A stretch of DNA of 64,000 nucleotides from positions 2,356,001 through 2,420,000 of the forward strand of contig NC_014831.1 of assembly GCF_000184705.1 (NCBI RefSeq), written 5' to 3'. Under the pieces are notes generated by a model, which saw nothing but the letters and a program-made list of their open reading frames with translations, did not search any database and had not been told where the DNA came from. The position numbers and the translations under genes are program-made. The stretch comes from Thermaerobacter marianensis DSM 12885 (GTDB lineage Bacteria; Bacillota; Sulfobacillia; Thermaerobacterales; Thermaerobacteraceae). Positions 1 to 64,000 of the stretch are shown here, piece after piece. How positions within the stretch are numbered: position 1 is the first letter of the stretch; each line of letters opens with the position of its first letter.

Positions 1-524
1 TTGTGTTCGACCAGATCGACCTCCAAGGCCCCGGGGCGGGCTTCGTCCCAGTCGTAGGTGGCCACGGGGATCTGGCTTTGCAGGAGCCCCGGTCGCGGAC
101 GAGGGAGCCGGCGGCGCGGCTTGGGCGAAGGCATCGTGGCAAGGCGCCGGGCCAGAGTGGCCCGGCTGATCTTCTGGAGGGCCTCGCGCACAGCGTCCGT
201 GAGGACGACTTCCCCGTGGGCGGCCAGGTGCTCGGCCATCGGCAGGAGGACCGGGTGAAGCCGTTCGGCGCAAGGGTAGTCCAGCGCTTCCCAGACCCGT
301 GCAATGACCGGCAAGGCGTCCAGGTAGCGCAGCGCCCGCTTGCGACGGCGCTTGGCCGGGGCCGGCGGCGTGGCCTGTCGGAGGACCCGGATCGCGTACT
401 TGCGGTGATACCCACAGACTTGCTGGACTTCGTTCAGGATCTCGGTGCATTCCCGGCGGGTTCGGGCCGCCCAATACCGTTCTCGCATGGTGGCGAGATA
501 CTCCCGGCGGCTGGCGAGCGACAT
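1..524 (-). CDS. Integrase-type transposase, N-terminal part, cut by window edge
   Basis: A frame opens at ATG 524 and runs off the left edge (174 codons visible). The start MSLASRREYLATMRERY, a helix-turn-helix-like region, and the late motif LLQSQIPVATYDWDEARPG followed by LEVDLVEH resemble the integrase-catalytic (rve) transposases of IS481-like or unclassified IS elements, in which the catalytic core begins at that point. The DDE residues lie outside the window. It reads leftward, away from the IS end at 538-602, as expected for an element whose 5' end is inside the window. Whether it is intact cannot be seen. Family call is from remembered motifs. Confidence 0.75.
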   Translation of the reverse strand, partial: MSLASRREYLATMRERYWAARTRRECTEILNEVQQVCGYHRKYAIRVLRQATPPAPAKRRRKRALRYLDALPVIARVWEALDYPCAERLHPVLLPMAEHLAAHGEVVLTDAVREALQKISRATLARRLATMPSPKPRRRLPRPRPGLLQSQIPVATYDWDEARPGALEVDLVEH

Positions 525-537
525 TGGCACAGCACGT

Positions 538-602
538 CCCTTCGGTAAGATTTCTCCGTGAGTGATCCGGGACCCCTTCGGTTACATTTTGCCTGAGTGA
601 TT
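538..602. repeat. Imperfect tandem repeats at the IS terminus
   Basis: Two similar blocks of about 28 bp lie just upstream of the transposase start: 538-565 and 574-601. Both begin CCTTCGGT and end around TGAGTGAT, with an ATTT core between. Paired terminal repeats are typical binding sites for transposases of this type. The element boundary is probably near 602; no target duplication can be checked because the other end is not in the window. Confidence 0.5.
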
Positions 603-750
603 GCGCCCAGTAGACCGCGACCCACCGATGACATAGAATGAAGGGACTCGTCGCGCGGCCGCCGGCTCGGGGCGAGGAACATGCGGTGCGGGGAGCACGC
701 CGGGAGTCGAGCCCGCCAGACCTGCGCTGCGAACGAAAGGACGCCGAGAC

Positions 751-2070
751 ATGCCGACGACGCCGGTACCACGGCGCCGCCGCCACGGATCCCCGGGGGG
801 CCTCCCGTCCTCCGCCGGATCCCACCCCAACGACCGAGATCCTCTCGCACCCGACGCAACGGCCGCGACTTCGCTTGAGCCAACTCTCCGGCCCTTGGGC
901 GACTACACCCGCACCTTGAAGCGCGTCTTGCCTCGCCACATCTTCCAGCCCGAGCCGTGGCGCATCCTCTGGTTACTCCCGCTGGTGGCCGTCGCCGTGG
1001 CGGGCATCGTCGCGGTCGCCCGGTTCGACCTGCCCTGGGGCATGGATCTCGCCCTGGCGATGGTCATCGGCCAAGCCTTCGCCAGCCTGGGCTTGTTCGG
1101 CCACGAGGTGCTGCACGGCAGCGTGGTGCGCACGCCGTGGCTGCGCAACCTGGCCGGCCAGATCTGTCTCTGGCCCTTCGCCGTCGGCCCACGGCTCTGG
1201 CGGCGCTGGCACAACGTCGAGCACCACGGCCATACCCAGGAGCACGGCGAGGACCCCGACGCCATGCACACCCTGGAGGAGTTCCACGCCCGCCCGGCCC
1301 TGCAGTACGTCTACCGCATCGCGCCGCCGGTGCGGGCGGTGCTGACGCTGCTCGCCCTCAGCGTGTGGTTCTCGCTGCACTCCGTCCAGATGCTGCGGCG
1401 CTTCCTGCCCGAGATGCCGCGCCGCGAGCGGCCGGTGGTGGTGGCCCAGTTCCTCCTGCCGGTGGCGAGCTGGGTCGCCCTGGGCGCCTGGATGGGGTTC
1501 GGTGACTGGGTGTTCGCCTACCTGGTGCCGCTGCTGGTCGCCAACTTCACCGTCATGAGCTACATCGTGACCAATCACCTGCTGAGCCCGCTGACGCCGG
1601 TCAACGATCCCCTGGCCAACAGCCTGTCGGTCACGGTCCCGAGGTGGGTCGACGTCCTGCACTTCAACTTCTCGCACCACACGGAGCACCACGTGTTCCC
1701 CAGCCTCAGCAGCAAGTACGCGCCGCTGGTCAAGCGGTGGTGCAAGACGCTGTGGCCGGATCGCTACCATGAGATGCCCCACTGGCGCGCCCTGTGGCTG
1801 GTGTGCACCACGCCCCGGGTGTACGAGCGGCCGACGGCCCTGATCGACCCCGTGCGGCAGCAGGTATACCCGGTTCTCGGCCACGGGCTCGAGCGGCTTG
1901 CCCGGCCCGGCGAACGCGCCGCGCAACCCGTGCCGGCCGGTTTGACCGTTCACGGCGAACATGCGCACGGTCGCCCCGGTCGCTCCGGTCGTCGCAGCGC
2001 TCCACCCGGTGCCGGCATTGGTGCTCTCAGGGACCGCGGCGGATGGGACCCCGGCCAGCCTGGGTGCTAG
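751..2070 (+). CDS. Membrane fatty acid desaturase
   Basis: Di-iron membrane desaturase of the FA_desaturase family, 439 residues. All three histidine boxes are visible: HEVLH at about residue 118, HNVEHHGH at about 154 and HHTEHH at about 309, with hydrophobic segments around 70-115 and 190-270. The family inserts double bonds into acyl chains, usually of membrane lipids, using O2 and an electron donor, which fits an aerobic thermophile. The start ATG 751 follows AAAGGA at about 9 nt. The last 65 or so residues are low-complexity and Arg/Gly-rich, outside the usual domain. Substrate and regiospecificity cannot be told. It stands alone, with no ferredoxin or reductase next to it. Confidence 0.85.
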   Translation: MPTTPVPRRRRHGSPGGLPSSAGSHPNDRDPLAPDATAATSLEPTLRPLGDYTRTLKRVLPRHIFQPEPWRILWLLPLVAVAVAGIVAVARFDLPWGMDLALAMVIGQAFASLGLFGHEVLHGSVVRTPWLRNLAGQICLWPFAVGPRLWRRWHNVEHHGHTQEHGEDPDAMHTLEEFHARPALQYVYRIAPPVRAVLTLLALSVWFSLHSVQMLRRFLPEMPRRERPVVVAQFLLPVASWVALGAWMGFGDWVFAYLVPLLVANFTVMSYIVTNHLLSPLTPVNDPLANSLSVTVPRWVDVLHFNFSHHTEHHVFPSLSSKYAPLVKRWCKTLWPDRYHEMPHWRALWLVCTTPRVYERPTALIDPVRQQVYPVLGHGLERLARPGERAAQPVPAGLTVHGEHAHGRPGRSGRRSAPPGAGIGALRDRGGWDPGQPGC

Positions 2071-2177
2071 TCGCCACACCCGACCCCGGGCGGAAGGCCG
2101 TGCGGAGAATGGCGTGAGCACGCAGCGACTTGCGGTCCATCAGTCAATCTGACGAGCCGGAGAAGCCTCCGGCGCAT

Positions 2178-2450
2178 CTATGGTCGATCGGGCAGCCGCA
2201 GGAGCCGCCGGGCCAGCTTCCGCGAATCGGTGAGCCTGTCCGGCAGCCGCAGGTAAAGGGCGACGTCCAGCACGACGAGAGCCAGCGCCAGGGCGAGGTA
2301 GCCCCAGCCGATGCGGTCGCGGACCAGAAGGGGCTTGAGCAGCACGAAGGCAAGGGCCAGCTGCAGCCGCACGACGAGGCCGAGTACCGCCCACTGGACG
2401 AGGGCGAGCATCACCGCAAGCGGCATCAAGAGCCGTTGTCGCAGGGTCAT
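2178..2450 (-). CDS. Small membrane protein of unknown function
   Basis: A 90-residue protein starting MTLRQRLLMPLAVML, with two hydrophobic segments at about 8-40 and 48-70 and a basic tail (RKLARRLLRLPDRP). Start ATG 2450 is preceded by GGGAGG at 8 nt, which argues for a real gene even though longer overlapping frames exist here. I do not recognise a family. It lies 275 nt downstream of the start-distal end of the FabK-like gene on the same strand. Confidence 0.55.
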   Translation of the reverse strand: MTLRQRLLMPLAVMLALVQWAVLGLVVRLQLALAFVLLKPLLVRDRIGWGYLALALALVVLDVALYLRLPDRLTDSRKLARRLLRLPDRP

Positions 2451-2725
2451 GCCAGGAACCTCCCGTCCCCCCCGCCTTCGACCGGTTGCGCCCCGCTCCG
2501 GGTCGTTGCCGGGAAGGGCTCGGTGACCGCTCGGCGACCGTCCTGCGCGTGCGTACCGGGTCGGCCACGTGCGCCCAGCGCACCGCACCCGGGCGCCGGA
2601 GGCCATGGGCCGCCACGGGCCACGGAAGGTGTGGGGCCACACGAAGTTCCCCCGCCCGGCTGCCCGGCGCGGAACGCCCCCAGGCAGGTGACCTTGCGCA
2701 CCTTCACCCCCTGCGGACCGCACCT

Positions 2726-3745
2726 TCACGCCCCTGCGGAACCCGCGCTCGGTTCCCGGCCGGCGAGGCGGCTGGCGGCCTCCCCCGCCGGCGTCTGAAG
2801 CCGCTCCGTGGCCTGGCGCAAGGCCGCGGCGGCCTCTTCCACGATGCGCCGGAGCAGCCGTTCCACCGTGGGGATGTCGCGGATCAGGCCCACCCCCTGG
2901 CCGGCCCACACGAAGCCTTCGTCCAGACGCCCCTCCAGGGCGGCCCGGGTGTTCGCCTTGCCCGAGATCAAGGGCAACAGCTCTTCCAGCCCGGCCCCCC
3001 GCGCCTCGGCCTCCAGGATCTTGTCCGGCCACGGCCCCCGCAGCGCGCGCCCCGGCCGGCCCAGGCTCCGCTCGATGACCACCGTGTCCGTCTCCCGGGC
3101 CTCCACCAGGGCCTGCTTGTAGGCGGGATGGGCCGGGCACTCCACCGTGGCCACGAAGCGCGTCCCCATCTCGATGCCGTCGGCACCCAGGACCAGGGCC
3201 GCAGCCAGGCCCCGGCCGTCGACGATGCCGCCGCTGGCCAGGACGGGGATCTTCACGCTCTCCACCACCCGCGGCACCAGGACCAGGGTACCGATGTCGT
3301 CCCGGCCGATGTGGCCGCCGCCTTCGACCCCCACGGCGATGACCGCGTCGGCGCCCAGCGCCTCGGCCTTCTGCGCCTGACGCACCCCGGCCACCAGCAC
3401 CATCTTGAGCACGGGGTGCCCCTCGAAGGCCTTGAAGAGCGGCTCGGGGTTGCCGCCGGTGACGCTGATGATCTCCACCCGCTCCTCGATGGTCACGCGG
3501 ACGAATTCGGACAGGTCCCGGTGCCCGATGGCAAAGTTGACTCCGAAGGGCCGGTCCGTCCGCGCCCGGACGCGCCGGATCTCTTCCCGCAGGACCTCGG
3601 GCGATTCCATGGTGGCCGCCGTCAGCTGGCCGAGGCCACCGGCAGCCGAGACGGCGGCGCAGAGCTCGCTGCGCGCCAGGTACGCGAGGCCGCCCTGGAC
3701 GATGGGTAGTTCGACCCCAAAGCGTTCGGTGAAGCGGGTCCGCAA
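2726..3745 (-). CDS. Nitronate monooxygenase / FabK-like flavoprotein
   Basis: FMN-dependent TIM-barrel enzyme, 339 residues, of the family that includes 2-nitropropane dioxygenase and enoyl-ACP reductase FabK. Visible motifs are PIVQGGLAYLAR at the N-terminus, FGVNFAIG, the GVEGGGHIGRDD block with the family's GGH, then ASGGIVDGRGLAAAL and GADGIEMGTRFVAT, which form the flavin phosphate site. I chose TTG 3745 because GGGAGGGG sits 9 nt upstream; the frame stays open another 143 codons, but that stretch is low-complexity. Family members act either on nitronates or in fatty acid synthesis. Context (desaturase nearby) does not decide between them. Confidence 0.82.
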   Translation of the reverse strand: MRTRFTERFGVELPIVQGGLAYLARSELCAAVSAAGGLGQLTAATMESPEVLREEIRRVRARTDRPFGVNFAIGHRDLSEFVRVTIEERVEIISVTGGNPEPLFKAFEGHPVLKMVLVAGVRQAQKAEALGADAVIAVGVEGGGHIGRDDIGTLVLVPRVVESVKIPVLASGGIVDGRGLAAALVLGADGIEMGTRFVATVECPAHPAYKQALVEARETDTVVIERSLGRPGRALRGPWPDKILEAEARGAGLEELLPLISGKANTRAALEGRLDEGFVWAGQGVGLIRDIPTVERLLRRIVEEAAAALRQATERLQTPAGEAASRLAGREPSAGSAGA

Positions 3746-4194
3746 CGGGTCACACCCCTCCCGGTTGACGGTTCGCACATCCGGCCGGGCCGTCTCGGCG
3801 CGCCGAGCCGCCTGGGCCCGCCGGAAAAGGTTCCGTGTCCGGGCTGCCGATTCCTTGCCCGGCTTCCGTGCGCTACCCTGTTCCTGGCGGCGCAACCCCG
3901 TTCCGTGGGGACGAACGCGGCCACCGCGTCGGCCGGCACGCCGCGCCAGGAGGTACGCTGACGCGGCGGACACGCCGCGCCGGCCGGACCGGCCCACGGG
4001 CTGTCGCGCCCCGGCCGTTCCGACGCCCCGCGGGCCAGCTTCGACGGGGCCCCACCAGGCTCCGGGTCCACGGCCCCTTGGTCGGCCCGCGCCGGATCCT
4101 TCGGCCGAGGGGCTGCCCGGGCGCGATCCGCCCCGGACGCCACCGGTCCGCGTGGGGAGAACGGCGGACGCCACGGGCCAGGGAGGGTGAACCG
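3746..4194. other. Divergent intergenic region, 449 bp
   Basis: Separates the FabK-like gene (leftward) from the MidA-like gene (rightward). It is very GC-rich and open in several frames, but none has a recognisable protein. Only the two ribosome sites at its ends are convincing. No promoter could be picked with confidence. Confidence 0.4.
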
Positions 4195-5688
4195 ATGCCG
4201 GGGAACCCCGAACTCGTGCGGCTGATCCACGACGAGATCCGGCGCCACGGCGCCATCCCCTTCGCCCGGTACATGGACCTGGCCCTCCACCACCCCGAGT
4301 ACGGCTACTACGCCCAGGAGCGGCCGCTGATCGGACGGGAAGGGGACTTCCTCACCTCACCCTCCTTCCACCCCGCCTTCGGGCGCACCGTGTGGCGGCA
4401 GGTGCGGGAGATGCTGGAACTCCTGGGATTCCGGCCGCGGCTCCGGCCCGAGCCCGCGCCGTGGGCACGGGTTGGGGCAGCGGACACCCCGAGCCCCTCG
4501 GGGAAGGAGGGCGCGGGACCCGACGCGCTGGGATTGAACGGCGGGGCGGGTGGGGAGCCGAGCGTCCAGGGGGGTGGGGGGCTGAGCGCGGCAAGGGCGC
4601 CGCGGGATGGGCGAGCCTCGCCGGGGATCATCAACGCTCGGCTCGCCGGCCCCCGGCGGCCTCGCCCCCCTGCCCGCATCCTGGAGATCGGCGCCGGCGG
4701 GGGTCACCTGGCGCGGGACCTGTTGCTGGCGGCCCGGGCCGACGGCTACGGTCCCGGCAGCCTGGAGTACGTCATCGTCGACGAGAGCCGGCGCCTCCAG
4801 GAGCGGCAGCGGGAGTTGATCACCGCCGCCTGGCCCCAGGCGCCCGTGCGCTGGGTGCCGCGGGTGGAACAGGCCGGCCCCGTCCATGTGGTCCTGATGA
4901 ACGAGCTGATGAGTGCCTTTCCGGTGCACCGCCTGGTGTGGAAACCGGCCGCTGCCACCGGCGAGGCGGGACCAGGGCGGCTAGGCCGCAGCGGGAATCG
5001 CCGCCCGCTGGGCGAGTGGCGGGAGCTCTACGTCACGGTGCAGGAGGGCCGGTTCGTCCAGGTGGAGGGGCCGGTCAGCGAGCCGCGGGCCCTTGAGATC
5101 CTGCGCGACGAGGGAATCGAGCCGCGCCCGGGCCAGATCGTCGACGTCAACGTGGGGGCGGGGGACATGTTGCGGGCCATCGCGGCCACCCTGGCCCGCC
5201 GGGCCTTCGTGATCACCGTCGACTACGGTGGACCGGCGGAGATGGTGTACAGCCCCCAGCGGCCCCGGGGCACCGTCCGCGGCTACTACCGGCAGCAGGT
5301 CCTTGACGACCCCTTCGCCCGCCCGGGCGAGCAGGATATCACCGCCGACCTGGACTTCACCTACCTGCAGCGGCTGGGGCGCCGCCTGGGCCTCCGGGAT
5401 CTGGGCCTGCTGCCCCAGGAGGCGTTCCTCCTGAACCTGGGGATCGAGGAGGCCGAGGCCCTGCCGCTGGCCCGGCGGGCGTGGCAGGGGGACCTGGAGG
5501 CGGACCAGGAGCTGCAGCGGGTGTACGCCCTCTATGCCCCCGAGGGCCTGGGCGAGTCCTTCTGGGTGCTGGTGCAGGCCAAAGGCTTCCGGTGGCGGCC
5601 GCCGCGGCTGCGGGGGCTCCGCTACCCCTGGCCCGCACCTGCATCGCTCAGAGAGCTGCTGACCAAGGCACGAGAGTCACAAAGGTAG
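4195..5688 (+). CDS. MidA/DUF185-type SAM-dependent methyltransferase
   Basis: 497 residues. The N-terminus HHPEYGYYAQ plus IGREGDFLTSP, then motif I ILEIGAGGGHLARDLL, NELMSAFPVHR and ITVDYGG match the MidA/NDUFAF7 family. Mitochondrial members methylate an arginine of complex I subunit NDUFS2; in bacteria the substrate is generally unknown. Start ATG 4195 follows GGGAGGGTGA. A Gly/Ala/Pro-rich insert of about 75 residues (roughly 83-160) sits between the N-terminal part and motif I, longer than in the family as I know it. There is a second smaller insert near residue 250. Confidence 0.85.
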   Translation: MPGNPELVRLIHDEIRRHGAIPFARYMDLALHHPEYGYYAQERPLIGREGDFLTSPSFHPAFGRTVWRQVREMLELLGFRPRLRPEPAPWARVGAADTPSPSGKEGAGPDALGLNGGAGGEPSVQGGGGLSAARAPRDGRASPGIINARLAGPRRPRPPARILEIGAGGGHLARDLLLAARADGYGPGSLEYVIVDESRRLQERQRELITAAWPQAPVRWVPRVEQAGPVHVVLMNELMSAFPVHRLVWKPAAATGEAGPGRLGRSGNRRPLGEWRELYVTVQEGRFVQVEGPVSEPRALEILRDEGIEPRPGQIVDVNVGAGDMLRAIAATLARRAFVITVDYGGPAEMVYSPQRPRGTVRGYYRQQVLDDPFARPGEQDITADLDFTYLQRLGRRLGLRDLGLLPQEAFLLNLGIEEAEALPLARRAWQGDLEADQELQRVYALYAPEGLGESFWVLVQAKGFRWRPPRLRGLRYPWPAPASLRELLTKARESQR

Positions 5689-5862
5689 AATCATAACCGC
5701 TGAACCGTGGCCGGGCCTGTACCCGTTCCGTCGAGGATGCGCCGTGTTATGATTCATCGTGCAGGGAGACCAATTGCCACTCAACTCCATATCCCTCATT
5801 CGTCGGACCGCTTCTTCTCTCGAACCGGTGGATAAGGCCCTCTCCGCAGAAGGGGGATCGAC

Positions 5863-7710
5863 GTGAGGATCGTCCATCGACCCCGCGATATTGACGCAAG
5901 GACCCGAACCATTCGGGAATTGCTCGCTCGGCAGAAATACACCATTGACTATTACCAGCGGGAATATAAATGGCAAACGAAACACGTCGTCGAACTTCTT
6001 GACGATCTTGCAAACCGATTCCTTGAATTCTACGACGAAGGACATGAACGGATCGCTGTCTCCGATTACGGTCCATATTTTCTGGGATCCATCATCGTGA
6101 GTAACCGACAAGGGAAGAAGGTCATCGTCGATGGTCAACAGCGGTTGACCACTATCACACTCCTTCTCATCTATCTTCGCCATCACCTCGACGATGAAGA
6201 CCAGAAGTCGGCCATCGCAGAGATGATTTATTCGCAAAAGTACGGGAAAAAGTCCCTCAATCTTGACATCACCGACCGTGTCGAATGCATCAATCGTTTG
6301 TTACATCATGGGCAGTATCGTCCACCGGATGACGCACCTGAATCCATCATCAACCTCGCGGATCGCTATTCCGACATCGTGGAACACTTTCCAGATGCAT
6401 TACGTGGGAAGGCCCTTCCCTACTTCGCCGACTGGCTTATGGAAAACGTGTATCTGGTCGAAATCACTGCCTACTCGGACGACGACGCCTACACCATCTT
6501 CGAGACCATGAACGACCGTGGCCTATCCCTGTCACCGACCGACATGCTCAAGGGATATCTTCTGTCCAACATCAGTAGTCCAGACGAACGAGGTCGGGTT
6601 GAAAAGATATGGCAAGGTCGCATCCATTCCTTACGGGGACTCGGGAAGGACGAGGATGCTGACGCTATCAAAGCCTGGCTCCGAGCCCAGTATGCTGAAA
6701 CGATTCGCGAGCGCCGGCGAGACTCCAAACCACAAGATTTCGAGCGAATCGGAACGGAGTTTCATCGTTGGATTCGCGAACACGAGGGTCACCTTGGGTT
6801 GAGAAGCAGTCAAGATTTCACTCGTTTTGTGGAAATAAACTTTTCCTACTACACAATGTGGTATGCGAGGCTTCGCGAGGCGTCCCAGAAACGGCAACCC
6901 GGTCTGGAAGCGGTGCACTACAACGCAGAGCATAATTTCACATTACAGTATCCGGTCCTTCTAGCTGCGCTTCGGGTTGACGACGATGAGGTTACCGCCC
7001 TGAGAAAGCTACGGGTTGTGGCAACTTACCTCGACATCCTACTCCATCGTCGCATTTGGAATTTTAGAGCCATTGACTATTCTACAATGCAATACCGGAT
7101 GTTCCAGCTCGTCAAGGATATTCGTGGCAGGGATGTGGGGGAACTCGTTTCCATTCTCAAGCAACGACTTAAGACGGAACCAGATTTCAGAGATACGCCT
7201 CACTTCCGATTGCACGGGCAAAATGGTCCCCAAGTCCATCGAATCCTCGCTCGGCTGACTGATTACGTGGAGACAGGCAGCGGCCAAACGTCGGATTACG
7301 AAAAGTATGCTCGCCGCGGGCGTCACGGCTATGAGATCGAACACATTTGGGCTGATGAACCCGTGCGTCATCAAGACGAATTTACCCATGAAAGCGAATT
7401 CCGGGAGTATCGGAACCGCATTGGTGGACTCTTGTTGTTACCCAAGAGTTTCAATGCCAGTTACGGAAATCTCCCCTATTCGCAAAAGCGACGATACTAT
7501 CTCAGCCAAAATCTTCTCGCACGCAGCCTCCATGAGCAGACGTATGAACGAAATCCCGGCTTTTTGCGTTTCATCCAGCAGACCGGATTACCCTTCCGCC
7601 CTCACCCCGATTTCAAAAAGGCGGACCTAGATGCACGCCAGGAACTCTATCTGCGACTGGCCGAGCAGATCTGGTCTCCAGACCGGTTGGACCAGGTGGC
7701 CCAGGTGTAA
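5863..7710 (+). CDS. GmrSD-type restriction endonuclease (DUF262 plus DUF1524-like HNH)
   Basis: 615 residues. The N-terminal DUF262/GmrS part shows IDYYQREYKW (28-37), VDGQQRLTT (89-97) and FETMNDRGLSLSPTDMLKG, the NTP-using ParB/sulfiredoxin-like fold of modification-dependent (type IV) enzymes. The C-terminal GmrD/DUF1524 part shows EIEHIWAD near 490-497 and then NRIGGLLLLPKSFN, the HNH-like nuclease. The family cleaves modified phage DNA, for example glucosylated hydroxymethylcytosine. GTG 5863 follows AAGGGGG. Base composition is close to half GC, far below the flanking genes, so it looks horizontally acquired. No methyltransferase or other defence gene sits beside it. Confidence 0.85.
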   Translation: MRIVHRPRDIDARTRTIRELLARQKYTIDYYQREYKWQTKHVVELLDDLANRFLEFYDEGHERIAVSDYGPYFLGSIIVSNRQGKKVIVDGQQRLTTITLLLIYLRHHLDDEDQKSAIAEMIYSQKYGKKSLNLDITDRVECINRLLHHGQYRPPDDAPESIINLADRYSDIVEHFPDALRGKALPYFADWLMENVYLVEITAYSDDDAYTIFETMNDRGLSLSPTDMLKGYLLSNISSPDERGRVEKIWQGRIHSLRGLGKDEDADAIKAWLRAQYAETIRERRRDSKPQDFERIGTEFHRWIREHEGHLGLRSSQDFTRFVEINFSYYTMWYARLREASQKRQPGLEAVHYNAEHNFTLQYPVLLAALRVDDDEVTALRKLRVVATYLDILLHRRIWNFRAIDYSTMQYRMFQLVKDIRGRDVGELVSILKQRLKTEPDFRDTPHFRLHGQNGPQVHRILARLTDYVETGSGQTSDYEKYARRGRHGYEIEHIWADEPVRHQDEFTHESEFREYRNRIGGLLLLPKSFNASYGNLPYSQKRRYYLSQNLLARSLHEQTYERNPGFLRFIQQTGLPFRPHPDFKKADLDARQELYLRLAEQIWSPDRLDQVAQV

Positions 7711-7780
7711 TCTTTAACCCGGTGCGAAAACGGCGGTCATTCGGAGCACGACGAACGCGCTGGGAAGATGATCGTGGGGG

Positions 7781-9997
<2,217 letters not shown>

Positions 9998-10342
9998 GGG
10001 TCGGCCTCCCTTCGGGGCGCGGGGGCTTCGGGGCTGCGGGGTCGCGGTGGCGCTGGCCCCATCCTACCATACGGAAGGCGGGTGCGCCGTCACCGTCCCT
10101 GCCGCCCCGTCCCCCGTGGACGGTCCCGGCGTGGACGATCCTGCCCGCGGCGCGGCACCCCCGACAGGACTTCGGCGGCCCGGCGCGAAGTAGGCCATGG
10201 CACGCCCGGCACGGGGGCTCGCGGTTCCGTGACCTCCCAGGGACCTCCGTTCCCCGCGGGACGGCCGTGGCCGGTGGGTCCGGCCCGGGTGCCGTGCCGG
10301 GCGGCGCCGGGCAACACCGGGGGAACGGGGGAGGGAGGGACA
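9998..10342. other. Divergent intergenic region, 345 bp
   Basis: Lies between the DUF255 gene and the DUF4870 gene, which point away from each other, so it must hold both promoters. I see no AT-rich -10 element that stands out and no gene. Confidence 0.35.
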
Positions 10343-10792
10343 GTGGACGACACTTCGGCGAACCACGCCCGCAGTTGGGCGGTGGCCTGCCACCTGGCGG
10401 CCCTGGCCGGGTTCTGGATCCCCTTGGGCAACCTGCTGGGGCCCCTGGTGCTCTGGCTCGTCAAGCGGAACGACCACCCCTTCATCGACCGGCAGGGCAA
10501 GGAAGCGCTCAACTTCCAGATCAGCGTCACCCTGTACGCCGTGGTCTTGATCGTCTTGGCCGTCTTCCTTCTGATCCCCGTTGGCATGCTGGACGTGGTC
10601 TTCGGGCCGGTGGAGGGTCCGGGGTTCATCGACGCAGGCCCGCGGATCACCGCCTTCCTCCTGGTCCTGCTGCTCGTCCTGCTGGGGGGCGCGGCCACGG
10701 TGGGATGGCTCGTGCTGGTCGTGGTGGCCGCCGTGCGGGCCAGCCGGGGCGAGGATTACCGCTACCCGCTCACCCTGCGCCTGGTGCGATAA
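10343..10792 (+). CDS. DUF4870 family membrane protein
   Basis: 149 residues with three or four hydrophobic segments. The N-terminus SWAVACHLAALAGFWIPLGNLL followed by the motif HPFIDRQGKEALNFQISV is diagnostic of DUF4870/Tic20-like small membrane proteins, whose bacterial role is unknown. Start GTG 10343 follows GGAGGGA with a short spacer. It ends just before a 10-bp hairpin. Confidence 0.8.
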   Translation: MDDTSANHARSWAVACHLAALAGFWIPLGNLLGPLVLWLVKRNDHPFIDRQGKEALNFQISVTLYAVVLIVLAVFLLIPVGMLDVVFGPVEGPGFIDAGPRITAFLLVLLLVLLGGAATVGWLVLVVVAAVRASRGEDYRYPLTLRLVR

Positions 10793-10797
10793 AGAAC

Positions 10798-10832
10798 CCC
10801 CTGGGGCCTGGTCCGTTCCCGCGCCCCAGGGG
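10798..10832. terminator. Hairpin between convergent genes
   Basis: CCCCTGGGGC (10798-10807) pairs perfectly with GCCCCAGGGG (10823-10832) around a 15-nt loop, immediately after the DUF4870 stop. There is no T-run, so a terminator role is inferred from position only. Confidence 0.45.
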
Positions 10833-10986
10833 TGGTGGACGACGGGAGAAACGCGGCGCCGCCGGCCGGGCGGCGCCTTCGCCTCTCCTTCGCGTCCGTT
10901 CTCCCGCACCCGGGCCGGGAGCGGGCGGGGCGGGGACACGGCGGACCCGCCGCCGGACCGCCGGCGCGGGCCGCCCCTGACGCCGG

Positions 10987-11559
10987 CTACCGGGTCACGG
11001 GCGCGCCTGCGGGGAGCAGGTACCGCTCCAGCACCGGCCGCCAGTCGTCGGGGATGGGTTGCGGCCGGCCGTTGGCGCCCACGTGGACGGCCACCACCCG
11101 GCCGCGAGCCAGCTCCTCCCCGTCCGGCAGCCGCACCACCCGGTGACCGAAGGTCATGCTGGTGCGACCGAGGGCCTCGATCCAGGTCTGGACCTCGAGG
11201 CGGTCGTCGAACCGGGCCGAAGCCCGGTAGTCGCACTCGGCGTGGGCGACCACCAGCGCCCCGATGCCCCCGCCGCGCTCGGCATCCCTCAGCGTGTCCC
11301 TGGCCGCGTCGCCTGCCGCACCGTGGGCCGCCGGCGCCGCTCCGGCCCCGCCTTGCCGCCTGCCGCCGGCCCGGTCCGCGGCCGCCGCGGCCGGTTCGTC
11401 CGGGTCCCGAGCCCCACGGGCCTCCCGCAGCAGGTCGACCCGTCCCACCTCGAAGTACACGAAGTAATTTCCGTAATACACGACCCCCTGCGCGTCCGTT
11501 TCGGCGAAGCGAACCCGCAGGGGAGAACGCACGATTCTCGGTTCGCTGTCCTGTGGCAT
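10987..11559 (-). CDS. YbgC-like acyl-CoA thioesterase (hotdog fold)
   Basis: About 190 residues. The 4HBT signature VRFAETDAQGVVYYGNYFVYFEVGR (N-terminal third) carries the catalytic Asp of DxxGxVYYxNY, and the C-terminal half VAHAECDYRASARFDDRL completes the hotdog fold. The family hydrolyses short-chain or aromatic acyl-CoAs. ATG 11559 is chosen because GGGAGA lies 7 nt upstream; ATG 11574 is the alternative. An Ala/Gly-rich insert of about 45 residues separates the two halves and is absent from typical 130-140-residue members. It is followed at 11632 by a co-oriented MIP18-type gene on its upstream side. Confidence 0.8.
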   Translation of the reverse strand: MPQDSEPRIVRSPLRVRFAETDAQGVVYYGNYFVYFEVGRVDLLREARGARDPDEPAAAAADRAGGRRQGGAGAAPAAHGAAGDAARDTLRDAERGGGIGALVVAHAECDYRASARFDDRLEVQTWIEALGRTSMTFGHRVVRLPDGEELARGRVVAVHVGANGRPQPIPDDWRPVLERYLLPAGAPVTR

Positions 11560-11631
11560 CCAGCGATCTCCCATTCGCAGCAGGGTGATGTCCTTCCCGC
11601 CAGGCGGGCCGGCCGCCGCCGAGCCCAGGGA

Positions 11632-11937
11632 TCAGAACCCCAGCAGCATCCGTGCCCGCTCGGACATCATGTCGGGCCGCCACGGCGGATTCCACACCAG
11701 GCGCACCCGAGCCTCCTTGACGCCGTCCAGCCGCTCGATGGCCTGCTTCGCCTGGCTGACGATCTGGTCGCCCAGCGGGCAGCCGAGCGCCGTCAGCGTC
11801 ATGTCGACCTCCACGACGCCCTCCTCGTCGACCTCGCAGCGGTAGACCAGGCCCAGGTCCACCACGTTCAGGCCGATCTCCGGGTCGATCACGTCGGTCA
11901 GGGCTTCGCGCACCTGCTCCTCGGTGACCTTGGCCAT
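11632..11937 (-). CDS. MIP18/SufT-like (DUF59) iron-sulfur maturation protein
   Basis: 101 residues. VREALTDVIDPEIGLNVVDLGLVY and the LTALGCPLGDQIV Cys motif are typical of the DUF59/MIP18 family, which works in Fe-S cluster assembly. The C-terminal VRLVWNPPWRPDMMSE is the usual family ending. ATG 11937 follows GGGAGGTGA at 4 nt. Probably cotranscribed with the thioesterase downstream. Confidence 0.88.
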   Translation of the reverse strand: MAKVTEEQVREALTDVIDPEIGLNVVDLGLVYRCEVDEEGVVEVDMTLTALGCPLGDQIVSQAKQAIERLDGVKEARVRLVWNPPWRPDMMSERARMLLGF

Positions 11938-12285
11938 GCTGTCACCTCCCGAGCCGGCCCGCCGGAGCGTGCCGGCCGCGGCCCCTGGCCTGAGGGTTGG
12001 GACGACTCGCGCCGCCGGGCGACCTGCCGGTCGCCATCCCCTGACCCCGGAGACGCCCCCGCGGCCGCCACCCGCCGGCTGCCGGCTCATCCATAAGGAT
12101 AACTCAACGGCCCATGCGATCGTGTATCCTAGGGGCAGGCCGGGCTCGGCGCGATGCGGGCGCGGGTGTGCCGGCAGCATCCGCCGTGCAGCGCCCGCGG
12201 CGTTCCGCGTCCGATCTCGTCCCATGCATCCATACCCGCGGCCGGCCGGTGCTGCGTCCCGCAAGCCCTCGGCCGGCAGGAGGCG
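11938..12285. other. Divergent promoter region, 348 bp
   Basis: Separates the DUF59 gene (leftward) from transketolase (rightward). A relatively AT-rich patch at about 12088-12130 is the only likely promoter zone. I could not assign -35 and -10 boxes securely. No gene seen. Confidence 0.35.
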
Positions 12286-13164
12286 ATGGTCGTGCCCACC
12301 CCGACGGTTCCGGCGGCGACGCTGGCGTCTCTGGAAGAACGGGCCCGCCAACTGCGCCGCCATGTGATCCGCATGATCGCCGCGGCGGGTTCGGGCCACC
12401 CGGGCGGCTCCCTGTCCGCGGCGGAGATCGTCACCGCCCTCTACTTCCACGTGATGCGCCACGACCCGGCCCGCCCCCATTGGGCGGACCGCGACCGGTT
12501 CGTCCTGAGCAAGGGACACGGCGTGCCCATCGTGTACGCCGCCCTGGCGGAGGCGGGTTACTTCCCCACAGGGTGGCTCGAGACCCTTCGCAAGCTGGGC
12601 AGCCCGTTGCAGGGGCACCCGTCGCGGCGCGACTGCCCGGGCATCGAGGCGTCCACCGGCTCCCTGGGCCAGGGCCTCTCCATCGCCGCCGGCATGGCCC
12701 TGGCGGGCAAGCTGGACGGCAAGGACTACCGCGTCTTCGTCCTGCTGGGCGACGGCGAGATCCAGGAGGGCCAGATCTGGGAGGCGGCCATGTTCGCCGG
12801 CCATCACCGGCTGGACAACCTGATCGCCATCCTGGACTACAACCGCTACCAGCTGGACGACGCGGTGGAGGCCATCGTGTCCCTGGAGCCGGTGGCCGAC
12901 AAGTGGCGCGCCTTCGGCTGGGACGTGGAGGAGATCGACGGCCACGACCTGGCCCAGGTGGTGCCGGCCCTGGAGCGGGCGCGCGCCGGCACCGGCCGCC
13001 CGGTGATGATCATTGCCCACACCGTCAAGGGCAAGGGCGTCTCCTTCATGGAGAACAACAACGAGTTCCACGGCCGGGCGCCGACGCCCGAGGAAACGGA
13101 GAAGGCGCTGGCGGAGCTGGCCGTCGAGGCGCCGTCGAGCGCAGCGGGCGCCGCCGGCGAGTAG
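12286..13164 (+). CDS. Transketolase, N-terminal (TPP-binding) subunit
   Basis: Split transketolase subunit of about 292 residues. It shows GSGHPGGSLSAAEIV, FVLSKGHGVPIVYA and the thiamine diphosphate motif LGDGEIQEGQIWEA ending with the DYNRYQ asparagine. With the next gene it makes the enzyme that moves two-carbon ketol units in the pentose phosphate pathway. ATG 12286 is only 2 nt from AGGAGG; GTG 12292, two codons later, has 8-nt spacing and may be the true start. Confidence 0.9.
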   Translation: MVVPTPTVPAATLASLEERARQLRRHVIRMIAAAGSGHPGGSLSAAEIVTALYFHVMRHDPARPHWADRDRFVLSKGHGVPIVYAALAEAGYFPTGWLETLRKLGSPLQGHPSRRDCPGIEASTGSLGQGLSIAAGMALAGKLDGKDYRVFVLLGDGEIQEGQIWEAAMFAGHHRLDNLIAILDYNRYQLDDAVEAIVSLEPVADKWRAFGWDVEEIDGHDLAQVVPALERARAGTGRPVMIIAHTVKGKGVSFMENNNEFHGRAPTPEETEKALAELAVEAPSSAAGAAGE

Positions 13165-13267
13165 GGACGGACGGCCATCCCGGGACGCGCCGGGACGGGC
13201 GGCACGGGACGGGCCGTCCGCGAGAGCACGACCCGGCCACGAGGGTCATGGACTAGGAGGGTCATGG

Positions 13268-14251
13268 ATGTTCGGCCGACCCACGGGGAAACCCACCCGG
13301 CAGGCCTTCGGCGAAGCGCTGGTGGAACTGGGCCGTCGGCGCCCCGAGCTGGTGGTCCTGGACGGCGACCTCTCCAAGTCGACGTACACCAAGTCCTTCG
13401 CCCAGGAATTCCCCGACCGGTTCTTCAACGTGGGCATCGCCGAGGCGAACATGGTCGGGCTGGCGGCGGGGCTGGCGTCCTGCGGCAAGCTCCCCGTCTG
13501 CGCCAGCTTTGCCGCCTTTCTGATGTGCAAGGCCTTCGACCAGATGCGCATCGGCGTCAACTACGCAGGGCTCAACGTCAAGTTCGTGGGCAGCCACGGC
13601 GGCATCAGCATCGGCGAGGACGGCGTTTCCCAGATGTCCGTGGAGGACGTGGCCCTGGCCCAGGCGCTGCCCGGCTTCGTCGTCCTGGTTCCCGCGGACG
13701 AGCACGCGACCCGCAAGGTGGTGGCAGCGGCCCTCGACCACCCGGGGCCGGCGTACATCCGGGTGGGGCGGCCCAAGGCCCCCCTCGTCTACGATGCGCG
13801 GCCCTTCGACTTCGCCATCGGCAAGGCGGTGACGGTGCGGGAGGGGCGCGACCTGACCATCGCCGCCAACGGGCTGATGGTGGCGGCGGCCCTGGCGGCG
13901 GCGGATCAGCTGGCGGCGGAGGGCATCGAGGCACGGGTCCTGGATTTCGCCTGCGTCAAGCCCCTGGACCGGGACGCGGTGCAGGCGGCCGCCGAGGAGA
14001 CCGGGGCTCTGGTGGTCGCCGAGGAGCACCTCAAGGCCGGGGGTCTCGGCAGCGCCATCGCCATGGCCCTGGCCGAGACGGTGCCGGTGCCGGCGGAGTT
14101 CGTCGCCATCCAGGACACCTACGCCGAATCGGGCGAGCCGGAGCAACTCCTGCGCAAGTACGGCCTCAGCCCCGAGGCCATCGTCGCGGCGGCCCGGCGG
14201 GTGCTGGAACGGAAGACGGCGGGCGCGGCCCGCGTTGCGTCCCGCGGGTGA
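13268..14251 (+). CDS. Transketolase, C-terminal subunit
   Basis: 327 residues. TRQAFGEALVEL, VVLDGDLSKSTYTKSF and NVGIAEANMVGLAAGLA (the conserved Glu that activates TPP) define the pyrimidine-binding domain; LKAGGLGSAIA belongs to the C-terminal domain. ATG 13268 has AGGAGG 7 nt upstream; ATG 13264 is out of frame. It lies 103 nt after the N-terminal subunit on the same strand, the usual split tkt arrangement of Firmicutes and archaea. Confidence 0.9.
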   Translation: MFGRPTGKPTRQAFGEALVELGRRRPELVVLDGDLSKSTYTKSFAQEFPDRFFNVGIAEANMVGLAAGLASCGKLPVCASFAAFLMCKAFDQMRIGVNYAGLNVKFVGSHGGISIGEDGVSQMSVEDVALAQALPGFVVLVPADEHATRKVVAAALDHPGPAYIRVGRPKAPLVYDARPFDFAIGKAVTVREGRDLTIAANGLMVAAALAAADQLAAEGIEARVLDFACVKPLDRDAVQAAAEETGALVVAEEHLKAGGLGSAIAMALAETVPVPAEFVAIQDTYAESGEPEQLLRKYGLSPEAIVAAARRVLERKTAGAARVASRG

Positions 14252-14383
14252 CGGGCCCTGCACCGGCCCGGGGTACGCGGCGGGCCGGGAGGCTGCAGCC
14301 GAGGGGGCCGTCGCGGCGCGGAGCCGTTCAGCCGGGGGCTTTGCAACCGGCGAAGGCCGGCGGGAAGCCGGCCCCGACGTGGC

Positions 14384-14992
14384 TCAACGTCCGGTGGAAG
14401 CAGGCCCCAGGACCTCCCGGGCCAAGGCGTCGTCACCCTCCAGCGTGATGGTGGCGCCCCAGTAATTGCGGCTACCGCCGGGTACGGTGGCGTGGTTGAA
14501 CACGAAGTAGTCCAGGTCGTGGATGATCCGGTGGGCCACGCGGATCCGCTCCGGGTCACGCTGGGCGTAGCCCTCGTCCAGCGCCTTGACGAAGGCTTCC
14601 AGGTCCTGGCCGACGGTTTCCGGTTCGAGGCGCGGCGCCACCTGGCGGAGAAACTGCAGGGTGGCGCCTTCCAGGACCTCTCGGACGTCGTCCCACGCCG
14701 GGTTCCGGGGGTCGCGCAGCCGGGACAGGTTGGCCCACCCGGCAATATCGTTCATCCGCTCGTGGACGGCCCGCACGTCGTTCTGGGCCCGGTCCAGTTC
14801 CTCGGGGGTGGCCGCGGCCAGGCTGCGGGTGACCGCCTCCACCCGCTCCGAGTCAGGCTCCCGGGGACCTCTCAGGTTGTCCATCACCTGTTGCCACCGC
14901 TGGACGCCGCCCGGCGTGAAGAACCAGGCCACCGCGCCCCCCACCACCACGGCCGCCAGGCCGGCCACCGCCCAGCGCCACCCACGCCCCAC
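14384..14992 (-). CDS. Conserved-looking membrane-anchored protein, unknown function
   Basis: 202 residues: one N-terminal hydrophobic anchor (WAVAGLAAVVVGGAVAWFF), then a soluble, helix-rich acidic part with repeated Asp/Glu/Arg (NDVRAVHERMND, RVAHRIIHDLDYFVFN). No Cys pair or catalytic motif that I recognise. The start GTG 14992 is preceded by a purine-rich GGAAGGAGGGGGAGG stretch. Probably exported and membrane-bound; unrelated in strand to its transketolase neighbour. Confidence 0.6.
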   Translation of the reverse strand: MGRGWRWAVAGLAAVVVGGAVAWFFTPGGVQRWQQVMDNLRGPREPDSERVEAVTRSLAAATPEELDRAQNDVRAVHERMNDIAGWANLSRLRDPRNPAWDDVREVLEGATLQFLRQVAPRLEPETVGQDLEAFVKALDEGYAQRDPERIRVAHRIIHDLDYFVFNHATVPGGSRNYWGATITLEGDDALAREVLGPASTGR

Positions 14993-15212
14993 CCTCCCCC
15001 TCCTTCCGGGCAGGAACGGATTTCCATTCCCATGTTACACGGAAGTTCACCCGCATGAAACCCCTGGCAATCCGCGGCCGGTCCGCAGCGGACCCCGCGT
15101 GCACCGCGTTCCTGGTCCTGCCCATCGGGGGCAACGGGCGGGTGCCGGGCGATGGCAAGGAGCCGGCCGGGAACCGCGCGTTCCTCTCCGGGCGGATCGC
15201 ACCCGGACCGGC

Positions 15213-16385
15213 CTAGTCGATCGGGAAGGCCACGGTGGCGGTCCTCGGGCCCTCGCGCAGGGCGGCCGTGATCACCCGCACGTTGTGGCGCATCATGCCC
15301 ACGTACGTCTCCGCGCCGCTACCCGGCGGGCCGACGGAATCGGCGTACAGGCGGCCGCCGATGGGCACGCCCGCCTGGGCGGCCAGTTCTTCCATCAGCT
15401 TGGGGTTGATGGTGGACTCCACGAAGGCCGGGACGCCGTACCGCCGCAGGCGATCCATCAGCCGGGCCAGGTCTGCCGCCGCCGGTTCCTCCTCGGTGCT
15501 GATGCCCCAGATGGTGTCGACCACCCGCAGGCCGTACCGGCGGCCGAAGTAGCGATAGGCGTCGTGGGTGGTCACCAGCAGGCGCCGGTCGGGCGGCACG
15601 GCCTGCACCTGCCGGGCGATCCAGGCATCCAGCGACGCGAGCTGGGCACGGAGCTGCTCCGCCCGCTGGCGGTAGAACCCGGCCCCCGCCGGGTCGATGC
15701 CGCTGAGGGCGTCCCGGATCACGTCCACGTAGCCTGTGACCAGCGCCGGGTCCATCCAGAGGTGGGGGTCGGTGCGGGCGGGGTCGCCCGGCCACGGCAG
15801 GGGCGCGCCGCCGGGCAAGGACGCGGCCGGCAAGGACTCGGCCACCCGCACGACCATGGGCCCCGCGCCCACGGGCCGCCCCGCGGCCCCGCCGCCCGCC
15901 GGCGAGACCGGTCCCCCGACCGCGGCGGGCGGGCCCGGAGTGGCCCGGCGGCCCGCCCCGGCGGGCTCCACCGGCAGGCCGCCCAGCAGCCGCTCCGCCC
16001 AGAGGTCGAGCCCGTAGCCGTTGAGGAGCACCAGCCGCGCCCGGCTCAGGGCCAGGGCATCCCGGGGCACCGGCTCGTAGCTGTGGGGATCCTGGCCGGG
16101 GGCCAGCAAGCTGTAAACCCGCACCCTCTCCCCGCCGATCTGCGCGGCCAGGTCGGCCAGGATCGTGGTGCTGGCCACCACCAGGGGCCGCGGGTCGCCC
16201 GCGCCGGCCACCTTGGCCCACCAGGCCTGTCCGGCGGCCAGCACCCCGCCCAGGCTCAGCCCCACCATCAGCGCGACGACCACCACCGCGGCCGGGACGC
16301 GGCGGAGGAGGCCAACCCGGTGGCTGTCGAGGCGGCGCGCCCGAGCAGCCGGCGGACGGGGACCAACCGCTGCACCAGGTCTCAC
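15213..16385 (-). CDS. Metal ABC transporter substrate-binding protein (ZnuA/TroA type)
   Basis: 390 residues. After an N-terminal hydrophobic segment (about 28-50), VVASTTILADLAAQIGG opens the cluster A-I fold. Likely metal ligands are the His of GQDPHSYEP, of TDPHLWMDP and of TTHDAYRYF, and the Asp of LYADSVG, the TroA/ZnuA pattern for Zn or Mn. No lipobox Cys is visible, so it is probably anchored by the N-terminal segment. The usual His-rich loop is replaced by a Gly/Pro/Ala-rich stretch. GTG 16385 overlaps the permease stop as GTGA. Last gene of the operon. Confidence 0.85.
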   Translation of the reverse strand: MRPGAAVGPRPPAARARRLDSHRVGLLRRVPAAVVVVALMVGLSLGGVLAAGQAWWAKVAGAGDPRPLVVASTTILADLAAQIGGERVRVYSLLAPGQDPHSYEPVPRDALALSRARLVLLNGYGLDLWAERLLGGLPVEPAGAGRRATPGPPAAVGGPVSPAGGGAAGRPVGAGPMVVRVAESLPAASLPGGAPLPWPGDPARTDPHLWMDPALVTGYVDVIRDALSGIDPAGAGFYRQRAEQLRAQLASLDAWIARQVQAVPPDRRLLVTTHDAYRYFGRRYGLRVVDTIWGISTEEEPAAADLARLMDRLRRYGVPAFVESTINPKLMEELAAQAGVPIGGRLYADSVGPPGSGAETYVGMMRHNVRVITAALREGPRTATVAFPID

Positions 16386-18301
16386 GGCGCCTCCCCCCGG
16401 TTCGCAGCCCGGGCCGCCGGGCCGCCGGGTGGATCATCGCCGGGACGGGCCGCGGCCGTGGCCCGTCCGTCGTCCGGACGTTTCCTTCCCGGAGGGGGCT
16501 GGTCGCCGGCGGACTCCCCCTCGACCCGTACTCGCACGGCGGCGGCCGCCCTGGCGTCGAGCCATGCGGTGACGCCGGCGCCGCCCTCCGCACTCACTTC
16601 CGGCCCCCCGCCTGCGCCCGCGGGCTCGACCACCCGCACCTGCAACCGGCCCGCCGCCCGTTCCACCACCTCGACCCGCGCCCGGGGCACCAGCCCGGCC
16701 CGCCGCAGCCGGGCCAGCAGCACCGCGTCCTCGTCGTCCACCTGCACCACCGTGGCCGCCCGGCCCGGGGGCAGTTGATCCAGCGGCACCGCCGGCGGAC
16801 CGGGACGGCCCGGCACCTCACCCGCCGGCGTGGGAATGGGTGCGCCGTGGGGGTCGTGGGAGGGATGGCCCAGGACCTCGGCCATCTCCTCGGCCAGGTG
16901 GGGCGGGGTGGCGTGCTCCAGCTCGTGGGCCACCTGGTGGACGTCTTCCCAGGCCATGCCCGCCACGTCCGTCAGATACCGCTCCCACAGGCGGTGGGTG
17001 CGGATGAGCCGGCGCGCCTCCCGCACGCCGGCCGGCGTCAGGCGGACGCCGCCGCTTCCTCCCGCCAGCCCGGAACCGCCCGCCCAACGGGGACTGCCCG
17101 GCCTCCGCAACACGGCCCCGCGGCCGGCCGCCGGCGCGCGGCCGCGGCCGGGTTCTTCCCCCTCCCCGGCGGGGGACGGCGGCGCCGCCGGCCCACCCAG
17201 GCCACCCGGGACACCCGGGCTCCATACCGCCAGCCCCCGCGCCACCAGCTGCGCCACGGCCCCTTGCACCTGGCGCCGCGGCAGCCCGGTCCAGCCCGCC
17301 AGCACGTCGAGGGGAACCGTCGCGGGCCCGTCCGTCGGTGCCAGGGCGGCGCCCGCGCCTTCGCCGCCGGCCTCGCGACCCTCCTCGACGCCCAGCTCAT
17401 GCAGCGCCTTGAGGACGTCTTCCGCCGCCACCGCCCGGGCCACCCGGCGCCGCTCCAGAGCGCGCGCCAGCAGCCCTTGCTCGGGCGCCAGCACCAAGGC
17501 CATGACGAAGCCCGCCATGGCCACCAGCACCATGGCCGGCCCCGACGCCACGTTGAGGTAGAAGGACAGGTACAGGCCCGTCACGGCGGCCACGATGCCC
17601 AGCCCCACCGCCAGCAGGATCATGGCGGGGAAGCGGCGGGTCAGCAGGTAGGCGGTGGCGGGCGGGGTGACCAGCATGGCCAGGGCCAGCACCACGCCCA
17701 CGGCCTGCAGCGCCGCCACCAGCGTAGCCGAGACCAGCAGCATCATCAGGTAGTGGAGGGCGCGGGTGGGCAGCCCCGCCACTTCGGCGGTCAGGGGATC
17801 GAACGCCCACAGCTGCAGCTCCTTGAACAACAGCAGGACGAACCCGGCCACCGCCGCCGCCACCACGGCCATCAGCACCAGGTCCGCCCGGGCGACGCCC
17901 AGCACGTTACCGAAGAGGATGTGGAAGACGTCCACGCTGCTGCGGGCGCGGCTCAGGATGGCCAGTCCCGCCGCGAAGGCACCCAGGAAGAGCAACCCCG
18001 TGGCCGCGTCGGATTTGAGGCGGGTGTTGCGCTCGACGAAGCCGATGCCCGCGGCGGTCAGCAGGGCAGTGGCCAGGGCGCCGGTGAAGTAGGGCCAGCC
18101 GAAGAGGTAGGCGATGGCGACGCCGGGCAGCACGGCGTGGGAGATGGCATCGCCCAGCAGGGACCAGCGGCGCACCAGCAGGAAGCTGCCGGTGACCGCG
18201 CCGGCCACCGCCACCAGCACCCCCGCCAGCAGGGCACGGACCATGAAGGGGTAGTGCAAAGGTTCGACCAGGACGGCCAGCCAGCCCGCTTCCCCCGTCA
18301 C
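16382..18301 (-). CDS. Metal ABC permease fused to DtxR-like regulator and FeoA-like domain
   Basis: 639 residues, more than twice a normal ABC-3 permease. Residues 1-275 form an eight-or-so-helix permease (GDAISHAVLPGVAIAYLFG, LKSDAATGLLFLGAFA). A winged-helix-like segment follows near 320-360. At about 430-495 comes RLIRTHRLWERYL then HELEHATPPHLAEEM, the dimerisation and metal-site signature of DtxR/MntR repressors, and at about 507-580 a FeoA/SH3-like part. The arrangement suggests a transporter that senses its metal on the cytoplasmic side, or a membrane-tethered regulator. Overlaps ATPase and binding-protein genes by GTGA. Fusions of this kind occur in some Firmicutes; function here is inference. 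Confidence 0.85.
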   Translation of the reverse strand: MTGEAGWLAVLVEPLHYPFMVRALLAGVLVAVAGAVTGSFLLVRRWSLLGDAISHAVLPGVAIAYLFGWPYFTGALATALLTAAGIGFVERNTRLKSDAATGLLFLGAFAAGLAILSRARSSVDVFHILFGNVLGVARADLVLMAVVAAAVAGFVLLLFKELQLWAFDPLTAEVAGLPTRALHYLMMLLVSATLVAALQAVGVVLALAMLVTPPATAYLLTRRFPAMILLAVGLGIVAAVTGLYLSFYLNVASGPAMVLVAMAGFVMALVLAPEQGLLARALERRRVARAVAAEDVLKALHELGVEEGREAGGEGAGAALAPTDGPATVPLDVLAGWTGLPRRQVQGAVAQLVARGLAVWSPGVPGGLGGPAAPPSPAGEGEEPGRGRAPAAGRGAVLRRPGSPRWAGGSGLAGGSGGVRLTPAGVREARRLIRTHRLWERYLTDVAGMAWEDVHQVAHELEHATPPHLAEEMAEVLGHPSHDPHGAPIPTPAGEVPGRPGPPAVPLDQLPPGRAATVVQVDDEDAVLLARLRRAGLVPRARVEVVERAAGRLQVRVVEPAGAGGGPEVSAEGGAGVTAWLDARAAAAVRVRVEGESAGDQPPPGRKRPDDGRATAAARPGDDPPGGPAARAANRGEAP

Positions 18302-19170
18302 GGCCGCATCCCCCCCGGTACCGGCCGGGCGACCCGGTCGAGGTAGGTCAAGCGGCCGCCGTAGGTCTCGCGCAGCCGCTCGGGCGTCATCACCTGGGCG
18401 GGCGGCCCGAAGGCGACGACCCGCCCGTTGATCAGGGCGACCCGGTCGTAGTGGCCGATGCCGCCCAGGTCGTGGTCCACCACCAGGATCGTCTTGCCGG
18501 CGTCCCGCAGCCGGGCCAGCAGGTGCCGCACCATCTCCTGGGTGGCGGCGTCCACCCCGGCGTAGGGTTCGTCCAGGAGAATCAGGTCGGCGTCCTGGGC
18601 CAGGGCCCGGGCGATGAAGACCCGCTGCTGCTGCCCGCCGGACAGGGCGGCCAGGGGCCGGCGGGCGTAGGCCGCCATGCCGACCTCCTCAAGGGCCTCG
18701 GCGACCCGCCGGCGGTCGGCGGGACCGGGGCCGCGCAGCCACCCCAGGCGCGGCACCCGGCCCATCATCACCACGTCGGCCACGGTGGCGGGGAAGTCCC
18801 AGTCGATCAGCTCGCGCTGGGGCACGTAGGCGATGCGCCGCCGCTGGGCCGCCACGGGCTCGCCGAAGATCCGCACCGACCCCGCGGCGGGCCGCACCAG
18901 CCCCAGGATCGCCTTGAAGAGCGTCGACTTTCCGGCCCCGTTGGGCCCCACGAAGGCCACCAGCAGCCCCGGCGGGATCGTCAGGCGGACGCCCCGCAGC
19001 ACCGGCCGGTGGTCGTAGGCGACGTAGAGGTTGCGCAGCTCCACCGCGGGGACCCGTGCCGGCTCGCCCCCGCCCACCGCCGCCGGAACCTCCGGCGCGG
19101 GATCCCGGGCACCGCCCTGGTCGTTCACGGCACTGGCTCCAGGCTGCACCAGGTGACCGCGCTCCGTCAC
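18298..19170 (-). CDS. Metal ABC transporter ATP-binding protein (ZnuC type)
   Basis: 290 residues. Walker A VGPNGAGKST, Q-loop region YVPQRELIDWDFPAT, signature LSGGQQQR and Walker B ADLILLDEPYAGVD are intact, with the YVPQ and DWDFP features of Mn/Zn importers. An unusual Gly/Pro-rich N-terminal extension of about 40 residues precedes the domain. GTG 19170 follows GGAGGG at 7 nt. First gene of a three-gene operon with the permease-regulator fusion and the binding protein. Confidence 0.9.
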   Translation of the reverse strand: MTERGHLVQPGASAVNDQGGARDPAPEVPAAVGGGEPARVPAVELRNLYVAYDHRPVLRGVRLTIPPGLLVAFVGPNGAGKSTLFKAILGLVRPAAGSVRIFGEPVAAQRRRIAYVPQRELIDWDFPATVADVVMMGRVPRLGWLRGPGPADRRRVAEALEEVGMAAYARRPLAALSGGQQQRVFIARALAQDADLILLDEPYAGVDAATQEMVRHLLARLRDAGKTILVVDHDLGGIGHYDRVALINGRVVAFGPPAQVMTPERLRETYGGRLTYLDRVARPVPGGMRP

Positions 19171-19251
19171 GGCGAGTCCCTCCGCCCCGGCCTGCGGCCG
19201 TTACGGCCGAGCCTTCCGAGGGAGGCCCGGCATTGCTCTCCTCTAACATTG

Positions 19252-19265
19252 TTGCACAAATGCAA
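19252..19265. promoter_or_regulatory. Palindrome TTGCA-N4-TGCAA, candidate metal-regulator operator
   Basis: A perfect 5+5 inverted repeat, TTGCACAAATGCAA, sits in a short AT-rich patch (about 19246-19290) 82 nt upstream of the ATPase start, the only such patch in the intergenic region. It is placed where an operator for the metal operon would be. The cognate regulator is unknown; the DtxR-like domain encoded in this operon or a Zur/MntR protein are guesses. Confidence 0.4.
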
Positions 19266-19368
19266 AACTGAGACACAAAGAAATGATGCGACGGTGGCGA
19301 CGCCGGTGAAGACCGGCCGGCGCGAGGGTTGCCCCACGGCAGGCGCGTTGCGGGTCCTCCGGTGCCCC

Positions 19369-19866
19369 TCAAGCCCCGGGCTGCTTCCCCCGGCCGCCGC
19401 CGTACACCCGCCCGTTGCGGCCGGGTTCTTCCAGCGTGGCGGCCCGACCCGGTGGTGCCACGGCGCCCGCCACCCCCGGCTGCGTCTCCGGCGGGCGTGC
19501 CGCCGGCCGCGGCACCTCGATCACCGCGATCTCCATCCACCGGCCGTCCATCCACGTATTGGCATAGATCAGGTCGGGCTGGCCGTCGGCCTCCAGCCGT
19601 GGGTACAGGTGGAACCGCAGGCCGGCCACGTCGGCCACGTTGTAGAAGCCCGAGTAGTACAGGATGTCCAGGACCTGCTCGGCCAGGGCCAGGGCCTCGC
19701 GGCGGTCGGGAGCGACCACCGTGCCGTCTTCGCGCAGGGTGGTCTCGAGAAAGACGCGGGCCAGGTCGTCGAGCACGGCGGGATCGTAGGGATGGTCCCG
19801 CCGGGGCCGCGGGTAGGCCGGGTAGCGCCTCCCGGGAAACTCCTCCTGATCGTGACGGTTTGCCAT
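19369..19866 (-). CDS. Hypothetical protein
   Basis: 165 residues beginning MANRHDQEEFPGRRYPAYP. The middle (DRREALALAEQVLDILYYSG, then LRFHLYPRLEADGQPDLIYA) looks like a folded alpha/beta protein; the last 45 residues are Gly/Pro/Arg-rich. No signal peptide, membrane segment or motif that I recognise. ATG 19866 follows GAGGGG at 8 nt. Codon pattern (GC-rich third positions) supports coding. Confidence 0.6.
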   Translation of the reverse strand: MANRHDQEEFPGRRYPAYPRPRRDHPYDPAVLDDLARVFLETTLREDGTVVAPDRREALALAEQVLDILYYSGFYNVADVAGLRFHLYPRLEADGQPDLIYANTWMDGRWMEIAVIEVPRPAARPPETQPGVAGAVAPPGRAATLEEPGRNGRVYGGGRGKQPGA

Positions 19867-19928
19867 CACGCTCGCCCCTCGTCTCCGGCCCGGCCAGGCC
19901 GCCGGGTCCGGTAACGGCTAGCGATTTA

Positions 19929-21707
19929 TCATAGCACAGGCCGGGCGACCGCGGACGACCTGGCGTGACCGGCCGGCCCGCCGGCGCGGGCGGGAAGGGG
20001 CGTCACCCGGGTCCGGGCGAGGATGCGCTGCAGCACCGCCGCCCCCGGGTCCATCCCCTGGGCCCCCAACAGCAGCAGCAGGTCCCCCTCCCGCAGCCGG
20101 GCCACCGCCGCGGCGATGGCATCGTCCAGGCGGGCATGGGTTTCCACGTCCGAACTCCGGAGACCGCCGGCCTCCAGACCCGCCAGGCACGCCTCCCACT
20201 CCGCCGGCTGAACCGCGTCGTCGGGCCCCGTCACCTCCAAGCTCGCCGTGATGATCAGCTGCGCCCGCAGGCGGCGCGCCTCGCAGGCCAGTTGCAGGCC
20301 GTTGGCATAGTTGAGCGCCTCGCCACGGCGCCCCCGCACCGCGAAGACCGCCACCAGCCGGCGGTGGGGGATGCGGGAGGCCACCTTGAAGCAGGCGGCC
20401 AGGCTGTCCGGACGGCCGGCGGTGTCGTCGATGACGGTGAAGGGATACTGCATCAGCACCTCGGTGCGCCGGGGCGGGGCCGGAAAGGCGGGCACAGCGC
20501 GGGCCACCAGATCCGGGTGGATCCCCAGCCACAGGGCCGCCCCCACCGCGGCCACCACGTTGAGGGCGTGATGGCTGCCCAAAAGCCGGGTATCGACGCC
20601 CACCACCGGCGGCGCCGGCACGGGCCCGTGCCCGGACGCCGGGCCGGAACCGTGGACGGCGGGCCGCGGCGGCTCGGGACCGCGGACGGCGGGAAGGGGC
20701 GGCCACATGGCGGGCAAGGCCAGGCGCAGCCGGTTCATCCACGGGGACGAACCGGCACCATGGAGGGCCGCGCCTGGGGTCCCCACCCCGTCGCCAGCCG
20801 CCGCCCCGTGCCCGTCGCCTCCGCACCGTCCGTCGGCCCCGCCCGGCCACGGCACAGCCCCCTCGCCCAGACGGCCCACCGCCACGGGCTCCTCGTCCAG
20901 CAAGCGCAGGGCACACCGCGGGCCACGCCCGAAATGGACCACCGGCGCGCGGGCGGCAGGTCCCAAGCGGGCGGCCGCCTCCCCCTCGTGCATCAGGACG
21001 CCGCCGTGGGGCGGAATCATGGCCACGAACCGGGCCTTGGCGGCGGCGTAATGGTCGTAGGTGGGGTGATACTCCATGTGCTCCAGCGGCGCCAGGTTGG
21101 TCACCACCCCCAGGGCGAAAGGCACGTCGTCGACCCGCCGCTGGTCGACCCCCTGGGACGACACCTCCATGACCACCGCGGTACACCCGGCGGTGACCAT
21201 CTCCCGGAGGTACCCGTGCAGTTCCAGGGGATCGGGGGTGGTCAGGCGGCCCGTGAAGCGGCGGCGTCCCGTGTCGACCTCCAGGGAGCCGACCAGCCCC
21301 GCCCGCCACCCGGCCGCCTTCAGCAGATGGTGCAACAGCAGGGCGGTGGTGGTCTTGCCCGTGGTGCCGGTGATCCCCACCACCAGCAGGCGGCCTGCCG
21401 GGTGGCCGTAGCGGTTGGCCGCCAAACGGGACAGCGCCGCCCGGGCATCCGGCACCTGGATCCAGGTGACCCCGGGGGGCAACGGGCCGGGGGGCGGCTG
21501 CTCGGCCACGATGACCCGCGCGCCGCGCCGCACCGCCTCCCCCGCGAACGCCACGCCGTTGTGGCGGCGGCCCGGAATGGCCACGAAGAGGTCCCCGCGC
21601 TGGACCCGGGACGAGTGGGTGCGGATTTCGGCTACCTGCGGAGGCGCGGGCGCCCCCGCCACCCGGAACGTCAGCCCCTGGAGCAGAACCGGCAGATCCA
21701 GTGCCAT
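19929..21707 (-). CDS. Mur ligase family protein, MurE-like but atypical
   Basis: About 592 residues. N-terminal MurE-type domain (EIRTHSSRVQRGDLFVAIPG), ATPase motif GITGTTGKTTTALL, then MEVSSQGVDQRRVDDVPF and LAPLEHMEYHPTYDHY match UDP-MurNAc-tripeptide synthetases. The C-terminal domain departs from MurE: AVRGRRGEALNYANGLQLA stands where the usual GCGGDRD is, and there is no DNPR motif, which reads diaminopimelate in true MurE. A Gly/Pro-rich insert covers about 290-370. So it probably ligates something else, or is a paralogue. Start ATG 21707 is the best homology-based choice; the frame is open to 21776. Confidence 0.72.
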   Translation of the reverse strand: MALDLPVLLQGLTFRVAGAPAPPQVAEIRTHSSRVQRGDLFVAIPGRRHNGVAFAGEAVRRGARVIVAEQPPPGPLPPGVTWIQVPDARAALSRLAANRYGHPAGRLLVVGITGTTGKTTTALLLHHLLKAAGWRAGLVGSLEVDTGRRRFTGRLTTPDPLELHGYLREMVTAGCTAVVMEVSSQGVDQRRVDDVPFALGVVTNLAPLEHMEYHPTYDHYAAAKARFVAMIPPHGGVLMHEGEAAARLGPAARAPVVHFGRGPRCALRLLDEEPVAVGRLGEGAVPWPGGADGRCGGDGHGAAAGDGVGTPGAALHGAGSSPWMNRLRLALPAMWPPLPAVRGPEPPRPAVHGSGPASGHGPVPAPPVVGVDTRLLGSHHALNVVAAVGAALWLGIHPDLVARAVPAFPAPPRRTEVLMQYPFTVIDDTAGRPDSLAACFKVASRIPHRRLVAVFAVRGRRGEALNYANGLQLACEARRLRAQLIITASLEVTGPDDAVQPAEWEACLAGLEAGGLRSSDVETHARLDDAIAAAVARLREGDLLLLLGAQGMDPGAAVLQRILARTRVTPLPARAGGPAGHARSSAVARPVL

Positions 21708-21872
21708 GGTCGTGATATGACCCCCCGCTTGGGATTCCCCCATAGGCGTATGTCGCATGCCTGGGGCGGGTGTCACGGGGCGGGGACGCGACCGGCAGGC
21801 GAATCCTGCGGCCGCTGGATGGGCGGAGGAGCGGGCTGCGGACGCACCACCGGGGCCCCCGATCCGGCGGCC

Positions 21873-22964
21873 TTAGAACCGGGAGAACCAGGTGATCAGG
21901 GTCGGTGCCAGCAGGGTGAGGACCAGGCCGTGGACGAAGGCCAGGGCCGTGGTGCCGGCGTCGCCGGCAGCGGCGGCGATGACGGGAAGGGTGGTGTCCA
22001 TGGTGGTGGCACCACCCGGCAGCACCGCCAGCCAGGCGCGGTGACGCGCCACTTTGACCAGGAAGGGGACGGCCACCACCGTCAGCAGTTCGCGCAGGAC
22101 GTTGGCCAGGAACGCCAGGGCACCCGCCGCCGGGTCCCACAACTGGACGACCAGGACGCCGGCCATGCTGTACCACCCGAAGGCGGCCGCCACCGCCAGG
22201 GCCAGGGCCGTGGGCTCCCCCGCCAGCCGGCCGGCGACCCAGCCGCCGGCCAGGCTTCCGAGGCCGCCCACCACGGGAAGAACCAGCGCCTGCCCGCGGA
22301 TCCTCCGCAGGCTGGCCCGGGTGTCGGGCCACCGGCAGCCAAATTCGCGGCCGTAGAGGGCCATGAGGAGAACGAGGGCGTATCCGGATCCCGTCGTCGC
22401 CAGCTGGGCCGCTGCCGCGGCCGCGGGAACCGGCGCGCGGCCCTGCCACCCCGCCCCCGTCGCGTGGAGGAACAGGATGCCGGCCAGCCACCCGCCCGCC
22501 ACCGCCACGACGGCCGCGGCGCTCAAGCGCAGCGCCTCGCCGGCATGACCGTCGTGGGGCGGGGCACCTTCGACGGCAGGGGCCCCTTCCAGGGCGGGGT
22601 GCCGGTCGTTCTCGCCGGCGCTTGTGGAGTGGTTCCCTCGAGGGCACGCCCGGGCGGGCTGCTGACGCGCGGCATCCCGGACCGTGGCCCGCCCCCGGGT
22701 CGAACCCAACAAGGCCGCGCCCAGCAACCCGGCCAGCAGGGACCCGCCCGCCGTCGCCACGGCGAAGGCCGCGGCCCGGCCGCCCAGCTGAACCAGCCCG
22801 GCCCCCACCTGCGGGTCCAGGCCGAGCCGCAGCCCCATACATACCAGAAGCACGCGCAGGGTCCAGCGGGACGCCGCGTCCCACCACGCCGGCGGAATCC
22901 GGCGGTCAAGCCCCGCCAGGCCTACCGCCATCCCGGCGGCCAGGGCCACCAGGACGGCCGTCAC
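21873..22964 (-). CDS. LysO-type (DUF340) lysine exporter
   Basis: 363 residues, polytopic. The C-terminal half has GWYSMAGVLV, AFLANVLRELL and GGATTMDTTLPVI followed by FVHGLVLTLL, the hallmarks of LysO/YbjE exporters of lysine and toxic analogues. The N-terminal half has four hydrophobic segments and a hydrophilic insert of about 45 residues near 90-135. GTG 22964 overlaps the stop of the upstream small membrane gene (GTGA), so translation is likely coupled. Confidence 0.8.
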   Translation of the reverse strand: MTAVLVALAAGMAVGLAGLDRRIPPAWWDAASRWTLRVLLVCMGLRLGLDPQVGAGLVQLGGRAAAFAVATAGGSLLAGLLGAALLGSTRGRATVRDAARQQPARACPRGNHSTSAGENDRHPALEGAPAVEGAPPHDGHAGEALRLSAAAVVAVAGGWLAGILFLHATGAGWQGRAPVPAAAAAAQLATTGSGYALVLLMALYGREFGCRWPDTRASLRRIRGQALVLPVVGGLGSLAGGWVAGRLAGEPTALALAVAAAFGWYSMAGVLVVQLWDPAAGALAFLANVLRELLTVVAVPFLVKVARHRAWLAVLPGGATTMDTTLPVIAAAAGDAGTTALAFVHGLVLTLLAPTLITWFSRF

Positions 22965-23299
22965 ACGTCCCGCCCCGCCCTTCGGGCCGGGGTCCCCCGC
23001 CGGCCGCGTCCTTCGCCCACCGGGCGGGTCCCCGTGGCCGGACGTTGGCCGCGGGCCCGGGCGGCATCCCCCGTCCCGGCGGGCCGGGCGTCGGCCGGCG
23101 CCGGGTCCTGGCGGTGGAGCCCGGACATCAGCCAGGCGAAGGCCGTGACCGCCGCGAAAAGGGCGGCCCCCAATCCTGCCGTCGCGGCCAGCAACCCCGC
23201 CACCGCGCCCCCCGTGCGGCGCTGCCAGAGGACCGCGATCACCACGAACATGAGCAGGGCCGTCCATCGAACCACGGTCTTCAACCGCTGGCGCACCAT
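22961..23299 (-). CDS. Small two-helix membrane protein upstream of lysO-like gene
   Basis: 112 residues beginning MVRQRLKTVVRWTALLMFVVI, with two hydrophobic segments (about 10-25 and 33-58) and a Gly/Arg/Pro-rich cytoplasmic tail. Start ATG 23299 is 1 nt from GGGGGAG; GTG 23296 is better spaced. The 4-nt overlap with the exporter suggests a partner role. Family not recognised. Confidence 0.5.
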   Translation of the reverse strand: MVRQRLKTVVRWTALLMFVVIAVLWQRRTGGAVAGLLAATAGLGAALFAAVTAFAWLMSGLHRQDPAPADARPAGTGDAARARGQRPATGTRPVGEGRGRRGTPARRAGRDV

Positions 23300-23482
23300 G
23301 CTCCCCCGTTTCCCGTGAAAGTCTCCGGCCGCCCGTCCCGCACCCCCGCTCCGGGAGCGCGGCCATTCCCTGCGGCCGGGCCGAGAACTTGTGCAAGCGG
23401 TAGCCGTTTGGACCCGTCGCGGAGCCGCAGGGCCCCGGCCCGGTTGACCCGCTGCCAAGCGGGCCGGATACTGGAGATGGTA

Positions 23483-23578
23483 GCACCGTGGGGGTGCTGG
23501 CGTCACGCCGGCTGAGACGAGCCGCGGGCTCGAACCCCTCGAACCTGACGTGGGTAATGCCACCGGAGGGAACGGTGC
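23483..23578 (+). ncRNA. TPP riboswitch (THI element) of thiDWME
   Basis: The aptamer core is intact: GCTGAGA (23511-23517), ACCC, GAACCTGA (23541-23548), GGGTAATGCC (23552-23561) and GGAGGGAA. P1 is formed by GCACCGT (23483-23489) with ACGGTGC (23572-23578). The 3' strand of P1 can instead pair with GCACCG at 23616-23621, at the foot of the terminator, which gives a simple antiterminator switch. TPP binding should favour termination upstream of thiD. Confidence 0.92.
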
Positions 23579-23620
23579 GGTCCCGCCTCGACGATCGCTC
23601 CACGATCGCTGCCTGGCACC

Positions 23621-23648
23621 GGGCCGCGTTCTTCCCGCGGCCCTTTTT
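23621..23648 (+). terminator. Riboswitch-controlled intrinsic terminator
   Basis: GGGCCGCG (23621-23628) pairs with CGCGGCCC (23636-23643) around a 7-nt loop, followed by TTTTT. It lies 42 nt after the TPP aptamer and 75 nt before the thiD start. Confidence 0.88.
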
Positions 23649-23722
23649 CGTGGTGACCCGCACCGCGCCCTGCCGTGGCCGCACCGCCCCACGCCGACCC
23701 ACCACGAAGGGAGCGATCCAAC

Positions 23723-24682
23723 GTGCCTTCTCCTGCCCCGGCCGCTGCCACCGGACCAACGGGCACCGCCGCCCCGCCGCCCCGGGCCATGACCATCGCC
23801 GGCTCCGACAGCGGCGGCGGCGCCGGCATCCAGGCGGACCTCAAGACGTTCAACGCGCTGCGGGTGTTCGGCACGTCGGCCATCACCGCCCTGACGGCCC
23901 AGAACACCGAAGGCGTGCGGGACGTCCACCTGGTGCCCCCGGAGATGGTGGCGGCCCAGATCGACGCCGTGCTGGACGACATCGGCACCGACGCCGCCAA
24001 GACGGGCATGCTCGGCACCACGGCCATCGTCGAGGCCGTGGCCGAGCGGGTCCGGTTCTGGCGCCAGCGCCTCGGCCCCTTCCCGCTGGTCGTCGACCCG
24101 GTGATGATCGCCAAGAGCGGCGCCCCCCTTCTGGACGAACCGGCCCGGGCGGCGATCCGCGAGCACCTGCTGCCCCTCGCCACGGTGGTCACGCCCAACC
24201 GGCACGAGGCCGAGGAGCTGACCGGATTGGAGATCCGCTCCCTGGCCGACGCCCGCCGGGCGGCGGCCGCCCTCCACGCCCTGGGCCCGGCCTGGGTGGT
24301 GGTCAAGGGCGGCCACGTGGAGGAGGGGTCGGCCGAGGCCGTGGACGTGGTCTTCGACGGGCACGAGTGGCACGAGCTGCGGGCGCCCCGCATCGCGACC
24401 CGCTCGACCCACGGCACCGGCTGCACCTTCTCGGCCGCCATCACCGCCTACCTGGCGCGGGGCTACCCCGTGCTCGCCGCCCTGCAGGCGGCCAAGGCGT
24501 ACATCACGGACGCCATCCGCCACGCCCCGGCCATCGGCCGCGGCCACGGCCCGACCAGCTCCTTCTACCCCTGGGAACCCGGTGGCGCCGAGAGCGAGCC
24601 GGAGGGGGAACCGCCGGGCGGCGGGCGCTCGGTCCCAGATCGCGGGGGGACGGCGCGCGCCGTGGGAGGTGAGCGGCCGTGA
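23723..24682 (+). CDS. thiD: Hydroxymethylpyrimidine / phosphomethylpyrimidine kinase
   Basis: 319 residues. The ribokinase-type motifs GSDSGGGAGIQADLKTF at the start and STHGTGCTFSAAI near the end (anion hole and catalytic Asp region) identify ThiD, which phosphorylates HMP and HMP-P for thiamine synthesis. GTG 23723 is preceded by AAGGGAG at 9 nt. The first 20 residues are Pro/Ala-rich and extra to the family; a hydrophilic tail of about 35 residues also extends the C-terminus. Overlaps thiW by GTGA. Controlled by the TPP riboswitch just upstream. Confidence 0.92.
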   Translation: MPSPAPAAATGPTGTAAPPPRAMTIAGSDSGGGAGIQADLKTFNALRVFGTSAITALTAQNTEGVRDVHLVPPEMVAAQIDAVLDDIGTDAAKTGMLGTTAIVEAVAERVRFWRQRLGPFPLVVDPVMIAKSGAPLLDEPARAAIREHLLPLATVVTPNRHEAEELTGLEIRSLADARRAAAALHALGPAWVVVKGGHVEEGSAEAVDVVFDGHEWHELRAPRIATRSTHGTGCTFSAAITAYLARGYPVLAALQAAKAYITDAIRHAPAIGRGHGPTSSFYPWEPGGAESEPEGEPPGGGRSVPDRGGTARAVGGERP

Positions 24683-25335
24683 CCGGGCGTGCGCGAGGAG
24701 GTGGGGCGAGAGAGCGCGGCGGCAGCGGCGCGGCGGACCCGGCACGTCCAACGGGCGCGCCCGCCGGCGGTGGCGGGCGGCAGGCGCCGCGACCCGGCTC
24801 CGACCCCGGGGGTGCCCGGCGCCTGGCCCGGGCCGCGGTGCTGGTCACCCTGGGCACGGTGCTGGCCGGGATGATCCGCGTGCCCGTGGGGGTGGCGACG
24901 GCGACGCCGGTGCAGCACGCGGTCAACGTGCTGGCCGCCGTCTGGCTGGGGCCGGGCGGGGCGGTGACGGTCGCCCTGGCGATCAGCCTGCTGCGCAATC
25001 TCCTCGGCCTGGGCACGCCCCTCGCCTTTCCCGGCAGCCTGTTCGGCGCCGCCCTGGCCGGCCTCGCCTACCGGCTGACCCGGCGCCCGGCGGCCGCGGT
25101 CGCCGGCGAGGTGGTGGGCACGGGCCTGCTGGGCGGACTCGCGGCCTTTCCCCTCGCCCGCTGGCTGCTGGGACAGGAGACGGCCGCCTGGTTCTTCTAC
25201 ATCGTGCCCTTCACCGCCAGCAGCCTGCTGGGCGCCCTGGTCGCCTGGCTGCTGCTGCGCTGGCTGCCGGGGGACGAACCCGGCCGCCAGGGCGGGGCCA
25301 GGGATCAGGACGTGCCGATGCCATCGGCACGCTGA
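24679..25335 (+). CDS. thiW: ThiW, substrate-binding membrane subunit of a thiazole ECF transporter
   Basis: 218 residues. After a 45-residue Gly/Arg-rich leader come about five membrane segments, with VGVATATPVQHAVNVLAAVWLGPGG and LGTPLAFPGSLFGAAL characteristic of ThiW, predicted to import hydroxyethylthiazole with a shared ECF module. GTG 24679 overlaps the thiD stop by four bases. Placement between thiD and thiM fits a salvage role. Confidence 0.87.
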   Translation: MTGRARGGGARERGGSGAADPARPTGAPAGGGGRQAPRPGSDPGGARRLARAAVLVTLGTVLAGMIRVPVGVATATPVQHAVNVLAAVWLGPGGAVTVALAISLLRNLLGLGTPLAFPGSLFGAALAGLAYRLTRRPAAAVAGEVVGTGLLGGLAAFPLARWLLGQETAAWFFYIVPFTASSLLGALVAWLLLRWLPGDEPGRQGGARDQDVPMPSAR

Positions 25336-25356
25336 GGCCACGAGGAGGGAGGAGCC

Positions 25357-26223
25357 ATGGTGGAAGGACGCGACACCCGGCCGCCGGACTGGGAGGCGGC
25401 CGCGGCGCAGACGCTCGCCCGGCTGCGCCGCCAGCGGCCCCTGGTCCACCACCTGACGAACTACGTGGTCATGCAGTGGACTGCGAACATCACCCTGGCG
25501 CTGGGTGCCTCCCCGCTGATGGCATCCGAGCCCGCCGAGTTCCCGGCCATCGCGGCCGCCGCGGGGGCGCTGGTCCTCAACATCGGTAGCCTGCGGGAGC
25601 GGGACGCCGAGGTGTTCGCCGCCGCCCAGCGCGAGGCCCGGCGGCGCGGGATCCCCGTGGTGCTCGACCCGGTGGGCGCCGGGTTCACCTCGCTGCGGAC
25701 CGAGCTCTCCCGCCGGCTGCTGGCGGGCGGCGTGACGGCGGTACGGGGCAACGGCGGGGAGATCCTCGCCCTGGCCGACCCCGGCGGCGGGCAGGGCCAT
25801 ACCCGGGGGGTGGACAGCGGCCGGGTAGACACCGCCGAGCTGGCCGAGGCGGCGCGGGAGCTGGCCCGCCGCCACGGTTGCGTGGTGGTGGCGAGCGGTC
25901 CCGTCGACCTGGTCACCGACGGCCGAACCAGCTGGTGGGTGGCCAACGGCCACCCCTGGCTGGCGGCGGTCACCGGCGGCGGCTGCGGCGCGACGGCGGC
26001 GGTGGCGGCGTTCCTCGCCGGTTCGTCGGATCCCTTGCGCGACGCCACCCTGGCGATGGCCGTCTACGGCCTGGCGGCGGAGCGCGCGGCCAGCCGGTCG
26101 GCGGGCCCGGGCACCTTCCAGGGCGCCTTCCTGGACGAGCTCTACGCACTCGCCGCCGCGGGCACGGCCGTCCCCCGCGGGCTGCGGGTGACGGCGAGCC
26201 CCGGTGCACGGGAGGGGATCTGA
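25357..26223 (+). CDS. thiM: Hydroxyethylthiazole kinase
   Basis: 288 residues. VHHLTNYVVMQWTANITLALG and SPLMASEPAEF at the N-terminus, then GTGCGAT-like GGGCGATAAVAAFLA and VLDPVGAGFTSLR are ThiM motifs. It phosphorylates hydroxyethylthiazole, the substrate ThiW would bring in. ATG 25357 follows GGAGGGAGGAG. Followed after 2 nt by thiE. Confidence 0.92.
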   Translation: MVEGRDTRPPDWEAAAAQTLARLRRQRPLVHHLTNYVVMQWTANITLALGASPLMASEPAEFPAIAAAAGALVLNIGSLRERDAEVFAAAQREARRRGIPVVLDPVGAGFTSLRTELSRRLLAGGVTAVRGNGGEILALADPGGGQGHTRGVDSGRVDTAELAEAARELARRHGCVVVASGPVDLVTDGRTSWWVANGHPWLAAVTGGGCGATAAVAAFLAGSSDPLRDATLAMAVYGLAAERAASRSAGPGTFQGAFLDELYALAAAGTAVPRGLRVTASPGAREGI

Positions 26224-26225
26224 AG

Positions 26226-26951
26226 GTGGAGCGATGGACGCCGGAGGGAAGCGGTGGCCGTGGGGGCGACCGGCGTGAGGGTGGCGGGGACGAACCCCCT
26301 GCGGTAGGCGGGCGCCCTGGGGGTGGGTCACCGCTCCCGCAGCGCCTGGCCGTCTACTTCATCTACGACCTGGGGCTCTCCGGGGAGGGGGATCCGGCAC
26401 CGCTCTTGCGCCCCGTCCTGGAGGCCGGGATCCGGGCGGTCCAGCTGCGGGCCAAGGAGGTCCCGGACCGGGTCGCCTACCGGGTGGCCGTTGCGGTGCG
26501 CGACCTCACCGCCCGCTTCGGCGCGCTGCTGATCGTCAACGACCGGCTGGACCTGGCCCTGGCCGCCGCGGCCGACGGCGTCCACCTGGGACAGGACGAC
26601 CTGCCGGCCGAGGCCGCCCGGCGACTCTGGCCGGAAGGCCTGCTGGGCGTGTCGGTGCGCACGCCGGTCGAGGCCCGGGCCGCCGAGGCCGCGGGGGCCG
26701 ACTACGTGGGCGCCGGCGCCCTGCGCTCCACCTCCACCAAGCCGGACTCCCGGGTGATCGGGCTCGAGGGCTTGGCCGCGGTGGTCGGCGCCACGCGCCT
26801 GCCGGTGATCGCCATCGGTGGCATCACCGTCGACGACCTCCCCGCCCTGCGTCGCCTCGGCGTGGCGGGCGTGGCGGTGGCCTCGGCGATCGCCCGGGCC
26901 GCCGACCCCCGGCAGGCGGCGGCCGCCTTCCTCCGCGCCTGGACGTGCTAA
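26226..26951 (+). CDS. thiE: Thiamine phosphate synthase
   Basis: 241 residues. YFIYDLGLSGEGD, AVQLRAKEV, LLIVNDRLDLALAAAADGVHLGQDDL, GADYVGAGALRSTSTKPD and VIAIGGITVDD are the ThiE set; it joins HMP-PP and thiazole phosphate. The usual GPIFPT becomes GALRST here, a tolerated variation. GTG 26226 follows GGAGGGG at about 8 nt. A 38-residue Gly/Arg-rich leader precedes the barrel. Last gene of the thiDWME unit; thiC and the thiazole pathway are not in this window. Confidence 0.9.
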   Translation: MERWTPEGSGGRGGDRREGGGDEPPAVGGRPGGGSPLPQRLAVYFIYDLGLSGEGDPAPLLRPVLEAGIRAVQLRAKEVPDRVAYRVAVAVRDLTARFGALLIVNDRLDLALAAAADGVHLGQDDLPAEAARRLWPEGLLGVSVRTPVEARAAEAAGADYVGAGALRSTSTKPDSRVIGLEGLAAVVGATRLPVIAIGGITVDDLPALRRLGVAGVAVASAIARAADPRQAAAAFLRAWTC

Positions 26952-27077
26952 ACTGGCAGCGTGATGCACGTCCGGCTGGGCCGGCGGGCCAGGAGTGGCC
27001 GGCGCCGCGCTCCCCGTGCGTCGCGGGCGACGGTCCCCGGCCGGCGCCCGCCGGCCCCCGCGGAGGATGGTGAGAAC

Positions 27078-28541
27078 GTGAACCGACCGCAGGATGCCCC
27101 GCCCGCGGGCAGCCCGGAGCGGCCCGGCCCGGCGGGCGCCGGGACCGGGGCCTCGGGCCCGGCCCGGTCCGGCCGCGTGCTGGGCGTGTTGCTCATCGGG
27201 GTCTTCCTGGGCGCCCTCGACATCGCCATCGTCGGGCCGGCGCTGCCCTCCATCGGCCGGTCCTTCGGCGTCGACGAGCGCCAGCTGGCCTGGGTGTTCA
27301 CGATCTACGTGCTCTTCAACCTGATCGGCAACCCGCTGATGGCCAAGCTGTCCGACCTGCGCGGGCGCCGGCCGATCTACATGCTCGACGTCGGCCTGTT
27401 CGCGCTGGGTTCGCTGGTCGTGGCGGCCGCGCCCTCCTTCCCCGTCCTGCTCGTGGGGCGGGCCCTGCAGGGCTTCGCCTCGGGGGGCATCTTCCCCGTC
27501 GCCAGCGCCACCATCGGCGAGACCTTCCCGCCCGAGCGACGCGGGCGCGCCCTGGGCATGACGGGCGCCATGTTCGGCCTCGCCTTCCTGCTGGGACCGG
27601 TGATCGGGGGCGTGCTGCTGCCCTTCGGGTGGCACTGGCTGTTCCTCGTCAACGTCCCCCTGGCCGCGGTCGTCCTGGTCCTCAGCGGCCGGGTGCTGCC
27701 GCCACCGCGGGCATCGGCGCCGGCACCCTTCGACTGGCCGGGCATGGCGCTGCTCGGCGCCGGCCTGGTCACCCTGGCCCTGGGCATCAACCGCATCGAC
27801 AGCCAGGCCTTCTTCCCCAGCCTCCTGTCGGCGCGAGTCTGGCCCCTGCTGGCGGTGGCCGCGGTCGCCCTGCTGGCCTTCCGCCGGGTCGAGGCCGCGG
27901 CGCCCGAGCCGCTGATCCGGCCCGAGCTCCTGGGCAACCGGCAGCTGGTGCTGGCGAACGCCCTCTCGGGCCTGAGCGGACTGCTCCAATCCGGGCTGGT
28001 GTTCGTCCCCTCCCTGGCCGTGGCCGCCTTCGGTGTCAAGCCCGCCACCGCTTCCTACTTGCTGGGCCCCGCCGTGCTGGCCAGCACGATCGGTGCCCCC
28101 GTGGCCGGGCGCATGCTGGACCGGGCCGGGTCCCGGGTGGTGATCGCGGCCGGCACGGCCCTGCTGGCCGCCGGGCTGCTGCTCATCCCCGCGGTCACGG
28201 GCAGCCTGCCCGCCTTCGCGGCCGACGGCGTGCTCGTCGGCTTCGGCCTCGCCAGCCTGACCGGCGCGCCGCTGCGCTACGTCGTGCTCAACGAGGCCGA
28301 CCCCGCCCACCGAGCCGCGGCCCAGTCCCTGCTCACCGTCGCCAGCAACATCGGCCAGATGGTGGGCAGCGCCGGCATGGGCGCCATCGTCGCCTCCCAT
28401 GGCGGCGCGGTCAGCGGGTACGAGGAGGCGTACGTCGCCCTCGGCGCGCTGACGATCCTGGGCTGCCTGCTCAGCCTTGGGTTGAAGAACCGGGAGGAGG
28501 AGCGGCGGACGGCGCGGAAGAACCGGGAGACCCGAGCTTGA
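27078..28541 (+). CDS. MFS drug-efflux-type transporter (DHA2/EmrB-QacA family)
   Basis: 487 residues, about 14 hydrophobic segments. FLGALDIAIVGPALPSIG is the DHA2 motif D1 region, LSDLRGRRPIYMLDV the MFS motif A, and GPVIGGVLLPFGWHWLFLVNVP motif C. Such pumps export hydrophobic drugs using the proton gradient. GTG 27078 follows GGAGG at 11 nt. It lies 126 nt after thiE, same strand, so read-through is possible, but no functional link to thiamine is evident. Confidence 0.85.
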   Translation: MNRPQDAPPAGSPERPGPAGAGTGASGPARSGRVLGVLLIGVFLGALDIAIVGPALPSIGRSFGVDERQLAWVFTIYVLFNLIGNPLMAKLSDLRGRRPIYMLDVGLFALGSLVVAAAPSFPVLLVGRALQGFASGGIFPVASATIGETFPPERRGRALGMTGAMFGLAFLLGPVIGGVLLPFGWHWLFLVNVPLAAVVLVLSGRVLPPPRASAPAPFDWPGMALLGAGLVTLALGINRIDSQAFFPSLLSARVWPLLAVAAVALLAFRRVEAAAPEPLIRPELLGNRQLVLANALSGLSGLLQSGLVFVPSLAVAAFGVKPATASYLLGPAVLASTIGAPVAGRMLDRAGSRVVIAAGTALLAAGLLLIPAVTGSLPAFAADGVLVGFGLASLTGAPLRYVVLNEADPAHRAAAQSLLTVASNIGQMVGSAGMGAIVASHGGAVSGYEEAYVALGALTILGCLLSLGLKNREEERRTARKNRETRA

Positions 28542-28979
28542 CCCGCGCGGTAGCCGGGGAACCCTGCCCCACCGCTCGACCGCGCGCCCCGTGACGCGCC
28601 GGCGGGCCGTGCCGAGGGACGAGGCGAGCCCGCGCGCCCCGCGGATCGCCCCGGTCGCCGTGGCCGCCGGCGAGGTCGGCCGAGGTCGGCCGCAGGCGAC
28701 ACCCGCCGGCGGCGCGGGCCCCCTGGCAGGGCCGGGTCGTGCACCCCGGGGATGCGCCCGCGCACTTCCGGCGCGGCGCCCATGCCGCCCGGGGGAGGGA
28801 CGAACGTGTCGACCACGGTACCCACCGGCGTTCCCGGGCCGCGCCGGTCCTCCGCACGTCGCCCGGCCGTCCTGGACCGCGGCACCCCTCGTGGCACCGG
28901 CATGGCGCCCGCCCGCGCGGGCTCCCGCAGCCCCGGAGCCGTCCCGGACGGGCCCTCCGGACCGGCAGCGGGAGCGCGG
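28542..28979 (+). other. Intergenic or 5' extension of the CapA-like gene
   Basis: 438 bp between the MFS stop and the chosen start of the lipoprotein. The downstream frame stays open back to ATG 28752, and GTG 28806 has a strong GGGGGAGGGA ribosome site, so up to 58 extra low-complexity residues may be translated from here. No other gene seen. Confidence 0.35.
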
Positions 28980-30596
28980 ATGGCCGTGCGAGCGCAGATC
29001 GCCGTCGTGGCCATCCTCCTCATGCTGCTCGCGACCGCCAGCGGCTGCAGCGCGGTGGCAGAGTGGGCCGGGCTCGTCCACGGACCCGCCTCCGGCCGCG
29101 ACAGCCGGCCACCGGCCGGTTCCTCCCCACCTGGGGACCCGCAGGCCGGTCCCCGGGACGCGGATGCGGGTTCCCGCACCCCCGCCGCCGGTGCACAAGC
29201 GGGTGGTGGAACCGGCGGGCCCCCTGCGAGCGCGGCGGCCGCGCCACCGCTGCAGCGCGCGACCCTGCTGAGCGTGGGCGACGTACTGCTGCACGACACC
29301 CTGCTCGCCGCCGGTCGTGATCCCGCCTCCGGCGACTACGACTTTCGGCCCGCCTTCGCCCACGTGCGGGACGCGATCCGGGCCGCCGACCTGGCCGTCG
29401 CCAACCTGGAGGAACCGGTCGCCGGAGCGGACCTCGGCTACAGCGGCTACCCCCGGTTCAATGCGCCTGACGCCTTGCTGGCGGCCCTGCGGGACGCGGG
29501 CTTCGACGTGCTGACCAACGCCAACAACCACAGCGGTGCCAAGGGCGTGACCCGGACCTACGCCGCCCTCGACCGGTTCGGCTTCGTCCACACGGGCACG
29601 GCGCGCTCGGCCGCGGAGCGGGACCGGGTGGCCATGGCCGACGTGCGCGGCATCCGCATCGCCTTCCTCGCCTACACCTACGGCACCAATGGCATCCCCT
29701 TGCCCGAGCCGTACATGGTCAACCTGATCGACGGGCGGCGCATCGCCGCCGACATCGCCCGCGCCCGGGCGGCCGGGGCGGACCTGGTGTCGGTGTCCTT
29801 GCACTTCGGCAACGAGTACGAGCCGGTGCCGAGCCCGGCGCAGGAGCGGCTGGTCGACGCCGTGCTCGCCGCCGGCGCCGACATCGTGCTCGGCCACCAC
29901 CCCCACGTCTTGCAGCGGGCGGAGCTGCGCCCGGCTACCGGCACCGGCGACCCAGGCGGGCGGGGGAACGGCGAGGCGGGTCAGGCCGGAGGAACCGGCG
30001 AGCAGGCGGCACCGCGATCGGCGGCCACGGCGCCTGACGCGCCCCAGGGGCAGCCCGCCGGCGGCGGGGCCGGGGAGGCGTGTGGCCCGCCGGCCCCGAA
30101 AGGCCGTGGCGGCGCGGGGGCCACAGCCCAGGGCACCGGGACCATCGCCAGTGGGCCGGGGGCCGCCGGGAGCGGATCCCACGCCTCCGCGGGCGGCACG
30201 GGCGTCGAGCCGCCGGCCCCCGCCGCCGCCGGTGACCGGCCCTGCCTGTACAAGGCCGTGCTCTTCTCCCAGGGCAACTTCCTGGCCGGCCAGGTCGGTG
30301 AGGATCGCATGACCTCGGCCCTGTTCTGGCTCGACGTCGCGCGCGATCCCGCCACCGGCCGGGCGGGCGTCACCGGCATCCGCTACCTGCCCCTCTACAT
30401 CCACAAGGGGCGGGTGGGCGACCGCGGGGTATGGCGACCCGTGCCCGCCCGGGAGGCCGCGCTGGACCCCGCGCGGTACGACGTACCCTCGGCCGACGTC
30501 CCCTTGCTCCAGCGGGCCTTTCATCGCGCGGTCCAGCGCCTGGAGGCACCGGGCGTGCGCCGGGTCGACCTGGACGACGTGGCCCGGCGGCCGTGA
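28980..30596 (+). CDS. CapA family metallophosphatase-like lipoprotein
   Basis: 538 residues. A lipoprotein signal (MAVRAQIAVVAILLMLLATA then SGC) leads to the CapA/PGA_cap fold: SVGDVLLHDTLL, VANLEEPVAG, TNANNHSGAKG, SLHFGNEYEPVPSPAQ, VLGHHPHVLQ and FSQGNFLAGQ. Relatives take part in poly-gamma-glutamate anchoring or other cell-envelope work. ATG 28980 after GGGAG gives a clean signal peptide; GTG 28806 is an alternative. A Gly/Ala/Pro-rich insert of about 95 residues (near 320-415) splits the domain between HHPHVLQ and FSQGN. Confidence 0.85.
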   Translation: MAVRAQIAVVAILLMLLATASGCSAVAEWAGLVHGPASGRDSRPPAGSSPPGDPQAGPRDADAGSRTPAAGAQAGGGTGGPPASAAAAPPLQRATLLSVGDVLLHDTLLAAGRDPASGDYDFRPAFAHVRDAIRAADLAVANLEEPVAGADLGYSGYPRFNAPDALLAALRDAGFDVLTNANNHSGAKGVTRTYAALDRFGFVHTGTARSAAERDRVAMADVRGIRIAFLAYTYGTNGIPLPEPYMVNLIDGRRIAADIARARAAGADLVSVSLHFGNEYEPVPSPAQERLVDAVLAAGADIVLGHHPHVLQRAELRPATGTGDPGGRGNGEAGQAGGTGEQAAPRSAATAPDAPQGQPAGGGAGEACGPPAPKGRGGAGATAQGTGTIASGPGAAGSGSHASAGGTGVEPPAPAAAGDRPCLYKAVLFSQGNFLAGQVGEDRMTSALFWLDVARDPATGRAGVTGIRYLPLYIHKGRVGDRGVWRPVPAREAALDPARYDVPSADVPLLQRAFHRAVQRLEAPGVRRVDLDDVARRP

Positions 30597-30694
30597 GCGC
30601 CCGGGGGGCGGTCGCGCGCGACCGCCGCACGGGCCCCGCCAGGTGGGCCGGGGGGCGGCCCGGCAAGCACTCGCTGCGGGAGGGACCTGCGAAC

Positions 30695-31086
30695 ATGAAG
30701 GTCCAGGGATTCAGCCACGTCACGATCAACGTGAGCGATCTCCGGCGGGCCCTCGACTTTTATACGTGGGCATCCTGCAGATGAACCTGATCCACCGCGG
30801 GCGCCGCGACGCCTACCTGGAGTGGGGCAGTGCATGGGTCTGCTTGCAGGAGCGGCCGGCCCGGCGCCCGGAGCATCCCACGCCGGGCGTCGATCACGTG
30901 GCCTTCTTCATCGGCCCGGACGACCTGGAACCAGCCGTGGAGCGCTTGCGGTCCTGCGGCGTCACCATCGCTCGCGGCCTGATGCAGCGTGGCACGGGCT
31001 GGTCGGTCTACTTCCTCGACCCCGACGGCACCCAGCTGGAGCTGCACACGTCCACCCTGCACGAGCGCATGCAGGTCTGGCGCTGA
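30695..31086 (+). pseudogene. FosX/FosB-like glyoxalase-superfamily gene, frameshifted
   Basis: Frame one starts at ATG 30695 with MKVQGFSHVTINVSDL and reads to FYT, then stops at 30782. The second frame continues LLYVGILQMNLIHRGRRDAY to VYFLDPDGTQLELHTSTLHERM. Joined, they give a complete 130-residue Fos-like protein with the three metal ligands (His in SHVTIN, His in VDHVAFF, Glu in LELHT) and the family ending HTsTLxeRm. The break is explained by a duplicated TA at 30761-30764 (TTTTATAC for TTTTAC), which restores FYVGIL. Fosfomycin-modifying activity is only suggested by similarity. A sequencing error is possible. Confidence 0.75.
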
Positions 31087-31260
31087 GGAGACGCCCACGG
31101 CGGGCGCCGGCCCACACCCCGGCCTGTGGCCGCGCCTGGGGCCGGGCCGCCTCCGGCCCGAACGCCCTCCCCGCCCCTGCAGGTCGTCCGCAGCGAACCC
31201 TTTTAGCCTGCTCCGGGGTCCTCTGCCACCAGCACGAATTCGAGCCGCGCGGCGCCCCCG

Positions 31261-32454
31261 TCAACGGCTAGCGGACCGCACGAACTCCCCACCGTCCTTA
31301 AAGCCGTGGGAGGTCACCACCAGCACCACCCGGTCGCCGGCGCGCAGCCAGCCCTCGTCCTGCAGGCGCAGGGCCGCGGCCAGGACGGTGGCCGACGAGC
31401 ACTCGGCGTAGACGCCGGCTCGCGCCAGCTGCTGCCGGGCCTCGGCGGCCTCGCCTTCGGTCACGGGCACCGCGCGGCCGCGGGAGTCCTGCACGGCCCG
31501 GACTGCCTGGTACGTCACCGTGCTGCCGCCGATGGAGATCAGCCGCGTCCGGCCCGGGAAATGGTCGCGGTAATCGGCCCCGGCCAGGACCCGTGCCAGG
31601 CGGGGGAAAGGTTCGGCGGCCACCAGGCGCGGCAGCTCGGGCAGCCAGCCAGCTTCCCGCGCTTCCTGGAAGCCTCTCCACAGACCCCACAGAAGGTCGC
31701 CGCGGGAGCAGGGCGCGACGACCACCGTGGGCGGTTCGTCCCCGGCGGTCGCCTGGACGATCTCATGGGCGACGGTCTTGTAGCCGTCCACACCGAAGGG
31801 ATTACTGCCCACCGGCGGCACGATGAAGTTGGTGGCCGGATAGCAGGCGCCCTCCTCCACCCGCCGGGCCACGTAGCGCCAGCGGTCGAAGGGATCGGTG
31901 AAGGTGACCACCCGCGCCCCGACCTGGTCCAGGGCGTCCCGCCAGCTCGCGGACATCGTGGGGGTGGTGGCGATCTCGCACTCCAGACCGGCGGCCGCCG
32001 CGTACAGCGCCAGGGAAACGCCCTGGTTGCCGCTGGAGGCCGCGATCACCGCGGGGTAGCCCAGCTCCAGCGCCCGCGCCACCACCAGCGGGCTCAGCCG
32101 GTCCTTGTGGCTGCCGGTGGGGTTTTGCCCCTCGTTCTTGACCCAGAGCCTGGCGACTCCCAGCGCCGCGGCCAGACGCGGCAGGTCCACCAGCGGCGTG
32201 CCGCCCTCCCCCAGGGACGGGTACGCCAGGTACGGCAGGCGTTCACCGTACCGCGCCATTCCCCGGGCGCCCGGGCGGGGCTGCCACGGGCCGCCGTCGT
32301 AACGGACGACGAGGCTGGCGGGATACCCTTCGGCCCGGCAGCGGGGGCACCCCGTCAGGGGTTCGGGGCCGTCCAGGCCGTAGGCCGTCCCGCAACGCAG
32401 GCACGCCAGCCCAGCCAGGGCAGGGTTGCGCTGTATGGGTATGCCCGGTTGCAT
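31261..32454 (-). CDS. thrC: Threonine synthase (PLP-dependent)
   Basis: 397 residues. An N-terminal zinc-ribbon-like CLRC...CPRC precedes the fold-type II PLP domain: NEGQNPTGSHKDRL (PLP lysine), AASSGNQGVSLALYAA, and a Gly-rich phosphate site near ISIGGSTVTYQ. It converts O-phosphohomoserine to threonine; some relatives in this group act on other substrates, so the symbol is probable rather than certain. ATG 32454 follows AGAGGTGA. It lies 109 nt downstream of the sugar ABC ATPase, same strand, and may be cotranscribed. Confidence 0.8.
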   Translation of the reverse strand: MQPGIPIQRNPALAGLACLRCGTAYGLDGPEPLTGCPRCRAEGYPASLVVRYDGGPWQPRPGARGMARYGERLPYLAYPSLGEGGTPLVDLPRLAAALGVARLWVKNEGQNPTGSHKDRLSPLVVARALELGYPAVIAASSGNQGVSLALYAAAAGLECEIATTPTMSASWRDALDQVGARVVTFTDPFDRWRYVARRVEEGACYPATNFIVPPVGSNPFGVDGYKTVAHEIVQATAGDEPPTVVVAPCSRGDLLWGLWRGFQEAREAGWLPELPRLVAAEPFPRLARVLAGADYRDHFPGRTRLISIGGSTVTYQAVRAVQDSRGRAVPVTEGEAAEARQQLARAGVYAECSSATVLAAALRLQDEGWLRAGDRVVLVVTSHGFKDGGEFVRSASR

Positions 32455-32562
32455 CCCATCACCTCTTCCGGGGCGCCGGAGGCGCCCCTCGGCTCGTTCA
32501 ATGGGTCACCCGGGGTAGGCGCCTCCCGCCACCGCCCCGGCCGCCCGCGGCCGGCGGCGAGC

Positions 32563-33804
32563 TCAACCGGCCGTCCCCGCGCTCTCCTCGGCCGGTTCCT
32601 CCACCGCGGCGTCCCCGCGGCCCGCGGCGGTAGCCACCGGCCGCCGCGCCGCCGCGCCGGGCAGGGCCAGGCGGCTGCCGTCCGACACCCGGAACAGGTG
32701 CAGGCGCGACACCGGCAGCCTGACGCCCACCGCCTCTCCCTCGACCACGGCGGCGTCGGCCGGCACCAGCGCCTGCAGGCGCAAGCCGTCGCCGGCCCCC
32801 GCAGCCGGACCCTGGCCCGGAACCGCGCCCTGGTCCGGTGCCGCCGGCGCCACCGCCGGGGCGCCCGCGCCCCGGCCGGCCTCCACGGTCACCAGCTTCT
32901 CGTGGCCGAGGAGCTCGACCATCGTCACCACGCCGTCGAGGTGCCCCTTGCCCGGCGCCACCAGCTGCACGTGGTGCGGCCGGATGCCGATCTCCACCTC
33001 GCCGTCCCGCGCCGCCGCCGGCAGCGGCAGGTACACGGGGAGGCCGTCCACCTGCAGGCGCGTGCCGCTCACCCGCCCCTGGAGCCAGTTCATGGGCGGG
33101 TGGCCGATGAAGGAAGCGGTGAAGCGGTTGGGCGGCGTCTGGTAGAGCTCGTACGGCGTGCCCTGGGCGACGCAGCGGCCGGCGTTCATCAGCACCACCC
33201 AGTCGGCGATGGTCATCGCCTCGGTCTGGTCGTGGGTGACCAGCACCGCCGTCACGCCCAGCTCCCGCTGGATGCGCCGGATCTCGGCCCGCATGGCCTG
33301 CCGCAGCTGGGCGTCCAGGTTCGAGAGGGGTTCGTCCAGGAGGAGCAGGGCTGGCCGCTTGACCAGCGCCCGGGCCAGGGCCACCCGCTGCTGCTGGCCG
33401 CCCGAGAGCTGCTCAGGCCGCCGGTCCAGCAGGGCGTCGACCTGCACGAGCTCCGCCATCTCGCGGACGCGGCGCCGGATCTCCCCCTCCGGGAGCTTCT
33501 GCATCCGCAGGGGGAAGGCGATGTTCTCGAACACCGTCATGTGCGGGTAGAGGGCGTAGCTCTGGAAGACCATGCCCACGTTGCGCCGCTGGGGCGGCAC
33601 GTCGTTGACCCGCACGTCGTCGAAGTAGATGTCGCCCGCCGTCGGCCGCAGCACGCCGGCCAGCATGTAGAGGGTGGTGGACTTCCCGCAGCCGGACGGC
33701 CCCAGCAGCGCCACCAGCCGACCGGGCTCCAGGTCCAGGGTCAGGCCGTCGACCGCCGTCACCGCACCGAAGCGCTTGGTCACGCCGTCCAGCCGGATCC
33801 TCAC
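32563..33804 (-). CDS. Carbohydrate ABC transporter ATPase (MalK/UgpC type)
   Basis: 413 residues. Walker A GPSGCGKSTTLYML, Q-loop MVFQSYALYPHMTV, signature LSGGQQQR, Walker B LLLLDEPLSNLD and switch His VLVTHDQTEAM. The C-terminal TOBE-like region (EIGIRPHHVQL, KLVTVEAG) is that of sugar importers. A Pro/Ala/Gly-rich insert (about 300-330) lengthens it. GTG 33804 overlaps the permease stop (GTGA). Having its own ATPase next to the permeases is less common than a shared MsmX-type ATPase. Confidence 0.88.
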   Translation of the reverse strand: MRIRLDGVTKRFGAVTAVDGLTLDLEPGRLVALLGPSGCGKSTTLYMLAGVLRPTAGDIYFDDVRVNDVPPQRRNVGMVFQSYALYPHMTVFENIAFPLRMQKLPEGEIRRRVREMAELVQVDALLDRRPEQLSGGQQQRVALARALVKRPALLLLDEPLSNLDAQLRQAMRAEIRRIQRELGVTAVLVTHDQTEAMTIADWVVLMNAGRCVAQGTPYELYQTPPNRFTASFIGHPPMNWLQGRVSGTRLQVDGLPVYLPLPAAARDGEVEIGIRPHHVQLVAPGKGHLDGVVTMVELLGHEKLVTVEAGRGAGAPAVAPAAPDQGAVPGQGPAAGAGDGLRLQALVPADAAVVEGEAVGVRLPVSRLHLFRVSDGSRLALPGAAARRPVATAAGRGDAAVEEPAEESAGTAG

Positions 33805-34637
33805 CGCTTCACACCCCCCGTGTACAACACCATCAGGTACCGCTGCAGGAACAGGTAGACCAGCATCACCGGGATCATGTAGAACACGGCCACCGCGGTC
33901 ACGGTGCCGTACCGGGCCACGTCGGCCTGGGAGAGCAGGGAGCCCAGGTACACCGGCAGCGTCTGGACGCCGGCGCCGGGCGCCAGGACGTACGGAAGCA
34001 GGAACTCGCTCCACCCCGAGAGGAAGGCGAAGACCGCCGACGCCATGAGCCCCGGCCGGATGATGGGCAGCACCATCCGCCACCAGGCCACCAGCCGGCT
34101 GGCGCCATCCAGCAGCGCCGCCATCTCGTGATCCCAGGACACCTGGTCGTAGAAGCCCTTGAGCACCCAGACGTGGAAGGGCAGCTCCAGGGCGATCTTG
34201 GCCAGCACCACGCCCGCCAGGGTGTCGTACAGGCCCAGCTGCCGCAGGAGCAGGAACAGCGCGACCAGCAGCGTGATCCCCGGGAAGGCGTGGAGCACGA
34301 TGAGCATCGCCAGCCAGAGCCGCCGCCCCGGCACGGGCAGGCGCGAGAGGGCGTAGGCGGCCGTGCTGGCCAGCAGCACCTCACCCAGGGCCACCAGGAC
34401 GGCAAAGAGGAAGGTGTTCAGCGTCAGCTGCCCGATGCCGGGCCCGAAGGGATCGGGCTGCCACAGGAACGACCAGTTCTCCAGCGTCCAGCCCAGGGGC
34501 CGGAAACCCTCCATGCCGTCGCTCCACGAAGCCAGAAGAAGCCACGCGTACAGCAGCAGCACGGGAAGCGTGACCGGTACCAGGAGCAGCCACGCCCACC
34601 GCGCCGGCCGCTGGGTCTCGCTCAGGCTGCCGAGCAC
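33801..34637 (-). CDS. Carbohydrate ABC transporter permease (MalG type)
   Basis: 278 residues, six hydrophobic segments, with the EAA loop seen as ELPFHVWVLKGFYDQV and then AALLDGASRLVAWWRMVLP (family G-x3-P at IRPGL). GTG 34637 has GAGGAGGTGA 4 nt upstream. It couples by GTGA to the ATPase downstream. The gap of 317 nt to the upstream permease is unusually large for such an operon. Confidence 0.87.
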   Translation of the reverse strand: MLGSLSETQRPARWAWLLLVPVTLPVLLLYAWLLLASWSDGMEGFRPLGWTLENWSFLWQPDPFGPGIGQLTLNTFLFAVLVALGEVLLASTAAYALSRLPVPGRRLWLAMLIVLHAFPGITLLVALFLLLRQLGLYDTLAGVVLAKIALELPFHVWVLKGFYDQVSWDHEMAALLDGASRLVAWWRMVLPIIRPGLMASAVFAFLSGWSEFLLPYVLAPGAGVQTLPVYLGSLLSQADVARYGTVTAVAVFYMIPVMLVYLFLQRYLMVLYTGGVKR

Positions 34638-34954
34638 GCCCTCACCTCCTCTCCGATCCCCACCGCAGCCAGCCCGTGGCGTCCCACCGCCAGCCCGTCG
34701 TCGTTGTCCAACCCTGGGACCGTGCCGTCTTCGTGGTACCGGGCGGCGGCGTCGCTCGGCGTCTCGCCGCCACCGGTGCCGCGCGGCGGGCGCCGCACGG
34801 TGGGGGACCCGCGGCGTTCGGCGCGCCCTGGCCCCCTCGCCGCCCGGCCGCGCGGGCCGGCCGGCGCGGCCGGGCCAGGGCCGGCCCGGCCGCGCCGGTT
34901 CGTCCCGAACGGTGAAGCGGCGGGCGGCTCCCGCGCCGGGCGCTCCGCCGTCCG
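34638..34954 (-). other. Intergenic gap inside the sugar ABC operon, 317 bp
   Basis: Very GC-rich, no convincing frame. It carries one copy of the dispersed motif (34895-34905) with adjoining bases forming a near-palindrome CCGGTTCGTCCCGAACGG. Nothing else recognised. Confidence 0.35.
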
Positions 34955-35944
34955 TCAGCTGACCTCGATCCGGGGCTGCTGCGTCAACTGCCGGAAGTTG
35001 AAGAAGCGCAGGTAGAGCACCGACGCCACGAGGCCGATGAGCACCAGCACCGTGGCCAAGGCGGCACCGAGGCCGTACTGGGCGTTGCCGAAGTAGTTCG
35101 AAAGGGCCGTGTGGAAGGCGTACAGCGCCCAGACCTCGGTGGTGTAGAAGCCCGGACCGCCGTCGGTGGCCAGCAGGATGTACTCGTACGACGCCAGCAG
35201 CGACAGCGTCTGGTAGGCGGCCACGAACAGCGCCGGCCAGCGCAGCTGGGGCAGCACCACCCGCCGCACCAGCGCCCAGCTCCCCGCACCGTCCACCTGG
35301 GCGGCGATGAGCTGTTCCCGCGGGATGGCCTGGATGGCGGCGCTGAAGATGATCATCCCCATGGACGCGCCGACGAAGCCGTTGATGGCGACGACCATCG
35401 GCCACGGGTGCTCGTAGAGCCAGTTGCCGGCCGCCGGCAGCCCCAGGGCGGCCAGCACCTGGTTGATCACCCCGTAGGGCCGCTCGGCGGCGAAGTACTT
35501 CCACATCAGCACGTAGACCACCGACGGGGTGATGCGCGGAAGCAGCCACACCGCGCGGAAGAACCCGCCCCACCGCCCAGGCAGGAAGGCCGTGGCCAGC
35601 GCCAGCACCAGCGCCAGCCCGACGTTGAACAGCGTCAGGGTGGCGCCCACGTAAAGCAGGGTGTTGCGGAGCACGAGCCCCGCCACCGGGTCGGTGGCGA
35701 CGCGCTGATAGTTCTCCAGCCCCACCCAGCGGAACCCGCGCAGCCCCGTGGCCACGCTGACGTCGGTGAGGCTGAGAAGCACCGTCACCACCGCGGGGAT
35801 CACGAAGAACACGGCCACCACCAGCGCGAAGGGCAGGAGGAACCCCAGCCCCAGGCGCCAGGGGGCCGCGGGGCGGCCGGCCGCCAGGGCCGCGGCCGGC
35901 CCGCCCGCAGGCAGGCCGGTGGCCGGGCGCACCGCCCGGCTCAC
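34955..35944 (-). CDS. Carbohydrate ABC transporter permease (MalF type)
   Basis: 329 residues. Six membrane segments after a Gly/Ala-rich N-terminus; ENYQRVATDP, RNTLLYVGATL and the EAA loop (REQLIAAQVDGAGSWALVR then VLPQL) identify a MalF-like permease. GTG 35944 overlaps the binding-protein stop (GTGA), so the first two cistrons are coupled. Confidence 0.87.
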   Translation of the reverse strand: MSRAVRPATGLPAGGPAAALAAGRPAAPWRLGLGFLLPFALVVAVFFVIPAVVTVLLSLTDVSVATGLRGFRWVGLENYQRVATDPVAGLVLRNTLLYVGATLTLFNVGLALVLALATAFLPGRWGGFFRAVWLLPRITPSVVYVLMWKYFAAERPYGVINQVLAALGLPAAGNWLYEHPWPMVVAINGFVGASMGMIIFSAAIQAIPREQLIAAQVDGAGSWALVRRVVLPQLRWPALFVAAYQTLSLLASYEYILLATDGGPGFYTTEVWALYAFHTALSNYFGNAQYGLGAALATVLVLIGLVASVLYLRFFNFRQLTQQPRIEVS

Positions 35945-37407
35945 CGGATGATCACCTCGTCCCGCAGCTGCGCCTGCAGCTGCTTGACCACCGTGTCGAC
36001 GGCCTGCTCCGGCGTCATCTGCCCGGCCACCACCGCCGACAGCCCGCGGTAGATGGCCTGGTCGTAGTTGCCGAACTGCGCGTGCAGCGGGACGAACCCG
36101 GCGTATTCGACCATGTAGGCGAGGTCGCCCAGCAGCCGGTTCTCCTTGTACTCAGGCTGCTCGAGCTGGGACTTCAGGATCGCCAGGTGGTTGCTCTCCA
36201 CCGCATGGCGCGTGTTGAACTCGGGGTTCGTCGCCTCCAGGATCAGCCGCGCCGCCAGGTCGGGGTGCTGGGAGTACTTCGTCACCATGTAGACCAGCGG
36301 GTGGGAGAGGGTGACCCCCGGCTTGCCCTTCTCGCCCGCCGGCAGCAGTGCGTAGCCCAGATCCTGGACATCGGCGTCCGTCAGGCCGTACTGGTCCTGC
36401 CACTCGGCCACCTGCCACGAGCCGCCGACGAACAGGCCCACCTGCTTGCCCGTCACCGTGCGGTGCCAGATGGACCAGTCGGTGCCGAGCAGCGACGGCT
36501 TCAGCACGCCCAGCTCCCGCGCCCGGGCGAAGAACTGGTACTCCTTCAGCAGCGCCTCCTTGTCAAGCACCAGCTTCCCCGTCGCCGGGTCCTGCATCTG
36601 GCCGCCGTAGGCCAGGTAGAACATGTAGAAGTCCACGCCCGGCTGCGGCCGCGTCCAGAAGCCCTGGCCGGCCGGCACGATGCCGCGGTCCTGGAGCTGC
36701 TTGGCAAGATCCAGCAGGTCGTCCAGGGTGAAGTCGCCGGTCCTGATGCGCTCGGGCAGCTGGGCGATCTGCTGGTCGGTCCAGCCCAGCTGCTTCAGGT
36801 GCGACTTCCAGAAGTAAAGGGGCCGCGCCTCGGTATCCTGCGGGATACCCCAGATCTTGCCGTCCAGGGTCACGGACTCCCACAGGGTCGGGAACACGTC
36901 CTGGTAGACCGGGCTGTCCTTGACGTACTCGTCCAGGGGAACGATGTGCCCGGCCGCCGCCCACGGCGCCACGTCCTCGTGGCCGCTGAGGATGATGTCC
37001 GGCGCCTTGCCCGCCTCGGCCGCCAGGATGAACCGCTGCTTGTACTCGTCCCACGGCCGGTCCTCGTGGGTACCTTCCAGCTGGACGCGGACATTCGCCC
37101 CCTCCTGCTCGAGCTTCTGGTTGAGGCGCTCCACCGCGTCCTTCAGGTTGTCGAACCGGTAGCGCTCCGTGGGCTTGCCGATGGTCATGGCCCGCAGGGT
37201 CACGGTCTGGACGCCCTGCTCCCCGCCGGACGAACCGGCCCCGCCCGCAGCCTGATCGCCGGCGGCGGGCTGGCCGCCCGAACCGCCGCACCCGGCCAGC
37301 ACCAGCAGGCCCGCCACCAGGGCCGCCGCCAGCGCCCGCCGCAGGGCGCGGCCGCGGGCGCGCCGGCCCATGCACCCGTTGACGCCATTCGTCCACCGAT
37401 CCAGCAC
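35941..37407 (-). CDS. Extracellular solute-binding lipoprotein of a sugar ABC transporter
   Basis: 488 residues. Signal with lipobox LLVLAGC (Cys near 40), then a Gly/Ser-rich linker and a family 1 solute-binding fold: KAPDIILSGHEDVAPWAAAGHIVPLDEY, SVTLDGKIWGIPQDTE, VGLFVGGSWQVAEWQ and GVTLSHPLVYMVTKYSQH. Substrate is likely an oligosaccharide or polyol; no nearby glycosidase narrows it. GTG 37407 follows GGGAGGTGA at 6 nt. It is the first gene of the operon, about 450 nt downstream of a sigma-A-like promoter with a CIRCE-like element. Confidence 0.87.
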   Translation of the reverse strand: MLDRWTNGVNGCMGRRARGRALRRALAAALVAGLLVLAGCGGSGGQPAAGDQAAGGAGSSGGEQGVQTVTLRAMTIGKPTERYRFDNLKDAVERLNQKLEQEGANVRVQLEGTHEDRPWDEYKQRFILAAEAGKAPDIILSGHEDVAPWAAAGHIVPLDEYVKDSPVYQDVFPTLWESVTLDGKIWGIPQDTEARPLYFWKSHLKQLGWTDQQIAQLPERIRTGDFTLDDLLDLAKQLQDRGIVPAGQGFWTRPQPGVDFYMFYLAYGGQMQDPATGKLVLDKEALLKEYQFFARARELGVLKPSLLGTDWSIWHRTVTGKQVGLFVGGSWQVAEWQDQYGLTDADVQDLGYALLPAGEKGKPGVTLSHPLVYMVTKYSQHPDLAARLILEATNPEFNTRHAVESNHLAILKSQLEQPEYKENRLLGDLAYMVEYAGFVPLHAQFGNYDQAIYRGLSAVVAGQMTPEQAVDTVVKQLQAQLRDEVIIR

Positions 37408-37830
37408 GAACGGTCACCTCCCGTTCCCGTGGACCCGTGGCGCGGCGGGCGGATCCGATCCCGTGGCCTGCAGGCGGCCGTACCTGACCACGGCCGGTGG
37501 AGCGGTGCCGGCGACGGACCGGCAGGTGTGCGCGGCTCCCGCCCGCGGCACGCCCGGGTCTGGCCTTGACCGGTCCCGATCCCCGAACCCGGCCGGCACC
37601 GTCCGGCAGGCACCTCCCGCGGACCGGCACGAACATGCCCGAGGTGCCACCGCTGCCGGCACGGCACGGCCCGCGCGAACCCACCGCTCGCCGGGCCCGC
37701 CGGGGGGTTCGGGTTCCCATGCTGGCAAGCGGGTTCGTCCGTAAAACCCGTGGATGCGACCTCGGTTGTTGCCGCTTCGAGCCTCGTTGGAAGGGGCTTT
37801 GAAGGTGACCGGCCCGTCGGGGCCGGTCTG
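37408..37830 (-). other. Long untranslated leader of the sugar ABC operon
   Basis: About 420 nt between the CIRCE-like site and the binding-protein start. Near its 5' end GACCGGCCC (37807-37815) pairs with GGGCCGGTC (37820-37828) around a 4-nt loop. Frames here have no recognisable protein. Holds one dispersed motif copy at 37730-37740. Confidence 0.4.
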
Positions 37831-37857
37831 TTAGCAGATGAGAACGACGAGTGCTAA
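37831..37857 (-). promoter_or_regulatory. CIRCE-like element (HrcA operator)
   Basis: On the plus strand TTAGCAGAT-N9-GAGTGCTAA, compared with the CIRCE consensus TTAGCACTC-N9-GAGTGCTAA: one half is perfect, the other matches 6 of 9, and the 9-nt spacer is exact. It begins about 12 bp downstream of the -10 box at 37869-37874, the usual CIRCE position at the start of a transcript. The downstream genes are a sugar transporter, not chaperones. Confidence 0.7.
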
Positions 37858-37868
37858 CAAGCAATTGG

Positions 37869-37898
37869 AATATATCCTCAGACTTAGCGGGATGTCAA
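37869..37898 (-). promoter_or_regulatory. Sigma-A-type promoter of the sugar ABC operon
   Basis: On the minus strand TTGACA (37898-37893), an 18-bp spacer, and TATATT (37874-37869). This is the best -35/-10 pair in the window. It starts 14 nt after the ribH stop, reading toward the binding-protein gene. Confidence 0.75.
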
Positions 37899-37911
37899 GT
37901 TAAGGTACCAC

Positions 37912-38379
37912 CTAGTCCGGCAAGGTGCGGAACAGGTTGGCCATCTCCAGTGCCGCCAGGGCGGCCTCGGCCCCGCGATCGCCGGCTCGCAGGCCCGTGC
38001 GGTCCAGCGCTTGTTCCAGCGTTTCACAGGTCAGGACGCCGAAGATCACCGGCACGCCCGTGGACAGGCCCGCCTGTAAGAGCCCCTGGGCCGCGGCACC
38101 GGCCACGTATTCGAAGTGGGCCGTCTCCCCCTTCAAGACGGCTCCCAGGGCCACGATGGCGTGATAGCGGCCCGACGCCGCCAGGCGCCGAGCCGTGACG
38201 GGCAGCTCGAAGGAACCGGGCACCCACACGACGTCGACCGCCTCGGCCGGTACCCCCTGGCGGCGCAGGGCGTCCTGCGCCCCGGCCAAGAGGGCGGCCG
38301 TCACCGGCCGGTTGTACCGCGCCACGACCACGGCAAGGCGAATGCCCGCAGGATTCAACGTTCCCTCGTAGACGGCCAT
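37912..38379 (-). CDS. ribH: 6,7-dimethyl-8-ribityllumazine synthase
   Basis: 155 residues, normal length. AVVVARYNRPVTAALLAGA, WVPGSFELPVTARRLA, ALGAVLKGETAHFEYVA and VIFGVLTCETLEQALDR are the lumazine synthase motifs. It condenses the ribD-pathway pyrimidine with dihydroxybutanone phosphate in riboflavin synthesis. ATG 38379 has GGAGGTGA just upstream. It follows ribD by 300 nt on the same strand with ribE and ribBA absent between them. Confidence 0.93.
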   Translation of the reverse strand: MAVYEGTLNPAGIRLAVVVARYNRPVTAALLAGAQDALRRQGVPAEAVDVVWVPGSFELPVTARRLAASGRYHAIVALGAVLKGETAHFEYVAGAAAQGLLQAGLSTGVPVIFGVLTCETLEQALDRTGLRAGDRGAEAALAALEMANLFRTLPD

Positions 38380-38678
38380 TGGTTGTCACCTCCTGCCCGG
38401 CCGGGCCGTGGCGGCCGCGCCGGGGACGTTCCGAGTCGCGGTAAGCTCATCGGAAGGGACCGCGGGCGGTCCCGGCTCCAGCCAGTGGCGCCGCGCCGGC
38501 CCTGTGCCTGCGCACAGCGCCGGTTCTCCGCGCGGTCGACAGGCGCAAGGGAACCCGTTCCGCCGCCCGGATCCCGTACCGCACAAGCTGTGCGCAAGCT
38601 GCGCGCAAGCTCCCTGATCTTGCCGGCCGGCCCCACGACCCGGTCTTCCGGCCCGCCTCCTTGACGGCGGGCCGGCCG
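38380..38678 (-). other. Non-coding gap between ribD and ribH
   Basis: 299 bp where many Firmicutes carry ribE and ribBA. No recognisable remnant of either. It contains three tandem 11-bp units, GCACAAGCTGT, GCGCAAGCTGC and GCGCAAGCTCC, at 38581-38613. Confidence 0.45.
38581..38613. repeat. Three tandem 11-bp repeats
   Basis: Units at 38581-38591, 38592-38602 and 38603-38613 share GCxCAAGCT. The 11-bp period, one DNA turn, would put equivalent bases on one face of the helix. Function unknown. Confidence 0.6.
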
Positions 38679-39962
38679 CTACGGCGGGCCGGCCGCACGT
38701 CCCCTCCCCCCGTTCGCCCCGCTCCCGCCGGCCGGGTCCCCGCCGCTCTCTTCCGGGCTCGCGGGATCGTACAAATAGCCGCCGATGAGCCAGTCGCTGC
38801 CCAGCCGCCGGGCGAAAACCCGGCGGAGCACGGGCGCATCGGCCATCCGCTCCACGCCGGGCCCGGCGATGGGCCCGGGCGCCTCCGCCCCGCCGGCCAG
38901 CTTGGGGGCCACCAGCGCCACGACGCGATCCACCAGCCGTGCGCCGAAGAACGCGCCGTGCACGCTGGCACCTCCTTCCACCAGCAGGTGGACGACGCCC
39001 TCCGCGGCCAAAAGCCGCAGCAGGTGGGGGAGGGAGACCCGGCCATCCGGCCCGGCGGGCAGGGTGACGACCCGTGCCCCCGCCTCTTCCAGGCCCCGGA
39101 CCCGCGCGGCCGGTGCGCCGGGGGTGACGGCCACCCAGGTTGGCGCCGGCGACTGGCGGGCCACCTGAACCACGCGGGCCGTGGGAGGTGTGCGGGCGTG
39201 ACTGTCGAGGACGATGCGCAGGGGATCGCGGCCGCCCGGATGGAGGCGGACGGTCAGCAGCGGGTCGTCGGCGAGGACCGTGCCGACCCCGACCAGGATG
39301 GCGTCCACCCGGTCCCGTAACCGGTGGGCCCACCGCCGGGCGCGGATCCCGGTGACCCAGCGGCTGTCGCCCCGGGCGGTGGCGATGCGCCCGTCCAGCG
39401 TCATGGCGTACTTCGCCGTGACCATGGGGCGGCCTAGCCGCCGGTGGACGATGTACGCCTCATTCAGTCGCCGGGCGGCTTCCTCTTCCAGCCCGACGGC
39501 GACTTCGATGCCGGCGGCCGCCAGCGCCGCGATCCCGCGACCGGCCACCCGCGGGTCCGGATCCACCATGGCCACCACCACCCGGCGGAGGCCTGCCGAA
39601 ATGATGGCACCGGTACACGGCGGGGTCCGGCCGTAATGGCAGCAGGGCTCCAGCGTGACGTAGAGGGTGGCTCCCCGCGCCCGTTCACCCGCCATCCGGA
39701 GGGCCTCGATCTCGGCGTGGGGCTCGCCCGCCCGCCGGTGAAAGCCTTCCCCGACCACCTCCCCGTCCCGGACGATCACGGCACCGACCATGGGATTGGG
39801 ATGGGTCCGGCCGCGGGCCCGGGAGGCCAGCCGCAAGGCACGACGCATGAACGCCCGGTCGGTCACCGGCCAGTCGTCACGACGGCAAGCTGCGGGGACA
39901 CCGGAGGGCTCGCCCGCTGGCGGGGCTCCCCGGCCACCGGTCCCGGCGATGGACGGCGTCAC
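38679..39962 (-). CDS. ribD: Bifunctional riboflavin deaminase-reductase
   Basis: 427 residues. Deaminase domain: THPNPMVGAVIV, GEPHAEIEAL (zinc His and catalytic Glu) and TLEPCCHYGRTPPCT (zinc Cys residues). Reductase domain: KYAMTLDGRIATARGDSRWVTG and HLLVEGGASVHGAFF. Catalyses two steps from the GTP-derived pyrimidine. GTG 39962 is chosen for GGGTGAGGT just upstream; GTG 39866 gives the homology-based N-terminus but has a weak ribosome site. The frame has a Gly/Pro-rich tail of about 25 residues. Preceded by an FMN riboswitch. Confidence 0.9.
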   Translation of the reverse strand: MTPSIAGTGGRGAPPAGEPSGVPAACRRDDWPVTDRAFMRRALRLASRARGRTHPNPMVGAVIVRDGEVVGEGFHRRAGEPHAEIEALRMAGERARGATLYVTLEPCCHYGRTPPCTGAIISAGLRRVVVAMVDPDPRVAGRGIAALAAAGIEVAVGLEEEAARRLNEAYIVHRRLGRPMVTAKYAMTLDGRIATARGDSRWVTGIRARRWAHRLRDRVDAILVGVGTVLADDPLLTVRLHPGGRDPLRIVLDSHARTPPTARVVQVARQSPAPTWVAVTPGAPAARVRGLEEAGARVVTLPAGPDGRVSLPHLLRLLAAEGVVHLLVEGGASVHGAFFGARLVDRVVALVAPKLAGGAEAPGPIAGPGVERMADAPVLRRVFARRLGSDWLIGGYLYDPASPEESGGDPAGGSGANGGRGRAAGPP

Positions 39963-40186
39963 GCACCTCACCCCCTGGCGGCAGGACCGGCGGCCCGCCC
40001 TGACGGGCCTGAGACACCCGACCAGCCGGGCGGACACGAACCGTTCCCAGCCAACCTCCTCGGGAGCAGGGGATGGGGAAAGAATGGGATGGGCCCCAAA
40101 GCCTCAGGTGCTGTCGGGACCGCACGAAGGGGACGAAGGGGGAACCGTGGACTGACCGGTCGACGCGGGCAGCCTCAGCCCCTGCC

Positions 40187-40379
40187 TCCTTCTCCCATCC
40201 GGACTGTACCGTCGGCGCCGGGATCGCACCGGCTCCTGCCCCGGGCGGCATCGGAGAAGCCGGCCCGGTGGCTCGCGGGCTCGTCGTGACGCCAGGGGCG
40301 CCACGCATCACCGCCGGTCGGGAATTGGTCGCCGCCTCCGGCTACCGCCGCACCGGCAACCTCACCCTGCCCCGAAGGA
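40187..40379 (-). ncRNA. FMN riboswitch (RFN element)
   Basis: Read on the minus strand: TTCGGGGCAGGGTG at the 5' end, ATTCCCGACCGGCGGT, GAGCCCGCGAGC, CCGGTGCGATCCCGGCGCC, then the 3' signature GACGGTACAGTCCGGATGGG and AGAAGGAG. All conserved RFN blocks are there, with an enlarged second stem. It ends about 225 nt before the ribD start. I could not find a clear terminator after it, so control may be on translation or at a structure I missed. Confidence 0.92.
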
Positions 40380-40412
40380 GACATGGAACGACCTTTCGAC
40401 ATTTAATCGGGT

Positions 40413-40430
40413 TTGTGAATCGATTCACAA
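40413..40430. promoter_or_regulatory. 18-bp perfect palindrome, Rex-like or CRP/FNR-like operator
   Basis: TTGTGAATCGATTCACAA is a perfect inverted repeat. It fits the Rex pattern TTGTGAAN4TTCACAA (NADH sensing) and also CRP-type TGTGAN6TCACA. On the minus strand its first bases can serve as -35 (TTGTGA) with ATTAAA 17 nt downstream as -10, just before the FMN riboswitch, so it would block the rib promoter. Confidence 0.65.
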
Positions 40431-40484
40431 TCTCCCGCGTTGGTCGTATTCGCCGCGCCGGCCCGGAATCCTCCCGGCCCAGGA

Positions 40485-41177
40485 TCACGGAGCCACGGGC
40501 CAGCGGAGGGTCCGATAGGCCTGGTCCCAGAACATCCACTCATATCGCAAGCTGCGCAGGAACCATTGATGCATGAGGCGGCGCTCGTCAGCACCGGCCA
40601 AGGTGGCCAAGCGGTCCACGAGGGCCAGCTGTTCGTCCACGCTGCGGTGGAATTCCGGACTGGCATACGCGAGAATCCACTGCCGGTACACATCGTGGTC
40701 GGGCAGCCGGCGTGCCAGCCGTTCGCCGACCCGGGCGTAGACCCAGTAACAGGGAAGGACCGCGGCCACCAGTTCCCCCAACGTGCCCGTATGGGCCACC
40801 CGGAGCAAGTGATCGGTGTACGCCACGGTGACCGGCGCGGGTTCCTGGCGCCTGACCGCTTCCACGTCCAAGCCGATGCGTGGCGCCAGGTCCTCATGCA
40901 GCCGCTCCTCGACCCGGCCCACGTTGGCCGCGTGGCGGAGGAACATCTCGCGGGTTGCCGGCGTGTCCGCCAGCGTCGCCCCCCGGGCCAGGACCCGGGC
41001 GAACTGATCCAGATAGAGCACGTCTTGGGCGATGAAGTAGGCAAACCGCTCGAGCGCCAGCGTCCCGTCCCCCACCTCGCGGACGAAGGGAAGCTCGAAG
41101 ATCGCGTCCCATACGGGCCGACTGTGTTCCTCCAGCTCCTGGTGAAACGGTGCCGTTCCGCCCGCGTCGGTGACCAC
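40485..41177 (-). CDS. tenA: Aminopyrimidine aminohydrolase / thiaminase II
   Basis: 230 residues, family length. FHQELEEHSRPVWDAIFELPFV, FAYFIAQDVLYLDQFARVLA, LPCYWVYARVGERL (catalytic Cys at about 143) and YASPEFHRSVDEQ are TenA motifs. It salvages the pyrimidine moiety of degraded thiamine. GTG 41177 is 11 nt from GGAGGAAGGGGG. Controlled by its own TPP riboswitch and terminator, which supports the role. Confidence 0.9.
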   Translation of the reverse strand: MVTDAGGTAPFHQELEEHSRPVWDAIFELPFVREVGDGTLALERFAYFIAQDVLYLDQFARVLARGATLADTPATREMFLRHAANVGRVEERLHEDLAPRIGLDVEAVRRQEPAPVTVAYTDHLLRVAHTGTLGELVAAVLPCYWVYARVGERLARRLPDHDVYRQWILAYASPEFHRSVDEQLALVDRLATLAGADERRLMHQWFLRSLRYEWMFWDQAYRTLRWPVAP

Positions 41178-41206
41178 TCGTCCTGATGCCCCCTTCCTCC
41201 ATGGTC

Positions 41207-41247
41207 GAACGCGGAAAAAGGAAACGCCGCCGAAAGGGTCGGCGGCG
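41207..41247 (-). terminator. Terminator between TPP riboswitch and tenA
   Basis: CGCCGCCG (minus strand, 41247-41240) pairs with CGGCGGCG (41232-41225) around a 7-nt loop, followed by TTTCCTTTTT on the transcript. Position fits TPP-controlled termination. Confidence 0.85.
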
Positions 41248-41283
41248 GGAAGCAGGCGATGGGCGGTGATTGGCTCGCCATGC

Positions 41284-41387
41284 GACCGCATTCCCGACGC
41301 CGGCATGATCCGGATCCGGTGATGGGGGTCGGCGACGCCGTCCCAGTCGCCCTCTCAGCCCGGTTGCCCCGGACTCCCCCCGCGGTC
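41284..41387 (-). ncRNA. TPP riboswitch of tenA
   Basis: On the minus strand: GACCGC (P1), GGGGGGAGTC, GGGCTGAGAGG, GACCCCC, ACCGGATCCGGATCATGCCGGCG, GGGAATGC and GCGGTC closing P1. The CTGAGA and TGCC...GGGAA blocks are diagnostic. Compared with the thiD copy, the usual CCTGA is CCGGA and ATAATGCC is ATCATGCC, but pairing is kept. Confidence 0.88.
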
Positions 41388-41562
41388 TCTTCAGGGGTAT
41401 TCATACGCCACGGCACCCTACACTCCTTCCCGGGTCTCCGCGGGGCCGGCGGCCTGGCAGGGAATCGGCCTCCATCTCACCCTCGCGCTCTCCAGGTGGC
41501 AGGATGCTCCCATCGCGATCTAGAAATGGGTGGGCAGACCAACGTCGATGGGGGATGCGTCC
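41388..41562. promoter_or_regulatory. Divergent promoter region tenA / Yip1 gene
   Basis: Must hold the start of the tenA leader and of the Yip1-macB operon. A GTATGAATAC patch at 41396-41405 is a possible tenA -10 on the minus strand. No firm boxes otherwise. Confidence 0.3.
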
Positions 41563-42333
41563 ATGGAACAGGAAGAACGGGGTCCTGTGCCCCTCTGGCG
41601 GGCGCTGGGCGGGGTGCTGGCGAACCCCACCGCCACCTTCGCGGCGTTCCCGGCGAAGCAGCCGTGGTTCGTCCCGCTGCTGCTGTTCGGCGTCATTGGC
41701 GCCGTGGGCGGCTGGGTGATCGCCTCCGCCACGGCGGATGTCGTGCTGACCCGGATCGAGGAACTGTCCGGACCGGCCGGGAATCCGATGGGCGACCCCA
41801 GCGCCGTGGCCTCCTTCGCTGGCACCGTGATGATGGTGACCGCCACGGCGTCGGGTTTCTTCGGCCCCTTCCTGGATGTCCTGATGACGGCCGTCGTGAC
41901 GTGGATCGTGGCAGCCGTGGCGCGGGCGGTCTTGCCCTTCGCGCAACTCTTCTCCCTGGCGGCATATGCCTATCTGCCCCACGTCTTCGGAACGGTGCTC
42001 TTGGCGGTCCTGGTCGCGTCCGGCCTGTTCGACCCGCTGGCCATGCGCGGCGTGTTCCCGACGAGCCTGGCCGTCGTCGTGCCCGGCGAGCCCGGGTCGT
42101 TTCTGGCCGGATTGTTCGGGCGCGTCGAGCTCTTCACCCTCTGGAGCACGGTCTTGCTGGGGATCGGCCTCGGGGCCGCGGCGCGGCGGGGTGCGCGCTG
42201 GGGCATCGGCGTCGCGGTGGCCGGGTGGCTGCTGATGGCGGTGGTCAGCGCCGGGCTGGGGAGCCTGGTGCCGAACCCCGGTACCTTGCCGCCGGCCCCC
42301 GGAGGTGTGCCCGGCAGCGGCGTGCCCCAGTAG
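41563..42333 (+). CDS. Yip1 family membrane protein
   Basis: 256 residues: short cytoplasmic N-terminus with RALGGVLANPTATFAAF, then five or six membrane segments (for example WFVPLLLFGVIGAVGGWVIA), as in bacterial Yip1/YIPF-like proteins. ATG 41563 has GGGGGAT 6 nt upstream. It heads a unit with an ABC permease, adaptor and ATPase; such Yip1 genes often accompany MacB-like transporters, but the role is unknown. Confidence 0.78.
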   Translation: MEQEERGPVPLWRALGGVLANPTATFAAFPAKQPWFVPLLLFGVIGAVGGWVIASATADVVLTRIEELSGPAGNPMGDPSAVASFAGTVMMVTATASGFFGPFLDVLMTAVVTWIVAAVARAVLPFAQLFSLAAYAYLPHVFGTVLLAVLVASGLFDPLAMRGVFPTSLAVVVPGEPGSFLAGLFGRVELFTLWSTVLLGIGLGAAARRGARWGIGVAVAGWLLMAVVSAGLGSLVPNPGTLPPAPGGVPGSGVPQ

Positions 42334-42405
42334 GCACAACGAGCATGGGACGCACGCTGGGGCCGTACGATGGGCGCCCATGCCCACCGACAGCAGGAGG
42401 CGGAC

Positions 42406-42564
42406 GTGGTGCCGGCGGGCGTTCCCGGGTGGATCTTTACGGCACTGGCCCTCTCGGCTCTCTTCGCCGTTGGATGGAAGCTGGATCGGGTCATGTTCCC
42501 CAGGCGGAAGACCCGATGGTCGGGCACGGGTTCGGGTGGCCGCGACGGGGAGGAACGGGCTTGA
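42406..42564 (+). CDS. Small membrane protein between Yip1 and MacB-like genes
   Basis: 52 residues: VPGWIFTALALSALFAVGWKLDRVMF is one membrane helix followed by a basic and Gly-rich tail. GTG 42406 is 5 nt from AGGAGG (GTG 42409 at 8 nt). Its stop overlaps the start of the next gene as TTGA. Too short for family recognition, but ribosome site and coupling argue that it is real. Confidence 0.6.
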   Translation: MVPAGVPGWIFTALALSALFAVGWKLDRVMFPRRKTRWSGTGSGGRDGEERA

Positions 42565-43778
42565 GTCTTGGGGAGGCGTTCCGTGCCGCATGGCAAGGGG
42601 TGTGGGCGCACAAGTTCCGCACCTTCCTGACCATGCTGGGGGTGGTCATCGGCGTCGCGGCGGTGATTGCGGTCGTGGCCATCGGCGACGGCGCTCGCCA
42701 CCGGATCACCGCCACCCTGCAGGCCGCCGACGCCCAGGCCGTCCAGATCCTCCCCGCAGACTTCGACGGGCTGGCCAATTCCCAGGGGCTTTTGACCGAA
42801 CAGACCCTGGCGCAGGTGAGCCGCCTCCCCGGGGTACGCGGGGTCGTCACCGCCGACGTGACCGCCGCCACCGCCCGCTTCCGGGGCGAAGAGGTAGAGC
42901 TGACGGTGACGGGCACCACCTTTGCCTACCCGCTGACGGACCCCCTGGAATTCCTCGCCGGGCGGTTCTGGACCGAAGCCGACGACCGCGGCACCCGGCG
43001 CGTCATCGTCCTCGACGAGATGGCGGCCGACCGGCTGTTTCCGGGTGAGGATCCCGCGGCGGCGGTGGGGCAGGTGATCCGGGTCGACGGCATTCCGTAC
43101 CGGGTCGCGGGCGTCGTCCGATCGCAGGTGCCGGCGGCGCTGGCAGGCTTCGTCTCGGCACTGGGGGAAGGCTTACGCGGTAGGGGCTACGTCCCCCTCT
43201 CCACCTGGCCCACCCTGACGGGCCGGTCCCCCTTGCTCGCCTACGTCGCCGTGGTGCCGGAACCGGGCGAGGATCGCGACGTCATTGCCCGGCGCACCAT
43301 CGCCCACCTGGAGCGGGTGACGGGTCAGCGCGGCGCCTTCCGCACCCTGGACCTGTCCGAGCTGGCAGGCGCCATCGGCCAGGTGACCACCCTCCTGACG
43401 GTCGTCGTCGGGTCCATCGCCGGAATCGCCCTGGTGGTGGGAGGCGTCGGCGTGATGAACATCATGCTGGTCTCGGTCACCGAACGCACCCGGGAGATCG
43501 GGTTGCGGATGGCCCTGGGGGCCACGCGCGGCAACATCCTTCTTCAGTTCCTCATCGAGGCGATGTTGATCACCGGGACGGGAGGGCTCGTCGGCATCGG
43601 CCTGGGATCCGGGCTGGCCTGGGTCATCGCCGCCCTGGCAGGGTGGCCACCGCGGGTGTCGGTTCCCACCGTGGTGGTGGCGGTGCTGTTTTCGCTCTTC
43701 GCCGGGGTGGTCTGCGGTATCTACCCGGCACGGCGGGCGGCCGGCCTCGACCCCATGGAGGCACTTCGCTATGAATAG
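42561..43778 (+). CDS. MacB-like ABC transporter permease
   Basis: 405 residues. One N-terminal helix (HKFRTFLTMLGVVIGVAAVIAVVAIG), a large extracytoplasmic MacB_PCD domain, and three C-terminal helices with GVGVMNIMLVSVTERTREIGLRMALGA and YPARRAAGLDPMEALRYE, the FtsX/MacB ending. TTG 42561 is preceded by GGGGAGG at 7 nt and overlaps the stop of the small gene. Mechanotransmission exporters of this type move peptides, lipoproteins or drugs. Confidence 0.88.
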   Translation: MSLGEAFRAAWQGVWAHKFRTFLTMLGVVIGVAAVIAVVAIGDGARHRITATLQAADAQAVQILPADFDGLANSQGLLTEQTLAQVSRLPGVRGVVTADVTAATARFRGEEVELTVTGTTFAYPLTDPLEFLAGRFWTEADDRGTRRVIVLDEMAADRLFPGEDPAAAVGQVIRVDGIPYRVAGVVRSQVPAALAGFVSALGEGLRGRGYVPLSTWPTLTGRSPLLAYVAVVPEPGEDRDVIARRTIAHLERVTGQRGAFRTLDLSELAGAIGQVTTLLTVVVGSIAGIALVVGGVGVMNIMLVSVTERTREIGLRMALGATRGNILLQFLIEAMLITGTGGLVGIGLGSGLAWVIAALAGWPPRVSVPTVVVAVLFSLFAGVVCGIYPARRAAGLDPMEALRYE

Positions 43779-44973
43779 ACGGCTTTGGCGGCTGTTGGTG
43801 GTCTATCTGCTGCTGGCGGCGGCAGCGGCAGGCACGGTCGGCGTGGCCATCGCCCGGTCCCGCCATCCTGACAGCCGTCCCATCCAGGCCGTTCACCCCC
43901 AGCGGCGCCCCATGGAGGACGTCATCTTCGCCAACGGCCGCGTCGCCCCCCGCCACCAGCAGAAGGTGCTGCCCCGGCCGGGCCTGGCGGTCGAGTCGAT
44001 CCCGGTGGAGGAAGGCCAGACGGTCAAGAAGGGTGACGTCCTGGTCCGGTACGCCGCCGGCGAGCTGGAGGGTCAGGTGCGCCAGGCCGAACTCGCCCTG
44101 CAGCGGGCGCAGCTTGAGCACCGGCGTGCCCAGGGCCAGCTGGAACGAGCCAGGGCATGTGCCCGCGAGAACGGCACCCGCGGCGAGGCCGCCCAGGGTC
44201 CACCGGACGAACCGGCCCCGCCGGACCACTGCATCGGCAGCGTACCGGAGGCGGAGGCGGAGCTGCAGGTGGAGCTGGCCCGGCTGGGGGTGGAACAAGC
44301 CCGGTGGCAACTGGAGCAGGCAAGGCGCCAGCTGGCGGGGGCGGAGGTCCGGAGTGAACTGGATGGCGTGGTGCTGCAGGTCGCGGACCCGGAGGGAGAC
44401 CTGCTGCAGGGCGCCGGCGGACCGCTGGTGACGGTCGGGACCCTGGAGGAGCTGGTGGTCGACCTGGTCGTTCCCGAGTTGGACGGGGTGCGGGTCCGGT
44501 CCGGGCAGAAGGTCCGCATCCTCAGCGACGCGTTCCCAGACGCCACGTGGGAGGGGACCGTCGAACGGGTCGGGGCGCTGGTCGTCACGCGGACGGGGAT
44601 GGGCGGGCGGCAGGAAACCGGCGTACCCGTGACGGTGGCCCTGCCGCAGGGAACGCCCCTCAAGCCCGGCTACACCGTCAATCTGGAGATCGTGGTGGAG
44701 GCGCGGCAGGCCCTGGCGGTACCCCTCTCCGCCCTGGTGGGGACCGACGGTGCCGAGGTCTGGGTGATCCACGACGGGCGCGCCGTCCGCCGCCCGATCG
44801 AAGTAGGCGTCAGCGACGCGGAGTGGGCCGAGGTGCGGTCCGGGCTCACACCGGAGGATTGGGTGGTCGTCGACCCGCCCGCGGATTTGCGCCCGGGCGA
44901 CACCGTGCGTCTCGTGGCCCGTGAACGCCAGGAGGCCGCGGGAGACGAAGGGGAACCAGGGGCCAGGGACTGA
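43771..44973 (+). CDS. MacA-like membrane fusion (adaptor) protein
   Basis: 400 residues. N-terminal anchor (LLVVYLLLAAAAAGTVGVAIA), lipoyl half-motif VESIPVEEGQTVKKGDVLVRY, a helical hairpin (about 95-195), the return half RSELDGVVLQVADPEGDLL, then a beta-barrel and PLKPGYTVNLEIVV. Overlaps macB by 8 nt. The hairpin is interrupted by a Gly/Pro-rich stretch (near 130-155). In a monoderm host it would link the permease to outside factors rather than to TolC. Confidence 0.85.
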   Translation: MNRRLWRLLVVYLLLAAAAAGTVGVAIARSRHPDSRPIQAVHPQRRPMEDVIFANGRVAPRHQQKVLPRPGLAVESIPVEEGQTVKKGDVLVRYAAGELEGQVRQAELALQRAQLEHRRAQGQLERARACARENGTRGEAAQGPPDEPAPPDHCIGSVPEAEAELQVELARLGVEQARWQLEQARRQLAGAEVRSELDGVVLQVADPEGDLLQGAGGPLVTVGTLEELVVDLVVPELDGVRVRSGQKVRILSDAFPDATWEGTVERVGALVVTRTGMGGRQETGVPVTVALPQGTPLKPGYTVNLEIVVEARQALAVPLSALVGTDGAEVWVIHDGRAVRRPIEVGVSDAEWAEVRSGLTPEDWVVVDPPADLRPGDTVRLVARERQEAAGDEGEPGARD

Positions 44974-45017
44974 GGTGCAACGGACACCGGTCTGAGATAT
45001 GGAGGACGGCAACCCCC

Positions 45018-45707
45018 ATGGCGCTGATCGAACTGCAAGGCGTGGAGAAGGTCTACCGCATGGGCCAAGGGCGCGTGACGGCCCTGGGCGGGGTCGACCT
45101 CACCGTCGACGAAGGCGAGTTCACCGCGGTGATGGGCCCTTCCGGGTCCGGGAAGTCGACGCTGATGCACATCATCGGATGCCTCGACCGTCCCACCGCC
45201 GGATCCTACCGGTTCATGGGACGCGAGGTCGGCGGGCTCAGCGAGACGGAACTGGCCCGCTTGCGGAACCGCCAGTTTGGGTTCGTCTTCCAGCGTTTCT
45301 TTCTCCTCCCCCGGTACCGGGTGTGGGAGAACGTGGCCTTGCCCCTGGCCTACGCCGGCGTCGACCGGCGCCGGCGCCGGGAACGGGCGTGGGAACTCCT
45401 CAACCGGGTCGGCCTGGAGGGCCGGGAGGAGCACTTCCCCAACCAGCTGTCCGGAGGACAGCAGCAGCGGGTGGCCATCGCCCGGGCCCTGGCCAACAGA
45501 CCGGCGGTCCTGCTGGCCGATGAGCCGACGGGCAACCTGGACAGCGTCACGAGCGCCGAGATTCTCGCGCTTTTCGCGACCCTCCACCGGCAGGGCCATA
45601 CCATTCTGCTGGTGACCCACGACCCGGCGGTCGCCCAGCAGGCCCGGCGCGTGGTGTACATCCGGGACGGCCGAATCCAGCAGGACGAACGCCGCGAGGC
45701 GCGATGA
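45018..45707 (+). CDS. MacB/LolD-type ABC transporter ATPase
   Basis: 229 residues. MGPSGSGKSTLMHIIGCLDRP, FGFVFQRFFLLPRYRVWENV, NQLSGGQQQRVAIARAL and LLADEPTGNLDSVTS are the LolD/MacB ATPase set. ATG 45018 follows GGAGGACGGC. It completes the exporter with the permease and adaptor upstream. The Gln-loop neighbourhood reads FQRFFLL where FQxFNLL is usual. Confidence 0.9.
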   Translation: MALIELQGVEKVYRMGQGRVTALGGVDLTVDEGEFTAVMGPSGSGKSTLMHIIGCLDRPTAGSYRFMGREVGGLSETELARLRNRQFGFVFQRFFLLPRYRVWENVALPLAYAGVDRRRRRERAWELLNRVGLEGREEHFPNQLSGGQQQRVAIARALANRPAVLLADEPTGNLDSVTSAEILALFATLHRQGHTILLVTHDPAVAQQARRVVYIRDGRIQQDERREAR

Positions 45708-45918
45708 GCGTGGGCTGCTTCACTCCATCCTGCGACAGCCCGGGCTATCCGTGGCATCATGGGGGTGAAGGCCGTCTGTCAAAGGCACAGCCTGTCGGAA
45801 GCGGCATCCGTCGCGGCGGCCCTTGAGCGGAAGACGCGGGACGGCGTCGTCCCGCTCGACCCGGGCCGCAATTCAGATCACTGACACGACCGAACCGTGG
45901 AGCCGTGCCAGCCTGGAA

Positions 45919-46866
45919 TCACAAGGCCGGCCCCCCTCCCGCCTTCCCATCCCGCTCCTGGGCCAGGGGCGGCAGGGTGGAGCGGGCGATGGTCTGATCG
46001 AGCTCTTCGTAGGCGAAGTAGTGGATGGTCTCGTAGAGCTCCGCCCGATCCTGCATCTCGCCCAGCAGCTCGCGGGTCGAACCGGCCTGCCGCAAATGGC
46101 GGTACAGCCGCTCCACCGCCCGCGCCGCCACCCGCAGGGACGAGACCGGGAACAGGATGATGTTGTACCCCCAGGCCGCGAGATCCGCGGCGCTGTAGTA
46201 CGGCGTCTTGCCGAACTCGGTCAGGTTGGCCAGGAGGGGCACGCCGGGCAGCGCCTCCCGCACGGCGCGGAACTCCTCCTCCGTGGTCAGGGCCTCGGGG
46301 AAGATGGCGTCGGCCCCCGCCTCCACGTACCGGCGGGCGCGGGCGATGGCCGCCTCGAGCCCTTCGACGCCGTGGGCGTCGGTCCGGGCGATGACGTAGA
46401 GGGTCGGCGCGGTCTCCTTCAGCGCCCGGATCTTCTGCACCATCTCGTCGGCGCTGACCAGGCTCTTGCCGCTGAGATGGCCGCACTTCTTGGGCATCTC
46501 CTGGTCTTCGATCTGCACGCCCGCCACCCTCGCCTCGACCATCTCGCGGCCCGTCCGCGCCACGTTCAAGACCCCGCCGAACCCGGTGTCGATGTCGACG
46601 ATCAGCGGCAGGTCGGTGGCGCGGACGATGTCCCGGGCCCGCTCGGCCACCTCCTGGCTGGTGACGAGGCCAAGGTCCGGCAGGCCACGGCTGGCGGTGT
46701 AAGCCGCACCCGAGAGGTAGAGAGCCTCAAAGCCCACCCGCTTGGCGATAAGCGCCGCCATGGCGTCGTGGGCGCCGGGCAGCACCACCGGCCCCTGCTG
46801 CACCAGCTGGCGGAACCGCTCGGCCAGCTCCGCCTGGGGCGTCTCCTTCTGCAGCAACCAGGCCAT
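45919..46866 (-). CDS. prpB: Methylisocitrate lyase
   Basis: 315 residues. LPGAHDAMAALIAKRVGFEALYLSG, VDIDTGFGG (metal-binding Asp), MPKKCGHLSGK (catalytic Cys of KKCGH) and ARTDAHGVEGLE are methylisocitrate lyase motifs of the ICL/PEP mutase family. It splits 2-methylisocitrate to pyruvate and succinate. Last gene of prpC-prpD-prpB on the minus strand, which makes the assignment firm. Confidence 0.92.
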   Translation of the reverse strand: MAWLLQKETPQAELAERFRQLVQQGPVVLPGAHDAMAALIAKRVGFEALYLSGAAYTASRGLPDLGLVTSQEVAERARDIVRATDLPLIVDIDTGFGGVLNVARTGREMVEARVAGVQIEDQEMPKKCGHLSGKSLVSADEMVQKIRALKETAPTLYVIARTDAHGVEGLEAAIARARRYVEAGADAIFPEALTTEEEFRAVREALPGVPLLANLTEFGKTPYYSAADLAAWGYNIILFPVSSLRVAARAVERLYRHLRQAGSTRELLGEMQDRAELYETIHYFAYEELDQTIARSTLPPLAQERDGKAGGGPAL

Positions 46867-47014
46867 CGGCTCGACCTCCTTTGAACGACCGCCCCGCGCC
46901 GCGACGGCGGGTCCGGTAACCCCCGACCCGGCACCCCTCGTAGGATCCGCAGGCTGCCCGTAGGGTGCGCAGGCTCGTCCGCCGGCTCGGCTCGCGCAGG
47001 CCGGCTCACGGGAC

Positions 47015-47060
47015 GAACCGGCCCGCCCGGGCCGGTGCCTCCCCCGGGACGGGCCGGTTC
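47015..47060 (-). terminator. Long inverted repeat between prpD and prpB
   Basis: GAACCGGCCCG (47015-47025) pairs with CGGGCCGGTTC (47050-47060), 11 bp. No T-run follows, so it may attenuate or stabilise mRNA ends rather than terminate. Each arm contains a copy of the dispersed GGANGAACCSG motif (47011-47021 and 47054-47064). Confidence 0.5.
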
Positions 47061-47071
47061 ATCCAGGTTCA

Positions 47072-48544
47072 TCAGGGCCTGTGAAGTTCGTCCATGAAGC
47101 GGTCCACGGGCATCTCCGGCAGGGCCGGGTCCTCCGCCAGGAGGTGGAACAGCCGCTCCGCCCGCCTGGCCGGGAAGACCTCCCGCAGGGCGCCCCGGAC
47201 CTTCTCGTGCAGCAGCGGCAGGGCCTCGTCCCGGCGCCGCCGGTGGCCCAGCGGGTACTCCACCGCCACCTTCTCCGTGGCGGTGCCGTCCCGGAAGAAC
47301 ACCTGCACCGCGTTGGCGATGGACCGCTTGTCGGGGTCCAGGTAATCGCGGCTGTACTGCTCGTTCTCCACCACGACCATCTTCTCCCGCAGGGCGTCGA
47401 TGCGCGGATCCGCGGCGATGGGCTCCTCGTAGTGCTGGTAGGTCAGCTCCCCGTAGATCAGCGCCACGGCGGTCATGTACTGGAGGGAGTGGTCGCGGTC
47501 GGCCGGGTTCGTCAGCGGGCCCTTCTTGTCGATGATGCGGATGGCCGGCTCCTGGGTCTCGATGACGATCCGGTCGATCTCCTCGAGCCGATCCTTGACC
47601 TGCGGGTGCAGCTTGAGGGCGGCCTCCACCGCCGTCTGGCCGTGGAACTCGGCCGGGTAGGCGATCTTGAAGAGCACGTTCTCCATCACGTAGGAACCCA
47701 GGGGCCGCGCCAGCACCACCTTCTCGCCCCGCAGCACCACGTCCTCGAAGCCCCAGCGCGGGGCGCTCAAGGCGGTGGGGTAGCCCATCTCGCCCTTGAC
47801 GGCGAAGAGCGCCAGGCGCACGGCGCGGCTCACCGCATCGGCCGCCGCCCAGGACTTGCGCGAGCCCGTGTTGGGGAAGTGGCGGTAGGTGCGCAAGGCC
47901 GCGCCGTCGATCCAGGCGTTGGAGAGGGCGTTGATCACCTCGTCGCGCCCTCCGCCCAGCAAGACCGTGGCCACCGCCGCCGACGCCACCTTGACGAAGT
48001 GCACGTGGTCGAAGCCGAAGCGGTTGAGGCTGTTCTCCAGGGACAGCACGCCCTGGATCTCGTGGGCCTTGATGGCCATGGTCAGCACGTCGCGGACGGT
48101 GTAGGGCGCCTCGCCCCGGCTGCGCCGCACCCGGCTGACGTGATCGGCCACGGCCAGGATGGCCCCCAGGTTGTCCGAGGGATGCCCCCACTCCTTGGCC
48201 AGGAAGGTGTCGTTGTAGTCCAGCCAGCGGATCAGGGCGGTGATGTTGAAGGCGCCCTCCACGGGATCCAGCACGTAGGGCGTCCCCGGCACCTTCACGC
48301 CGTGGGGCACCACCGTCCCCGGCACCGTGGGACCGAGCAGCTTGGTGCACTCGGGGTAGGCCAGAGCGTAGAAAGCCGCCGCCAGGGAGTCCATCAGCAC
48401 CCAGCGGGCGGTGCGGTACGCCAGCTCGCTGTCGATCTCGCGCTGGAGGGCGTAGTCGGCGATCGCCACCAGCACCGGATCGGGTTCTTGCGGCTTGACG
48501 GCCCCGCCCGCCGGGGCCGCCGAGGGATCGTGGGCTGCCATCAC
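47072..48544 (-). CDS. prpD: 2-methylcitrate dehydratase
   Basis: 490 residues. MmgE/PrpD family: [65 protein letters not shown] and [18 protein letters not shown]. It dehydrates 2-methylcitrate to methylaconitate. GTG 48544 is followed directly by ATG 48541; AGGAGG lies 12 nt before the GTG. Lies between prpC and prpB. Confidence 0.92.
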
Positions 48545-48969
48545 GCCGTACCGAAGCCTCCTCGGTCATCGCTTGGGGTTTCGTTCGGGCCGGCTATTTC
48601 GCTCTCCGGTTCCTCCGGCCCTGCGTTTTGCGTGTCCCGGAATCCCGGGGCCCCATCCATCTCCGTTGCCTTCGACTGCCGTCACCACCGCCACAGGACC
48701 TGGCGGAACGGGGCGCTCGGGCGGCGGGCCGGCGGACCGCCGGGTGCGGGCCTCGCCCCGTGCCGCATCCGGTCGGTCGGGTGCGCCGGGCCGCCGCCGG
48801 GCCCGTCCGGCGGCAGCGGCGGCGGTGACGGAAAGGCCCTCGCCTGCCGTCCACGCCCGCGCCCGCCGCCGGGTTCGTCCCGTCCAGGGGATGACGGTGC
48901 ACCCCCTGGGAGGGCCGTGTCCGCCGCCCCCGGACCCCCGTAAGGGGGTTCCGGACCCCCGCGAGGGGC
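48545..48969 (-). other. Gap between prpC and prpD with tandem hairpins
   Basis: 425 bp without a recognisable gene. At its prpC end, CCCCC (48935-48939) pairs with GGGGG (48944-48948) and CCCC (48957-48960) with GGGG (48965-48968), each around a 4-nt loop, right after the prpC stop. Carries motif copies at 48606-48616 and 48869-48880. Confidence 0.45.
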
Positions 48970-50088
48970 TTACACCTTCAGCCCCCGCGGCCCCAGGTAC
49001 CGCACCCGCGGCCGGTAGAGGCGGTTCTGGGCGTGCTGCTCGACCACGTGGGCTACCAGGCCCGCCGTCCGGGCGGCGAAGAAGATCGGCGTGTAGAGCT
49101 CGATGGGGATGCCCAGCACGTAGTAGATCGGCGCGGCGTAATAGTCCAGGTTCGGGTAGAGGCCCTTCTCCTCCCGCATGATGTCCTCGCCCCGCTGGCA
49201 CATGGCCACCCAGCGGCGGCCCTCCTCGTCGCCGCGTTCCTCCACCAGCCGGGCCAGGGTCTGCTTGAGGATCCAGGCCCGCGGGTCGAACTTGCGCATG
49301 TAGACCCGGTGGCCAAAACCCATGATGCGCTCCTTACGGGCCAGCTTCTCCCGAATCAGCCGGTCGAGGCCCTCCACGTCGCCGGCCTCCAGCATCATGT
49401 GGGCCACGGCCTCGTTGGCGCCGCCGTGCAGGGGCCCCTTCAAGGACGCCACCGCCCCGGTCAGGGCGCCGTAGACGTCGGACAGCGTCGAGGCGATGAT
49501 CCGCGCCGTGAAGGTGGAGTTGGGCATCTCGTGCTCGCTGTAGGCGATCAGCGCCTGGTCGAAGGCCCGGGCCCCGGCGGGATCCGGCCGCCGGCCGGTG
49601 ATCATGTACACGAAGTTCTCCGCGAAGCCCAGCTGGGGATCGGGAAGAACCGGCGCCTCGCCCTGGGCCACCCGGGTCAGGTTCGCCACGATGGTGGAGA
49701 CCTGGCCCACCAGGCGGACGCCCTTGGCCCGCTCCGCCTCGGGGTCCGGCGAGTCCGCCTCGGGGTCGAACCCGGCCAGGGCCGAGACGGCCGTGCGCAG
49801 CCGGTCCATGGCGTGCATCGACGCCGGCAGCTTGGCAAGGATGTCCCACACGGCCTGCGGGACCTCGGCGGCCAGGAGCTGCCGCTCCAGCCCCTTCCGC
49901 TCTTCGTCGCCGGGCAGCCGCTCGTGGATCAGCAGACCCAGCACGTCCACGTAGGTCTTCTGGGTGATCAGGTCGAGCAGGTTGTAGCCGCGGACCACGA
50001 TCTCCTCGTTCTCCACATCCAGATAGGAGATCCGCGTCTCGGCGGCGATCACGCCCTCGAGGCCGGGGCGATACTCCTGGGTCTCCAT
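48970..50088 (-). CDS. prpC: 2-methylcitrate synthase / citrate synthase
   Basis: 372 residues. Citrate synthase motifs with the catalytic His residues in SEHEMPNSTFTARI and MGFGHRVY, and GPLHGGANEAV between them; the Asp lies in the C-terminal NLDYYAAPIYY region. Beside prpD and prpB it most likely condenses propionyl-CoA with oxaloacetate. Some such enzymes also make citrate. ATG 50088 follows GGGGTGA. First gene of the prp unit. Confidence 0.9.
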   Translation of the reverse strand: METQEYRPGLEGVIAAETRISYLDVENEEIVVRGYNLLDLITQKTYVDVLGLLIHERLPGDEERKGLERQLLAAEVPQAVWDILAKLPASMHAMDRLRTAVSALAGFDPEADSPDPEAERAKGVRLVGQVSTIVANLTRVAQGEAPVLPDPQLGFAENFVYMITGRRPDPAGARAFDQALIAYSEHEMPNSTFTARIIASTLSDVYGALTGAVASLKGPLHGGANEAVAHMMLEAGDVEGLDRLIREKLARKERIMGFGHRVYMRKFDPRAWILKQTLARLVEERGDEEGRRWVAMCQRGEDIMREEKGLYPNLDYYAAPIYYVLGIPIELYTPIFFAARTAGLVAHVVEQHAQNRLYRPRVRYLGPRGLKV

Positions 50089-50586
50089 GACGTCACCCCT
50101 TTGGGAGGATGATCAGCGGGCGCGTGGCCGGCGGCGCGCCGGGCGCCACCGAGCGGCGGGATCAGGTCGCGGTCGGCACCGCCTCACCGCCGACACCGCA
50201 CCATGGCGGGCATCGGGCCGCCACCGGAACGCCCTCCGATTTGCCCTTGGCCCTCCGATTTGCCCTTGGATTCCTACCCGAAAGGAGCCTCGACCTCCTG
50301 CCGGGCCCGAACGATGCCAACGCACCGGAGGTCGCGGGAACCCCGTTCGGCGCGGCGGCGTCCAAAGGGCGACGATGCACCGGGGGAGGAGCGTGCCAAG
50401 GGTCACGGTGCGAGGGGGAGTCAGGCTGCCTCGACCGTCAGCGACGCCTCCAACCCGACTCTCAGGGCCGCCTCCAAGCGGAATTCCAGAGGGGCAGTCG
50501 AATGGCAGGACCGTCCAGACCGATGCAGGGGCGGACGCGAAGGTATCAAGGGCGGACTCCCGGGCAAACCGAGGCTGGAGGGGGCG
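50089..50586. other. Intergenic region, 498 bp, with a 19-bp tandem repeat
   Basis: Divergent space between prpC and the secreted protein gene. GCCCTCCGATTTGCCCTTG occurs twice head to tail (50231-50249, 50250-50268). The downstream frame is open far upstream, but without a better start. No gene recognised. Confidence 0.5.
50231..50268. repeat. Two exact 19-bp tandem repeats
   Basis: GCCCTCCGATTTGCCCTTG repeated without change and without spacer, 38 bp in all. Could be a slippage duplication or a paired binding site upstream of prpC. Confidence 0.85.
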
Positions 50587-51468
50587 ATGACGTTGCCGTT
50601 GCCAGACGGCGGATCCTTGGGCCAGCCGATAATCCCCATCAGGGAGACGGAGACCGGGCGACGAACGCGGCGTCCGTGCGCAAGAGGCCACCGAGCCTGG
50701 GGTGCGGTGCGACGTGTGGGTTGGCTGATGGGATGGGTCGCCTTGTCGACCGTGGCCATGGTCGGGTTCGCAGGCTCCCTGGCCCAGGCTTCCCCGGGGG
50801 GTGGCGCTCCGGGGAAGCCCACGGAACCTGCCGGCCGCCCGGATCGACTCGTGTCCTGGGTGGTCGCACCCGACGACGTCCAGGCCGCGGAGACCTACCT
50901 CCGGGAGCACTTCGCTGACCGGTTCGGTGGCCTCTACGTGGAAGACGCGGGCACCGGCCAAGCGGCGGTGGTGGTCGTGCTGACGCGACCCCTGGACGCC
51001 GCCGGTGAGCAGGCGCTGCGCGATCGCCTCGCCGGACACCGGCTGCGGTTCGAGGAAGGCCATTACACGCTGATGGAACTCGAGCAAGTGCAGGCGACGC
51101 TGAACCAAAACATGGCCCGCCTGCAGGACCAGGGAGTCCAAGTGGTGTGGACCGGCGTGGACGTTCGGACGAACCGGGTGACGCTGGGGATCTCGAGCTC
51201 CGTCGACGAAGCCCGGGCCGCGGTCCGGAGCCTTCCCGGGGCGGAGGCCATCGAGGTGGTGGCCGCCCAGCCCGTCCAGATTCTTGGAGCCGAGGCCGGT
51301 CCAGCCGTCACCGTCACGCCGGCTCCGGGGGCCGCGGACACGGGTGCGGCAATCTCCCGGGAGCCCGCTTCCGGGGACGGCGCCCCAGCCCCCGCGGAAG
51401 GGTGGTGGGCCGGTCTGCTCGCGACCCTCAGCCGGTGGTGGGCGGCGCTGATCGCCGTGTTTCGCTGA
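50587..51468 (+). CDS. Secreted protein of unknown function
   Basis: 293 residues. A long hydrophilic N-region then a signal peptide (VGWLMGWVALSTVAMVGFAGSLAQA, about 58-82). The mature part VSWVVAPDDVQAAETYLREHF and VVWTGVDVRTNRVTLGISSS has the beta-alpha-beta look and the vdvrTNrV phrase seen in pro-domains of secreted serine proteases, but no protease follows. Pro/Ala-rich stretch and a C-terminal hydrophobic Trp-rich end (WWAGLLATLSRWWAALIAVF). ATG 50587 after GGAGGG. Possible inhibitor or anchor; function not known. Confidence 0.6.
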   Translation: MTLPLPDGGSLGQPIIPIRETETGRRTRRPCARGHRAWGAVRRVGWLMGWVALSTVAMVGFAGSLAQASPGGGAPGKPTEPAGRPDRLVSWVVAPDDVQAAETYLREHFADRFGGLYVEDAGTGQAAVVVVLTRPLDAAGEQALRDRLAGHRLRFEEGHYTLMELEQVQATLNQNMARLQDQGVQVVWTGVDVRTNRVTLGISSSVDEARAAVRSLPGAEAIEVVAAQPVQILGAEAGPAVTVTPAPGAADTGAAISREPASGDGAPAPAEGWWAGLLATLSRWWAALIAVFR

Positions 51469-51540
51469 TTCCGGCAGTAACCAAATTGTTTGGGAAAAAG
51501 GACGGGTGATCCCCGGCCCATTTTGCTGATGTATGGCCCG

Positions 51541-52020
51541 TCATTCCGGCTTGATGACGTCATAATCCAGAGGAACTAGCCAAGCACGGCGTATCCCTAG
51601 CAGACGATAGGTAATCTTGACACCGGTAAGTCGGATTGAGTCCACACCCCGTAGTACAAATACGGGAGATAACACAGAGTCGGGCGGGAACTCTAATGGA
51701 AACGAAATGGGCGTCATGTTTGGGAATGGCGTGTCTGAAATACCACTAGCAGCTGCCAGAAACCTTGGTGAGTAACCTCCACCGTCCTCCCGCACGAGTT
51801 CAATGTTGTCGACACGAACACTGATGGGGCCTGAATACCGCAGGTCAATCCCAAGATATATCGTCGTGTCGTCTTGAATTACCGGAATCTTGGCCTCTTT
51901 CCCGCCTACATCAAACGACGTAGATGCGTGTACACCCACTAGAATGACCGCAACGCACGCCGCTATCGCCGCCATAGAGATCGCATAAGCAACTCGCCGT
52001 TCACGCCATGTCACACCCAT
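51541..52020 (-). CDS. Membrane-anchored extracytoplasmic protein in low-GC island
   Basis: 159 residues. One N-terminal membrane helix (VAYAISMAAIAACVAVILVGV) then a beta-rich outer domain (ISVRVDNIELVREDGGGYSP; LSPVFVLRGVDSIRLTGVKITYRLLG). ATG 52020 is chosen; GTG 52035 lies inside a 20-bp tandem duplication. Composition is markedly AT-richer than neighbours, so probably transferred. No family recognised. Confidence 0.6.
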   Translation of the reverse strand: MGVTWRERRVAYAISMAAIAACVAVILVGVHASTSFDVGGKEAKIPVIQDDTTIYLGIDLRYSGPISVRVDNIELVREDGGGYSPRFLAAASGISDTPFPNMTPISFPLEFPPDSVLSPVFVLRGVDSIRLTGVKITYRLLGIRRAWLVPLDYDVIKPE

Positions 52021-52021
52021 G

Positions 52022-52061
52022 GCGTCACCACCCACCCTATTGCGTCACCACCCACCCTATT
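52022..52061. repeat. Two exact 20-bp tandem repeats
   Basis: GCGTCACCACCCACCCTATT at 52022-52041 and again at 52042-52061. The first copy overlaps the ribosome-binding zone of the gene at 51541-52020, so the duplication may alter its translation. Confidence 0.85.
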
Positions 52062-52095
52062 ATCGTTGGAAGCACCGTAAGTTGTATGACCCCAG

Positions 52096-52233
52096 CTATC
52101 TGTGGCTAACATAGATAGCCTGAAACGCCTGGCTACACGATGTGCAGTTATCATGCAAATAGTAGTGCGAATACGTCGATCCAAACCAGTAAGCTATGTT
52201 CGTGTAGGAGTTGTAGTTCCTCTTGGCGCCCAT
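52096..52233 (-). CDS. Tyr/Cys-rich 45-residue frame, possibly a gene fragment
   Basis: ATG 52233 to TAG 52096 encodes MGAKRNYNSYTNIAYWFGST and continues with SHYYLHDNCTSCSQAF. The composition is protein-like and not a shadow of another frame. No ribosome site, and the frame continues upstream only a few codons to a stop, so it may be the C-terminal remnant of a secreted protein like the broken gene just upstream. Confidence 0.35.
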   Translation of the reverse strand: MGAKRNYNSYTNIAYWFGSTYSHYYLHDNCTSCSQAFQAIYVSHR

Positions 52234-52299
52234 AGTGAGATGGTAACAACTTATTACATTTTATTACATTAAGAGCGACAACTTCGTTGTGGCGTTTTC

Positions 52300-53222
52300 C
52301 TACTGCAACAGTGCGTCTATAGCTCGATTTTGCAAGACATCTTGCCCAATGTCCCCACCTCCCAGTCGATCTCCTGCCATGGCCTATCATCCAATCCGTA
52401 TAAACTGGCTCCCCAATCTGTTCCTCCAACAAACCGCACAGCGTAAACTTCAGCAAACTCTGTTGCGTCTGGACATACCCGTTACCGACGCCTATAGTCG
52501 AACTGGGATTCTACTTCACGTCCATATCCGGAGGTCCCGGTAAGCGTCGGCCACGTTTACTGCGGTACTTGTGGAATTTGTTATTGTCCTACTTCCTGAG
52601 TCCTGCCAAGGACCACCATTGATACTTACTTTAACATCGATGTCTAGTGCCGAACCGACACCATAACTGAACGTCGCCCGTACGCCATTTGTTGTATGGA
52701 CTTCACCGACGCGGGTCCACTGCTCGGATAATTTGTTTCATCCCAAATGACGCAAGACATGGGCGTTACATTAGAAATGGATGTGCGAACTCAGCTTGAG
52801 AATGGTTTAACCTTATCTAGCCTAAGCTGAAGATGAAATTCGGAACCGCCTTCCATTTCATTCGCCTCCGCGCTGTTAAAACGAAGCCGATCAAGGACTA
52901 TTGTTTTGGTAAAATGACGTATTGCAAACTCATCAGGATATCCACACGATCGAATCGCAAAATGTATATCAGCTATCATCTTATTGAGCGATCTGACCGT
53001 CAACCGTGAAAGGTCCACCGAGAAATCGACCCTGCCGTTAAGATCAGTTTTAGCAACGGCAATAACTTGACCCGGGTCATGTAGAAGAAGATCGACAAGC
53101 GCACCACTGGCAGGCGTTCCATCAGGGTGGAGTACGGTGACTTGTATTGTTTGACTATTGGACGCCTCGGCGGTCACCGAGGATGGTCCGGTGGCGATGG
53201 ATAGTATGAAGATGCTCAGCAT
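52300..53222 (-). pseudogene. Decayed secreted protein gene with five lesions
   Basis: The first part (ATG 53222 to TGA 52791) has a short signal-like start MLSIFILSIATGPSSVTAEA and a carboxypeptidase-regulatory-like beta domain (QVTVLHPDGTPASGALVDLL). Reading on past the TGA in the same frame gives VTPMSCVIWDETN, then after a frameshift near 52735 LSEQWTRVGEVHTTNGVRAT, VSINGGPWQDSGSRTITNS and AYRDLRIWT; after one extra base at 52518, EVESQFDYRRR; a TAA at 52482-52484; then VCPDATEFAEVYAVRFVGG, DWGASLYGLDD; and after a further shift near 52345 GQDVLQNRAIDALLQ to TAG 52300. Low GC. The 5' end abuts an IS3 remnant and may be truncated. Confidence 0.72.
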
Positions 53223-53645
53223 TAGTATATAACGCGTCCTATCGTATTGTTGCCCAGGGCATCCAAGCGACGGGTGAACGCCAACGAGCTGTACTGTGCC
53301 CCGTGGTCGGAGTGGTGGCTCAGGCCGGGCCCCGGCCGGCGACGCCGCACCGCCATGGTGACGGTCGAAACACGGTCATCGGTTCCGTCGGCTCTCCTGG
53401 GCAAAAAAGAGACCGCTCGGCTGTGGTCAAGCCGGGGCGCTGCCCCGCATCGATCTCGGCTTGGCGGACCCACTTCCGCAAGCTGGCTTCCGAAACGCCG
53501 AGATCGGCAACAACCTGCTGGAGCTTCTTCCCGCTTTCCCGGGCGAGGCAGACGGCTTCATCCCGGAACGCGGGAGGATACGGCGGCTTGGTAGCCGGCA
53601 TGGGGATCACCCTTTCCGGAGCTTACGCCCCAAGGATCGGGGGGT
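53223..53645 (-). mobile_element. Deleted IS3-family element remnant
   Basis: OrfA starts at ATG 53601 with MPATKPPYPPAFRDEAVCLA and a helix-turn-helix (VVADLGVSEASLRKWVRQAE) but breaks off after GLTTAER. A C-terminal piece of OrfB, LSHHSDHGAQYSSLAFTRRL, follows directly in another frame and ends at the junction with AT-rich sequence near 53262. So an internal deletion removed most of both frames and the left end is gone. The right end is probably near GGGGTCCACTGAACC (53640-53654). Confidence 0.78.
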
Positions 53646-53738
53646 CCACTGAACCGGGGCAAATCCACAAGAGGACCAAGACAGCCGTCGCCGAACCGTC
53701 ACCGCAAGACCGCCACCTCATCCAGTGGGGTGCGTCCC

Positions 53739-54392
53739 ATGTCGAACCGCGCCGTGCGGCTGATCTCATGGTCGGTGCTCGCCTTCCTCCTCTTCACAGC
53801 GGCCGGTTGCGCGCAATCGGCCACCACGGAACGCCCGGCGGCTTCTGCCGCGGCCACCGGCCAGAACCAGGGCCAAACTGGCGACGCCGGCCCGACGTCC
53901 CTGGAGGAACGCGGACCCGCATCGCCAGAACCAACCGGCGGGGGAACCTCGTCCCCCGCCGGGGCCGACCTGATTTCGGTCGAGGCCTTCTTGCGGGCCA
54001 ACAAGGGGATCATCGCCTTTGTCTCCCAGGGCCTGTTGGACTGGGCGAGTGGGCTCAAGGAGCTCGGCATCTTGCCCATCAGCCTCGACGGAAGTCCTCT
54101 GGAACACGCCACCCCACCGGCGATTCACGTCGACCCAGCGCTGACTCCGCCGCAGGATGAAAGTCACCTCCGCGTGGTTGCCACCCGGGTCACCACCCTG
54201 GGGGCGTACATCACGCGCATCGATCTCCATCCGGATTCCATCGACGTCACCATCGTGCCGCAGGACGGGACGTTCCACGACGTCGAGATCGACTTGAACC
54301 GGTACAAGAACGGCCAGCGCGTTCCTGTCCGCTTCATCGTCACCGGCCCATACCAGGAATTCGTGGTCGAGAAGGTGCCGGCAGGGAACTAG
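53739..54392 (+). CDS. Lipoprotein of unknown function
   Basis: 217 residues. Signal with lipobox (SVLAFLLFTAAGC, Cys near 24), a Gly/Ser/Pro-rich linker to about 80, then a folded part: LISVEAFLRANKGIIAFVSQG and a C-terminal beta domain (IDLHPDSIDVTIVPQDGTFHDVEIDLN). ATG 53739 has GGGG at 8 nt. No family recognised. Composition is intermediate between the island and the chromosome. Confidence 0.62.
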   Translation: MSNRAVRLISWSVLAFLLFTAAGCAQSATTERPAASAAATGQNQGQTGDAGPTSLEERGPASPEPTGGGTSSPAGADLISVEAFLRANKGIIAFVSQGLLDWASGLKELGILPISLDGSPLEHATPPAIHVDPALTPPQDESHLRVVATRVTTLGAYITRIDLHPDSIDVTIVPQDGTFHDVEIDLNRYKNGQRVPVRFIVTGPYQEFVVEKVPAGN

Positions 54393-54457
54393 GCCACGCC
54401 GCCGGCACCTGGGCCAGAGGTCTGAAACCGCTACCTCACCGTCCAGCGCCTGATCCC

Positions 54458-55495
54458 TCACCGGTTCCGGTCCGCCGCCACCTCATAGTGGATGTTCCGC
54501 GCCTCGAAGAAGTTGACGATCTCCGGTACGTCCACCTCGGTGGCCATCCACTGGGCCGGGTTCGGCGTGCCGAAGTGGGGACCCAGGCCGAGTTCGTCCA
54601 GGCGCCGGTCGGTGACGTACTCGATATAGGCGTTGAGGTAGTCGGCGCTGACGCCCAGGATCGGCCGCGGCAGCAGGGCGCGGTTGTAATCCCGCTCCAG
54701 CTCCACCGCCCGCAGGATCAGACCCTTGACCTCCCGGGCAAACTCGGGGGTCATGAGCTCGGGGTGTTCCTCCAGCAGGGTCGTGATCAGGTGGATGCCG
54801 AAGGACAGGTGCAGGCTCTCGTCCTTGAGCACCCAGTCAACCAGCGTCGCCAGGCCCTTGAGCAGGTTGCGCCGCCGGAAGGTGTAGGCGAACAGGAACC
54901 CTCCATAGAAGAACACGCCTTCCAGGACGATGTAGTAGCCGATCAGGTTGCGGAGGAACGCCTGCCGCCCCTCCAGGGTCGAGACGTCGGGCCGGACCAG
55001 CAGCTGGCGGGTCAGCTCCTGCTGGAACGCCTCCTTGGCGCGGATGGCCGGCACGTCGCGGTGGGCGGCGAAGACCCGCTCCCGGTCGACGGGCAGGGTC
55101 TTGAGCACGTACTCGAAGGCCATGGTGTGGTTGGCCTCTTCCCAGATCTGCCGGGCCAGGTACAGCCGGACCTCCGGCGGCGTCAGCAGCGGGTAGATGG
55201 ACATCACCAGGTTGTGGGTGACCAGGGACTCCATCGGGTTGAAGAACCCCAGCAGCAGCTCGACGGCCCGCCGCTCGTCGTCCGTCAGGCGCAGCTCCCA
55301 GTCGCGGACGTCGTCGGCCAGGGGGATCTCCTCGGGGAACCAGGTGTTGCGCTTGCCCTGCTGGGCGTGGGCGTAGGCCCACGGGTAGCGCAGGGGGAAG
55401 AGCTGGATGGGCTCCAAGGGATCGCCGCCCAGCAGGCGGTCGCCGGGCTGGTGAGTGGCGGGTGCCACAGGGATCGCCTCCTTCTTGGATGGCAT
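54458..55495 (-). CDS. nrdB: Class I ribonucleotide reductase beta subunit, class Ic-like
   Basis: 345 residues. Ferritin-like R2 fold. Metal ligands by position: Glu89 (NPMESLV), Glu120 and His123 (WEEANH), Glu192 (LEGVFF), Glu226 and His229 (KDESLH). The site of the radical tyrosine is Phe127 (ANHTMAFEY), and the first ligand is Glu rather than Asp. Both features match the Chlamydia trachomatis class Ic protein, which uses a Mn/Fe cluster instead of a tyrosyl radical. With the alpha subunit it makes deoxyribonucleotides. ATG 55495 has GGAGG nearby. The cofactor is inferred. Confidence 0.9.
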   Translation of the reverse strand: MPSKKEAIPVAPATHQPGDRLLGGDPLEPIQLFPLRYPWAYAHAQQGKRNTWFPEEIPLADDVRDWELRLTDDERRAVELLLGFFNPMESLVTHNLVMSIYPLLTPPEVRLYLARQIWEEANHTMAFEYVLKTLPVDRERVFAAHRDVPAIRAKEAFQQELTRQLLVRPDVSTLEGRQAFLRNLIGYYIVLEGVFFYGGFLFAYTFRRRNLLKGLATLVDWVLKDESLHLSFGIHLITTLLEEHPELMTPEFAREVKGLILRAVELERDYNRALLPRPILGVSADYLNAYIEYVTDRRLDELGLGPHFGTPNPAQWMATEVDVPEIVNFFEARNIHYEVAADRNR

Positions 55496-55644
55496 TCATT
55501 GGAAGGTGTTTGCTTGGGACGCATCTTCCACGCGGATGGACGACCCGTATCCGGGTGTCCGGGATCGGGGCGGGGCCGGGCGCGGTGGGCCGGACCGGTA
55601 CGGCCCCCTCGCCGCCCGGACCGGCTTCCCCGTCCCTGGCCGGG

Positions 55645-58212
55645 TCACTGGCACGCCTCACAGACCAGGTCCGGGTCGTCGGGACGAACCCGGCAGACCG
55701 CGGCGGCCTCCAGGGCACCGGTCGCGGAGGCCCCCGGTCGCGCCTGGTCGCCGGGTCCTGCCGTCACCGCCGCCTTCGCCGGCGCGGCCACGGTCGCCGC
55801 CACGGTTCCGTCGTCCAGGTTCCACCGCAGCTTGCGGCGCGCCTTGTTCACCCGCACCGTCGACGGCTCGGCGTACATCCGCGGCGCCATGAAGAGGTAG
55901 TAGGTAGACTTCAGCCCCCGCCGCCACGCCTCGACGTACACCCGCTCCATGGTCCCCAGGTCCCGATCGGCCAGGAACAGGTTGCGGCTGATGCCCATGT
56001 CGACCCACTTCTGGGCCCGGGCGGCCACCTCCAGGTACGCCTCCGGCGGCACCTGGTAGGCGGTGGGGTAGCGGTGCCGGATGTCGGAGGGCAGCTCGGC
56101 GATGGGCTGGAGGTCGCCGCGTTCCTCCACGATGCGGTCGCGGACGGCCTCCCAGAGGCCCCGCCGCTCCAGCTCCTCCACCAGGACCCGGTTGATCTCG
56201 AGGAACTTGCCCGACAGGGTCTGCCGGGAGAAGACGTTGGCGTACGGCGGGTCCAGGCTCGGGGTGGTCCCCGCGATCAGGCTGATGGTCGCGGTCGGGG
56301 CGATGGCCATCACGGTACCGTTGCGCATGCCTCGGCGAACCTGGGCCCGTACCGACTCCCAATCGAGGCGGGCGGTGCGGTCGACCGTGACGGGCTCCCC
56401 CCGCTCCGCCTCCAGGTCCGCCAGGGTGTCGATGGGGACGCGGCCTTGCGCCCACCCGCTCTCGGCGAAGGCGGGGAAGCTGCCCCGCTCCTCCGCCAGC
56501 CGGTGGGAGGCCAGGATAGCATGGTAGCTGATGAACTCCAGCACCCGATCGACCAGGTCGGCCGCCTCCGGGTCGGCGTAGCCCCAGCCCAGGCGGTTCA
56601 CCGCCTCGGCAAAGCCCATGACCCCGAGCCCCACGGGGCGGTGGCGCAGGTTGGAACGGCGCGCCTTCTCGATGGGGTAGAGGTTGAGGTCGATGACGTT
56701 GTCCAGACCCCGCATGGCCACGGCCACCGTCTCCGCCAGGGCGTCCCAGTCGATGCCCTGCGGTCCCAGGTGGCGGGCCAGGTTGACGCTGGCCAGGTTG
56801 CACACCGCCACCTCGTCGGCGGTGGTGGGCAGGAAGACCTCGGTGCAAAGGTTGCTGGAGTGGATCACCCCCGGCAGCAGCGAGCGCAGGTTGCCGGCAT
56901 CCTTGAACACCAGCCAGGGGTGGGAGGTCTCCTGCAGGGTGGCCAGGATCTCCCGGAAGAGCTGCCGGGCGTCCACCCGCTTCCACGCCCGGGCGGGAAG
57001 CGCGCCCGCCTCGGCCTGGCGGATCCGCTCGGCATACGCCGCGGCGAAATCCCTGCCCACCTTCTCGGGCAGCTCCGGCACGTAGGCCGGGTCGAACAGG
57101 TACCACGGTTCCCCGGCCTCGACGCGGCGCAGGAACTCGTCGGGGATCCAGAGGGCGGTGTTGACGCTGTGCGCCCGCAGGTACGGGTCGCCGCTGTTCC
57201 GTTTGAGGTCCAGGAAGGCCTCGATCTCCAGGTGCCAGGGCTCGAGGTACACCGCCAGCGTCCCCCGGCGCCGCCCGCCCTGGTTCACCGCCTTGATCAG
57301 GGCGTCGTAGAAGTGGACGAAGGGGATCACGCCGGACGACTCGCCGTTGATCCCGCGCACCGGCGACCCCGCCGCCCTGAGCCGCGTCACCGAGGCCCCG
57401 ATGCCGCCGGCGTACTTGGCCAGCCGGCCGAAGTCCCGGGCCGCGTCCAGGATGTGGTCCATGGAGTCGTGGACGTCGGCCAGGTAGCAGGACGAGAGCT
57501 GGTGGTGCGGGGTACCGGCGTTGAACAGGGTGGGAGTGCTGGGCAGGTAGCGGAAGGTGGACATGGCGTGGTAGAACCGGCGGGCCCAGGCCCCCCGGTG
57601 GCCGGGTTCTTCCGCCAGTGCCAGCCCCATGGCCACCCGCATGAAGAGGAACTGGGGCGTCTCCAGCCACTGCCGGCTCTCGGGCTCCCGCACCAGGTAA
57701 CGGTCCATCAGGGTCACCAGGCCGATGAAGGGCAAGGTCTCGTCCCGCTCGGGGCGGAGGGACGCCGCCAGCTCGTCGAGGTCGAAGGCCAGCAGTCGCT
57801 CGTCCAGGGCGCCGCAGGCCACGCCCTTGCGGATGTAGGCCGGGAACGCGGCCCGGTAGGCCGCGGGCGACGGGGCCTCGTCGTTCAGCACGCACCGGTA
57901 GAGCTGGCGCAGCCGGGCCCGCACGGCGACCCGCTCCATCCGCGGCTCGCGGTGCAGGTGCTGGGTGGCGGCCTGGACGAGGAGTTCCTCGAGCGCCCCG
58001 GCACCGGCATCGCCAGCTCCAGGGGCGCCAGCGTCGGCGGGCTCGGACCGGAGGGCGCGCGGGTCGTCGCCCGCGGGGGCGACGAGGGACGCGGCGACGA
58101 GGCTGGTGGCAGGAGCCCCGGCTCCCACCCACGCCAGGTCGCGGCGCAACAGTTCTTCCAACCGGGCGGCATCGGGCAGGCCGGCGGTCAGGTCGCGGAG
58201 GACGGCGTCCAC
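55645..58212 (-). CDS. nrdA: Class I ribonucleotide reductase alpha subunit
   Basis: 855 residues. Active-site features: SSCYLADV (about 241), SNLCTEVFLPT near 458 with the radical Cys, EVAVCNLASVNL, PTATISLIAGTTPS, and a C-terminal redox tail ending CEACQ. GTG 58212 has GAGGAGGAGA just upstream. The N-terminal region (about 1-100) is short, with an Ala/Gly-rich insert, and I cannot see a complete ATP-cone, so allosteric control of overall activity may be lacking. nrdB follows after 149 nt. Leader carries a terminator and a cobalamin riboswitch. Confidence 0.92.
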   Translation of the reverse strand: MDAVLRDLTAGLPDAARLEELLRRDLAWVGAGAPATSLVAASLVAPAGDDPRALRSEPADAGAPGAGDAGAGALEELLVQAATQHLHREPRMERVAVRARLRQLYRCVLNDEAPSPAAYRAAFPAYIRKGVACGALDERLLAFDLDELAASLRPERDETLPFIGLVTLMDRYLVREPESRQWLETPQFLFMRVAMGLALAEEPGHRGAWARRFYHAMSTFRYLPSTPTLFNAGTPHHQLSSCYLADVHDSMDHILDAARDFGRLAKYAGGIGASVTRLRAAGSPVRGINGESSGVIPFVHFYDALIKAVNQGGRRRGTLAVYLEPWHLEIEAFLDLKRNSGDPYLRAHSVNTALWIPDEFLRRVEAGEPWYLFDPAYVPELPEKVGRDFAAAYAERIRQAEAGALPARAWKRVDARQLFREILATLQETSHPWLVFKDAGNLRSLLPGVIHSSNLCTEVFLPTTADEVAVCNLASVNLARHLGPQGIDWDALAETVAVAMRGLDNVIDLNLYPIEKARRSNLRHRPVGLGVMGFAEAVNRLGWGYADPEAADLVDRVLEFISYHAILASHRLAEERGSFPAFAESGWAQGRVPIDTLADLEAERGEPVTVDRTARLDWESVRAQVRRGMRNGTVMAIAPTATISLIAGTTPSLDPPYANVFSRQTLSGKFLEINRVLVEELERRGLWEAVRDRIVEERGDLQPIAELPSDIRHRYPTAYQVPPEAYLEVAARAQKWVDMGISRNLFLADRDLGTMERVYVEAWRRGLKSTYYLFMAPRMYAEPSTVRVNKARRKLRWNLDDGTVAATVAAPAKAAVTAGPGDQARPGASATGALEAAAVCRVRPDDPDLVCEACQ

Positions 58213-58404
58213 GGGTCTCCTCCTCTCTTCCCTGGCGGTTCCACCCGTTGTCGCCGCGGAAGAGGGGAAGAGCCGAAGGGACCGGTTCAGCCACCGGGAT
58301 CGGACCCGGCCGGCAAGCAGCCGGCCGGCCGCCTGCCCGGCACTCCCCTCAACCCGTGCACCGTCGCGCGGAAGCCGTCGGAGCCGTCGCCCACCCCGGC
58401 CGGA

Positions 58405-58435
58405 GAAAATCAAGACCGGCCCGCAGGGGGGCCGG
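58405..58435 (-). terminator. Terminator between B12 riboswitch and nrdA
   Basis: On the minus strand CCGGCCC (58435-58429) pairs with GGGCCGG (58422-58416) around 6 nt, followed by TCTTGATTTTC. It lies downstream of the riboswitch and about 190 nt before nrdA. Confidence 0.78.
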
Positions 58436-58496
58436 GTGTGACGGCAAGGGAGTGCCCGTCCTCGGCCCGCCCTCACCCCTCCGCGGGGGCGGAACG

Positions 58497-58688
58497 GAGG
58501 CGCGATGTGGGTACTCGGGCTTCCGGCTCGTCCAAGCTCGCCGAAGCGGCCGGTCGATGGGGCTGCATGACGGCGGACGCGTCATCGACCAGCCCGGGGT
58601 GGCCGCTTCGCGGCCGGCGCGGCCGGTTACCGTTGCGGGACAGCGCCGGACTTGCACCGGTCTTCCCCCAGCGGGCTGCCGGCACCTC
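58497..58688 (-). ncRNA. Cobalamin (B12) riboswitch of nrdAB
   Basis: On the minus strand: AGGTGCC at the 5' end, GGGGAAGACCGGTGCAAGTC, CGGCGCTGTCCCGCAACGG and TAACCGG, then GGAAGCCCGAGTACC near the 3' end. These are the conserved blocks of B12 riboswitches (GGGAA, GGTGNAANTCC, GNCCCGCNAC, GGAAGNC). With B12 present it should stop expression of the B12-independent reductase. Confidence 0.9.
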
Positions 58689-58862
58689 GGCCGGAGGTCG
58701 CCATCGCCACTGCCCGGTCGAACCCCTGCAGGGGATGTCCGGGGCGAGACCTCGCGGGTGGCCAGGGTCCGGCGGCGGTGCTGGCAGCCGCGCCCTGCCC
58801 TGTCGGACAGGCACCGCGCCTGCGGCGGCGGGTCCGGTGGATGCCGGGATTCTCGCCGCCGC

Positions 58863-58878
58863 ATGCCAGATATGGAAG
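58863..58878. promoter_or_regulatory. NrdR box, distal copy
   Basis: ATGCCAGATATGGAAG keeps the invariant C, A, AT, T, G positions of the consensus acaCwAtATaTwGtgt. Its centre is exactly 32 bp from that of the box at 58895-58910, the spacing typical of paired NrdR boxes. Confidence 0.6.
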
Positions 58879-58891
58879 TTTGTCCGCGCTG

Positions 58892-58920
58892 ATGGTACTA
58901 CATGTTGTATTGCCCGCCAA
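58892..58920 (-). promoter_or_regulatory. Probable nrdAB promoter
   Basis: On the minus strand TTGGCG (58920-58915), 17-bp spacer, TACCAT (58897-58892). The spacer is largely occupied by an NrdR box. Boxes are only moderately like consensus. Confidence 0.45.
58895..58910. promoter_or_regulatory. NrdR box, promoter-proximal copy
   Basis: Minus strand ATACAACATGTAGTAC fits acaCwAtATaTwGtgt at all of the strongly conserved positions. It overlaps the promoter spacer, so NrdR binding would block RNA polymerase. Confidence 0.65.
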
Positions 58921-59067
58921 GGAGGCGGACGGCCGGTTTCCGAAGGTGGCGGGCGGTGGCCGCGCATTAACGGCTTCGGGCGCCGGCGGGCTGCCGGGTT
59001 CTTCCGAAAACAGCACGGGGGGCCGCTGCCGCTCCCGGCGGCCCCCCATCCCTTCGCGGGTGGTCCT
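58921..59067. other. Intergenic region upstream of the nrd promoter
   Basis: No gene seen. Includes one copy of the dispersed motif at 58994-59005, clearly outside coding sequence. Confidence 0.4.
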
Positions 59068-60010
59068 CTAAGAACGGGCGAGCTGGGGGTGTCGTTGGGG
59101 CGTCAGCGCCGCGATGACGTCGTCGAGCGAACGGGCGACGGTCCAGTCCTGGGGGGAATGCCGCTGAAACAAGCCGTAGCGGTCCAGCAGAACGGCATGG
59201 ACACCCAGGTGGCGAGCGGGCAGGACGTCGTTGAGCAGGTTGTCACCGACAGCCAGCATGGCGTCCCGCGGAATCCCGGTCGCCTGCTCAAGCCACGGGA
59301 TGATCCGCCGCCACCCTTCCGGTTTGCACGCATCGGTGAAGCAGTGGTGGAAGGCGCCCTCCAGTCCCAGGGCCTCCACCATCGCCTGCGCATGGCCCGC
59401 GCTGGCGTTCGTCACGAGAATCCGGAGGGGCCCGTCCTTGGCGCGGAAGAACCCCTCGGTCCGGTACGATTCCGGGGGCGGCACCGACACCCACGAGCGG
59501 ACTTCGGCCATGGCCTCCAGGCATTCGTCGGTGGAAACCCCGTACCGCAACGCCGCGGCCGTGACCAGCATCCAGGCGTCGCCGAGGGCCAGGTACCGTC
59601 CCATGGCGCCGACGTGACCGCCCGCCTCGGCGACCCGTTTCCACGGCCGGGGGGAGCCGTCGTCCCATGCGGACGCCACGCCGGGTTCCAGCTGGGGGTG
59701 GCCGAGGAGCACGCCCTCGACCCGGTCGTAGATTCGTCCCATCCGAAACTGGCGATTGGGGTCCGCGAAAGGAAGCGTTTCATGCAAGAACGTCCCGCGC
59801 AGGGAGCTGGGCAGGTGGGCCGCAAGGACCCGGGCGTACGCGGTGCTACAAGAGGTCGTCATACAAGGTGCCGTCGAGGTCGAAGATCACCATGCGGATC
59901 GCCCCGGCGTCCGGCAGGGGCGGGTTCGTCCGGGTGACCACGCCTTCCGGCATGCCGCGGGGACTGCCGCCGCAGAGCCCGGCCGTGAGCCCGTCGTAGA
60001 GCGCCGGCAC
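59068..60010 (-). pseudogene. HAD-family hydrolase with an N-terminal frameshift
   Basis: GTG 60010, preceded by GAGGAGGTGA at 5 nt, opens a frame that reads VPALYDGLTAGLC and then MVIFDLDGTLYDDLL, the HAD motif I, before TAG at 59846-59848. The next frame begins within it and gives STAYARVLAAHLP through to ILVTNASAGHAQ (motif II), TDACKPEGWRRI (motif III Lys) and LAVGDNLLNDVLPA (motif IV). One extra T at 59848 separates two otherwise complete halves (about 313 residues when joined). Substrate unknown. Either a recent frameshift or a sequencing error. Confidence 0.78.
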
Positions 60011-60216
60011 GCGGCTCACCTCCTCGGGGTCGTTAGCCAGCGCGGTTCACCTTCACCGGGGGCATCGCGCCCCGCCCCTACCGTACCGCGCCCCGTTCCC
60101 CGGGCCGTTAAGGGCTTGTCAAGGATTGCGGAAGTTTTGTCGCTTCCGTCGTTACCGTTCGTCGACATGGCGGTGACATCCCGTTAACCGTTTTCATGGC
60201 CTGGCAAAGAACCGGC

Positions 60217-60261
60217 GCCGCCGGTGCCCAACGGCGCACGAGGCCGTTGGGCACCGGCGGC
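60217..60261 (-). terminator. 18-bp perfect hairpin after acetoacetyl-CoA synthetase
   Basis: GCCGCCGGTGCCCAACGG (60217-60234) and its exact complement (60244-60261) enclose a 9-nt loop, 33 nt beyond the stop of the synthetase. On the minus strand the downstream side reads GGTTCTTTG, weakly T-rich. Confidence 0.75.
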
Positions 60262-60293
60262 CGTCTCGCGTTACACGCATGAGGGGCCCGGCC

Positions 60294-62432
60294 TTACGAC
60301 CGCAACCGCTGCGCAAACCCCTCGAAGAACGCCAGCGACCCGGGATTGCTCATCGAGTCCGGGTTCACTGCCTTCTCCCGCGGCGCGCCCATGAGGATCT
60401 TCTTGATGGGCACCTCCAGCTTCTTGCCGTTCAGCGTCCGGGGCACCTCGGGGACCGCCACGATCTCGTCGGGCACGTGGCGGGGGGAGAGGCTCTCGCG
60501 GATCCGCCGGCGGATGCGCTCGCGCAACGCGTCGTCCAGTTCCACCCCTTCCCGCAGGACCACGAAGAGCGGCATGTACGGGCCGCGGCCGGGCAGTTCC
60601 AGGTCGACCACCAGGCTGTCCAGCACCTCGGGGATGTCCTCCACCACCCGGTAGATCTCGCTGGTGCCCATGCGAACGCCCTGGCGGTTGATGGTGGAGT
60701 CCGAGCGCCCGTAGATCACCGCACTGCCGCGACGGGTGATCTTGATCCAGTCGCCGTGGCGCCAGACGCCGGGGAACATCTCGAAATAGCTCTCCCGGTA
60801 CCGCTGGCCGCCGGGGTCGTTCCAGAAGAACAGCGGCATGGAGGGCATCGGCTGGGTGATCACCAGCTCGCCCACCTGGTCCACCACCGGCCGGCCCTCC
60901 TCGTCGAAGGCCTGCACGTCGGCTCCCAGGCAGCGGCACTGGATCTCGCCCGCGTGGACCGGCAGCAGCGGGCAGCCGCCGACGAAGGCCGTGCACACGT
61001 CCGTGCCGCCGCTGACCGACGCCAGCCACAGGTCGCGCTTGACGTGGTCGTACACCCACTGGAACCCCTCGGGCGAGAGGGGCGAGCCGGTGGAACCCAC
61101 GCACTTCAAGGCGCTCAGGTCGAAGTCCCGCCCGGGCTCGATGCCCGCCTTCATGCAGTGGGTGATGTAGGCGGCGCTGGTGCCGAACAGGTTCATCCGT
61201 GTCGCCGCGGCGAACCGCCACAGGGCGTTCATGTCCGGGAAACCGGGGCTGCCGTCGTAGAGCAGCACCGTCGCCCCCACGAGAAGGCCGCTGATCAGGA
61301 AGTTCCACATCATCCAGCCCGTGGTGGTGAACCAGAAGAACCGGTCGCCCGGCCCCAGGTCGCTGTGGAGCGCCAGCATCTTCAAGTGCTCCAGCAGGAT
61401 GCCGCCGTGCCCCTGGACGATGGGCTTGGGCAGCCCCGTGGTACCCGAGCTGTAGAGGACCCACAGGGGGTGGTCGAAGGGCACCTGCTCGAAGGTGAGC
61501 GGCCCGCGCTGGCGCAGCAGGTCCGACCAGGGCAGGGTTCGTCCCGGGAAGAACCCGGCCCCTGCCATGCCACCCGCCCCGGTGCCGCCACCGCCGCCGC
61601 CGGTCCGGTCGGGATCCAGGTAGGGGATCAGGATGGTGGCCTCCAGGGTCGGCAGCTGCCGCTGCAGCTCCGCCACCACCGGCCGGCGGTCGTAGTCCCG
61701 CCCGCCGTAGCGGTAGCCGTCGACGGCGAAGAGCACTTTGGGCTCGATCTGCCGGAACCGGTCGGCCACGCTGGGCGCGCCGAAATCGGGGGAGCAGCTG
61801 GACCAGATGGCGCCCAGGCTGGCCGTCGCCAGGAACGCCACCAGGGCTTCGGGGATGTTGGGCACGTAGGCCACCACGCGGTCGCCGGGGCGGACCCCCA
61901 GTTCCCGCAAGCCGGTGGCGACGGCGGCCACCTGCTCGGCCAGGTCGCTCCAGGACAGGCTGCTCAGGGACCGCAACTCGGACTGAAACATCACGGCGGG
62001 GCCGTTCGGGTCGGTGGGCCCGGCCGGAACGGCAACGAGAGCAGGGGCCTCCGAACCTCCCGCACCCGCGTCACGGCCCCTGGTGCCGGCCTCCGGGGCC
62101 GGGGCGCCGCCGTGGGCAGCCCGGCCGGCGATCACCCGCAGCGCGTGCTCCGCGTAGTTGAGCCGAGCCCCGGGGAACCACTTCGCACCGGGCATCTCCC
62201 GGCTGGCCAGCACCTTCTCGTAGGGCGACGAGGCCTGGATGTCGAAGTACTCCCAGAGGCTGCTCCAGAAGCCTTCCAGGTCGCGGACGGACCACTGCCA
62301 GAGGGCGTCGTAGGTCTCGAAGCGCAGGCCCCGGTGTTGCGCCAGCCAATCCATGTAGTGGCGCATCCGGGACCGCCGCTGGAACTCGTCCGAGGGCGTC
62401 CAAAGCAGGGTGCCCTCGCTCACCGCCGCCAT
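60294..62432 (-). CDS. Acetoacetyl-CoA synthetase (acetoacetate-CoA ligase)
   Basis: 712 residues. ANL-family adenylating enzyme: P-loop LYSSGTTGLPKPIVQGHGG, FWFTTTGWMMWNF, GSTGSPLSPEGFQW, RHGDWIKITRRGS and the catalytic Lys in NGKKLEVPIKKIL. The N-terminus (FWSSLWEYFDI, AKWFPGARLNYAEH) and the FDLSALKCVGSTGSPLSPEG stretch are typical of acetoacetate-CoA ligase rather than acetyl-CoA synthetase. It activates acetoacetate for catabolism or lipid synthesis. ATG 62432 after GGGGGTTGGG. Gly-rich inserts near 115-140 and 275-300 are extra. Confidence 0.88.
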   Translation of the reverse strand: MAAVSEGTLLWTPSDEFQRRSRMRHYMDWLAQHRGLRFETYDALWQWSVRDLEGFWSSLWEYFDIQASSPYEKVLASREMPGAKWFPGARLNYAEHALRVIAGRAAHGGAPAPEAGTRGRDAGAGGSEAPALVAVPAGPTDPNGPAVMFQSELRSLSSLSWSDLAEQVAAVATGLRELGVRPGDRVVAYVPNIPEALVAFLATASLGAIWSSCSPDFGAPSVADRFRQIEPKVLFAVDGYRYGGRDYDRRPVVAELQRQLPTLEATILIPYLDPDRTGGGGGGTGAGGMAGAGFFPGRTLPWSDLLRQRGPLTFEQVPFDHPLWVLYSSGTTGLPKPIVQGHGGILLEHLKMLALHSDLGPGDRFFWFTTTGWMMWNFLISGLLVGATVLLYDGSPGFPDMNALWRFAAATRMNLFGTSAAYITHCMKAGIEPGRDFDLSALKCVGSTGSPLSPEGFQWVYDHVKRDLWLASVSGGTDVCTAFVGGCPLLPVHAGEIQCRCLGADVQAFDEEGRPVVDQVGELVITQPMPSMPLFFWNDPGGQRYRESYFEMFPGVWRHGDWIKITRRGSAVIYGRSDSTINRQGVRMGTSEIYRVVEDIPEVLDSLVVDLELPGRGPYMPLFVVLREGVELDDALRERIRRRIRESLSPRHVPDEIVAVPEVPRTLNGKKLEVPIKKILMGAPREKAVNPDSMSNPGSLAFFEGFAQRLRS

Positions 62433-62538
62433 GACCCAACCCCCCTGTCGGCGGCGCCTACCACGCGCCGCAGATCTCGCCGCATATCTCGAAGAACACC
62501 AGGGTACCGATCACACCGAAAGGAGGCTTCCTGCGACC

Positions 62539-63204
62539 ATGCCCGCTGCCGCCCCGTCCCCTGCGGCCCGAAACCGCCGGGGTCCGTTCCATACCGGCAA
62601 GGTCGGCGCCGGCGGGAACTGCCCCAGCAAGGCCGGCGCCGGTCACGCTGGCGCAGCCCCGCCCGGCACCACCCGCCTCAACCGGTGGCGCGGGGTGGTA
62701 GGCCGGTTGCCCCGGTACGCCCGCCTGGCGCGGCGCATCCTGGCCCTCGGGCCCCAGGCCGGCGGCCGGGCCCGCCGCCTCGTCCTGGCAGGCCTGGCGT
62801 ACTGGCTGGTCCCCCTGGATCCGCTGCCGGGGTTCATCCCCGTGCTGGGGCAGCTCGACGACCTGCTGGTGGCGCTCTTCGCCCTCCGCCTCGCGCTGCG
62901 CTCGCTGCCCCGCCCCTTGCGGACCCGCCTCCTGCGGGAAGCAGGCCTGGACGCCGGCACCGTCGAGAGCGACTGGCGCCTGGTGCGGGAAACCGCCCGG
63001 GGCTTGGTGGTGGCCTCCGGACGGGTCGCTTGGCGCCTCGGGTGGGCGGCCGCCCGCGGCACCGCCCGGCTCGGCACCCGGACGGGTGCATGGCTATTGG
63101 CCCGGATGACGGCCCGGCGGACCCGCCCCAAGGTTGCGCCAGGGGCCTGCCTTGGGGCCGGTCCGGGGACCGGGCCGCGGTGCGAGCCCCGTGGCCGGTC
63201 GTGA
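62539..63204 (+). CDS. DUF1232 (YkvA-like) membrane protein
   Basis: 221 residues. The DUF1232 motif YWLVPLDPLPGFIPVLGQLDDL lies near 95-117, with flanking hydrophobic helices. Function of the domain is unknown. ATG 62539 lies 12 nt from AGGAGG. Arg/Gly/Pro-rich tails on both sides are much longer than in typical members of about 130 residues. Confidence 0.8.
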   Translation: MPAAAPSPAARNRRGPFHTGKVGAGGNCPSKAGAGHAGAAPPGTTRLNRWRGVVGRLPRYARLARRILALGPQAGGRARRLVLAGLAYWLVPLDPLPGFIPVLGQLDDLLVALFALRLALRSLPRPLRTRLLREAGLDAGTVESDWRLVRETARGLVVASGRVAWRLGWAAARGTARLGTRTGAWLLARMTARRTRPKVAPGACLGAGPGTGPRCEPRGRS

Positions 63205-63255
63205 AGCCGGCCTCCTCCGCGGGGCCGGCTGCGTTGGTCCCGTCGAGTCAGGGCG

Positions 63256-64000
63256 CTAGCGCAAACGGACCAGGATCCGGCCCCGCACCCGCCCGGCCAG
63301 GACGTCGTCGAAGGCGCCGGGCAGGCCGGCCAGTTCGACCTCCCGGTAGACCAGATCCTCCAGCGCCTCCGGCCGCAGGTCGCCGGCCAGCCGCTGCCAG
63401 ATCCGCATCCGCAGCGGCATGGGGCAGTACACCGAATCGATCCCGAGCAGGCTCACGCCCCGCAAGATGAAGGGGAAGACCGTGGTGTGCAGGTGGCTGC
63501 CGCCCGTCAGGCCCACCGCCGCCACGGCCCCGCCATAACGGGTGGTGCGGAGGACGTGGGCCAGGGTATCGCCGCCCACGGCGTCGATGGCCGCCACCCA
63601 CTGCTGCTTCTCCAGGGGCTTGCCGCCCTTCACGGCCACTTCGTCCCGCGGGATGACCCGGCTCGCCCCCAGGCGCTCCAGATAGGGGGCGGCCTCCGGC
63701 TTGCCGGTACTGGCCACCACCTCGTAGCCCCGGCGGGCCAGGATGGCCACGGCGACGGAGCCCACGCCGCCCGAGGCGCCGGTGACCAGGACGGGCCCGC
63801 GGCCCGGCGCCAGGCCGTGTTCTTCCAGGCGGTGGAGGGCCAGGGCGGCGGTGAAGCCGGCGGTGCCCAGGATCATGGCCTCCCGGAGGTCGAGGCCCCG
63901 GGGCAGGGGGACGACCCAGTCGCCCGGTACCCGCGCGTACTCCGCATAGCCGCCGTAATGGCTGACGCCGAGCTCGTAGCCCGTCACCAGGACCGGATCC
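63256..64000 (-). CDS. YhdH/AcuI-type quinone oxidoreductase, 5' end beyond window
   Basis: About 248 residues visible, entering from the right edge. TGYELGVSHYGGYAEYARVPGDW, REAMILGTAGFTAALALHRLE, VTGASGGVGSVAVAILARRGYEV (NADPH Rossmann motif) and AVGLTGGSHLHTTVFPFILRGVSLLGIDS identify the YhdH/AcuI group of zinc-less MDR reductases; AcuI reduces acryloyl-CoA. The N-terminal part (about 80-90 residues) is missing only because the window ends. A propionate link with prpCDB is possible. Confidence 0.88.
   Translation of the reverse strand, partial: DPVLVTGYELGVSHYGGYAEYARVPGDWVVPLPRGLDLREAMILGTAGFTAALALHRLEEHGLAPGRGPVLVTGASGGVGSVAVAILARRGYEVVASTGKPEAAPYLERLGASRVIPRDEVAVKGGKPLEKQQWVAAIDAVGGDTLAHVLRTTRYGGAVAAVGLTGGSHLHTTVFPFILRGVSLLGIDSVYCPMPLRMRIWQRLAGDLRPEALEDLVYREVELAGLPGAFDDVLAGRVRGRILVRLR

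Follow-up and report, generated by a model that had tools for sequence, protein, structure and literature searches.

A conserved CIRCE-type operator predicted to place a sugar ABC importer of Thermaerobacter marianensis under the heat-shock repressor HrcA

HrcA, CIRCE and the nearest described systems

The repressor HrcA is generally regarded as a specialised regulator of chaperone genes, and regulon reconstructions place groESL and dnaK at the core of its targets (PMC545781); its mechanism has been established in other bacteria (summarised in PMC8045354). The systems closest to the one considered here are the class I heat-shock promoters of groESL and hrcA-grpE-dnaK-dnaJ, in which an operator with a TTAGCACTC arm and a 9-bp spacer lies 10-13 nt behind the -10 hexamer of a sigma70 promoter, in genomes that encode HrcA. 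All of these traits are shared by a site in Thermaerobacter marianensis which, in contrast to the class I promoters, precedes the genes of a sugar importer rather than chaperones and has a promoter-distal arm that departs from the consensus in a constant manner.

Broader roles of HrcA have been described in another phylum. In Waddlia chondrophila, ChIP-seq of HrcA returned the reduced motif TAGCA-N15-TGCTAA, a synthetic repeat of which was shifted by the protein in EMSA (PMC4989314), and for Chlamydia trachomatis 13 predicted heat-induced genes are given (PMC8762339). A reduced core motif and targets beyond the chaperones are also found at the importer, whose operator retains the Waddlia core; however, the available parts of these two sources report no sugar ABC operon, and the importer site is conserved by orthology in five genomes. 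The GDP-mannose cluster of Thermoanaerobacter (mpg-gtf with GH130 phosphorylases, PMC4264767) carries the same asymmetric form of CIRCE as the importer, but it is devoted to mannose activation and glycosyl transfer, its perfect arm is the promoter-distal one, and the part of the source available makes no mention of HrcA regulation. As to the genes themselves, the importer has the architecture of LacI-associated CUT1 sugar operons of other Bacillota, with solute-binding proteins that are 37-45% identical, and these differ in having a LacI gene nearby in most cases and a TIM-barrel sugar isomerase in several, without CIRCE. Sugar-transport transcripts are altered in an hrcA mutant of L. plantarum, a result for which the accessible portion of the paper gives no link to CIRCE (PMC3842655). 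Sugar ABC operons, inositol-1-phosphate synthase and guanylyltransferase are not reported as CIRCE/HrcA targets in the literature searched, which took in a minority of the subscription journals.

The importer operon and its promoter-operator

The window, that is, the whole 64,000-nt stretch of the T. marianensis chromosome analysed here, contains the features listed in Table 1. The original prediction had described a TTGACA-N18-TATATT promoter followed by a 15/18 match to CIRCE with the exact 9-bp spacer, and this is confirmed in the sequence of the minus strand, where the operator reads in full TTAGCACTC-GTCGTTCTC-ATCTGCTAA (37857-37831). The proximal arm agrees with CIRCE at 9/9 positions and the distal arm at 6/9, differing from the consensus arm GAGTGCTAA at three; when the local 112 bp were shuffled, one in 20,000 shuffles equalled this match. 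Between 37300 and 38450, TTGACA/TATATT is the only sigma70-like promoter match (11/12 positions; shuffles give 0.1). The operator also occupies the start-of-transcript position that had been proposed for it, at a distance behind the -10 hexamer (11 nt) comparable to that at groES (10 nt) and hrcA (13 nt).

The original prediction had also described the downstream genes, as those of a solute-binding protein, a pair of permeases and an ATPase; this is confirmed, and the set is that of a carbohydrate importer of the CUT1 type, with a MalK-type ATPase. They start about 450 nt downstream of the promoter, and the connection between the two is drawn from their orientation, from synteny and from the fact that no terminator-like site was found between promoter and operon. 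The long leader that separates the predicted start point from the start codon of the solute-binding protein matched no Rfam family, and no conserved sequence was found downstream of the operator among the family genomes; on these grounds a structured leader or riboswitch was rejected. Elsewhere in the window there are two TPP riboswitches, at 23480-23588 (+) and 41274-41390 (-), the second of which overlaps the start of a tenA-like ORF whose true start probably lies further downstream.

No sugar is named for the importer, because all NCBIfam equivalog cut-offs were missed and searches of NCBIfam profiles and PDB sequences with the solute-binding protein gave only remote maltose or oligosaccharide binders. 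T. marianensis, which grows at 50-80 °C, uses trehalose, maltose, maltotriose, cellobiose and others (PMC3035304), a spectrum so broad that growth data do not choose the substrate. Import of trehalose as a heat protectant is possible but unsupported, and the refuelling of repair or a supply for glycan synthesis would fit equally well.

Table 1. Features of the importer locus in the window. G000 is T. marianensis and G001 to G004 are the other family genomes.
Feature	Position	Strand	Remarks
-35 hexamer TTGACA	37893..37898	-	Invariant in 5/5 family genomes
-10 hexamer TATATT	37869..37874	-	18-nt spacer from -35; TAAATT in G004
CIRCE-type operator TTAGCACTC-N9-ATCTGCTAA	37831..37857	-	Starts 11 nt after -10
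Promoter-proximal arm TTAGCACTC	37849..37857	-	Perfect CIRCE arm; invariant in 5/5 genomes
Promoter-distal arm ATCTGCTAA	37831..37839	-	In relatives GTC/GCC/AGC-TGCTAA, never GAG
Long untranslated leader	37408..37862	-	Predicted start point; sequence not conserved
G+C-rich RNA hairpin directly 3' of operator, in leader	37807..37828	-	Strong; clear in G000-G002 only, not clear in G003/G004
Solute-binding lipoprotein, CUT1 carbohydrate family (SBP_bac_1)	35941..37407	-	
ABC permease, MalF-like	34955..35944	-	
ABC permease, MalG-like	33801..34637	-	Start codon uncertain
ABC ATPase, MalK/UgpC-like	32563..33804	-	

HrcA and competing explanations of the site

HrcA, whose absence the original prediction had named as a decisive objection, is encoded in T. 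marianensis with an intact frame (Pfam HrcA, E=1.3e-61), and its gene is itself preceded by a perfect CIRCE. The comparison with groESL and other sites across the genome, which had also been proposed, was run as a mismatch count: the 2.84-Mb genome contains only four CIRCE sites with three mismatches or fewer (expected 0.15 at this base composition; none for a reversed control pattern), and these precede groESL, hrcA, the sugar ABC operon and a GDP-mannose/glycosyltransferase cluster. The groESL and hrcA sites are perfect and sit behind a TTGACG promoter at a distance similar to that of the importer site, which is the weakest of the four by mismatch count. The importer is not a chaperone target, which would be usual for HrcA/CIRCE, although not required. 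Relaxing the pattern to TTAGCA-N15-TGCTAA with up to one mismatch added nothing in T. marianensis and one weak match in G004; in the family genomes such a pattern yields essentially CIRCE sites alone and, therefore, no other regulon appears to use this spacing.

The five family genomes, which represent two genera, all have the orthologous four-gene operon, with importer proteins that are 77-98% identical, and in each of them the promoter stands upstream of this operon with the operator in a matching position behind it. The genes beside the operon differ from genome to genome (a ribD-ribH flank is common to T. marianensis and G002 only), and the promoter-operator stays with the operon despite the changed neighbours. 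Counted over the four distinct sequences that the five genomes provide, invariant columns make up 16/18 of the arms and 1/9 of the spacer (Fisher p=1.7e-4); in the flanks their share is about 2%. Such a pattern marks a site where selection maintains the binding of a protein. The distal arm always reads nnCTGCTAA and never GAGTGCTAA. An older origin of the operator, already present in a common ancestor of this operon and its distant homologues, is not supported: near the genes of seven distant homologues of the solute-binding protein in other Bacillota (37-45% identity), no CIRCE was found within 1.5 kb, the best matches having 5-8 mismatches.

The 27-bp element is thus best read as a genuine operator of HrcA, although probably a weakened one, and we hold it highly likely that it is a CIRCE-type site on the transcription start of the sole promoter found for the importer, at which HrcA would block initiation in unstressed cells and from which it would be released on stress. 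Since CIRCE on the importer promoter is conserved in 5/5 genomes, HrcA very probably regulates not only protein folding but also sugar uptake in Thermaerobacter, a judgement drawn from comparative sequence analysis. As long as there is no stress, GroEL/ES would keep HrcA active, and the repressor would bind the operator and block initiation; under heat or other stress, unfolded proteins would titrate GroEL, HrcA would be released, and the importer, presumably carrying a sugar useful under such conditions, would be produced at the same time as GroESL and the DnaK machinery. It is a reasonable inference that the asymmetric operator is weaker than a perfect CIRCE; as the distal arm departs from the consensus in every family genome, repression at the importer would probably be looser than at groESL and hrcA, with a higher basal level and an earlier release. 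The low rank of the site by mismatch count could also be taken to mean that HrcA can bind there to no physiological effect, but this is very improbable in our judgement, given that purifying selection has preserved the site amid intergenic DNA that otherwise drifts fast, and that it has been retained across two genera while the neighbouring genes changed.

Conservation limited to the TTAGCA/TGCTAA arms would have pointed to a LacI-type sugar operator, as the original prediction recognised; instead, the entire TTAGCACTC arm and the C preceding TGCTAA are also invariant in the five genomes. LacI genes are often adjacent to distant homologues of the operon, at least one of which has a LacI-like palindrome at the start of the solute-binding protein gene, but a LacI palindrome does not extend over 27 bp with 15 bp between its halves. 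Furthermore, a LacI operator is refuted for three of the five genomes (G000, G002 and G003), where the site is conserved and no LacI-family protein was found by a search that was positive in 9/14 control genomes, so that this explanation has next to no probability left. These three genomes are without any LacI-family regulator despite several sugar ABC importers. Taken together, the presence of HrcA, the conservation beyond the LacI-like arms and the lack of a LacI protein in T. marianensis lend support to the predicted HrcA operator. Most of the seven distant homologues lie near LacI genes, and it appears that in the lineage of Thermaerobacteraceae HrcA took over from a regulator of the LacI type.

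The position of the inverted repeat at the 5' end of the transcript raises the question of an mRNA hairpin that sets transcript stability instead of a DNA operator. In G000 and G001 the arms can in fact pair as an 8-bp stem followed by a second hairpin, yet in G003 and G004, which are more diverged, shuffled sequences fold equally well. Moreover, the CTC of the proximal arm is invariant with no conserved pairing partner, and the arms and the exact 9-bp spacer agree with CIRCE; a hairpin function is accordingly very unlikely.

A more serious competitor to HrcA, although still an unlikely one, is another repressor, recognising TTAGCACTC...CTGCTAA, for which the site would be CIRCE-like only. Two facts count against a plain HrcA operator and in its favour: the mismatches of the distal arm recur in every genome at identical positions, at the end next to the spacer, and the C that precedes TGCTAA, not required of a simply degraded CIRCE, is invariant. 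Against it, the relaxed search in the family genomes found scarcely anything but CIRCE sites, the HrcA of Waddlia recognises the same core in the part of the study available (PMC4989314), and the variant precedes undoubted HrcA-type genes elsewhere. In particular, exact TTAGCACTC-N11-CTGCTAA was found in 22 of 398 Bacillota genomes (control 0; simple arithmetic for 16 fixed bases gives a chance estimate of about 0.5), 18 of which lie outside Thermaerobacteraceae; the sites in these include some before groEL, hrcA, clpB and hsp20, and the asymmetric form therefore belongs to HrcA-type targets.

CIRCE before other carbohydrate genes

The fourth CIRCE site of T. marianensis (2259546-2259572 of the chromosome, two mismatches) lies 105 bp before a gene for a sugar-nucleotide transferase, which none of the other four family genomes has; this gene is followed by those for a family-4 glycosyltransferase, a conserved protein and a phosphomannomutase. 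The first three genes share their order with the GDP-mannose cluster of Thermoanaerobacter (PMC4264767). In six genomes of one family, of the Thermoanaerobacter type, an asymmetric CIRCE precedes the mpg-gtf genes for GDP-mannose in the GH130 cluster, directly behind TTGACA/TATAAT-type promoters, and the other sites with 0-2 mismatches in the four of the group that were scanned in full are before groEL and hrcA only. Furthermore, the variant precedes the gene for myo-inositol-1-phosphate synthase in four Bacillota genomes of three families. With the importer, the GDP-mannose and the inositol-phosphate sites, CIRCE is therefore found before carbohydrate genes in at least three gene contexts. 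In the intergenic regions of two genomes, G049 and G065, the asymmetric form is also present, the nearest gene in G049 being that of a response regulator.

Through the operator predicted on the importer, GroEL as the sensor of protein folding would have a direct link to the supply of carbohydrate. More tentatively, and with slightly less than even confidence, we propose from the distribution of these sites that HrcA/CIRCE has been recruited repeatedly in Bacillota, thermophilic and other, for a heat-triggered carbohydrate programme alongside the chaperones, comprising sugar import in Thermaerobacteraceae, the GDP-mannose and glycosyl-transfer genes of T. marianensis and of genomes of the Thermoanaerobacter type, and, in others, the synthesis of myo-inositol-1-phosphate; such a programme would perhaps build protective solutes or glycans. 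In unrelated Bacillota the same form of operator stands before genes for GDP-mannose and for inositol phosphate, which leads to the testable general idea that the heat-shock response of these bacteria includes a sugar/glycan arm under HrcA, and an hrcA deletion strain of Thermoanaerobacter kivui exists (PMC12044746).
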